In this document: piece after piece, positions 1-36,834 of the stretch
Position numbering within the stretch: position 1 is the stretch's first letter
Layout: each line of letters begins with the position of its first letter
Assembly: GCA_017454335.1 (NCBI GenBank)
Contig: JAFTDE010000044.1
Span: forward strand, 1-36,834
Source: Bacteroidales bacterium
Lineage (GTDB): Bacteria > Bacteroidota > Bacteroidia > Bacteroidales > UBA932
Direction of reading: 5' to 3'
Length of the DNA: 36,834 nt
Made by a program: the position numbers and the translations under genes
The notes under the pieces: generated by a model
Database searches by the model: none
What the model was told of the DNA's origin: nothing
Seen by the model: the letters and a program-made list of their open reading frames with translations, nothing else

Positions 1-1283
1 CCAAGATGTGGATCAAGGGCCTCCAGTCCCTGGAGAAGCCCCTCCTGCACTTCCACACCCAGTACAACGCGGAGATTCCGTGGGGCGACATCGACATGGA
101 CTTCATGAACCTGAACCAGAGCGCCCACGGCGACATCGAGTTCGGGCACATCTGCTCCCGGATGCGCATCCCGCGCAAGGTCGTGGTGGGGTATTGGAAG
201 AGCCCCGAGGCCCAGCGCCGCATCGCCATCTGGGCCCGCGTGAGCGCCGCCCTGGCCGACGCCCGGCAGGTCCGCTGCCTCATGTTCGGCATGAACATGA
301 ACAACGTGGCCGTGACCGACGGCGACCGCGTCGAATTCGAGCAGCGCCTCGGATACCACGTGGACTACTACCCGGTGTCCTCGCTGATGGATTATTTCAA
401 GAAAGTGACCCCGGAGGAGACGGAGGCCCTGGTGGAGGAGTACAAGAAACTATATACCATCAAGATCGACGAGACCGGTCCCGAAGTGTACTGGAAGAAG
501 GTGCACAATGCCGCGCGGGCGGAGATTGCCATCCGCCGCGTCCTCGCTGACGAGGGTGCTACGGCCTTCACCACCAACTTCGACGACCTGGGCGACGCCG
601 ACGTGAACGCCCCGGATTTCGTCGGCTTCGACCAGATTCCCGGCCTGGCCACCCAGCGCCTGATGGTGGAGGGATATGGATTCGGCGCCGAGGGAGACTG
701 GAAGACCGCCTGCCTGCAGCGTACGCTCTGGGTCATGTCCCAGGGGCTGCCCGGAGGCTGCTCCTTCCTGGAGGACTATACCCTGAATTTCGCCGGCGAG
801 CAGTCCTCCTGCCTGCAGAGCCACATGCTGGAGGTCTGCCCGATGATTGCCAGCGACCGCCCGAAGCTGGAGGTGCATTTCCTGGGCATCGGCATCCGCA
901 AGCAGCCTACGGCCCGCCTGGTGTTCACGTCCAAGACCGGTCCCGGAGCCAAGGCCACCGTCGTGGACCTCGGCAACCGCTTCCGCGTCATCGTACAGGA
1001 CGTGGACTGCATCGAGCCCAAGCCCATGCCGAAGCTGCCCGTGGCGTCCGCCCTCTGGGTGCCGCGTCCCAGCTTCGAGATCGGCGCCTGTGCCTGGATC
1101 CTCGCCGGAGGCACCCACCATTCGGCTTTCAGTTATGACATCACGGCCGAATACTGGGGCGACTTTGCCGACATCACCGGCATCGAGTTCCTGCACATCG
1201 GCAAGAGTACCACCATCCACCAGTTCAAGCGCGAACTGCGGATGAACGAGGTCTATTACCTGTTGAACAAAGCACTGAAGTAG
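1..1283 (+). CDS. araA: L-arabinose isomerase AraA (5' end outside the window)
   Basis: Interconverts L-arabinose and L-ribulose, the first cytoplasmic step of arabinose use. The reading frame is open from the window edge (first full codon at 3) to TAG 1281-1283, giving about 427 residues. The family is usually near 500 residues, so the N-terminal part lies upstream. The visible N-terminal block with [19 protein letters not shown] and [18 protein letters not shown] is the AraA signature. The C-terminal region holds [11 protein letters not shown], where paired histidines of this family contribute to the metal and substrate site. The stop lies one base before the ATG of an FGGY sugar kinase, so the two are surely co-transcribed and probably form an arabinose operon. 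The family call is firm; only the missing start is uncertain. Confidence 0.95.
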
Positions 1284-1284
1284 G

Positions 1285-2877
1285 ATGGACGCCAAGACGC
1301 TCATCGGGCAGGGCGAGGCCGTGCTCGGTATCGAACTGGGATCGACCCGGATCAAGGCGGTACTGATCGACCGCGACCACAAGGTGATCGCCCAGGGCGC
1401 CTATGCCTGGGAGAACCAGCTGGTGGACGGCCTGTGGACCTACGGCATCGACGCCATCTGGACCGGCCTGCAGGCCTGCTATGCGGACCTGTGCGCGGAT
1501 GTGCGGAAGCAGTACGGAACCGGAATCCGCTCGCTGGCTGCGATTGGCATCAGCGCGATGATGCACGGCTACATGGCTTTCGACGCGCAGGCGCAGATCC
1601 TGGTCCCGTTCCGGACCTGGCGCAATACCAATACGGGCCGCGCCGCTGCCGCCCTATCGGAGCTGTTCCGTTTCAACATTCCGCTCCGCTGGAGCATCTC
1701 GCACCTGTACCAGGCCATCCTGGACAAAGAGCCGCACGTCGGCCGGATCGATTACCTGACGACGCTGGCCGGATACATCCACTGGCAGCTCACGGGCCGG
1801 CGCGTGCTGGGCATCGGCGATGCCTCCGGCATGCTGCCGATCGATCCCGAAACGCGGGACTACAACGCCCGGATGGTGGAGCAGTTCGATTCGCTGATTG
1901 CGCCGGAACATCTGCCCTGGCGCCTGCGCGACATCCTGCCGGAGAGCATTCCCGCCGGGGTTGAAGCCGGCAGGCTGACGCCCGAAGGCGCAGCCCGGCT
2001 GGACCCTTCCGGCATGTTGCAGCCCGGAATCCCGTTCTGCCCGCCCGAGGGAGACGCCGGAACCGGCATGGTGGCGACCAATGCCGTCAAGCCGCTCACG
2101 GGCAACGTGTCCGCCGGTACTTCGTCGTTCTCGATGATCGTGCTGGAAAAGGACCTTTCCCAGCCCTACGAGATGATCGACATCGTGACGACGCCCGCCG
2201 GAGCCCCCGTGGCCATGGTGCACTGCAACAACTGCACGTCCGACATCAACGCCTGGGTGAAAATCTTCGAGGAGTACCAGGCGCTGACGGGCCAGAAGGT
2301 GGACCGCAACGAGATCTTCACGCACCTGTTCCAGGTCGCGCTGGAGGGCGAAGCGGACTGCGGCGGACTGCTGACGTACAATTACTTCTCAGGCGAACAC
2401 GTGACGGGCCTGTCCGAGGGACGCCCGCTGCTGGTCCGCCATCCGTCCGACCATTTCACGCTGGCGAACCTGATGCGTGCGCAGCTGTATGCGTCGGTCG
2501 GCGTGCTGAAGATCGGCAACGGGATCCTGTTCAACCAGGAGCATGTCAAGGTGTCCCGGATCACGGCGCACGGCGGTCTGTTCAAGACCCCGGGCGTGGG
2601 CCAGCGCATCCTGGCCGCGGCCCTGGATTCGCCGATTTCGGTCATGGAAACGGCCGGCGAGGGCGGTGCCTGGGGCATCGCGCTGCTGGCGGAGTACTGC
2701 GTGAACAATCCGCAGGGCGAGTCCCTGCCGGACTGGCTGGACCATACGGTCTTTGCGGGTGCGATTGGCGTGCAGCTGCAGCCGGATCCCGCCGACGTGG
2801 CCGGATTCGACGCCTGGATCGCCATGTACCGCGACTGCCTCCCGATCGAGCAGGAGGCTGTCCGCTGCAAACGCTAG
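1285..2877 (+). CDS. FGGY-family carbohydrate kinase, probable L-ribulokinase (AraB role)
   Basis: A 530-residue sugar kinase of the FGGY fold (ASKHA superfamily), expected to phosphorylate a ketopentose with ATP in the cytoplasm. The first ATP-phosphate loop is seen as [12 protein letters not shown] near residues 16-27. The glycine-rich [11 protein letters not shown] segment (about 273-283) and the C-terminal [15 protein letters not shown] segment match the second half of the fold. Length fits the family (about 480-560). The gene starts one base after araA, so L-ribulose is the most likely substrate and AraB the likely role. The sequence is not close to the classical enterobacterial AraB, so xylulokinase or another pentulokinase activity stays possible. 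Family confidence is high; the substrate rests on context. Confidence 0.85.
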
Positions 2878-2880
2878 GGG

Positions 2881-3285
2881 ATGGCGCAGGTCTGGGATCC
2901 GCTCCGCCGCAAGGAAGTGGCCGCTACGCCCGAAGAGCAGGTGCGGCAGTGGTTCATCGCCCAGCTGCGTGACCGCTGCGGGGTGCCGCTGGGCCTGATG
3001 ATGAGCGAAGCGCCCCTGCGTTTCGGGGCCAAGTCCTTCCGCGCGGACATCCTGGTGTACGACCGGCAGGCCGCACCCCTGGCGGTGGTGGAATGCAAAC
3101 GGCCGGACGTGCCCCTGGACGAGGCGGTCATCCGCCAGGCGATGCGCTACGACATCGTCCTCGGGGTCTGCTGGATCGTCCTGACCAACGGAAAGACAAC
3201 GTATATGTACAAGCGGGAAGGAGCCCGGTTCGAAGCGGTGGACCACCTCCCGGATTATGAAGAAATGCTTGCATGCCGACAGTAG
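2881..3285 (+). CDS. Stand-alone HsdR N-terminal-type (PD-(D/E)XK) nuclease domain protein
   Basis: A 134-residue protein made only of the nuclease-like domain found at the N-terminus of type I restriction subunit HsdR. The PD-(D/E)XK core is visible: D56 in RADILVY, then E71 and K73 in VVECKRPD, with a conserved glutamate pair (E18, E19) in the first helix. There is no helicase domain and no HsdM or HsdS nearby, so it is not a restriction system. It starts 3 bases after the kinase stop and overlaps the cca start by 13 bases, tying it to a tRNA/replication gene cluster. I recall similar lone proteins near holA in other Bacteroidetes, which suggests a housekeeping nucleic-acid role, but the function is unknown. 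All catalytic residues appear intact. Confidence 0.8.
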   Translation: MAQVWDPLRRKEVAATPEEQVRQWFIAQLRDRCGVPLGLMMSEAPLRFGAKSFRADILVYDRQAAPLAVVECKRPDVPLDEAVIRQAMRYDIVLGVCWIVLTNGKTTYMYKREGARFEAVDHLPDYEEMLACRQ

Positions 3286-4700
3286 TGTCTGAATATCTGG
3301 ATCGCCCGGTCTTTGCCGTGGTGCGTGACGTCGCCGCCGAGCGCGGTGTGCGTGCATTCGCCATCGGCGGCTACGTCAGGGACTGCTTCCTCGGCCGGCC
3401 CTGCAACGACATCGACATCGTCGTGGAGGGCAGCGGAATCGATTTCGCGCGTGCTGTGGGGGAGCGGACGGGACAGTATGTGTCCTATTTCAAGAATTTC
3501 GGTACCGCGATGCTGCATTACTGCGGCGACGAGGTGGAGTTCGTCGGCGCGCGCAAGGAATCCTACCGCCGGGAGTCGCGCAAGCCCATCGTCGAGAACG
3601 GGACGCTGCAGGACGACCAGCTGCGCCGTGATTTCACCATCAATGCGATGGCGTTCTCGCTGCAGGCGGAGGATTTCGGGGCGCTGGTGGATCCCTTCGG
3701 CGGCATCCGCGACCTGGCCGCCGGCATCATCCGGACGCCGCTGGACCCCGATACGACCTATTCGGACGATCCGCTGCGGATGCTGCGGGCGGTGCGCTTC
3801 GCCGCCCAGCTCTCGACCCCCGAGCACCCTTTCTCCATCGTTCCGGAATCGATGGCCTCCATGCGGCGGATCGCGGAGCGCATGGACATCCTCTCGCGCG
3901 AGCGGGTGGCGGAAGAGCTGAACAAGATGATGGCCACGCGGCGGCCTTCACTCGCGTTCCGCCTGATGGACGAGGGGGGACTGCTGCCTTTCGTGCTGCC
4001 GCAGCTGGTGGCGCTCAAGGGCGTCGAAACCGTGGACGGACGCGGGCACAAGGACAATTTCGACCATACGCTGGCGGTGCTGGACAATGTCGCGGCCGCC
4101 AGCGACAAGCTGTGGCTGCGCTGGGCGGCCCTGCTGCATGATATCGGCAAGCCGGCCTCGAAGCGCTACGATGCGCGGCTGGGCTGGACTTTCCACGGAC
4201 ACGAGATCATCGGATCCAAGATGGTGCCGAAGATCTTCGAGTCGCTCAAACTGCCCATCGATGCGGGGAAGTATGTCCGCAAGCTGGTCTGGCTGCACCT
4301 GCGGCCGATTTCGCTGGTGGACGAGGACGTGACGGATTCGGCGGTGCGGCGCCTGCTCTTCGATGCCGGGGACGACATCGACGACCTGATGATCCTGTGC
4401 AATGCGGACATCACGTCCAAGAATCCCGTCAAGGTGGCGCGGATCCGCGCGAATTTCGAGCTGGTCCAGCAGAAACTCGTCGAGGTGGAGGCCAAGGATG
4501 CGATCCGCAATTTCAAGAACCCCATTTCGGGGGAGTATGTGATGGATGTGTACGGCATCCCGCCCTGCCACGAGATCGGTCAGTTGAAGGAACTGGTCAA
4601 GGAGGCGATCCTGGACGGGGTGATCGGGAACAATTTCGAGGAGGCGGATGCGTACATGCGCGCCCAGGCTCCTTCGCTGGGACTTAAAGCGGTCAAATAG
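3273..4700 (+). CDS. cca: CCA tRNA nucleotidyltransferase with HD domain
   Basis: Adds or repairs the 3' CCA end of tRNAs, using CTP and ATP without a template. The class II nucleotidyltransferase head shows GGYVRD at residues 32-37 and the metal-binding DID at 46-48. The RRDFTINAMA motif follows in the neck. A C-terminal HD domain is present, with HD at 289-290 in LLHDIGKPA and a further FHGHE motif. The 475-residue length is normal for the HD-containing bacterial type. The ATG at 3273 overlaps the preceding nuclease-domain gene by 13 bases, and holA follows directly after the stop, so translation is probably coupled. A pure poly(A) polymerase is possible in principle, but no other cca candidate is visible here. 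Confidence 0.92.
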   Translation: MPTVVSEYLDRPVFAVVRDVAAERGVRAFAIGGYVRDCFLGRPCNDIDIVVEGSGIDFARAVGERTGQYVSYFKNFGTAMLHYCGDEVEFVGARKESYRRESRKPIVENGTLQDDQLRRDFTINAMAFSLQAEDFGALVDPFGGIRDLAAGIIRTPLDPDTTYSDDPLRMLRAVRFAAQLSTPEHPFSIVPESMASMRRIAERMDILSRERVAEELNKMMATRRPSLAFRLMDEGGLLPFVLPQLVALKGVETVDGRGHKDNFDHTLAVLDNVAAASDKLWLRWAALLHDIGKPASKRYDARLGWTFHGHEIIGSKMVPKIFESLKLPIDAGKYVRKLVWLHLRPISLVDEDVTDSAVRRLLFDAGDDIDDLMILCNADITSKNPVKVARIRANFELVQQKLVEVEAKDAIRNFKNPISGEYVMDVYGIPPCHEIGQLKELVKEAILDGVIGNNFEEADAYMRAQAPSLGLKAVK

Positions 4701-5741
4701 ATGGCGAAACAGACGGTGGATATCGGCGCGCAGTGCCGACAGGTCATCGAAGAGGTCCGGCAGGGCGTCTTCCGGCCGGTCTATCTGCTGATGGGCGACG
4801 AGCCCTTCTATCCCGAGATGGTCTGCAAGGCCATCCTGGACAACTGCATCGACGAATTCGCGAAGGATTTCAACGAGACGGTCTGTTACGGGGCGGACGT
4901 GAGCGCCGACCAGATCGTGACGGCGGCACGGCGGTTCCCGATGATGAGCGAGCGCCAGCTGGTCGTGGTCAAGGGGGCGCAGCAGCTGAAGGACATCGAG
5001 AAACTGGCCGTGTACTGCGAGGATCCCCTGGATTCGACCGTGCTGGTGCTGCTGCTGTTCAAGGCGTCGGTGGACCGGCGCAAGGCCCTGTACAAGGCGG
5101 TCGTCAAGAAGGGGCTGGTTGTGGATTCGCCCGCGGTGAAGGACTACGACATCGCGCGCTGGATCGTTTCGTACTATGCGGGCAGGGGCCTGCAGATCGA
5201 TCCGCAGGCGGCGGCGCTGCTGGGCGAGGACACCGGAACCGACTTGTCGACCATCGCGGTCGAGACGGACAAACTCCTGAAAAACCTGCCCGAAGGGACG
5301 ACGCGGATTACTGTAGAAGATATTGAGAAGAATGTGGGTATCTCCCGTCAGTTCAGTGTTTTCGAATTGACGAAAGAACTCTCTTACAAGCATGCGGACC
5401 GCGCGATCCGCATCGCCCGTCACATCGGCACTTCGGCCAAGTTCGCGATGCCGATGGCGGTCAGCGCGCTGTACACGCATTTCTACCGCATCCTCAAGTA
5501 TGCGGCACTGCTGCAGGAGGAACCTGCGGCGGACCGGGAACGCCGTGCGCAGGTGCTGGGGGTCAGCCCCTACTTCGTGCGGGAATACGACGCGGCGGTG
5601 GCGAACTATCCGCTGAAGCGGGCGATGGCTGTGATCTCGCTGCTGTGCGACTTCGACTACCTGGGCAAGGGTGGGGATGGCGGTGCCGCCACGCCGGACG
5701 AACTGCTGGTGGAACTTACGACCAAGATTCTAAACACTTGA
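4701..5741 (+). CDS. holA: DNA polymerase III delta subunit
   Basis: The delta subunit opens the beta sliding clamp within the clamp-loader complex during replication. The 346-residue protein has the HolA layout: an N-terminal degenerate AAA+ fold with PVYLLMGDEPFYPE near residues 27-40, a central MMSERQLVVVKGAQQL segment, and a C-terminal helical collar with FSVFELTKELSYK. As expected for delta, the Walker A motif is degenerate. Its ATG directly follows the cca stop without a spacer. The adjoining tRNA enzyme and nuclease-domain gene suggest a conserved housekeeping operon. Nothing looks broken. Confidence 0.9.
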   Translation: MAKQTVDIGAQCRQVIEEVRQGVFRPVYLLMGDEPFYPEMVCKAILDNCIDEFAKDFNETVCYGADVSADQIVTAARRFPMMSERQLVVVKGAQQLKDIEKLAVYCEDPLDSTVLVLLLFKASVDRRKALYKAVVKKGLVVDSPAVKDYDIARWIVSYYAGRGLQIDPQAAALLGEDTGTDLSTIAVETDKLLKNLPEGTTRITVEDIEKNVGISRQFSVFELTKELSYKHADRAIRIARHIGTSAKFAMPMAVSALYTHFYRILKYAALLQEEPAADRERRAQVLGVSPYFVREYDAAVANYPLKRAMAVISLLCDFDYLGKGGDGGAATPDELLVELTTKILNT

Positions 5742-5746
5742 CAGAT

Positions 5747-6772
5747 ATGAAGAAAGCCTTGTTTATCGGCGGGACCGGAACCATCAGTACCGCCATCACC
5801 GAGCGCATCGCTGCGATGCCGGACTGGGAGCTGTACCTGATCAACCGGGGCAACCATGCCGCCGACATTCCCGCCGGGGTGAAACTGATCCGCGCGGACG
5901 TCAACGACGAAGCGGCGGTGCTCGCCGGGATCGACGGACTGCAGTTCGACTGCGTCTGCGACTTCATCGGCTTCGTGCCCGCGCAGGTGGAGCGTGACTG
6001 GCGCCTGTTCCGGGGCCGGACGCGGCAGTACATGTACATCAGTTCCGGGTCCGCGTACCAGAAGCCGGTGCTGAACTACATCCTCACCGAAGGGACGCCG
6101 CTGGCGAATCCCTATTCGCAGTATGCGCGGGACAAGATGGCCTGCGAGGCTTTCCTGATGGAGAAATACCGGGAAGAGGGATTCCCGGTGACGATCATCC
6201 GGCCGACGCTGACCTACGGGCGGAAGAACGTGCCCCTGAGCGTACGCGGAAACGGCACCTGGCAGGTGCTGAAGCGGATGCTGGACGGCAAGCCGGTCAT
6301 CGTGCACGGGGACGGTTCGTCGCTGTGGACCATCACGCACAACACGGATTTCGCGAAGGGATTCTGCGGCCTGATGGCCAACGGGCACGCGATCGGCAAC
6401 GCTTTCCACATCACCTCCGACGAGGTGCTGTCCTGGGACCAGATCTACAAGGCGGTGGCCGATGTGCTGGGCGTGCCGTACAAGCCCTATTACGTGTCTT
6501 CGCACTTCCTCGGGGCGGTCGGCGAACAGTTCGGCCTGACGGCCAACCTGCTGGGCGACAAGGCCTGCTCGGTCGTCTTCGACAACGCCAAGCTCAAGCG
6601 GGCCGTGCCGGATTACGTGGCGACCGTGCGTTTCGAGGAAGGCATCCGCGAGTCCATCGCGAACATCCTCGCCGATCCTTCCCTGCAGGTGGAAGATCCG
6701 GCTTTCGACGCCTGGTGTGACCGTGTCATCGCAGCCCAGGAGGCTGCCAAGGCCGCTGTTCTGGAGGGGTAG
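5747..6772 (+). CDS. NAD-dependent epimerase/dehydratase family protein (extended SDR)
   Basis: A 341-residue extended short-chain dehydrogenase/reductase. The N-terminal Rossmann motif GGTGTIS near residues 8-14 binds NAD(P). A serine in YISSGSAYQKP and a YARDKMACE segment (Tyr and Lys spaced by three) match the SDR catalytic triad. ATG 5747 is preferred over upstream in-frame starts inside holA, because the Rossmann strand MKKALFIGGTG begins there and it follows the holA stop by 5 bases. The substrate is probably a nucleotide sugar or another sugar derivative but cannot be told from sequence; no sugar-transferase genes adjoin it. The following lipoprotein gene starts 4 bases after its stop. 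Confidence 0.85.
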   Translation: MKKALFIGGTGTISTAITERIAAMPDWELYLINRGNHAADIPAGVKLIRADVNDEAAVLAGIDGLQFDCVCDFIGFVPAQVERDWRLFRGRTRQYMYISSGSAYQKPVLNYILTEGTPLANPYSQYARDKMACEAFLMEKYREEGFPVTIIRPTLTYGRKNVPLSVRGNGTWQVLKRMLDGKPVIVHGDGSSLWTITHNTDFAKGFCGLMANGHAIGNAFHITSDEVLSWDQIYKAVADVLGVPYKPYYVSSHFLGAVGEQFGLTANLLGDKACSVVFDNAKLKRAVPDYVATVRFEEGIRESIANILADPSLQVEDPAFDAWCDRVIAAQEAAKAAVLEG

Positions 6773-6776
6773 CGCC

Positions 6777-8162
6777 ATGAAACACAGCTTTATCATCGCC
6801 CTGGCCGTCCTGTTGCTCTCCTGCTCGGGGAAGCAGGCAGAGGGCTTGTCCTTCGACCCCGGGGCCGGTACGCCCGGGAGCCTGACGCTGCCCACGGGCC
6901 GGCAGGTGAACTATACCGCCTACGAGCGGCTCTACTACGTCACCGAAGTGGCTGATTCGACCTATCAGTTCCTGAACGTCTACGTACCCGAAGGGGCAAC
7001 GCAGCGTTCGCCCATCTTCTTCCGGACCTATGTCGGGGCCTTCATGGCCTCTGCGGCCGGTGCGCCGCGGCCCGGGGATGCCAGCGGGCGGGCCCTGGCC
7101 GAGGGCTGCGTGGTCGTGATCCCCGGCAGCCGGGGGCACAATTCCCAGGTGGACGGCCGCTTCAACGGCCGTGCGCCGGCGGGTCTTCTGGACCTGAAGG
7201 CCGCGGTGCGTTACCTGCGCCTGTTCGATGCGGTGATGCCCGGCAGCGCGGAGCGCATCATCACGGACGGAACGAGCGCCGGCGGGGCGATGTCCGCCCT
7301 GCTGGGGGCTACGGGCAACGATCCCGTGTACGAACCCCTGCTGGACGCGATGGGCGCAGCCCGTCAGCAGGACCATGTCTTCGCGTCGGTCTGCTATTGC
7401 CCGATCATCGACATCGACCATGCGGATATGGCCTACGAATGGCTGTTCCGTCAGACGGACAGCCGCCTGGCGGGGTCTGACGAGCAGAAAGCCGTCGCAG
7501 CCCGCCTGGCCGACGCCTATCCCGCCTACCTGGCTGGCCTGGACCTGCGGAAGCCGGACGGGTCGGTCCTCGACGGCGGCAATATGATGGAGTATCTCCG
7601 GGAGATCCTGACCGCATCGGCCCAGAAGGCCAAGGACGCCGGGGCCGTCATCTCCCCGGAACTGGGTTTCTCGTACGGGGGAGCGCCCGCCGGGCGCGGT
7701 GAATACCTGACGGACCTGGACATGACGGCGTATCTGAATTACGTGGTCGGCCGGACGCCGCTCAAGGGGGTGCCGTCCTTCGACTCCAAGGATGTCCTCG
7801 GGTCGCGTCCTTCGCCGGAGAACAGCGAGTTCGGGGACGAGACGGGATCGTCGGTCAATTTCACGGCGGCTTCAGCCGCATACAACGGCCGGCAGCTGGA
7901 TCCGGGCGTGGCCGAGCGGGTGTTCATGATGAATCCGATGAATTTCGTCGGACGTGCGGGTGCGGACAACGCCCCGCACTGGTACATCCGTCACGGTGCG
8001 CTGGACCGCGACACGGCCTTCCCGATACCGGTCATCTTCGCCACCCGCCTGCAGAACGAGGGGCTGGACGTGGATTTCGACCTGGCCTGGAACCGCCCGC
8101 ACAGCGGCGACTACGCCCTCGGCGAACTCTTCGCCTGGGTCCACCGCATCACCGGGGAATAA
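6777..8162 (+). CDS. Tannase-like (subtype B) alpha/beta hydrolase lipoprotein
   Basis: A 461-residue lipoprotein: signal peptide followed by lipobox LLSC with lipidated Cys16, so it is membrane-anchored and faces the periplasm or the outside. The nucleophile elbow GTSAGG (165-170, Ser167) is followed by ALLGATGNDPVYEP and ADMAYEW blocks, which I recognise from subtype B bacterial tannases such as the lactobacillar enzyme. The acid and histidine of the triad are probably Asp410 or Asp412 (HGALDRD) and His442 (NRPHSGDY). Such enzymes hydrolyse galloyl esters of plant polyphenols; a related aromatic ester is equally possible. ATG 6777 is chosen over an upstream start inside the epimerase because the signal peptide begins there. 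The gene is the last of the 5' operon. Confidence 0.8.
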   Translation: MKHSFIIALAVLLLSCSGKQAEGLSFDPGAGTPGSLTLPTGRQVNYTAYERLYYVTEVADSTYQFLNVYVPEGATQRSPIFFRTYVGAFMASAAGAPRPGDASGRALAEGCVVVIPGSRGHNSQVDGRFNGRAPAGLLDLKAAVRYLRLFDAVMPGSAERIITDGTSAGGAMSALLGATGNDPVYEPLLDAMGAARQQDHVFASVCYCPIIDIDHADMAYEWLFRQTDSRLAGSDEQKAVAARLADAYPAYLAGLDLRKPDGSVLDGGNMMEYLREILTASAQKAKDAGAVISPELGFSYGGAPAGRGEYLTDLDMTAYLNYVVGRTPLKGVPSFDSKDVLGSRPSPENSEFGDETGSSVNFTAASAAYNGRQLDPGVAERVFMMNPMNFVGRAGADNAPHWYIRHGALDRDTAFPIPVIFATRLQNEGLDVDFDLAWNRPHSGDYALGELFAWVHRITGE

Positions 8163-8342
8163 ATCTGGAAAAGTTCGGGCCGGAGTAGCTACCGTGCCCT
8201 CCGGAACCTGTTTCGGGTGCGATGGCCGGGGGTGTCTTTTTGCCGCCGGCGGCAGGCAGATGGTGGAGATGTTTTCGCGGATCTCATCGCGGAAGGGAAA
8301 AAGCGGGTGTCGCAGATCAGCTGTATCGTCCTGAGAATGATT
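8163..8342. other. Intergenic DNA downstream of the tannase-like gene
   Basis: This 180-base stretch has no convincing ORF. It contains short self-complementary pieces, such as a GCCGCCGGCGGC palindrome around 8240-8251, but no hairpin followed by a T-run. The end of the upstream operon is therefore not marked by a clear intrinsic terminator. Element A starts directly after it. Confidence 0.5.
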
Positions 8343-8488
8343 TTGCAAATCACCTACGCGGTGGGGAGGGCACTGAGGTGCTTGCGGGGAGTGTTCGGTG
8401 CGTAGGTGCGGCGAAATGGGCTCGCCTACGCGGCGGAAAGGCCTCTCAGGCCGTTGTATATGGGGTTAAGCGCGTAGGTGAATTGCAA
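8343..8488. repeat. Palindromic REPIN/MITE-like element, copy A (146 bp)
   Basis: Bounded by 18-bp imperfect inverted repeats, TTGCAAATCACCTACGCG at 8343-8360 and its complement at 8471-8488 (one mismatch). Four arms are visible: L1 8351-8360, L2 8399-8408, R1 8423-8432 and R2 8471-8480. L1 pairs with R2 and L2 with R1, but L1 can also pair with L2 and R1 with R2, leaving two equal 38-base loops. A 14-base centre between L2 and R1 contains GAAATGG (8413-8419). This is the layout of two REP-like hairpins in inverted orientation. The right end abuts the promoter of the RAYT-type transposase gene. There is no coding capacity. Confidence 0.85.
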
Positions 8489-8489
8489 G

Positions 8490-8520
8490 TTTGCTGGTGT
8501 AAAGATTTCTTCTTATCTTG
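8490..8520 (+). promoter_or_regulatory. Predicted promoter of the RAYT-type transposase
   Basis: TTTG at 8490-8493 is followed after 20 bases by TATCTTG at 8514-8520, close to the Bacteroidetes TTTG-N19/20-TAnnTTTG pattern but one T short. Transcription would start near 8526, which rules out the upstream TTG start at 8518 and supports ATG 8557. The -33 box begins one base after the end of element A. Confidence 0.6.
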
Positions 8521-8556
8521 CACACCAAGCAGCCACTAGCGGCGCGAGATTATGAG

Positions 8557-9525
8557 ATGAAGATTGACAGTCAGCTGCTTCGGCAGATCGAGTCCGATCT
8601 CGGACTCCAGGTCCCTTTCTTCCGGGGACAACAGATTACAGTTAAAAACTGCTGGCATTTTTTTACGGATGGCAGTGCCGTGGATTGGATTTTCCTGGAT
8701 GATGTCGATTATATCCGGGGAATGAACAGGGTGTACATCGTCTCCCGAAAATACCGGATCGTCATCCTGGCATTCAGCCTGATGGGTACACACGTCCATT
8801 TTGTCCTGTACGGCACGTTCGAGGATTGCAACCGTTTCGTGCATGAGTATATTCGAAGAACCTCGATGCACATTGCCCGAAGGCACCGGGAGTGGCATAA
8901 AATGGACGGTGTCAGCATCAGCCATCAGGCGGTGGAAGATGCGGACTATCTGAAGACGGTCATCTGTTATACCATCAAGAATGCTCCTGTCGGCAGGATC
9001 CCGTACAACGCCTATGATTATCCCTGGTGCAGCGGTGCGCTCTATCTCCGTCATTCCGGGAGCTGGACTTCTCCGGCGTGGTCCTATCCGTCGGCACTCC
9101 GTCCGATATCATCCGTCATGTCCTCCCGCCAGCAGGAAAAGCGGCTCGGAACCAACGAAACGCTGACAGGGAATCCGCTGATGATAGGGGACCTGATTTT
9201 CCCGGGGGAGTATGTCGCCTATGAGATCGTTGACCGCCTGTTCGGGACCTGCAGGAGTTTCAATTACTATATGTGCCGGACGAAGGAATCCGATGTCGAT
9301 GCGCATGGCGGGGTGATTTCTATGCTCACCATCCCGCTTCAGGAAATGCGGGAGAACCGTGACATGGTCTGCCGGGAACTCTTCGGAGTCGATACTCCCA
9401 GGCGTCTGAGCACGACGCAGCGGGTAAAACTGGCCCAGACGCTGCGCAGCCGGTACAACAGTTCCGTCAAGCAGATCTGCCGCCTGTGCGGACTGGTTTT
9501 CCAGGAAGTTGGCGATCTGTTGTAA
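8557..9525 (+). CDS. REP-associated tyrosine transposase (RAYT), Y1/HUH family
   Basis: A 322-residue protein of the IS200-like Y1 transposase superfamily, in the subgroup associated with REP sequences. The N-terminal part runs DYIRGMNRVYIVSRKYRIVILAF, and the metal-binding HUH motif is HVH at 79-81 (MGTHVHF). The segment YLKTVICYTIKNAP, followed by DYPWCSG, corresponds to the helix with the catalytic tyrosine, probably Tyr138. The C-terminal stretch with RYNSSVKQICRLCGL looks like a small helix-turn-helix, a common addition in Bacteroidetes members. RAYTs nick single-stranded DNA at REP hairpins, and here palindromic elements flank the gene on both sides. The frame is intact, so it may be active. 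Single-copy domesticated function is also possible. Confidence 0.85.
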   Translation: MKIDSQLLRQIESDLGLQVPFFRGQQITVKNCWHFFTDGSAVDWIFLDDVDYIRGMNRVYIVSRKYRIVILAFSLMGTHVHFVLYGTFEDCNRFVHEYIRRTSMHIARRHREWHKMDGVSISHQAVEDADYLKTVICYTIKNAPVGRIPYNAYDYPWCSGALYLRHSGSWTSPAWSYPSALRPISSVMSSRQQEKRLGTNETLTGNPLMIGDLIFPGEYVAYEIVDRLFGTCRSFNYYMCRTKESDVDAHGGVISMLTIPLQEMRENRDMVCRELFGVDTPRRLSTTQRVKLAQTLRSRYNSSVKQICRLCGLVFQEVGDLL

Positions 9526-9589
9526 AGGCCGGGGCAATCCGTTAACTATGTCTGGTCGGATGGCCCTGTTGCTGGTTAATAAACAGAAG

Positions 9590-9680
9590 TTGCAAATCAC
9601 CTACGCGCCGGGGAGGGCACTGGGGGCCTGTAGGGGGTGTTCGGCGCGTAGGTGCGGCGAAATGGGCTCGCCTACGCGGC
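9590..9680. repeat. Palindromic element, copy C (truncated, 91 bp)
   Basis: Direct repeat of the first 92 positions of copy A, in the same orientation, with about 9 mismatches and one single-base gap by my count. L1 (9598-9607), L2 (9645-9654) and R1 (9669-9678) are present, with GAAATGG at 9659-9665. The fourth arm R2 and the right terminus are missing, and the recombinase stop codon begins 5 bases further on. The 35 bases from the L2 arm to the end are identical to copy A, whereas the differences fall in the loop. At the base of the inner stem a T-G wobble in A is a C-G pair here, which preserves pairing. It may act as a transcript-ending hairpin for both converging genes. Confidence 0.85.
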
Positions 9681-9684
9681 AGGA

Positions 9685-10590
9685 TCAGTCGTCGGTTTTC
9701 TTGGCGCGGGGATGGGCGGCGTTGTAGACGCTTTTGAGGCGTTCGACGGTGTTGTGGGTATAGACCTGGGTGGCGGCGAGGGAGGCGTGGCCGAGGAGTT
9801 CCTTGATGGAGTTCAGGTCTGCTCCGTCGTCCAGCAGTTCGGTGGCCAGGGTGTGGCGCAGCACGTGCGGGGAGAGGCGGCCGTTGATGCCGCTGACTTC
9901 TCCCAGTTCGCGTTTGACGGTCCGGTCCACGAAGACGGGATACAGCCGGCCGCCGCGGGGCGTCAGCAGCAGGGGAGAGCTGTCGTCCGCATCGGGGAAC
10001 GCTGCGTTGGCGCGCTGCAGGTACTGATCCAGATCGTCACAGAGCTCTTCCGGCAGGGGAATCTCGCGGATCTTGTCGCCCTTGCCGTGTACGCGCAAGG
10101 TCCGCCGCGCCAGGTCCAGGTCGCTGCGGTCCGCACCGATGAGTTCGGCGCGGCGGACACCGGTCCCGGCCAGCAGTGCGATGACCATGTAGCGGAGGGC
10201 CGCCTCGTAGGATCCGAATTCCAGCGTGCCCCGCTTCGACGCGAAATAGGCGTCCATGGGGTCCTTGCGGTAGAAATCCGGCAGGCGCTTCTCCTCCCTG
10301 GGCCGGTGCACCAGGTGGACGGGGTTGCTCTGCAGCCGGCCCTGGCGCATCAGGAAGCGGCAGTATCCGCTGAGTACGCTCAGGTGGAGGTTTACGGTCC
10401 TGGCGCCCAAGTCCCTTTCGTCCAGCAGATTGACTTCGTAATTGCGCAGGGTCGCGACGCTGAAGCGCTGCTCGTCGTCCAGTTCGGCCGTATAGGCATA
10501 GAAGTCCTCCAGCACCGCCTGGTAGATGCTGCAGGTCCGCGGGGAGTAGCGGCGGATCGAGGCGAGATAGTCGATGTACTGACGGACCAT
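9685..10590 (-). CDS. XerC/XerD-type tyrosine recombinase
   Basis: A 301-residue tyrosine recombinase with an N-terminal SAM-like core-binding domain (about 1-90) and a C-terminal catalytic domain. The catalytic set is complete: Arg146 in TGVRRAEL, Lys170 in HGKGDKIR, His242 and Arg245 in SPHVLRHTLAT, His268 in LGHASL, and Tyr277 in TQVYTH. Length and motif spacing match chromosomal Xer proteins, which resolve chromosome dimers at dif, rather than phage integrases. The location beside hpf, as I recall for other Bacteroidales genomes, supports a housekeeping role. Whether it is XerC or XerD cannot be decided here. The 3' end nearly touches the truncated palindromic element C, so the island was inserted close behind this gene without damaging it. 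Confidence 0.88.
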   Translation of the reverse strand: MVRQYIDYLASIRRYSPRTCSIYQAVLEDFYAYTAELDDEQRFSVATLRNYEVNLLDERDLGARTVNLHLSVLSGYCRFLMRQGRLQSNPVHLVHRPREEKRLPDFYRKDPMDAYFASKRGTLEFGSYEAALRYMVIALLAGTGVRRAELIGADRSDLDLARRTLRVHGKGDKIREIPLPEELCDDLDQYLQRANAAFPDADDSSPLLLTPRGGRLYPVFVDRTVKRELGEVSGINGRLSPHVLRHTLATELLDDGADLNSIKELLGHASLAATQVYTHNTVERLKSVYNAAHPRAKKTDD

Positions 10591-10648
10591 GGGGAACGGG
10601 ATTTGATGTAAAATTAGTGAAATTATTCCGTTTGTGCCGGATTTTTGT

Positions 10649-10656
10649 TATATTTA
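10649..10656 (+). promoter_or_regulatory. Predicted -7 box of hpf
   Basis: TATATTTA, seven of eight matches to TAnnTTTG, lies 43 bases before the hpf ATG in the divergent region shared with the recombinase gene. A TTTG at 10631-10634 is only 14 bases upstream, which is short for a -33 box, so the assignment is tentative. Confidence 0.4.
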
Positions 10657-10699
10657 CAATCAGTAACCGGATCCGTACGGATCCTAAAACCAAGGTACC

Positions 10700-10993
10700 A
10701 TGGATATTAAACTCAAAGCCCTGAAGTTCGACGCCGGCGAGCAGCTCGTCGCATTCGTCGAGAAGAAAGTGTCCCGTCTCGCCCGGTTCTGCGAAGACCT
10801 GGCCGACGAGGTGGAGGTGGCACTGGAAGACCACCAGAAGGAAGGCAAAAAAGTCAAGATCCAGATTCACGTTCCCGGTGAGGACCTCGTTATCGAGCGC
10901 ATAGCCGACACCTTCGAGAACGCCATCACCGACGGTGTGGACGCCATGAAGGAAAAGATCTCCCGGGTCAAGGAGAAAAAATTCGAAAACTAA
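10700..10993 (+). CDS. hpf: Ribosome hibernation promoting factor (short HPF/RaiA family)
   Basis: A 97-residue protein of the S30AE/HPF family, which binds the decoding region of the small ribosomal subunit and holds ribosomes inactive in stationary phase. It begins MDIKLKALKFDAGEQLVAFVEKKVSRL, followed by the beta-strand segment VEVALEDHQKEGKKVKIQIHV, and ends in a lysine-rich helix. The length is that of the short type with only the N-terminal domain, so dimerisation would need a partner factor. It is transcribed alone: a promoter lies upstream in the divergent gap with the Xer gene, and a strong hairpin terminator follows 17 bases after the stop. Confidence 0.9.
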   Translation: MDIKLKALKFDAGEQLVAFVEKKVSRLARFCEDLADEVEVALEDHQKEGKKVKIQIHVPGEDLVIERIADTFENAITDGVDAMKEKISRVKEKKFEN

Positions 10994-11010
10994 CCCATCC
11001 TGAGGGATGA

Positions 11011-11039
11011 GGGCCGCAGCAATGCGGCCCTTTTTTTTT
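11011..11039 (+). terminator. Intrinsic terminator of hpf
   Basis: Perfect 8-bp stem GGGCCGCA / TGCGGCCC (11011-11018 and 11023-11030) with a GCAA tetraloop, followed by nine T (11031-11039). It is the clearest intrinsic terminator in the window, and its T-run merges into the -7 box of the next operon. Confidence 0.95.
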
Positions 11040-11046
11040 ATATTTG
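11039..11046 (+). promoter_or_regulatory. Predicted -7 box of the ABC transporter operon
   Basis: TATATTTG matches TAnnTTTG exactly and is followed by CAAG. It lies 34 bases before the ATG at 11081, and its first base is the last T of the hpf terminator. No TTTG is seen at the usual -33 distance, because that place is occupied by the terminator stem. Confidence 0.6.
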
Positions 11047-11080
11047 CAAGATTAAACTTTTACAACAAAGCTACACGGAT

Positions 11081-11944
11081 ATGGCACTTATTGAATGTAA
11101 GGAGATCTGCAAGAATTTCGGGGAGAAAGTGGCTCTCGACCATGTGAGCCTGGACATTCCCGAGGGCAAGATCTTCGGATTGCTGGGACCGAACGGTGCG
11201 GGCAAGACCACGCTGATCCGCATCATCAACCGGATCACGATTCCGAACGGGGGAGAAGTCCTGTTCGGCGGCCGTCCCATCCAGCAGTCGGATGTGGAAA
11301 AGATCGGGTATATGCCCGAAGAGCGCGGTCTGTACCGCAAGATGAAGGTGGGCGAGCAGGCCATGTACCTGGCCCAGCTGAAAGGCATGTCCTCCCGCGA
11401 CGCGATGAACGCCCTCAAGGACTGGTTCGTCCGTTTCGGCATCCAGGACTGGTGGGACAAGAAGGTCGAGGAACTGTCCAAGGGTATGGCCCAGAAGCTC
11501 CAGTTCATCACGACCGTCGTGCACAAACCCTCGCTGCTGATTCTGGACGAGCCCTTCTCCGGTTTCGACCCGGTGAACGCCGACCTGATCCGCAAGGAGA
11601 TCCTCCGCCTGAAGGAGGAGGGCGCTTCGATCGTGCTGTCCACCCACAACATGGAGTCGGTCGAGGAACTCTGCGACGAGATCGCCCTGATCAACAAGGC
11701 GCGCCTGGTGATTACGGGCGGCGTCGATGACATCCGGCGCAAATACGGCAACAACAACGTCGAACTGGTGTACACCGATGCCGAAGGCCGTCACACCGAG
11801 GTCCTGCCGCGCGAGACCGACGGCAGCTCGACCCTGTCCGCCTTCATCTCGAAGGGGGTCGCCATCAATTCCTACAAGGAGCTGATGCCCCGCATGAACG
11901 ATATCTTTATTAAACTTGTAACGGAAGGGGAGGACAAGCAATGA
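11081..11944 (+). CDS. ABC transporter ATP-binding protein (NatA-like)
   Basis: A 287-residue ATPase that powers the membrane partner encoded next. Walker A GPNGAGKTT is at 36-44, the signature LSKGM at 132-136, Walker B LLILDE at 152-157, and the switch histidine lies in STHNMES. About 70 extra C-terminal residues after the nucleotide-binding domain are typical of ABC-2 exporters of the NatA/DrrA/CcmA type. It overlaps the permease gene by 4 bases (ATGA), so translation is coupled. Sodium, drug or polysaccharide export have all been assigned to relatives; the cargo here is unknown. Confidence 0.88.
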   Translation: MALIECKEICKNFGEKVALDHVSLDIPEGKIFGLLGPNGAGKTTLIRIINRITIPNGGEVLFGGRPIQQSDVEKIGYMPEERGLYRKMKVGEQAMYLAQLKGMSSRDAMNALKDWFVRFGIQDWWDKKVEELSKGMAQKLQFITTVVHKPSLLILDEPFSGFDPVNADLIRKEILRLKEEGASIVLSTHNMESVEELCDEIALINKARLVITGGVDDIRRKYGNNNVELVYTDAEGRHTEVLPRETDGSSTLSAFISKGVAINSYKELMPRMNDIFIKLVTEGEDKQ

Positions 11945-13293
11945 ACCTGCGTACAATCGGACTGGTGATCAGGCGCGAATACCTGAACCGTGTTAAGAAA
12001 AAGAGTTTCATCCTGACGACCCTGCTGGTTCCTATCCTCGTGGCGGGCCTGACGATCGGCGTCATCGCCCTGCTGATGAACACCAAGGACAAGGTCAAGT
12101 CCATCGCGGTGCTGGACGAATCCGGCATTGTGATGCCCTATCTCGAGGACACCGAGACCATCCATTACACCGACTGCTCGGGCGAGGACCTGGACGCCCT
12201 CAAGGCCGGCATCGCCGACACTCCGTATGACGGCGTGCTGTCCATCGGGGCCCTGGATCCCGAAAACAAGACCGTCTCGGCGGACATCTTCTCCCCGAAG
12301 CCCTTCGGCATGGAGCTGCTGGACAATATCGACAACCGCATCAACCGGGCGGTGGAGGATTACCGCATCGCATCGTATCAGATCGAAGGGCTGGACCAGA
12401 TCATGAAGGACGTCAAGTCCAACATCCACCTGCGTTCCTATACCGTCTCCGATTCGGGTGAGGAGAAGCTCTCCGAAGCCGGGGTCTATTCCATCCTGTC
12501 GATGATCCTGGGCATCATCCTCTTCATGTTCATCACGGTGTTCGGATCGATGGTGATGTCGGCCGTGATTGAAGAGAAGTCCAGCCGCGTGGTCGAGGTG
12601 CTGGTCAGTTCGGTCAAGGCGACCGACCTGATGTTCGGCAAGATCATCGGCATCGCCCTGGTGGCGCTGACCCAGTTCCTGATGTGGATCATCCTGTCCG
12701 GCGCCATCATCAGCATCGGCGGGGCTGCGCTCGGCGCCGACCTGTTCCAGAAGGGCAATCCGACCGAAATGGTGGAGAGCATGGGAGTCAATGCCGCCGA
12801 CATGGAGGCCGTAACGGCCCAGGTCAGCAGCGACGGCGGCATCAACGAGGTGCTGTCGACCATCCGCAACCTGCCTTTCGGCCAGATCATCGCGCTGTTC
12901 CTGTTCTTCTTCACCTTCGGATACCTGCTGTATGCCTCGATGTTCGCGGCCATCGGTTCCGCAGTGGAGAACGAAGGCGATACGCAGCAGCTACAGCTGC
13001 CGCTGACCGTTCCGCTGATGCTGGCCTACTTCATTGCCCTGTATGCGTTCAGGGCGCCTGACAGCAGCATCGCGGTATTCGGGTCGATCTTCCCCTTCAC
13101 CTCGCCCATCGTCATGATTTCGCGCTTGCCCTTCGGTGTCCCGACGGTCCAGCTGGTCCTGTCGATGGTGCTGCTGGTGCTCACCTTCGTGTTCATGGCC
13201 TGGCTGTCGGCCAAGATCTACAAGGTCGGCATCCTGATGTTCGGCAAGAAATCAACCTGGAAAGACCTATGGAAATGGTTCAAGCAAAAGTGA
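11941..13293 (+). CDS. ABC-2 family transporter permease (NatB-like)
   Basis: A 450-residue membrane protein of the ABC-2 class. It starts with a short cytoplasmic stretch and TM1 (about 19-43), then a large extracytoplasmic domain (about 44-175), then roughly five TM helices. The VIEEKSSRVVEVLVSSVKATDLMFGKIIG segment after the second TM is a hallmark of NatB/YhaP-like permeases. Its ATG overlaps the ATPase stop, and together they would form an exporter. The last 25 bases overlap the start of the next gene, which codes for a secreted 5'-nucleotidase domain, so all four genes to 14915 may share a message. The substrate is unknown. Confidence 0.85.
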   Translation: MNLRTIGLVIRREYLNRVKKKSFILTTLLVPILVAGLTIGVIALLMNTKDKVKSIAVLDESGIVMPYLEDTETIHYTDCSGEDLDALKAGIADTPYDGVLSIGALDPENKTVSADIFSPKPFGMELLDNIDNRINRAVEDYRIASYQIEGLDQIMKDVKSNIHLRSYTVSDSGEEKLSEAGVYSILSMILGIILFMFITVFGSMVMSAVIEEKSSRVVEVLVSSVKATDLMFGKIIGIALVALTQFLMWIILSGAIISIGGAALGADLFQKGNPTEMVESMGVNAADMEAVTAQVSSDGGINEVLSTIRNLPFGQIIALFLFFFTFGYLLYASMFAAIGSAVENEGDTQQLQLPLTVPLMLAYFIALYAFRAPDSSIAVFGSIFPFTSPIVMISRLPFGVPTVQLVLSMVLLVLTFVFMAWLSAKIYKVGILMFGKKSTWKDLWKWFKQK

Positions 13294-14102
13294 TCGCCCT
13301 GCTGGCGGCAGCCTGCATCTGCCTGACGGCGGGCGCCCAGTCCTATGACTGGAAGAAGATTCCGGCGGATGCGTCCCGCACCGGCGTCAGCATCCCCGGA
13401 ACGGAGAATATCAGCGAGGCGCTGGGTACGATACGGAACGGGGTGTACACGGCCCCGAACGGACGCCGTTACCGCGGCACCGTGGCCTGGGTCGCCCAGA
13501 TCCTGATGGAGGCGCAGATCGAGATGGCCCCGGTCAAGGAACTGGTCGGCCGGACCGATCACGAGATGCTGCGCGAGAAACCCGAGTGCGAACTATCGAA
13601 CCTGATCGTGGACTGCGTGATGGCCCGCACCGCGGAGGCCACCGGCCGGCACGTAGACGTGGGACTGTGCAACTTCGGCGGCATCCGCGTGGATTTCCCC
13701 AAGGGGGACATCCTGATGGATGACGTGATGTCGATGCTGCCCTTCAAGAACAAGCTCTGCTATGTGGAGCTGAAGGGCAAGGACCTGCGCGCGCTGTACG
13801 AACAGCTGGCCCGGGACGGCATGCAGGTCGTCGGGGGCGTCCAGCTGGTCGTCAAGGACCACAAGTTGGTCAGCGCGACCATCGGCGGCAAGCCCCTCGA
13901 CGACAGGAAGACCTACGGCCTGGCGACGATCGACTTCCTGCTGACGGGCGGGGACGGGATCAGTGCCGCCCGGAATGCGCTGGACCTGGTTGAAACGGAT
14001 ATCATGATCCGGGATGCCGTGCTGCCTTACCTGCAGGACCTCACTGCGGAAGGCAAGCTGATTTCGTACCACACGGACGGCCGCGTCCAAATCCTGCCTT
14101 AA
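13269..14102 (+). CDS. 5'-nucleotidase C-terminal domain protein (substrate-binding half of a split enzyme)
   Basis: A 277-residue secreted protein consisting of the C-terminal, nucleotide-binding domain of UshA-type 5'-nucleotidases. A signal peptide ends near ACICLTAGAQ. The body carries CNFGGIRVDFPKGDI and later TYGLATIDFLLTGGDG, both diagnostic of this domain. It has no metallophosphatase domain; that half is encoded immediately downstream as a separate lipoprotein. In the usual single-chain enzyme the order is the reverse. The start at 13269 overlaps the permease end by 25 bases; ATG 13275 is an equally good start. The pair should hydrolyse extracellular nucleotides for scavenging, if the two halves assemble. 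Confidence 0.85.
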   Translation: MEMVQAKVIALLAAACICLTAGAQSYDWKKIPADASRTGVSIPGTENISEALGTIRNGVYTAPNGRRYRGTVAWVAQILMEAQIEMAPVKELVGRTDHEMLREKPECELSNLIVDCVMARTAEATGRHVDVGLCNFGGIRVDFPKGDILMDDVMSMLPFKNKLCYVELKGKDLRALYEQLARDGMQVVGGVQLVVKDHKLVSATIGGKPLDDRKTYGLATIDFLLTGGDGISAARNALDLVETDIMIRDAVLPYLQDLTAEGKLISYHTDGRVQILP

Positions 14103-14105
14103 GTC

Positions 14106-14915
14106 ATGAAGAGAATACTTGTTTGCATTGCAGTGGCCCTGATGGCCGTTTCCTGCGGACCGCGTCCGCTGGTGATCCTGCATCTGAACGATACGCACAG
14201 CCACATGGACCCGCTGCGGGACGGGCGTGCCGGTGTGATCGAGCGCGCCGCCATCATCGACAGCGTCCGCCGCGCCGCCGGGCCGAAGAACGTCCTGCTG
14301 CTGCACGCGGGCGATTTCAGCCAGGGAACCTCGTACTTCACCCTGATGAACGGGGACCTGGAGGTCGACATGATCAATGCCCTGGAATATGACTGCGTCA
14401 CGCTGGGCAACCACGAGTTTGACAACGGCATCGAGGAACTGGGCCGCCGGGTGGCGAACCTGAACTGCCCGGTCGTCTGCGCCAACTACGATTTCTCACC
14501 CTTCGAGGCGGGCAAGTACGTCAAGCCCTGGACCATCGTGAAGAAAGCCGGCCTGAAGATCGGCATCGTGGGCATCCTGTGCGACGTGACGACGGTCGTC
14601 GCGCGCGAGACGGCGGACCGCCTGCCGAAGTTCGACACGGCGGAGACCCTGAACCGCTGGGCCGCCTACCTGAAGAACGAGGAGAAGTGCGACCTGGTGA
14701 TCGCCCTGACCCACATCGGTTTCAAGGACGAATCGGGCATCACCGATACGCAACTGGCCCCGCTGACCCGCGACGTGGACATCTTCGTCGGCGGGCATTC
14801 GCACACCTTCCTGGACGAAATCTACTATGCCACCAACCTGGACGGCCGGCAGATTCCGATTGTCCAGGACGGTTGCTGGGGATATGAAGTGGGGGAACTG
14901 ACCGTCCGCCGCTAA
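14106..14915 (+). CDS. Metallophosphatase half of a split 5'-nucleotidase, lipoprotein
   Basis: A 269-residue lipoprotein with signal peptide and lipobox AVSC (Cys17). The calcineurin-like metal-binding motifs are in order: LNDTHSH (Asp29, His31), HAGDFSQG, LGNHEFDNG, THIGF and GGHSHTF, giving the full two-metal site of the 5'-nucleotidase N-terminal domain. The C-terminal nucleotide-binding domain is absent and is supplied by the gene 3 bases upstream. It is expected to act at the cell envelope on nucleotides or sugar-phosphate diesters. The stop overlaps the convergent yicC stop by 4 bases, leaving no room for a terminator between them. Confidence 0.88.
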   Translation: MKRILVCIAVALMAVSCGPRPLVILHLNDTHSHMDPLRDGRAGVIERAAIIDSVRRAAGPKNVLLLHAGDFSQGTSYFTLMNGDLEVDMINALEYDCVTLGNHEFDNGIEELGRRVANLNCPVVCANYDFSPFEAGKYVKPWTIVKKAGLKIGIVGILCDVTTVVARETADRLPKFDTAETLNRWAAYLKNEEKCDLVIALTHIGFKDESGITDTQLAPLTRDVDIFVGGHSHTFLDEIYYATNLDGRQIPIVQDGCWGYEVGELTVRR

Positions 14916-15805
14916 AGGATATTCATCGACTGCTCGCGGATTTTCTCGAGCTCGTCTTTCATGCGGACCACGCTCTTCTGGATGAGGGCGTGGTTCGCTT
15001 TTGATCCCGTCGTGTTGATCTCGCGGCCCATTTCCTGGATGATGAATCCGAGCTTGCGGCCCGGCTGGGGCTCGTTCTCGAGGGTGTCCAGGAAATACTT
15101 GCAGTGCTGGCGCAGGCGGACTTTCTCTTCGTTGATGTCGTATTTCTCCAGGTAGAAGATCATTTCCTGCTCGAAACGCTCCGCGTCCAGCTTGACGCCC
15201 AGCTCTTCCGCGGCCTTGAGGATACGGGCGCGGACGGCTTCGGTGCGTTCGGCGTCGTGCGCTTCGACTTCGTCTTCCAGGGCGAGGATGTTCCCGACGC
15301 GCGCGGTGACGTCGCGCCACAAGGCTTCGCCTTCGCGGCTGCGGTAGTCGTTCACCCGCTGCAGGCACTCCTCGAAGGCGGTCTGGACCAGCGGCCAGTT
15401 CTCATCGGTGACCACGTCGCTCTTGGCGCTGTCCACCACGCCCGGCAGGCGCAGCACGCTGTCGATGGTCACGGCGGCGGCGCGGCTGTCCAGTCCGATG
15501 TTCGGGCTGCCCGTCTCTGCGGCCAGCTGGCGGATCTGGTTCCAGTACTCCATCGCGACGGCATGGTCGATCCGGGCGGCTCCGGCTCCGGCGGTGGGCT
15601 CCCAGTTCAGGTACACGTCAATCGTGCCCCGGTGCAGGGCGTCGGCGATGCGCTGGCGGATACCCAGCTCCCTGTCCTTGGGCAGCAGGGAGGACTTGAT
15701 GGAGATGTCGCAGCCCTTGGCGTTCAGGGTGCGGATTTCGACGGTCAGGGTACCCTGTTCGAGCCTGACACTTGATTTGCCGTAACCGGTCATTGATTGG
15801 ATCAT
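14912..15805 (-). CDS. yicC: YicC family protein (putative endoribonuclease)
   Basis: A 297-residue member of the YicC/YloC family, cytoplasmic proteins reported to act on RNA. The N-terminal IQSMTGYGKSSV motif is the family hallmark, and the C-terminal block EMGREINTTGSKAN is equally conserved, including the glutamates and histidine-rich region nearby. The start at 15805 is chosen because the alternative ATG at 15826 lies 2 bases from the -7 box and would be at or before the transcription start. In many genomes yicC precedes gmk; here it is a single gene, meeting the 5'-nucleotidase tail to tail and diverging from glnS. Confidence 0.88.
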   Translation of the reverse strand: MIQSMTGYGKSSVRLEQGTLTVEIRTLNAKGCDISIKSSLLPKDRELGIRQRIADALHRGTIDVYLNWEPTAGAGAARIDHAVAMEYWNQIRQLAAETGSPNIGLDSRAAAVTIDSVLRLPGVVDSAKSDVVTDENWPLVQTAFEECLQRVNDYRSREGEALWRDVTARVGNILALEDEVEAHDAERTEAVRARILKAAEELGVKLDAERFEQEMIFYLEKYDINEEKVRLRQHCKYFLDTLENEPQPGRKLGFIIQEMGREINTTGSKANHALIQKSVVRMKDELEKIREQSMNIL

Positions 15806-15827
15806 GGCGTCGGATGTTTTTGTCATG

Positions 15828-15880
15828 CAAATATACGAAAATCCTCCGTGCGGGATTATGGAAATTTATTGTTAAATTCG
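15828..15880. promoter_or_regulatory. Divergent promoter region of yicC and glnS
   Basis: On the minus strand TATATTTG occupies 15828-15835, an exact TAnnTTTG match, 23 bases before the yicC ATG. On the plus strand TAAATTCG at 15873-15880 (seven of eight matches) is 19 bases before the glnS ATG. Both genes therefore have short leaders. Confidence 0.55.
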
Positions 15881-15899
15881 CAGGATATTACGCGCGAGT

Positions 15900-17555
15900 A
15901 TGGAAGAAGCACCCAAAAAACTCAATTTCCTCGAGGAAATCATCGAGGACGATCTCAAATCCGGCAGAGTCAAGAGCATCCTGACCCGCTTCCCTCCGGA
16001 GCCGAACGGATACCTGCACCTCGGACACGCCAAGAGTCTCTGCATCAATTTCGGACTGGCCCAGAAATACGGCGGCCAGACCAATCTCCGGTACGACGAC
16101 ACCAATCCCACCAAGGAGGATACCGAATACGTGGACGCCATCAAGGAAGACATCACCTGGATGGGTTTCCACTGGGCCAAGGAACTGTACGCCTCGGACT
16201 ATTTCGACCAGCTGTACGCCTGGGCGGAAGAGCTGATCCAGCGCGGCCTGGCCTACGTGGATGACCAGAACCAGGAGGAGATCTCCCGCGGCCGCGGCAC
16301 CGTCGAGACGGCCGGCGTGGAGAGCCCCTACCGCAACCGCACCCCCGAGGAGAACCTTCGCCTGTTCCGCGAGATGCGCGACGGCAAGTACGCCGACGGC
16401 GAGAAGGTGCTGCGGGCCAAGATCGACATGGCCAGCAAGAACATGTTCTTCCGCGACCCGATCCTGTACCGGATCAAGCACGCCAGCCACCACCGCACCG
16501 GGGACAAGTGGTGCATCTACCCGATGTACGATTTCACCCACGGCCAGAGCGACTCCATCGAGCACATCACCCATTCGATCTGCACGCTGGAGTTCGACGT
16601 ACACCGTCCGCTGTATGACTGGTTCATCGAGACGCTGGGCATCTTCCCCAGCCACCAGTACGAGTTCGCGCGGCTGAACCTGACCTATACGCTGATGAGC
16701 AAGCGCAAGCTGCTGGAACTGGTCCAGAAGGGGCTGGTGTCCGGTTGGGACGACCCGCGGATGCCGACGCTGTGCGGCGTGCGCCGCCGCGGATACACGC
16801 CCGAGGCGCTGAAGATGTTCTGCGAACGGATCGGCGTGACGAAGCGCGACCAGCTGATGGACATCCAGCTGCTGGAGTGGTGCGTGCGCCAGGACCTGAA
16901 CGAGCGCTCGAACCGTTACATGGTGGTCCAGGATCCCATCAAGGTGACGCTGACCAACTGGCCCGAAGGGCTGGTCGAATGGTACGACTGCCCGCTGAAC
17001 CCGGCCGATCCCGAGGGACCGTCCCGCAAGGTTCCGTTCACGGGCGAACTGCTGATCGAACGCGCCGACTTCATGGTGGACGCCCCCAAGAAGTTCTTCC
17101 GCCTGAAACCCGACGGGGAAGTGCGCCTGAAATACACGTACATCATCAAGTGCGACGAGGTCATCAAGGATGCGAACGGCCAGGTGGTCGAGCTGCACTG
17201 CAGCTACGATCCTTCGACCAAGCCCGGGAGCGGGGAGTGGCGGTCCGTCAAGGGCACGATCCACTGGGTCTCCGCGGCCCACGCCCGCAGGATTGACCTG
17301 CGCCTGTACGACCGGCTGTTTTCGCTGGCCGACATGAGCCAGGTGCCCGAGGACAAGGACTACAAGGACTTCCTGAATCCGGATTCCCTGGTGCTGGGAA
17401 CGGGCTATGCCGAACCCGCACTGCTCGAGGACAAGTCCGGCATCGCCGTACAGTTCGAGCGTACCGGATACTACATCAAGGACAAGGACTCCACGCTCGA
17501 TCATCCCGTGTACAACCGGACGACTGTCCTGAAAGATTCATATAAACCTGAATAA
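15900..17555 (+). CDS. glnS: Glutaminyl-tRNA synthetase
   Basis: Charges tRNA-Gln with glutamine in the cytoplasm. The 551-residue class I synthetase shows the HIGH box as HLGH (40-43) in PPEPNGYLHLGHAKS, the downstream RYDDTNPTKED motif typical of GlnRS rather than GluRS, and the KMSKS box as MSKRK at 266-270. The C-terminal anticodon-binding beta-barrels are complete. Its presence implies direct glutaminylation, as expected in Bacteroidetes. The gene has its own promoter in the gap shared with divergent yicC, and a small secreted-protein gene follows after 8 bases. Confidence 0.95.
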   Translation: MEEAPKKLNFLEEIIEDDLKSGRVKSILTRFPPEPNGYLHLGHAKSLCINFGLAQKYGGQTNLRYDDTNPTKEDTEYVDAIKEDITWMGFHWAKELYASDYFDQLYAWAEELIQRGLAYVDDQNQEEISRGRGTVETAGVESPYRNRTPEENLRLFREMRDGKYADGEKVLRAKIDMASKNMFFRDPILYRIKHASHHRTGDKWCIYPMYDFTHGQSDSIEHITHSICTLEFDVHRPLYDWFIETLGIFPSHQYEFARLNLTYTLMSKRKLLELVQKGLVSGWDDPRMPTLCGVRRRGYTPEALKMFCERIGVTKRDQLMDIQLLEWCVRQDLNERSNRYMVVQDPIKVTLTNWPEGLVEWYDCPLNPADPEGPSRKVPFTGELLIERADFMVDAPKKFFRLKPDGEVRLKYTYIIKCDEVIKDANGQVVELHCSYDPSTKPGSGEWRSVKGTIHWVSAAHARRIDLRLYDRLFSLADMSQVPEDKDYKDFLNPDSLVLGTGYAEPALLEDKSGIAVQFERTGYYIKDKDSTLDHPVYNRTTVLKDSYKPE

Positions 17556-17563
17556 GTTTTTCC

Positions 17564-18121
17564 ATGAAAAGAATCATTTTTACCCTTGCCCTGGCGTTCG
17601 CGACGCTGATCGCACCCGCCCAAAACAGGCAGAACGTCCCTGCCGGCATGCGCATGGAGATCGGATCTGTTGAAGATAACGACGATGTCTGCAGTGTTTT
17701 CTTCTACAAGGACGATGACGGGACGGTCGGATACTACCTGTCGATCGGCTACCAGCTGGATTTGTTCGAATTCATCGGAGAGGAATCCTCCTCTTCCATC
17801 AGTCATTATGACGAGACCTGCATTTACCTGGGATCTACGCTGGAAGAAGCCATCGGGGAGGTTGATGCGATCCTCGCCCTGTTTGACAAGGAGGTCGGAA
17901 CCGAGTTCGAACTCCCTTGCCGGAAGCTTGTCGGAGTGGAGCGCCTCGGCGACAGGACGACCGTGAAAGGGACCGTGGTCAAGCGTTTCCTGCAGGCCAA
18001 GCGCCTGTGCTTCCTCTTCGCGACGCGTGGAGACCACAGCGCCCAGGTGGACCTGCCCAAGCCCTCGCTGCGTTCCATTCGCGGCATGCTGCAGTTTGAA
18101 CAACGCCGGCAGAGATGGTAA
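17564..18121 (+). CDS. Secreted hypothetical protein
   Basis: 185 residues with a signal peptide (MKRIIFTLALAFATLIAPAQ, cleavage probably near residue 20). The mature part is acidic in its first half (a run with EDNDD, then FYKDDDGTVGYYL), has a serine cluster, and is more basic at the end. I recognise no domain. It starts 8 bases after glnS, and its stop TAA is immediately followed by the TTG start of the membrane-bound AraC-type regulator, so these two are likely co-expressed. An envelope protein connected to that regulator is possible but only inferred. Confidence 0.7.
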   Translation: MKRIIFTLALAFATLIAPAQNRQNVPAGMRMEIGSVEDNDDVCSVFFYKDDDGTVGYYLSIGYQLDLFEFIGEESSSSISHYDETCIYLGSTLEEAIGEVDAILALFDKEVGTEFELPCRKLVGVERLGDRTTVKGTVVKRFLQAKRLCFLFATRGDHSAQVDLPKPSLRSIRGMLQFEQRRQRW

Positions 18122-19204
18122 TTGACTCCTGAATCCTCATATCTGATCGGCCTGGCTGCCGCCGTCTATGTGACCACCTGCCTGGTGGGCGCGGCGGTGC
18201 GCTGGTTCCATATGTGCAGCCCTTATGACCGGAAACCCCGCTATTACTATCCGGGGCGGCCGTTCGTGACGGGCGTGTGGCTGAGTTCGCTGGCGTTGCT
18301 GCCTTATGTGCTGGATACGTCAAGCGCCGATGCGTGGTTTCTGGCGCGGCTGTATTTCCTGCCGGTGACGCTCTTCCATTTCGTCCTGATCCTGTCCTCG
18401 TACTTCGGGGCCGTGATGGACTGGAAAAAATGGCGCTGGCCCGTGACATTGACCGGCATACCGGTCGTGCTGGTTCTGCTCGCCGCCGTGGCGCTGGCCG
18501 TATGGCCCGGAGACCAGATCGCGGCGCTTCCGTTCTGGGAAACGCTCATGTATATCCTGGGCGGGGTGATGACGGCGCTTTGCATTGCCGCCATGTCGCT
18601 GGTGGTGGGCTGGGCGCGCCGCGTCGATCCCGACGATTATTCCAATCCCAGCGATTTTCCCGTCGTGCAGGCGCGCAAGTGGCTGGCCATGGTCGTCCTG
18701 AACCTGGTACTGTGCTGGTTCGGGGCTTTGATGAATGACCCCGGGGTCCTGGCATGCGTCCAGATGCTCATTTCGGGGCTCTGCGTGGTGTTCCTGATTT
18801 CGGCGCTGCATCCGAACCGCAACCGGCCGATGGATGATACCGTCGCCAAGGAAGGGAAGAAGGAGACGCAGGTGTATCTCCGCTCGATTCCGAAGCGGAA
18901 GCAGGCGGAGATCCTCTCCGCCATCCGGACCGTTGTGGAAACCCAGCAGGCTTTCCTGGATCCGCACCTTACCCTGCAGGATGTCGCCAATCGCTGCGGA
19001 TACAACCGCACCTACATCGCCGGACTGGTCAAGAGCGAACTGGGCGGATTCGTCTCGTACGTCAACGGCCTTCGCATGGAATTCGTGGGGGACTATCTGC
19101 AGAAGAACCCCGATGCCACGCTAGGCGAAGCCGTCGATGCGGCGGGTTTTGGATCCCGGTCCCGCTACTATGACACAAAATCCAAGATGCAGGGCAGTCG
19201 GTAG
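18122..19204 (+). CDS. Membrane-anchored AraC-type transcriptional regulator
   Basis: 360 residues: about six or seven TM helices in the first 230 residues (for example 7-27, 73-95 and 205-226), then a cytoplasmic C-terminal AraC/XylS-like helix-turn-helix domain (about 265-355). The HTH is seen in LTLQDVANRCGYNRTYIAGLVKSE and the second half in ATLGEAVDAAGFGSRSRYYDTKSK. Such one-component membrane regulators are common in Bacteroidales. Translation starts at a TTG directly after the preceding stop. Candidate operator repeats begin 7 bases after its stop, in front of the small ORF and the fimbrillin-like lipoprotein, so these are its most likely targets. The sensed signal is unknown. Confidence 0.8.
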   Translation: MTPESSYLIGLAAAVYVTTCLVGAAVRWFHMCSPYDRKPRYYYPGRPFVTGVWLSSLALLPYVLDTSSADAWFLARLYFLPVTLFHFVLILSSYFGAVMDWKKWRWPVTLTGIPVVLVLLAAVALAVWPGDQIAALPFWETLMYILGGVMTALCIAAMSLVVGWARRVDPDDYSNPSDFPVVQARKWLAMVVLNLVLCWFGALMNDPGVLACVQMLISGLCVVFLISALHPNRNRPMDDTVAKEGKKETQVYLRSIPKRKQAEILSAIRTVVETQQAFLDPHLTLQDVANRCGYNRTYIAGLVKSELGGFVSYVNGLRMEFVGDYLQKNPDATLGEAVDAAGFGSRSRYYDTKSKMQGSR

Positions 19205-19210
19205 CCCTTG

Positions 19211-19281
19211 TCCGTAATCGTTTACAAATTCCGTAAACGATATCTTACAATTTTTAAACACAGACGGACATTCCGTTAACG
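19211..19281. promoter_or_regulatory. Candidate operator repeats, TCCGT(A/T)A(A/T)CG
   Basis: Three near-identical decamers lie on the same strand: TCCGTAATCG at 19211, TCCGTAAACG at 19230 and TCCGTTAACG at 19272, with start-to-start distances of 19 and 42 bases, close to two and four helical turns. The first two overlap a 9-bp inverted repeat (ATCGTTTAC 19217-19225, GTAAACGAT 19233-19241). They precede the -7 box at 19313 and follow a gene for an AraC-type regulator. Confidence 0.5.
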
Positions 19282-19312
19282 CATACGGGACAGGTATTTT
19301 GTGCCTGTTCGG

Positions 19313-19320
19313 TAAATTTG
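19313..19320 (+). promoter_or_regulatory. Predicted -7 box of the small ORF/lipoprotein operon
   Basis: TAAATTTG matches TAnnTTTG exactly, 48 bases before the ATG at 19368. No TTTG is found at the usual -33 distance, which would fit a promoter that needs an activator bound at the upstream repeats. Confidence 0.55.
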
Positions 19321-19367
19321 TCCCGCTCAGTTGGTAGTGTTTATTTTTTTTCAAATAAGGTGTTTTT

Positions 19368-19511
19368 ATGAATGCAAAAACCAAAGAACAGTACGAGGCG
19401 CCTGTGATCAGCGTCGTGGAACTGAATTCGGCTGGCTTTCTCTGCCAGAGTCCGAACGGAGTGTATGATCCTGATAATTATGGCAACGGAGGCGATCCGC
19501 TCGCTGAGTAA
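19368..19511 (+). CDS. Small ORF, 47 residues, YEAPxIxVVEL-type peptide
   Basis: ATG 19368 to TAA 19509-19511. The N-terminal half is charged (MNAKTKEQYEAP), followed by VISVVELNSAGFLCQS with one cysteine at residue 26, and a Gly/Asn/Asp-rich tail ending DPLAE. I recall short Bacteroidales ORFs of the same pattern (Tyr-x-x-Pro, a Val/Glu strand, then Cys-x-Ser and a polar tail), often beside fimbrillin-like genes; their function is not established. It has its own -7 box, and the next gene starts 20 bases after its stop. It has no signal peptide. A modified-peptide precursor or a small cytoplasmic partner of the lipoprotein are both open. Confidence 0.65.
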   Translation: MNAKTKEQYEAPVISVVELNSAGFLCQSPNGVYDPDNYGNGGDPLAE

Positions 19512-19531
19512 AAAAAGAGGAGGAAATGATC

Positions 19532-21283
19532 ATGAAGAAAGTATTCGGATTGGCCGCCATCCTGCTTGCACTCGCGGCCTGCAACAAGATCGAACCCGTC
19601 GCCCAATCGACCGATCAGGCGGAAACCCAGCAGGGTATTCCTTTCAAGGCTACCATCACCCGGGCATCGACCAAGGCCCTGGCCGATGCCGGCGAGACCC
19701 TGACCGCTACCTGGGCGGTAAATGAAAAGATCGCCCTGATTTATGAGGTATCTTCTACCAAGTACCTCGTCGAAGCGAATGTGGACGAAGTCACGGCAGG
19801 CGGCAAGGCTGTCATCAGCGCCACGCTGGATCCTGCTCCTGCCGATAATGCACCGGTGACGCTCATTTATCCATACTCTGCTGTTGATGGGGAAACAAAG
19901 GCGCTGAAGACTGATCTTCTGGTTGCCCAGAACGGTGCCCTGACCGGAGAGAACAGCATCAGCGAGAAGTATGACGTCCGTACCGGCAGCGGAAATCTTG
20001 CTATTGAAGGGAAGAGCGCTTCGCTGAAGTCGGACGTCGCGCTCAGCAACGAGTTTGCCATCTACAAGTTCACGCTCAATGCTGCGGCCACGGCGTTCCG
20101 TGTCACGATTGATGCCTCGGATTATGTGGCTACTCCCGCTTCTGAGACGAATGTGATTTTCATGGCCCTTCCTGCCATCAGCGGCAAGGCGGTTTCTTTC
20201 AAGGCCACCGAGGGCAGCAAGGACTATTACTTCTCCGCTCCGTCCGTGACCCTTGCGGCGGGTACCTATTATCGCTCGGACCTGAGCGGCAAACTGAAAA
20301 CCAACCCCGGCCGCCTGGGCGGTCAGTTCTCCGTCGCCGCAGACAGGAAAGTCTATTTCTCCCAGGGCAACCTCCAGTGGTTCTATGGCGGGAATAAACA
20401 CAAAACCAAGGCTGATGCCACTGACGTCCCTGGCGACTACAGTTCTTACAACGGCGGAATCTTCACTTTCGCAGACCATCAGTGGGATATAGCTGAAGAT
20501 AAAAATGTTGTCAGTAATAGAAGAAGAGGAAATGCTATCAGTAATCCTTCTACTTTGCTTAATTATACTGCCAGCAAAAGAATAGATCTCTTTATGTGGG
20601 CTACCAGTGGTTATAAGACTTCTGATGATTATCATTTCAAACCTTTTGCCATATGTAATAATGGTTACTGGGGGGGATCATATCCTTTCGGGCCTCTAAC
20701 GGACGATATTGCCGGGACGGACAGCGACTGGGGCGTGTTCAATGCGATCCTGAACGGAGGAGACGAAGTGAACCAATGGCGTACGCTTACCAAGGAAGAA
20801 TGGTCTTGGCTTATCCACGACAGGACCAACGCTGAGAATCTTCGCGGTGTCGGCACCGTGAATGGAATCCGTGGTGTCATCATCCTCCCTGATGGCTGGA
20901 CGGGATCATTCAACCCTGTGACCGCAGAAGTTAAGTATAACACCCCCTACTTGACCCCTGCCCTCAATTGGACCGACAATGTGTATGATGAAGCCGGATG
21001 GACCACCATGGAAGCTTCCGGAGCTGTTTTCCTCCCTGCCGCAGGCACGCTGGACCCTGGCAATAACGAGGTTGGTTATAATAATGAAAGCGATGCTAGA
21101 GCTGGTTCTTCGTATTGGACAGCTTCCTGGATTGACAATCGGGACAATGCATATGCCCTTGACTTGGGTACGGGAGGAATCAACCCCTCAACCAGCACTC
21201 CTTATATCAACTGGCGCTTCGATCATTCCAGCCGTCCCTACGGCCGCGCCGTGCGTCTGGTGCAGGATGTCCCCGCGCTGTAA
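19532..21283 (+). CDS. Fimbrillin-like lipoprotein with C-terminal FISUMP/lectin-like domain
   Basis: 583 residues. Signal peptide with lipobox LAAC (Cys17). The N-terminal half (about 30-255), with a TKAL element, TATWAVNEKIALIYEV and LIYPYSA, resembles the fimbrillin-like family of surface proteins. The C-terminal half begins GGQFSVAADRKVYFSQGNLQW and continues with IDLFMWATSGY, NQWRTLTKEEWSWLI, GVIILPDGW, AVFLPAAG, SYWTASW and ends YGRAVRLVQ, the pattern of Fibrobacter major-paralogue (C-type-lectin-like) domains. ATG 19532 is preferred to 19526 because AGGAGG at 19518-19523 is then 8 bases away. It is probably a surface adhesin or glycan binder. The segment 20521-20640 is markedly AT-rich compared with its surroundings. 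Confidence 0.8.
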   Translation: MKKVFGLAAILLALAACNKIEPVAQSTDQAETQQGIPFKATITRASTKALADAGETLTATWAVNEKIALIYEVSSTKYLVEANVDEVTAGGKAVISATLDPAPADNAPVTLIYPYSAVDGETKALKTDLLVAQNGALTGENSISEKYDVRTGSGNLAIEGKSASLKSDVALSNEFAIYKFTLNAAATAFRVTIDASDYVATPASETNVIFMALPAISGKAVSFKATEGSKDYYFSAPSVTLAAGTYYRSDLSGKLKTNPGRLGGQFSVAADRKVYFSQGNLQWFYGGNKHKTKADATDVPGDYSSYNGGIFTFADHQWDIAEDKNVVSNRRRGNAISNPSTLLNYTASKRIDLFMWATSGYKTSDDYHFKPFAICNNGYWGGSYPFGPLTDDIAGTDSDWGVFNAILNGGDEVNQWRTLTKEEWSWLIHDRTNAENLRGVGTVNGIRGVIILPDGWTGSFNPVTAEVKYNTPYLTPALNWTDNVYDEAGWTTMEASGAVFLPAAGTLDPGNNEVGYNNESDARAGSSYWTASWIDNRDNAYALDLGTGGINPSTSTPYINWRFDHSSRPYGRAVRLVQDVPAL

Positions 21284-21306
21284 CGGAACGGAATCATTCC
21301 ATGAAC

Positions 21307-21334
21307 AATCCCTGCCGGCTGGCCGGCAGGGATT
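21307..21334. terminator. Perfect hairpin between convergent genes (probable bidirectional terminator)
   Basis: A 13-bp perfect inverted repeat, AATCCCTGCCGGC / GCCGGCAGGGATT, with only 2 bases between the arms, 24 bases after the lipoprotein stop. It is followed by TGTTTATTT, a weak T-run on the plus strand. It lies between two convergent genes. Confidence 0.75.
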
Positions 21335-21355
21335 TGTTTATTTCTGTGAAGGTCC

Positions 21356-22555
21356 CTATGCGAGACTCAGGAGTTTGTCCCGGCTGAGGAGGCAGTCACC
21401 CAGGCCGGCGGCCTTGCGGTCGAGTTTGGAGAGGGTGATCTTGGTGTCACGGCTGACTTTCGACAGGGACATGCGGTTGACGGCGGTGCGGATGGGCAGG
21501 CGCAGGTAGTCGTTTCCGACGATCAGGCGGCCGCCGATGACCACGAGACCCGGATTGAAGACGTTGATCAGGCCGGCGATGCCGCGGCCGAGCGTCTCGC
21601 CGATGTTACCGATGCCCTCGATGGCCAGCACGTCCTCCTCGCGGATGGCGGTCAGGATGTCTTCGAGTTCGATCTCGCCGTCGGCGTTGAAACTGGCGGA
21701 CAGCGAGGACTGGCGGCCTTCCTTGAGCTTCTCCAGGATCCAGCGGTGCAGCGCCGATCCCGAGGCGCCCGTCTCCAGGCATCCGACTTTGCCGCAGCGG
21801 CAGATGACGTCGTTGTTCAGCAGGGGGAAGTGGCCGATCTCGCCGGAGTACCCGGATTCGCCGTAGTACAGTTTCCCGTCCAGGATCATGCCCATGCCCA
21901 GACCCCAGCTGAGATTGATGAACAGCATGTTCGACCCGGCGTCGGGCCCCAGGTACATGTATTCGCCGTAGGTCATGGCCCGGGAGTCGTTCTCCAGGGT
22001 GACGGGGATGTTCAGTTCGTGCTGGAACAGGTCCTTGATGGGGATGTCCTCGCCCATGAAATACGTCAGGCTGTATCCCTTTTCCGGATTCACGCGGCCG
22101 GACAGGCTGATGCCCGCGGCCAGTACGTTGAACCAGGGGATGCCGGCGGCGATGACTTCGTCCTTGACCCGGCGGCAGATGTTGCGGAAGGACTCCTGGT
22201 TGGCTTCGAGGACGAATTCGATGTCCTGGATGAACTGGATCATCGTGCCCTTGAAGTCGGTGATGGCGATGTGGAAGTGGTGGCGCGTGACGTCGATGCC
22301 CAGGAAATACCCCGCTTCGGGGCGCAGGCCGTAGATGCTGGGCTTGCGTCCGCCGGAGGTCCCGAGCTTGCCTTCGTCCTGCAGGAAGCCCTCGTCGATC
22401 AGTTCCGCGATGAGTTTGGTCACGGTCGGGACGCTGATGCCGAGTTCGTGACTGAATTCAGAAATGCTGAAAGCCCTGTACTTGATGCAGAGCCGGAGAA
22501 TTTCGCGTTTGATCTGGGCGTTCTTGGAAGTGTCTTGAAGCAGGGAGATGGCCAT
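21356..22555 (-). CDS. ROK family transcriptional regulator
   Basis: 399 residues: an N-terminal winged helix-turn-helix (about 15-75, with FSISEFSHELGISVPTVTKLIAELIDEG) fused to a ROK sugar-kinase fold. The zinc motif CRCGKVGCLE and the sugar-site motifs LENDSRA and GESGYSGEIGHFPL are present, as in NagC/Mlc/XylR. Such proteins repress sugar genes until a sugar or sugar phosphate binds. The start at 22555 is chosen because the -7 box lies at 22576-22583, upstream of it and downstream of the longer in-frame start. No sugar operon adjoins; the target is unknown. It is transcribed away from the HAMP-like protein/trkH operon. Confidence 0.85.
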   Translation of the reverse strand: MAISLLQDTSKNAQIKREILRLCIKYRAFSISEFSHELGISVPTVTKLIAELIDEGFLQDEGKLGTSGGRKPSIYGLRPEAGYFLGIDVTRHHFHIAITDFKGTMIQFIQDIEFVLEANQESFRNICRRVKDEVIAAGIPWFNVLAAGISLSGRVNPEKGYSLTYFMGEDIPIKDLFQHELNIPVTLENDSRAMTYGEYMYLGPDAGSNMLFINLSWGLGMGMILDGKLYYGESGYSGEIGHFPLLNNDVICRCGKVGCLETGASGSALHRWILEKLKEGRQSSLSASFNADGEIELEDILTAIREEDVLAIEGIGNIGETLGRGIAGLINVFNPGLVVIGGRLIVGNDYLRLPIRTAVNRMSLSKVSRDTKITLSKLDRKAAGLGDCLLSRDKLLSLA

Positions 22556-22575
22556 TTCGTCGTGTTTTGCGCATA

Positions 22576-22603
22576 CAAATATATAAAACTTTTCGTATCT
22601 TTG
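22576..22603. promoter_or_regulatory. Divergent promoter region of the ROK regulator and the HAMP-like protein/trkH operon
   Basis: Minus strand: TATATTTG at 22576-22583 for the ROK gene. Plus strand: TATCTTTG at 22596-22603 for the operon starting at 22630. Both match TAnnTTTG exactly, and they are so close that polymerases would compete. Confidence 0.65.
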
Positions 22604-22629
22604 CACAATATTCGTGAATTTTTTTAATA

Positions 22630-23451
22630 ATGGCGTCCAAAAGCTTGTCCATGCGTGCGAAGCTCACGCTCAGCCTCTCGGCGATCGCTGCGATCCTCCT
22701 CATATCCAGCATCATATCTGTGATGGAGTACCGGAGCATGAGTTCGTACGTGTCCGATCTGATCGCGGATGACATCAGCAGCATCAACGTCGCCCGCCGC
22801 CTGGGCGACATGAGCAACAGCTACAACCTGGAGATCCTGGCCGTGATCGGCAACGAGTCGGTCTCGGCGCTGCCTTCTTTTGACGATGCCTATTTCCTGT
22901 CGCACTGCGACACGCTCCGTTCGTCGATGGCGTCCAACACGATCAAGCCGCTGGCCGATTCCGTGGTGTATTCCTATTCGTCGTACATGCTGACCGCGCT
23001 GGAGCTGCAGGACGTGCTGCTGTCCGATTTCATCGACTCCCGGGCCTGGTATTTCGACCGGCTGCAGCCGCGCTACGAGCGGCTGAACCGCGACATCAAC
23101 CGGCTCAGCTCGGCCATCTACGCGGATCTGGAGAAGAATTCCGCCACCTTCGAGAGCGGTTTCTACCGGAGCATTATCCCGGGGATCGTCGCCGTGGGTG
23201 TGGGACTGCTGCTGGTGATCATGCTGCTGGTGTTCCTGCTGAGCTACTACGTCAAGCCGGTGTACCGCATGCTGGACGCCCTGAAGAATTACCGCTCGCT
23301 GGGCAAGCGTTACAACGTGTCCTTCGACGGGGACGACCAGCTGTCCGAACTCAATGAGGACATTACGGAGCTGGTCGGGGAGAATCTGCAGCTGCGGGAC
23401 CGCATCCGCTCCATGCGGGCGAAGGCACCCGGTACGGAGGGGAAGGAATGA
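22630..23451 (+). CDS. Membrane protein with chemoreceptor-like sensor region and HAMP-like end, no output domain
   Basis: 273 residues. TM1 at about 12-31, a helical extracytoplasmic region (about 32-182) of the four-helix-bundle type seen in chemoreceptors, TM2 at about 183-206, then a HAMP-like cytoplasmic segment (about 207-262) with the SFDGDDQLSELNEDITEL pattern. It ends in a short charged tail: there is no methyl-accepting, kinase or cyclase domain. The gene overlaps trkH by 4 bases (ATGA), so the two products are made together. A signal-sensing partner of the potassium channel is an inference from this overlap; the frame shows no sign of truncation by mutation, since it runs directly into trkH. 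Confidence 0.75.
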   Translation: MASKSLSMRAKLTLSLSAIAAILLISSIISVMEYRSMSSYVSDLIADDISSINVARRLGDMSNSYNLEILAVIGNESVSALPSFDDAYFLSHCDTLRSSMASNTIKPLADSVVYSYSSYMLTALELQDVLLSDFIDSRAWYFDRLQPRYERLNRDINRLSSAIYADLEKNSATFESGFYRSIIPGIVAVGVGLLLVIMLLVFLLSYYVKPVYRMLDALKNYRSLGKRYNVSFDGDDQLSELNEDITELVGENLQLRDRIRSMRAKAPGTEGKE

Positions 23452-24902
23452 ATTTCAAAGCCATCAGCCGGAATGTCGGATACGCACTGCTGGTCAGCGC
23501 GCTGTTCATGCTGCTGTCCCTCGGCGTGTCGCTGCTGAACGGCCGCGACAGCGCCTTCGTCCCGCTCCTCATCAGCTTCCTGATCACCTTCATCGTCGGT
23601 ATTTTCCCCTTCCTGTTCGTGACGCGCACCGCGCCCATCACCCTCAAGGACGGATATATGATCATCGTGCTGTCGTGGCTGCTGTCGTTCATCTTCGGCA
23701 TGCTGCCGTATGCCCTCTGGGGCGGGCCCTTCACGCTGGCGAACGCCTGGTTCGAGAGCGTATCCGGGTACACGACGACCGGCGCGACCATCCTCGCGGA
23801 CATCGAGGCGCTGCCGAAGAGCCTGCTGTTCTGGCGCAGCGCGACGCATTTCATCGGCGGCTTGGGGGTCGTGGTGTTCCTGCTGCTGATCATTCCGAAC
23901 GCCAGCCCGATCAAGATGCGGCTGACCAACATGGAGCTGTCTTCGCTGTCCCGCAGCGGCTATTCCGTGCGGGCCAACCGGACGGTCTATGTCTTCGCCT
24001 ATGTGTACCTGGGCATCTTCGTGCTGTCCTTCGTCAGTTACCTGCTGGCCGGGATGTCGCTCTTCGATGCCGTCTGCCATGCGTTCAGCGTCAGTGCGAC
24101 CGGCGGGTTCAGTACGCGCAACCTGTCCATCGGGGCGTTCCATTCCCGGGTGATCGAGCTGCTGACGATGATCTTCATGCTGCTGTCCTCACTGCATTTC
24201 GGGCTGATCTATATGTCCGTCATCCACCGCACGCTCCGTCCGATGGGCAATCCCGTGATCAAGTTCTACCTGGCGACGCTCGTGCTGATGTCCATTGCCT
24301 GCGGCATTTCGCTGCGGGTCGGCGGTGCCGTGGATACGCTGGGCGAGGGACTGTGGCAGGGGGCTTTCCAGGCGCTGTGCACGTCCTCGACGACGGGATT
24401 CGCCATTGCGGACAATGCCACCTGGCCGATGTTCGCCAACGTGCTGCTGCTGTCGCTGGCGATCATGTGCGGATGTGCCGGGTCGACTTCGGGCGGCGTC
24501 AAGGCCGACCGCATCCTGGTGCTGTTCAAGATGATCGGCTGCCAGATCGCCCGGACGCTGCACCCTTCGTCGATGTACGAGGTGCACCTGGGGGACCGTG
24601 TGCTGCGGGAGAACGAGACCTCGCCGCACATCCTGTATATCGCCGTCTTCACGCTGCTGACGGGCATTTCCATCCTGCTGAACCTGGCGATCGGCCTGAA
24701 CGGCCAGGATGCGTTCTCGTCCTCGATCGCGGCGCTCAGCAACCTGGGACCCGCCACGGGGCGGCTGGGGACGATGGGCAATTACGATTTCATTCCGGCC
24801 GCATCCAAGTTCCTGCTGTCGCTGGACATGTTCCTGGGACGTGTGGAAATCTATCCCGTCGTGGCCGTCGTGGCCATGCTCTTTGACTGGAAGAAGAAAT
24901 GA
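23448..24902 (+). CDS. trkH: Trk-type potassium uptake protein TrkH
   Basis: 484 residues with about ten TM helices arranged as the repeated M1-P-M2 units of the Trk/Ktr/HKT family. The four selectivity-filter segments can be followed: SGYTTTGAT, SVSATGGFST, TSSTTGFA and the last near ALSNLGPATG. The gating-loop segment CAGSTSGGVKADR is also present. It imports potassium across the inner membrane and normally works with the cytoplasmic regulator TrkA, which is not in this window. It starts inside the end of the HAMP-like membrane protein gene, and the RecD-like helicase gene follows after one base. Confidence 0.93.
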   Translation: MNFKAISRNVGYALLVSALFMLLSLGVSLLNGRDSAFVPLLISFLITFIVGIFPFLFVTRTAPITLKDGYMIIVLSWLLSFIFGMLPYALWGGPFTLANAWFESVSGYTTTGATILADIEALPKSLLFWRSATHFIGGLGVVVFLLLIIPNASPIKMRLTNMELSSLSRSGYSVRANRTVYVFAYVYLGIFVLSFVSYLLAGMSLFDAVCHAFSVSATGGFSTRNLSIGAFHSRVIELLTMIFMLLSSLHFGLIYMSVIHRTLRPMGNPVIKFYLATLVLMSIACGISLRVGGAVDTLGEGLWQGAFQALCTSSTTGFAIADNATWPMFANVLLLSLAIMCGCAGSTSGGVKADRILVLFKMIGCQIARTLHPSSMYEVHLGDRVLRENETSPHILYIAVFTLLTGISILLNLAIGLNGQDAFSSSIAALSNLGPATGRLGTMGNYDFIPAASKFLLSLDMFLGRVEIYPVVAVVAMLFDWKKK

Positions 24903-24903
24903 G

Positions 24904-26337
24904 ATGGACCGCGCGGCGTTTCTATACCAGGATTTCCTGAAACATTTCCCCGCCGATCCGACGGCCTGCCAGGACCGCCTGATGCGCACGGTCGCGTCGT
25001 TCCTGACCGGGGACGACGGGGACATCCTGGTGGTGAACGGGTACGCCGGCACCGGCAAGACGACGGCGCTGTCGGCCGTGATCGGATCCCTGTCCGCGAT
25101 GAAGGTGCCCTGCGTGCTGCTGGCGCCGACCGGACGGGCCGCGAAGGTGTTTTCTTCGATGGCCGGCCGTCCGGCCAGCACGGTGCACAAGCACATCTAC
25201 CGCCAGAAATCCGTGGGCGCGGACGGCTTCGGACAGTTTACCCTGTCGCCGAACAAGGCCCGGGGGACGCTGTTCGTGGTGGACGAGGTGTCGCTGATCG
25301 GCATCGAGGAGGCCCAGCGCCAGTCCTCGACCCAGTTCGGGACGGGGAACCTGCTGGAGGACCTGGTGGGATTCGTGCGCAGCGGGGTGGACTGCCGGCT
25401 GATCCTCGTGGGGGATGCGGCGCAGCTCCCGCCCGTCGGGCTGGACGCCAGCCCGGCGCTCTCCCGCGCCTTCATGGACGGCCTGGGCGGCGTGCAGTAC
25501 TGCGAAATGAGCTCTGTGGTCCGGCAGGCGCAGGAGAGCGGCATCCTGCGCAACGCGACGATGCTGCGGGAGCTGATCGCCGCGGACAGCGGCTTCGGGA
25601 CCTATGCCGGCATCCGGCTGGATCTGCACGGCTGCGGGGATGTCGAACGTCTGGGCGGGGGAGAACTGATCGAGACCCTCTCGGATGCATACGGGCGCTA
25701 CGGCGAGGACGAAACCATCATCCTGTGCCGCTCCAACAAGCGCGCGATCCGTTACAACCTGGGCGTACGCTCGACGGTGCAGTACCGCGAGGAGCGGCTG
25801 GTCCGCGGGGACAAGCTGATGATCGTGAAGAACTGCTACCAGTTCGTCGAGGACGTCGAGGGGATGGACTACATCGCCAACGGGGACATCGCCAAGCTGG
25901 TCCGCATCGGCGGCTACGAAGACCGCTACGGGCTGCATTTCGCCGAAGCGGTGCTGTCCTTTCCGGACTACGACGACCAGGAGATCCGGGCGAAGGTCTG
26001 CCTGGATACCCTCGAGAGCGAATCCGCCTCGCTGACCTATGACCAGCAGAACGCCCTGTACAACGGCGTCAGCGAGGATTACGCGCACATCCGGGGCAAG
26101 GCCAAGCGCTATGCCGCCGTGCGTGAAGACCCCTACTACAACGCCCTGCAGCTCAAATACGCCAACGCCATCACCTGCCACAAGTCGCAGGGCGGGCAGT
26201 GGCGCTGCGTGCTGATCGACTGCCCGTTCTGGCAGGACGAACAGACGCTGGACGACCTGAAATGGCTGTACACCGCCCTGACGCGTGCGGTGGAAAAAGT
26301 ATATCTGATCAATTTTCCTGACCGGTTTTTTGTATGA
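24904..26337 (+). CDS. RecD-like superfamily 1 ATP-dependent DNA helicase
   Basis: 477 residues. Walker A GYAGTGKTT at 46-54, motif Ia LLAPTGRAAKV, Walker B in TLFVVDEVSLI, motif III LVGDAAQLPPVG, and a C-terminal UvrD/RecD-type block YANAITCHKSQGGQW with YTALTRAVEKVYLI. This is the core of RecD/Pif1-like 5'-3' helicases without the long N-terminal domain of RecD2. I recall it as a single-gene helicase in Bacteroidales; no RecB or RecC partner is near. ATG 24904 follows the trkH stop by one base; a longer frame runs back into trkH but lacks similarity. It overlaps the next gene by 4 bases. DNA repair or replication restart is the likely area. Confidence 0.85.
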   Translation: MDRAAFLYQDFLKHFPADPTACQDRLMRTVASFLTGDDGDILVVNGYAGTGKTTALSAVIGSLSAMKVPCVLLAPTGRAAKVFSSMAGRPASTVHKHIYRQKSVGADGFGQFTLSPNKARGTLFVVDEVSLIGIEEAQRQSSTQFGTGNLLEDLVGFVRSGVDCRLILVGDAAQLPPVGLDASPALSRAFMDGLGGVQYCEMSSVVRQAQESGILRNATMLRELIAADSGFGTYAGIRLDLHGCGDVERLGGGELIETLSDAYGRYGEDETIILCRSNKRAIRYNLGVRSTVQYREERLVRGDKLMIVKNCYQFVEDVEGMDYIANGDIAKLVRIGGYEDRYGLHFAEAVLSFPDYDDQEIRAKVCLDTLESESASLTYDQQNALYNGVSEDYAHIRGKAKRYAAVREDPYYNALQLKYANAITCHKSQGGQWRCVLIDCPFWQDEQTLDDLKWLYTALTRAVEKVYLINFPDRFFV

Positions 26338-28130
26338 AAATCCTCCTGCTCCTGCTGGCCATCGGCCTGAACCGGACCTATTCGCCGGACTCCACCCGGG
26401 TTGCCTACACCCTGGACAATGACCTGTATGTCGAGGATGTCGCCTCCGGGCGGCAGACCCGCCTGACTTTCGACGGCAGCGACGTCGTCATGAACGGATA
26501 CGCCTCGTGGGTGTACTACGAGGAGATTCTCGGCCGCGGCTCGCGCTACAAGGCCTTCTGGTGGTCGCCGGACTCGCAGCGTATCGGTTTCTACCGCTTC
26601 GACGACAGCGAGGTGCCGATGTTCCCGATCTATTCGCCTTTCGGCCAGGACGGCGAGCTGCGCCGCACGCACTATCCCAAGGCGGGGGAGAAGAACCCCG
26701 AGGTGCGGATCGGCATCGTGACGGTCGCGGACGGCAAGACGGTCTGGGCCGATTTCGACGAGAAGGAGGACCAGTATTTCGGCATTCCGTTCTGGGGCAA
26801 GGACAGCCGGGAGTTCTTCATCGCGCGCGAGCCGCGCATCCAGAACCGCTTCGACCTGTACAGCGTCAGCGTGGAGGACGGGTCGAAAAAGTTGATCTAC
26901 CACGAGGAATACAAGACCTGGGTCGAATGGATCGAGCAGGTCATCTTTACGGACAAGGGGCTGTACATGGCTCGCAATTTCGAGACGGGCTGGCAGCAGA
27001 TCTATTTCCTGTCCTACGACGGAAAGACTTTCCGGCGCCTGACGGAAGGCGAGAACTGGGACATTTCGCTGCTGAAGGTGGACGAGAAGAAGGGGGACAT
27101 CTGGTTCACGGCCAAGCGGGATTCCCGCATCCATCCGGCCCTGTACCGGCTGGACCGGCGCGGCAGGATCACCGCCTTGACCGATCCCGCTTATTACCTG
27201 TCGGGGGTGCGCCTGTCCGAGGACGGCAGGACCTTCACCGGCAGCCAGTCCACGGCCGCGGTGCCGACGCAGATGATCAAGGGCCGCACGGACCGCTTTC
27301 AGGTGGAGGTGACGGAGGATTTCGCGGCGCGTTTCGACCTGGACACGCTGCCTTCACCGCAGCCGCTGGTCATCCGGAACGACGGATATGACCTGTACGG
27401 GTTGGTCTCCTATCCCAAGGGTTTCGATCCCGCGCGCCGCTATCCGGTGCTGATGCAGCTGTACGGCGGTCCCGGGACCCCGTACGTGCGGGATTACTGG
27501 CAGAGCCGCGACGCCTCGGACCGCTGGTGCTTCGACAACGGCATCATCTACATCGTCGTGGATCCGCGCTCGTCCGGCGAGAACGGCCGCGCGGGCATGG
27601 ACGAGGCTTTCCGGCAGATGACCGTGACCGAGCTGGGGGATTACATCGCCTGGGCGAAGTACCTGCAGGCGCTGCCTTACGTGCAGGGGGACCGGATCGG
27701 GGTCGAGGGATTCTCCTTCGGCGGGACGACCACGGCGATGCTGGTGCTGCGCTATCCCGAGTACTTCCGCTGCGGGGTCGCCGGCGGCGGCGTGTATGAC
27801 TGGATGCTGTACGACAGCCACTATACCGAGCGTTTTATGGAGACGCCGCAGGCCAATCCGGACGGGTACGCCCTGGCGACGGTGCTGAATTATGTCCAGC
27901 CCGCCGCGGACGGAGCGCCGCGTTTCGCCCGGCTGAAACTGACGCACGGGACCGGGGACGACAACGTGCATTTCCAGAACACCCTGCAGCTGGTGGACGC
28001 ATTACAGAAAGCGTGCATCCAGTTCGAATTGATGATCTATCCGGACGGGATGCACGGCTACAGGGGTGCCCAGCACGAGCACGACCAGGTCTCAGACCAT
28101 GATTTCTGGACCCGGCATCTGCTGCGCTGA
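26334..28130 (+). CDS. Dipeptidyl peptidase IV-type serine peptidase (S9), short form
   Basis: 598 residues of the prolyl oligopeptidase family, expected to remove N-terminal dipeptides outside the cytoplasm. The beta-propeller contains the substrate-amine-binding Glu63-Glu64 pair in SWVYYEEILG. The hydrolase domain has Ser461 (GFSFGG, in place of the usual GWSYGG), Asp542 (GTGDDNVH) and His574 (DGMHGY). Compared with the Porphyromonas enzyme (about 720 residues) it lacks roughly the first 110-125 residues: a short hydrophobic leader (MKILLLLLAIGL) leads straight into TYSPDSTRVAYTLDNDLY. It overlaps the helicase gene by 4 bases and ends exactly where the convergent LamG-like gene ends. All catalytic residues remain, so activity is plausible. 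Confidence 0.87.
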   Translation: MKILLLLLAIGLNRTYSPDSTRVAYTLDNDLYVEDVASGRQTRLTFDGSDVVMNGYASWVYYEEILGRGSRYKAFWWSPDSQRIGFYRFDDSEVPMFPIYSPFGQDGELRRTHYPKAGEKNPEVRIGIVTVADGKTVWADFDEKEDQYFGIPFWGKDSREFFIAREPRIQNRFDLYSVSVEDGSKKLIYHEEYKTWVEWIEQVIFTDKGLYMARNFETGWQQIYFLSYDGKTFRRLTEGENWDISLLKVDEKKGDIWFTAKRDSRIHPALYRLDRRGRITALTDPAYYLSGVRLSEDGRTFTGSQSTAAVPTQMIKGRTDRFQVEVTEDFAARFDLDTLPSPQPLVIRNDGYDLYGLVSYPKGFDPARRYPVLMQLYGGPGTPYVRDYWQSRDASDRWCFDNGIIYIVVDPRSSGENGRAGMDEAFRQMTVTELGDYIAWAKYLQALPYVQGDRIGVEGFSFGGTTTAMLVLRYPEYFRCGVAGGGVYDWMLYDSHYTERFMETPQANPDGYALATVLNYVQPAADGAPRFARLKLTHGTGDDNVHFQNTLQLVDALQKACIQFELMIYPDGMHGYRGAQHEHDQVSDHDFWTRHLLR

Positions 28131-28799
28131 TTATTTGTTCAGTTTTTCGTAATCCTTGAGGAACTGCTCGGGCTTGAGGGCCTTCGGCGTTGCGCGGATC
28201 AGCAGGATTTCTCCCTTGAAATAGTTCACCAGGTTCTGGCGGACGCCGATGGAGGAGACTCCTTCTCCGATGACGCCGGGCTGCCAGGCCATGTCGACGT
28301 GACCCTGCTCGACACCGTTGACGTAGGAGGTCATGCCGTTCTTGTCGCAGACCAGCGTGGCGTTGTACCACTGGTCGGTGGGGTGGGTGAGTTCCGGATA
28401 GATCAGCGTGGCGCTGACGCGGTTGCCGTAGTTGACGTGGGCGTCGAAGTACCAGGTCTTGTCCGGGTTGACGCGGGTCTCGAACATGATGCGGGCGCCG
28501 TTCGGCTGGCCCATGTGCAGGAAGCGCTCTTCGAACTTGCCTTCACCGTTTTGGCGGAAGATGACCTCGAGGGTCAGCTCTTCCATGCCGGCGAAGGGCG
28601 TCCCCTGCACGAAGACGGCGTCGGTCTCACCGTTGAAACTGACGGCCGGGCCGAGGGGGGTCGATACGACGGCGGGGGCTCCGAGGAACTGGAGGATTTC
28701 AGGATGGTTTTCCGAATTCCAGATGACGGAATTGGACTGCTGGGCGCAGGCATTGATGGTGAGGACTGTCATGAGCAGGCAGAGAATGGATTGCTTCAT
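28131..28799 (-). CDS. Secreted LamG/concanavalin-A-like domain protein
   Basis: 222 residues. The signal peptide ends near TINACAQQ; a cysteine in INAC could make it a lipoprotein, but the lipobox is poor. The mature protein looks like a single LamG-type jelly roll (laminin G 3 family): VSFNGETDAVFVQG, LTLEVIFR, WYFDAHVNYGNRVSA, WYNATLVCDKNGMTSYVNGVEQGH and a final VNYFKGEILLIRA strand. Such domains bind glycans or proteins and also occur in glycoside hydrolases. No catalytic domain is present. It ends one base from the peptidase stop, tail to tail, and appears to be a single gene. Confidence 0.75.
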   Translation of the reverse strand: MKQSILCLLMTVLTINACAQQSNSVIWNSENHPEILQFLGAPAVVSTPLGPAVSFNGETDAVFVQGTPFAGMEELTLEVIFRQNGEGKFEERFLHMGQPNGARIMFETRVNPDKTWYFDAHVNYGNRVSATLIYPELTHPTDQWYNATLVCDKNGMTSYVNGVEQGHVDMAWQPGVIGEGVSSIGVRQNLVNYFKGEILLIRATPKALKPEQFLKDYEKLNK

Positions 28800-28860
28800 A
28801 TTACATGGTGTTTGGTTAGTCTTGTCGCGCTAAAATACGAATAATTTCGCTTGGTTGTTC

Positions 28861-29298
28861 CTAAATGAGGTTCATTAGCAGGGTCCAGACCAGGAAACGG
28901 AGGGCTTTGCCGACCAGCATCAGCAGCAGGGTCCATCCGGGGTGGGTCTTGTAGAATCCCAGGGCGATGGCGAACATGTCCCCGACGATGGGCAGCCAGC
29001 AGGCCAGGGCCAGCCAGATGCCGTATTTGTCCACGTAGCGTTTCTGTTTTTCCAGGGTCTCGGGTTTGACGTGGAAGTATTTTTCCAGCCATTCCCATTT
29101 GCCCAGCCGGCCCAGGTAGTAGTTCAGGACGCCGCCCAGCCAGTTTCCGGCCGTCGCGCAGACAAAGCAGGCGAGGGGCTGGCCCGTTGCGGCCAGGACG
29201 CCGATGTACAGGACGTCGGAGCTGAAGGGGACGAGGGTGGCGGCCAGAAAACTGCCGATGAACAGGCCCAGGAGGCCCAGGGATTCCAGTTCCAGCAT
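28861..29298 (-). CDS. YqaA family membrane protein (VTT/SNARE-associated type)
   Basis: 145 residues with four or so hydrophobic helices. The opening LESLGLLGLFIGSFLAATLVPFSSDVLY and the middle AGNWLGGVLNYYLGRLGKWEWLEKY with a conserved Gly/Arg pattern are typical of YqaA, a small relative of DedA proteins of the inner membrane. The end WLPIVGDMFAIALGFYK matches the family too. ATG 29298 is preferred over the upstream TTG at 29319 because the family's N-terminus aligns there. Function in the family is poorly known; a lipid-flipping role has been shown for some DedA/VTT relatives. The upstream region carries a divergent candidate small RNA. Confidence 0.8.
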   Translation of the reverse strand: MLELESLGLLGLFIGSFLAATLVPFSSDVLYIGVLAATGQPLACFVCATAGNWLGGVLNYYLGRLGKWEWLEKYFHVKPETLEKQKRYVDKYGIWLALACWLPIVGDMFAIALGFYKTHPGWTLLLMLVGKALRFLVWTLLMNLI

Positions 29299-29421
29299 GG
29301 CGTGGAGGGGGTTAATCAAATTGCTTAATAATATCGCCTAAATATTTGCTTATTTTTAATTTGCTGAAATTGCGATAGTTAGGTATTTATTAAAAAAATT
29401 TCAAAAAAAATGTCAAAAAAA

Positions 29422-29452
29422 TTTGCAGAGTAGAAAAATCTTTGTACCTTTG
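29422..29452 (+). promoter_or_regulatory. Strong consensus promoter of the candidate small RNA
   Basis: TTTG at 29422-29425, exactly 19 bases, then TACCTTTG at 29445-29452, a perfect match to the Bacteroidetes pattern. Runs of A at 29391-29421 directly upstream resemble the A-tract UP regions of rRNA promoters in this phylum. No start codon of a normal gene follows on this strand until 32078. Confidence 0.85.
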
Positions 29453-29457
29453 CACTC

Positions 29458-29572
29458 GGATCGAGTAAGTGAGTGTTCTACCCCGTCGGTCTATTGGTTA
29501 TTAGTTTAGTGTTATTAATTATGTGGTTAGGATGAGTTGTTGCCTGAGAGGGTCACAACTCATTTTCTTTTT
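29458..29572 (+). ncRNA. Candidate small RNA (about 115 nt), family unknown
   Basis: A complete transcription unit in the gap between yqaA and maf. The promoter at 29422-29452 predicts a start near 29458, and a hairpin with T-run ends at 29572. A small 5' palindrome, ACTCG-GAT-CGAGT (29454-29466), lies at the start. The body is AT-rich and unstructured by eye. It does not show the features I would expect of tmRNA, 6S, RNase P or SRP RNA. One short reading frame exists (GTG 29473, TGA 29533-29535, 20 codons, mostly Leu/Val/Ile), so a tiny membrane peptide is the alternative. It is antisense to no gene, and maf reads towards it from the other strand. Confidence 0.6.
29532..29572 (+). terminator. 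Intrinsic terminator of the candidate small RNA
   Basis: Nine-bp perfect stem ATGAGTTGT (29532-29540) / ACAACTCAT (29555-29563), loop of 14 bases, then TTTCTTTTT (29564-29572). The T-run is only on the plus strand, so this ends the plus-strand transcript rather than maf. Confidence 0.85.
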
Positions 29573-29582
29573 GTAAGTTCCC

Positions 29583-30149
29583 TTACAGAAACGCATGGAG
29601 TTCCCGGTACACTTCGTCTACCGGGAAGCCCATGACGTTGTAGAACGACCCTTCGATGCCGGTGATGGCCACGTATCCGATCCATTCCTGGATGGCGTAG
29701 GCGCCGGCTTTGTCATAGGGGCGGTAGCGGTCCACATAATAGTCGATCTGCTCGGGGGAAAGCGCTGCGAAATGCACCCGGGTGCAGTTGGTGAAGGATT
29801 TTTCGTGCTGGGGGTCGCGGATGGTGACGCCGGTGACGACTTCGTGCGCGCGGCCCGACAGTTCGCGGAGCATGGCCACGGCCTCCTCGCGGCTGTGGGG
29901 CTTGCCCAGCACATCTTCCCCTACGATGACGACGGTGTCGGCGGTGACCAGCACTTCGTCTGCCTCCAGGGGGCGGTGGAATCCGTGCGATTTGCCCCGG
30001 GAGAGGACCAGCGGCACCTGCTGCGGCGGCGTCCCCGGGGGAACGTGCTCTTCAAAGCTGTTGCCGGTGTCCACGGTGAAAGGCAGGTCCAGCCCCTGCA
30101 TCAGTTCGCGCCGGCGCGGGGAGTTGCTGCCCAGGATGATGCGTTTCAT
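29583..30149 (-). CDS. maf: Maf family nucleoside triphosphate pyrophosphatase
   Basis: 188 residues. It opens with LGSNSPRRRELMQGL, the Maf signature, and has the conserved VTADTVV and LGKPHSREEAVAMLRELSGRAHEVVTGV blocks and a YAIQEWIGYVAITGIEGSFYNVMGFP ending. Maf proteins hydrolyse non-canonical or modified nucleotides (dTTP/UTP-type activity in this subgroup), keeping them out of DNA and RNA. It lies 3 bases after kdsC in the same direction, forming a three-gene unit with the DUF3467 gene. The stop is 10 bases from the terminator of the convergent small RNA. Confidence 0.93.
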   Translation of the reverse strand: MKRIILGSNSPRRRELMQGLDLPFTVDTGNSFEEHVPPGTPPQQVPLVLSRGKSHGFHRPLEADEVLVTADTVVIVGEDVLGKPHSREEAVAMLRELSGRAHEVVTGVTIRDPQHEKSFTNCTRVHFAALSPEQIDYYVDRYRPYDKAGAYAIQEWIGYVAITGIEGSFYNVMGFPVDEVYRELHAFL

Positions 30150-30152
30150 CGC

Positions 30153-30680
30153 TCAGAAGATCTTTTCGTACACGTCTTCCTCGAACACCCACTTGCCCTG
30201 TGCGCGCAGGATCATCTCGATGCCTTCGCGTACGCAGCGCCTGCCGCCCGGGCAGGGAGAGACGAAGTCCGCGGCGGCGCGGGTCTCGGGGGCCGCGTCA
30301 GCGGGGGCGATGCCCAGACCGCAGGCCTTGAGGACGGGGATGTCGGGGATGTCATCGCCGAAATAGGCCACCTGGCTGGGCTCCAGCCCGTATTTCTCGC
30401 AGAAATGACGGAAGTTGCGGATCTTGCCGCGGCAGCCCATGTAGATGTCCTCCTCGGGAACGCCGCAGGTGAGGAAGCGCCGCCGGATGCCTTCGGTCTC
30501 GCCGCCGGTGAAGACGGCCAGGCGGAATCCGGCCATGGCCGCGGCCCGCAGGGCGAAGGAGTCCTTGGCGTTGTAGATGCGCAGGAAGCCGCCCTCGTCC
30601 GTGCCGATCAGGCTGCCGTCGGTCATCACGCCGTCCACGTCCAGGGTGATGGCGCGGATGTCCTTAAGATTTAGCTCCAT
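30153..30680 (-). CDS. kdsC: 3-deoxy-D-manno-octulosonate 8-phosphate phosphatase (KdsC-type HAD)
   Basis: 175 residues of the C0-type HAD phosphatase family. Motif I is DVDGVMTDG with Asp14 and Asp16, motif II TGG in LAVFTGGETEGI, and motif III/IV GDDIPDIPVL with the preceding lysine in RGKI. There is no cap domain, as usual for KdsC tetramers. It makes free Kdo for lipid A/LPS synthesis. Length and motifs fit KdsC better than other small HAD enzymes, although substrate cannot be proven. It overlaps the DUF3467 gene by 17 bases and is followed by maf. Confidence 0.87.
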   Translation of the reverse strand: MELNLKDIRAITLDVDGVMTDGSLIGTDEGGFLRIYNAKDSFALRAAAMAGFRLAVFTGGETEGIRRRFLTCGVPEEDIYMGCRGKIRNFRHFCEKYGLEPSQVAYFGDDIPDIPVLKACGLGIAPADAAPETRAAADFVSPCPGGRRCVREGIEMILRAQGKWVFEEDVYEKIF

Positions 30681-30981
30681 TGTTCTGGGTGAAGTCGTTG
30701 ATGTTGAAGGTGCCTTTCGGGGCGCCGAGGTCGATGGGCCCGAACTGGGATTCGTATTTGCCGATGTTGTCCGCCAGTGCGTTCAGCAGGCGTTTTGCGT
30801 GTTCGGGGTTCATCACGATGCGGTTGCCGATCTCGGGCTTGGGCAGCCCGGGCAGGATCGTGGCGAAATCGATGACGAATTCGCTGTGGGAGTGGCTGAT
30901 GATGGCGAGGTTGGAGTAGGTGCCCCGCGCGACCTCCGGTTTGAGCTCGAGGTTCAGCTGGTTTTTGTTCTCGTTGTCCAT
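30664..30981 (-). CDS. DUF3467 family protein
   Basis: 105 residues from ATG 30981. The pattern ARGTYSNLAIISHSHSEFVIDFATILPG, then RIVMNPEHAKRLLNALADNIGKYESQFG, is that of DUF3467, a small cytoplasmic family of unknown function common in Bacteroidetes. A longer in-frame start at 31017 is rejected because it falls inside the -33 box. The promoter's -7 box ends only 5 bases from this ATG, so the message would be nearly leaderless. It leads the unit with kdsC and maf. Confidence 0.82.
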   Translation of the reverse strand: MDNENKNQLNLELKPEVARGTYSNLAIISHSHSEFVIDFATILPGLPKPEIGNRIVMNPEHAKRLLNALADNIGKYESQFGPIDLGAPKGTFNINDFTQNNGAKS

Positions 30982-30986
30982 AGAGA

Positions 30987-31018
30987 CAAAAATACCACTT
31001 TTTTCGCCTATTTGCAAA
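30987..31018 (-). promoter_or_regulatory. Promoter of the DUF3467-kdsC-maf unit
   Basis: On the minus strand TTTG (31018-31015), 20 bases, then TATTTTTG (30994-30987), an exact match to the Bacteroidetes consensus. The ATG at 30981 follows after 5 bases. Confidence 0.75.
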
Positions 31019-31053
31019 ATGGGAGTTCTCCGGCACCGTCGGGGGTCGCGGGG

Positions 31054-31995
31054 TCAGTGCTCCGGGCGGGCGGGGGCGTGGGCGCGGCCGGCCCAGATGA
31101 CGCCGCCCAGGATCGCTGCGCAGCCGATGCCGGCCATCGGGGTCATCTGCTCGCCGAGCAGGATCATGGCCGAGATGAGGGTGAAAACGGGATTCAGGTA
31201 CACGTAGTTGGTGGAGGAGACGTTCCCCAGCTTGTCCATGGCCAGGTTCCACAGGATGAAGCAGAGCAGCGAGGCGACCAGGCCCAGGAAGAGGAGGTTG
31301 GTCCAGACGACGCTCTGGCCCAGGACGGCCAGGGACAGCGATTCCCGGTGCATGCCCAGGAAAGGCAGGATGGTCAGGAGCCCGTAGAAGAAGACTTTCC
31401 GGGTGGCGGTGACGGCCCCGTGGGTCCGGGACATCTGGCTCATGAACAGGCTGTAAACCGCCCAGCAAACGGCTGCGCCGATGGCCAGCAGGTCTCCCTT
31501 GGCCGAGAACTGCACGCGGGAACCGTCAAAGACGACCAGCGCCATGCCGCCCAGGGCCAGCGCGGTTCCGCCGATCAGCGGCCATCCCAGGCGGATCTGC
31601 TCGAGCCCGTCGACGAAGCGTCCCTTCCCGAAGCGCTGGTACAGAAGGGTGAAGAGGGCCGTGAAGAGCGGGGCGGAGCACACCAGGAACGCGGTGTTGG
31701 TGGCCTGGGTGTAGGCCAGGGCCGAATTCTCGGTCAGGAAGTAAAAAGAGCCTCCGGAGATGCCCAGCAGCAGGAAAACCAGTTCTTCTTTCCAGCCGTA
31801 CCACAGCCGGGCTTTCTGTCCGGACAGGGCGGTGAAGACCCAGATCCCGGCGTAAGCCAGCACGAAGCGGACGAAGAAGATGGACGCCGGATGCATGCCG
31901 GCGCTGATGAGCACCTTCGTGCACACGAAGGTCACGCCCCAGATCGCTACGACGGTCAGGGCGAGCAAATGGTATCGGAGGTTCTTTCCGCCCAT
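31054..31995 (-). CDS. EamA/DMT-family transporter
   Basis: 313 residues with ten predicted TM helices in two EamA repeats, as in the drug/metabolite transporter superfamily. Repeat 1 shows TVVAIWGVTFVCTKVLI and FFVRFVLAYAGIW; repeat 2 shows AIGAAVCWAVYSLFMSQ and the conserved NYVYLNPVFTLISAMILLGE with LGGVIWAG at the end. The substrate (amino acid, metabolite or drug) is unknown. ATG 31995 is chosen because the -7 box at 32029-32036 excludes the longer in-frame TTG start at 32031. It is a single gene, divergent from the SGNH hydrolase. Confidence 0.87.
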   Translation of the reverse strand: MGGKNLRYHLLALTVVAIWGVTFVCTKVLISAGMHPASIFFVRFVLAYAGIWVFTALSGQKARLWYGWKEELVFLLLGISGGSFYFLTENSALAYTQATNTAFLVCSAPLFTALFTLLYQRFGKGRFVDGLEQIRLGWPLIGGTALALGGMALVVFDGSRVQFSAKGDLLAIGAAVCWAVYSLFMSQMSRTHGAVTATRKVFFYGLLTILPFLGMHRESLSLAVLGQSVVWTNLLFLGLVASLLCFILWNLAMDKLGNVSSTNYVYLNPVFTLISAMILLGEQMTPMAGIGCAAILGGVIWAGRAHAPARPEH

Positions 31996-32028
31996 GTCGT
32001 CGGCTTCCTGATTTTGGTTTATCGGGCG

Positions 32029-32058
32029 CAAATATACGTGAAATAATCGCTATATTTG
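32029..32058. promoter_or_regulatory. Divergent promoter region of the EamA transporter and SGNH hydrolase
   Basis: Minus strand TATATTTG at 32029-32036 and plus strand TATATTTG at 32051-32058, both exact TAnnTTTG matches, separated by 14 bases. Each fixes the start of its gene: 31995 on the minus and 32078 on the plus strand. Confidence 0.7.
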
Positions 32059-32077
32059 TTCAACCTGTTGCAATACC

Positions 32078-32791
32078 ATGAAAAAGTTTCTTCTCTTTTC
32101 GCTCCTTTGCCTGCTGCCGCTCGCCGGTTCCGCGCAGGAGCGCCTTCACCGCATGCCGGATCCCGAAGCCCAGGTTCCCGCCCACATCGCCGACGCCCCG
32201 CTGTACGGCAAGACCTTCGTCATCATCGGCGACAGCTATGTCCGGAACCATGTCCGCCCCATCGAGGAGACCTGGCACTACAAGCTGGCCGTAAAATACA
32301 ACATGGAATACCGCAATTTCGGCTGGAACGGCAACTGCGTGGCCTATGACCGCACGGATGAGAATTTCGGCCCGCCCATGTACGAGCGCTACAAGGATCT
32401 GCCCGAACAGGCTGACTACCTGGTGGTCTGCGCCGGGCACAACGACGCGACCCGGATGGCCAAGTTCGGCGAGGGAACGGATTTCTTCCGGGAGAAGCTG
32501 GTCGTGCTGATCGAAGGGCTGATCGCCCGTTATCCTTCGGCCAAGCTGTGCTTCGTGACCCCCTGGAAGGTCCCGTCCCCGATGTTTCCGGAGATGACGG
32601 CGGTCCTGCTGGAGGTCTGCGCTTCGTACAGCGTGCCGGTGTTCGACGCCACGCGGCAGAGCGGGATCTACGTCTGGGACGAGAATTTCCGCCGGCTGTA
32701 CTTCCAGTCTCCCTTCGACACGGCCCACCTCAATGCCGCCGGCCACGACCTCTTCCTGCCGAAGATGGAGCATTTCATGCTGGGACTCTGA
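32078..32791 (+). CDS. Secreted SGNH/GDSL hydrolase
   Basis: 237 residues with a signal peptide (MKKFLLFSLLCLLPLAGSAQ). The SGNH blocks are visible: block I FVIIGDSYV with Ser53, block II glycine in FGWNGN, block III AGHND, and block V DTAHLNAAGH with Asp214 and His217. The fold hydrolyses esters of sugars or lipids; in gut Bacteroidales such proteins often deacetylate plant polysaccharides. The exact substrate is not evident. It is a single gene with its own promoter; palindromic element B lies about 100 bases behind it. Confidence 0.85.
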   Translation: MKKFLLFSLLCLLPLAGSAQERLHRMPDPEAQVPAHIADAPLYGKTFVIIGDSYVRNHVRPIEETWHYKLAVKYNMEYRNFGWNGNCVAYDRTDENFGPPMYERYKDLPEQADYLVVCAGHNDATRMAKFGEGTDFFREKLVVLIEGLIARYPSAKLCFVTPWKVPSPMFPEMTAVLLEVCASYSVPVFDATRQSGIYVWDENFRRLYFQSPFDTAHLNAAGHDLFLPKMEHFMLGL

Positions 32792-32894
32792 GGTCCTGTG
32801 GTCCTGGTGCCCGGCTTTCGGCCTTCTTAGTGTCTCTTAGCACCTCTTGGTGGCTCTATCTGTTCTATCCGGCAGCGGAGGGGTCGTTGGGGTT

Positions 32895-33040
32895 TTGTAG
32901 AAAGTGAAGCACGCGGAGATGCCATAGAGGCCCTTCTGTGAGGGGTGCGTGTGCTCAGAGGGCTGAAATGGCGGGTCTGAGCACAGGGGCATGCCATACA
33001 GGGCAGTGGGAGGCCGGTCTGCGTGCTTCACTTTCTACAA
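32895..33040. repeat. Palindromic REPIN/MITE-like element, copy B (146 bp)
   Basis: Bounded by perfect 20-bp inverted repeats (TTGTAGAAAGTGAAGCACGC at 32895-32914 and its complement at 33021-33040). An inner 9-bp perfect hairpin pairs GTGCTCAGA (32951-32959) with TCTGAGCAC (32976-32984). Between them lies GAAATGG (32965-32971). Length, position of the inner stem (element bases 57-65 with 82-90) and position of GAAATGG (71-77) are identical to copy A, yet most arm bases differ. Outer and inner arms can also pair side by side, 32908-32912 with 32951-32955 and 32979-32984 with 33023-33028. A 9-bp direct repeat GGGGTCGTT flanks it at 32880-32888 and 33055-33063. Confidence 0.85.
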
Positions 33041-33209
33041 ACCTGTTGTGCCGCGGGGTCGTTCGTTCTCGGTCCCAAGCAAACGGACTTCCGGTCAGGA
33101 CGGGGGCGACAAAAACGACGGAGAAGGCCTTACAAAACGATCCTGCGTTTCGAGTTTTTCCGCTGCGGAACTGCCCCAGGCAAAATGTTCAAACTTGCAA
33201 ACTTATTGT
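33041..33209. other. Non-coding DNA between element B and the valS promoter
   Basis: No ORF with support and no obvious T-box or other tRNA-responsive leader is seen here, although it precedes valS. The DNA is GC-rich for its first half and becomes AT-rich towards the promoter. Confidence 0.5.
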
Positions 33210-33217
33210 TATCTTTG
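33210..33217 (+). promoter_or_regulatory. Predicted -7 box of valS
   Basis: TATCTTTG matches TAnnTTTG exactly and ends 7 bases before the ATG at 33225, so the message would have almost no leader. No clear TTTG is found at the -33 position. Confidence 0.6.
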
Positions 33218-33224
33218 CAAGATT

Positions 33225-35864
<2,640 letters not shown>

Positions 35865-35865
35865 C

Positions 35866-36258
35866 ATGCATTACCAGATCACTTTCCCGGTCCGTTACTA
35901 TGAGGCCGATCCGATGGGGATCGTCCACCACAGCGAGTACATCCGCTATTTCGAACTGGCCCGGGATGCCTGGCTGCGGGAGGTGGGATACACCCACGAG
36001 CGCTGCCTGGCCGAACACCTGGTCTTCCCGGTCGTGTCGCTGGACTGCCGTTATTTCCGTTCCGCCCGATTCGGCCAGGACGTGACCGTGACGATGGACC
36101 TGGACGAATTCAAGGGTGCCAAGGTCACCTTCCTGCAGCGGGTGCTGGACCCGGACGGGCAGGTCTGCGCCGAAGGGCATGTCACCCTGGGATTCATCAA
36201 TACCGAGCTGGGCCGTCCGGTCCGCTGTCCCGAAACGCTGAGCGCGCTGCTGGGATGA
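35866..36258 (+). CDS. YbgC/4HBT-type acyl-CoA thioesterase
   Basis: 130 residues with the hot-dog fold of the 4-hydroxybenzoyl-CoA thioesterase family. The motif RYYEADPMGIVHHSEYIRYFELAR carries Asp15, the catalytic residue position of YbgC-like enzymes. It hydrolyses acyl-CoA thioesters in the cytoplasm; the acyl chain is unknown. In proteobacteria YbgC is linked to the Tol-Pal genes, which are absent here; instead it sits between valS (1-base gap) and an ABC-F gene (4-base overlap). Confidence 0.87.
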   Translation: MHYQITFPVRYYEADPMGIVHHSEYIRYFELARDAWLREVGYTHERCLAEHLVFPVVSLDCRYFRSARFGQDVTVTMDLDEFKGAKVTFLQRVLDPDGQVCAEGHVTLGFINTELGRPVRCPETLSALLG

Positions 36259-36834
36259 TCTCGATCGATGACGTCACCGTCGCCTATGGCGGCTTCGTCC
36301 TGCTGGACCGGATCAATTTCCACATCAGCGAGACCGACAAGATCGGCCTCGTCGGAAAGAACGGGGCGGGGAAGTCCACGATCCTGAAACTGATCTGCGG
36401 ACTGCAGCGCCCGACGTCCGGCCAGGTGGACCCGCCCAACCACATCGCCATCGGCTACCTGCCCCAGATCATGGAGCACCACCGCGGGCGGAGCGTCATC
36501 CAGGAGGCGATGACCGCCTTCGACTCCTTCAGCCAGATGGAGCGCGAAGTCGAGCGGATCACCGAAGAACTCGCAACGAGAACTGACTATGAATCAGCCG
36601 AATATCTCGGTTTGATTGAACAATTGAATGATCTGAATGACCGCCTCGCGGTCAGCCATTCCGAACCGCCCGAGGTGCAGGCCCGCAAGACCCTGCGGGG
36701 CCTGGGCTTCCGCAGCGACGAGCTGGACCGCCCGACCGAGACGTTCAGCCAGGGCTGGAACATGCGCATCGAACTGGCGAAGATCCTGCTGTCCCAGCCG
36801 GACGTGCTGCTGCTGGACGAACCGACGAACCACC
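36255..36834 (+). CDS. ABC-F family ATPase (3' end outside the window)
   Basis: ATG 36255 overlaps the thioesterase stop (ATGA), and the frame stays open to the window edge, giving 193 residues. Walker A GKNGAGKST at 34-42, then the linker, then the signature region in the form FSQGWNMRIELAKILL and Walker B VLLLDEPTNH at the very end, so the first of the two nucleotide-binding domains is nearly complete. There are no TM segments, as expected for ABC-F proteins, which act on ribosomes (EttA/Uup-like translation factors or resistance factors). Which subgroup it belongs to cannot be told from this half. Confidence 0.88.
   Translation, partial: MISIDDVTVAYGGFVLLDRINFHISETDKIGLVGKNGAGKSTILKLICGLQRPTSGQVDPPNHIAIGYLPQIMEHHRGRSVIQEAMTAFDSFSQMEREVERITEELATRTDYESAEYLGLIEQLNDLNDRLAVSHSEPPEVQARKTLRGLGFRSDELDRPTETFSQGWNMRIELAKILLSQPDVLLLDEPTNH

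Follow-up and report, generated by a model that had tools for sequence, protein, structure and literature searches.

A candidate REPIN-like palindromic element with a constant frame and variable stems, and its divergent RAYT lineage in Bacteroidales

The palindromic element B, located at positions 32895-33040 (+) of the 36,834-nucleotide stretch of Bacteroidales DNA analysed here (the window), is very probably the 146-bp core of a non-autonomous REPIN-like element of ~154 bp, whose stem is served by a cognate TnpA-Y1 transposase (RAYT). The family to which it belongs has a two-layer design, in which a constant frame of end boxes, spacer motifs and a GGC-AAAAT-GCC-like central loop carries a variable stem word of ~8-10 nt four times, with arms 1 and 3 in one orientation and arms 2 and 4 inverted. 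Each stem word would be served by its own cognate TnpA-Y1, the gene of which is usually adjoined by that element type. This system works like a REPtron with its REPINs, and the elements are read as REPIN-like members of a divergent RAYT lineage without the canonical GTAG foot, presumably bound and moved by these enzymes. The four stem-word copies, a correspondence between one RAYT residue and one stem base, the outer ends and the variability of the central motif all go beyond the original prediction, which had envisaged structured elements of one family that differ in stem type.

Elements in the window and in its genome

The outer arms of B (32895-32914/33021-33040) pair over their first 20 bases without mismatch and the inner arms (32950-32959/32976-32985) over 10 (element bases 56-65 with 82-91), around a GAAATGG centre at 32965-32971 (+). 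Folded as single-stranded DNA, the element, which lies between a lipase-like gene and the valyl-tRNA synthetase (valS) gene, scores z -9.26 against 200 shuffles. Element A (8343-8488, +), a 146-bp core with another stem word (CACCTACGCG), lies 5′ of the RAYT gene of the window and pairs at 17 of 18 outer and 7 inner bases (58-64 with 83-89). On the 3′ side of this gene lies element C (~9590-9680, +), a truncated A-type copy comprising arms 1-3, with GAAATGG at base 70, one base earlier than in A. As predicted, A and B are both 146 bp in length, start with TTG, end with CAA and carry GAAATGG at bases 71-77, and pairing is kept while the paired arms mostly differ; the proposed inner pairing of base 57 with base 90 is true of B and not of A. 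The arms are the diverged part, since A and B agree at just 20 of 66 arm bases and at 62 of 146 positions overall. Pairing extends ~4 bp beyond the originally proposed ends on both sides and, by analogy with relatives, the whole palindromic unit of B would span ~32891-33044. GTAG occurs near the ends of most B copies and is lacking in A.

The window contains two concentric double palindromes (outer score at least 15, inner at least 7), and six dinucleotide shuffles contain none. A covariance model of the kind that the original prediction had proposed (R1), built from 34 elements including A and B and run on 149 genomes of the family, matches B at 32889-33046 with 106 bits and A with 112 bits, both being training rows, and C, which is no training row, at 9584-9725 with 29.8 bits. 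The motif pattern GAAATGGCGGGTC, searched in the window with 3 mismatches, was uninformative (16 matches, 16.1 expected).

A search of its own genome with B identified five more copies over all 146 columns at 75-90% identity, located on contig C42, on C20 and C43 (at contig starts) and twice on C62. The two C62 copies flank, on either side, a TnpA-like gene (C62:29196-30098, 301 aa), so that the suggested search for RAYT paralogues beside B-type stems was successful. Seven RAYT matches, including that of the window itself, were returned by a protein search of this genome. Among them, the C8 RAYT is 68% identical to the window RAYT and is flanked by copies of a third stem type of 146 bp, D. The first immediately precedes the gene on its 5′ side, and the second follows ~1.25 kb past its 3′ end, separated from it by another ORF; further D copies lie on C35, C39 and C12. 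In this genome, three stem types adjoin three RAYT paralogues (A/C30, B/C62 and D/C8) which, coupled with the covariation and co-divergence in relatives, supports the proposal of several stem types, each perhaps with its own RAYT, and we infer from position and co-divergence that a RAYT serves its neighbouring stem. For B and D, cognate repeats both flank the gene and occur elsewhere, as in a REPtron. The A-type stem was found only beside the window RAYT in this genome, which counts against our reading. Copy numbers in the assembly (A 2, D 5 and B 6) may be underestimated because the assembly seems to break at the B repeat: at L023 and L024 (positions 1-179) a B copy follows 22 bp after the contig start, and the two contigs have these 22 bp in common, plus ~11 bp beyond the copy.

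Twelve full copies (A 1, B 6, D 5), cut out between homologous ends, are all 146 bp in length. Elements of differing lengths, with no shared register and no shared GAAATGG centre, had been named as the outcome that would overturn the original prediction; length and register hold across the twelve, the GAAATGG centre only partly. It is present in four of six B copies and replaced by GCCATCTGGGC in the two beside the C62 RAYT, and this difference between adjoining and dispersed copies weighs against the proposed relationship. AAAT occurs at the same place in A, in 4/6 B copies and in 5/5 D copies, D sharing just AAAT there. R1 identified 16 distinct places in this genome at E<=0.1, six being training rows. 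Two of the other places, C17:4793-4950 and C39:9577-9724 (degenerate), carry further stem words, and neither contig has a RAYT match.

Frame, arms and covariation in relatives

Named genomes were searched with an alignment (A2) and the best 80 of 106 loci were kept; by record title, all of these best 80 are Bacteroidales/Bacteroidia except one Candidatus Cacconaster, and many are from ruminant gut samples. The sampled loci belong mostly to the A-like clade, that of B itself being less covered. Scanned for concentric palindromes, these best 80 of 106 loci gave 68 elements, spread over 49 of them, and a single shuffled set gave none; 70 loci scanned earlier had given 47 elements versus 1.0 per shuffled set. 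The frame consensus was derived from 42 of the 49 first elements, centre-aligned without gaps, the seven with an odd-length centre being dropped. In it, the ends are marked by the boxes AACCCGAAATTC and GAATTTCGGGTT and the centre by GAGGCAAAATCGCC, with spacer motifs in addition, and four variable arms are placed between these frame parts; the end-box consensus in relatives is CAACCCGAAATTC...GAATTTCGGGTTG.

When nine own-genome elements were aligned with MAFFT, B was gapped against A and D and the register was broken; a wider set aligned nearly gap-free. The resulting alignment (A4) comprises 34 elements, six from the genome itself and 28 hand-picked from the 49. In A4, 34 pairs form in 88.0% of cells versus 34.1-44.1% in slid registers. 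Both partners have changed in all 34, and none of the five measures is attained by any of 500 shuffles. Because the concentric scan itself selects for pairing, a sequence-only profile, trained on A4, was also searched (E<1e-4). It matched 111 places, distributed over 64 of the best 80 of 106 loci, and the palindrome scan had missed 51 of these places. In these 51 elements, some of them close relatives of training rows, pairing reaches 80.8% in the outer and 82.2% in the inner arms in one register and 32-43% in others, so the stem covariation that the original prediction had put forward also holds in elements found without selecting for palindromes.

Complementarity also links arm 1 to arm 2, in a single fixed register (0.77 versus 0.22-0.33; in the 51 profile-found elements, 0.75 versus 0.37-0.40). 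This, together with the complementarity of arms 1 and 4, means that one stem word is present four times per element, and a single strand can therefore fold in two ways, which would be one long hairpin or two side-by-side hairpins. The two inverted hairpin units by which a REPIN is recognised are found here as arm1:arm4 and arm1:arm2 pairing. The second is weak and short in B (7 of 14 positions), which counts against our interpretation, and when the arms were compared without a register the result was weaker than in register (40 of 68 elements below 5%).

Tandem arrays of half-elements with a ~73 bp period lie beside C62-like RAYTs at L076 849-1123 and L083 1045-1463, which points to the half-element as a likely basic unit. 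At L062, L096 and L101, distant RAYTs are flanked by elements of 170-176 bp with the same concentric design and a different centre.

RAYT proteins, co-divergence and residue 117

The divergent RAYT/TnpA-Y1 gene of the window (8518-9525, +) encodes 335 aa from a TTG at 8518, with an ATG at 8557 that fits the start of its relatives; proteins of this lineage are typically ~300-340 aa. The HUH histidines (His92/His94) and Tyr151 are invariant among 49 aligned proteins, giving, at the level of sequence, an HUH motif and one catalytic tyrosine; 19 of 67 intact proteins were left out of the structure alignment. The predicted fold of the window RAYT matches E. coli TnpAREP. TnpA was found by this fold search only, as a profile of the 49 RAYTs gave one match among PDB sequences, a ribosomal protein at E 0.24. 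Of three proteins scanned, two score 15.1 and 15.3 bits with Pfam Y1_Tnp (cut-off 23), that of C62 giving none, and one scores 19 bits with NCBIfam REP_Tyr_transpos (cut-off 80), all under the cut-offs. At the place of the class 2 signature Y---NP, the C8 protein has YTIKNP and that of the window YTIKNA.

An element is located within 700 bp at 58 of 71 RAYT loci, and one on each side at 39 of the 71, these being the loci flanked by 700 bp or more in each direction among 80 named (best 80 of 106) and two own ones; the 13 of 71 with no element within 700 bp speak against our reading. Stems and RAYTs diverge together, the frame far more slowly than the stems, as analysed for 66 of 82 RAYTs, 16 without a usable element being dropped. 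Mean stem identity is 94% at RAYT identities of at least 90% (10 pairs), 75% at 80-90% (18), 64% at 70-80% (41) and 32-34% at lower identities, and frame identity over the same bins is 95%, 80%, 76% and then 61-69%, the pairs being dependent through shared ancestry. For A of the window and D of C8, the proteins are 68% identical, the stems 41% and the frames 80%.

Among the RAYT columns compared with 11 stem columns, mutual information is highest between residue 117 and A4 column 20, base 12 of the element (z 18.0; next best other residue among those listed, z 9.7). In the window, residue 117 is Met and base 12 of element A, as placed from this column, is a C at 8354 (+). Over the 66 pairs the counts are M-C 12/12, Q-C 9/9, C-C 3/3, I-T 5/5, W-A/G 19/19, R-A 11 and R-T 3, H-A 3/3 and K-T 1. 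When RAYTs were thinned to 80% identity (47 representatives), z is 14.6 versus a 200-permutation maximum of 8.4, and at 70% it is 9.6 versus 8.3; at 65% (23 left) the pair still ranks top, with z 6.2 below the permutation maximum of 9.6. Leave-one-out prediction of base 12 succeeds in 38 of 45 cases from residue 117 and in 23 of 47 from the most similar other RAYT. At RAYT identities of 60-70%, the base is shared in 31 of 53 same-residue pairs versus 55 of 269 different-residue pairs. A one-residue/one-base reading is not isolated by these predictions, because columns 18 and 19, in each of which one base predominates beforehand, are predicted from residue 117 about as often (37/45 and 39/45).

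With the rule fixed, 80 further loci provided 61 held-out pairs, 52 of which are copies of discovery RAYTs (at least 97% identity) and constitute no test. Among the nine pairs of at most 83% identity, all eight with a covered residue obey the rule (~6e-5 from base frequencies, ancestry ignored) and the ninth pairs an unseen residue, A, with base C. Tree contrasts for residue 117 are underpowered, with three supported per grouping and none discordant (p >=0.25); those of M/Q/C versus C on well-supported branches are three, independent and all concordant (p 0.25). In the C62 clade, which serves B, the profile matches (E<=1e-3) just 3 of 19 loci, too few alignable elements for the rule.

On balance, these data favour a natural recognition code, in which residue 117 specifies one base at the foot of single-stranded DNA hairpins: M, Q and C would specify C; I, and K in one pair, T; W, A/G; R, A/T; and H, A, with residues 110, 113 and the 204-214 stretch as weaker partners for other bases. 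A helix predicted for residues 101-123, next after the HUH strand, contains residue 117; judged from its order rather than from a residue alignment, this helix may be the equivalent of α3 of E. coli TnpAREP, the DNA-binding helix described as contacting the hairpin via K82 (PMC8266576). Under such a recognition code, helix and stem could change step by step within a constant frame, giving rise to new stem families.

Ends, distribution and related systems

The enzyme would probably bind the stem foot via this helix, residue 117 reading base 12. By HUH/tyrosine chemistry it would then cut single-stranded DNA at the ends of the element and join it, with the replication fork as the most likely place. 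When RAYT loci are aligned with one another (HSPs up to 96% identity; compared pairs share loci), the end of homology falls within 15 bp of the outer edge of the element in 11 of 16 cases on the left (four past, one short) and 5 of 9 on the right (two past, two short). These breakpoints suggest RAYT-driven movement of the elements, which may still be mobile; the 6 of 25 comparisons in which homology continues past the edge and the 3 of 25 in which it stops short count against this. Across 84 distinct contexts, pairing and conservation end ~2 bases inside a 158-bp frame, giving the unit of ~154 bp. At valS, a search of the genus with both genes and B as query caught no insertion against an empty site, which also counts against our reading: the query matched 55 of 61 genus genomes (own included), over the valS part in those listed, and the upstream gene aligned in one other listed genome only, elsewhere in that genome.

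Close RAYTs are patchily distributed, being present in 58 of 398 genomes of the family. Among 149 genomes of the family, R1 matches all 24 with a close RAYT (E<=1e-60 in one search or E<=1e-40 in another) versus 9 of 125 others (Fisher p 1e-20), a dependent count because R1 was partly built from such genomes. Five of the nine have a single weak match, and the four with clear elements and no close RAYT (G004, G051, G096 and G140) are at odds with our reading. G004 has 19 R1 matches (best E 2e-10) and no match to the window RAYT.

An alternative, which we consider improbable, is a domesticated host system, in which RAYT and elements are immobile host structures acting at the replication fork, in supercoiling or at mRNA ends and co-evolve for binding only. 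The low copy numbers are compatible with this model, as is the description of RAYTs elsewhere as domesticated and close to housekeeping genes (PMC8266576). So is the intergenic position of all ten copies inspected (own-genome copies other than those of C8 and C62), which lie between ORFs of at least 200 aa save for two overlapping ORFs, one seemingly over-extended (B, upstream of the valS start) and one seemingly spurious (a D copy). Against it stand the patchy distribution, the dispersed copies at 89-90% identity and the presence of related RAYT-element cassettes in different contexts with breaks at the element edges.

A structured RNA or transcription terminator, with stems covarying to keep an RNA fold, might account for the strong hairpins and for the location of B between the lipase-like and valS genes. 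This scenario is far less likely still, given that Rfam has no match in 32500-33500 of the window up to E 1, that elements occur in both orientations beside RAYTs (+/-: 19/33 on the 5′ side, 19/27 on the 3′ side), that stem sequence tracks the neighbouring transposase and that one stem word is repeated four times. An ordinary MITE of a DDE transposon, which would share the terminal inverted repeats and small size, can practically be dismissed on the internal four-arm design, the HUH/Y1 rather than DDE fold of the associated gene and the flanking direct repeats, which over the 84 contexts and ten offsets are at the level of shuffled pairs, a lack of target-site duplication that also fits single-strand HUH chemistry.

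RAYT groups are reportedly defined in Bertels 2017. Integron attC sites are folded single-strand sites of variable sequence and kept structure, a feature shared by the elements described here. The gene beside these elements is, however, a Y1 transposase (integrase links were viewed at shown loci only), and the attC idea was dropped; folded sites of this type are also mentioned in PMC8266576. REPtrons, composed of REP/REPIN sequences and a RAYT (TnpAREP), likewise have palindromic repeats flanking an HUH/Y1 gene (Quentin 2018, PMC6006769; Corneloup 2021, PMC8266576), and the predicted protein fold resembles TnpAREP. In contrast, the unit here is built of four arms in a constant frame and measures ~154 bp, and the proteins have ~300-340 aa and are, in the three scanned, under the Pfam and NCBIfam cut-offs. 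The elements are not canonical REPs, since the 5′ GT[AG]G foot is absent from the frame consensus CAACCCGAAATTC.

TIRYT/TIRtrons, mostly of subclass 2.1 (PMC6006769), are similar in that RAYT-like genes with a long C-terminal extension lie in long, sometimes self-complementary inverted repeats forming moderate families (Di Nocera 2013, PMC3733652). Their GGGGWSAS motif is absent from the frame consensus, and a fixed frame with swapped stems is not described in the accessible text of these two papers. TnpAY1 subclass 2.6/RAYT group 5 shares the Bacteroidetes phylum and has atypical, hand-found flanking structures without GT[AG]G; its description (median 179 aa, YIH[QN]NP) sets it apart from the 335 aa and Y---N[AP] found here.

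The pairing of every RAYT with a repeat type of its own, and the coexistence of several such types in one genome, are already known (PMC6006769). The open-access literature searched yielded no account of this Bacteroidales lineage, of a constant frame carrying four swapped arms or of a residue-base rule, and all three are apparently new. How a RAYT chooses its own repeat, and how new repeat families are born, has been approached experimentally with three enzyme-repeat pairs (PMC8266576); the present family contains dozens of naturally occurring pairs whose stem words vary in a fixed frame, and yields a specific residue-base prediction that is unusually testable in vitro. With it, Bacteroidales also gain a small class of mobile-like elements that is apparently undescribed, many of its named carriers being ruminant-gut MAGs by title.

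Several minor features accompany these loci. At L123 (2139-3990), ~1.85 kb separate the RAYT from its 3′ element and are absent there in the close relatives L120 and L170, possibly representing cargo or a later insertion. In the window, positions 33119-33177, following B, are 83% like G000:C42:9129-9187 and by eye resemble repeats beside the C52 RAYT (GCRGAATTTTYGCCGATTTTTCCGCAGAA), perhaps a second repeat class. Beside two other RAYT paralogues, short perfect hairpin pairs spanning 88-93 bp have the stem words CGTGCAAGGTGTCCCG (L026, C10, 2751-2838) and TGTGCTTAGGCTCC (L027, C34, 1677-1769).
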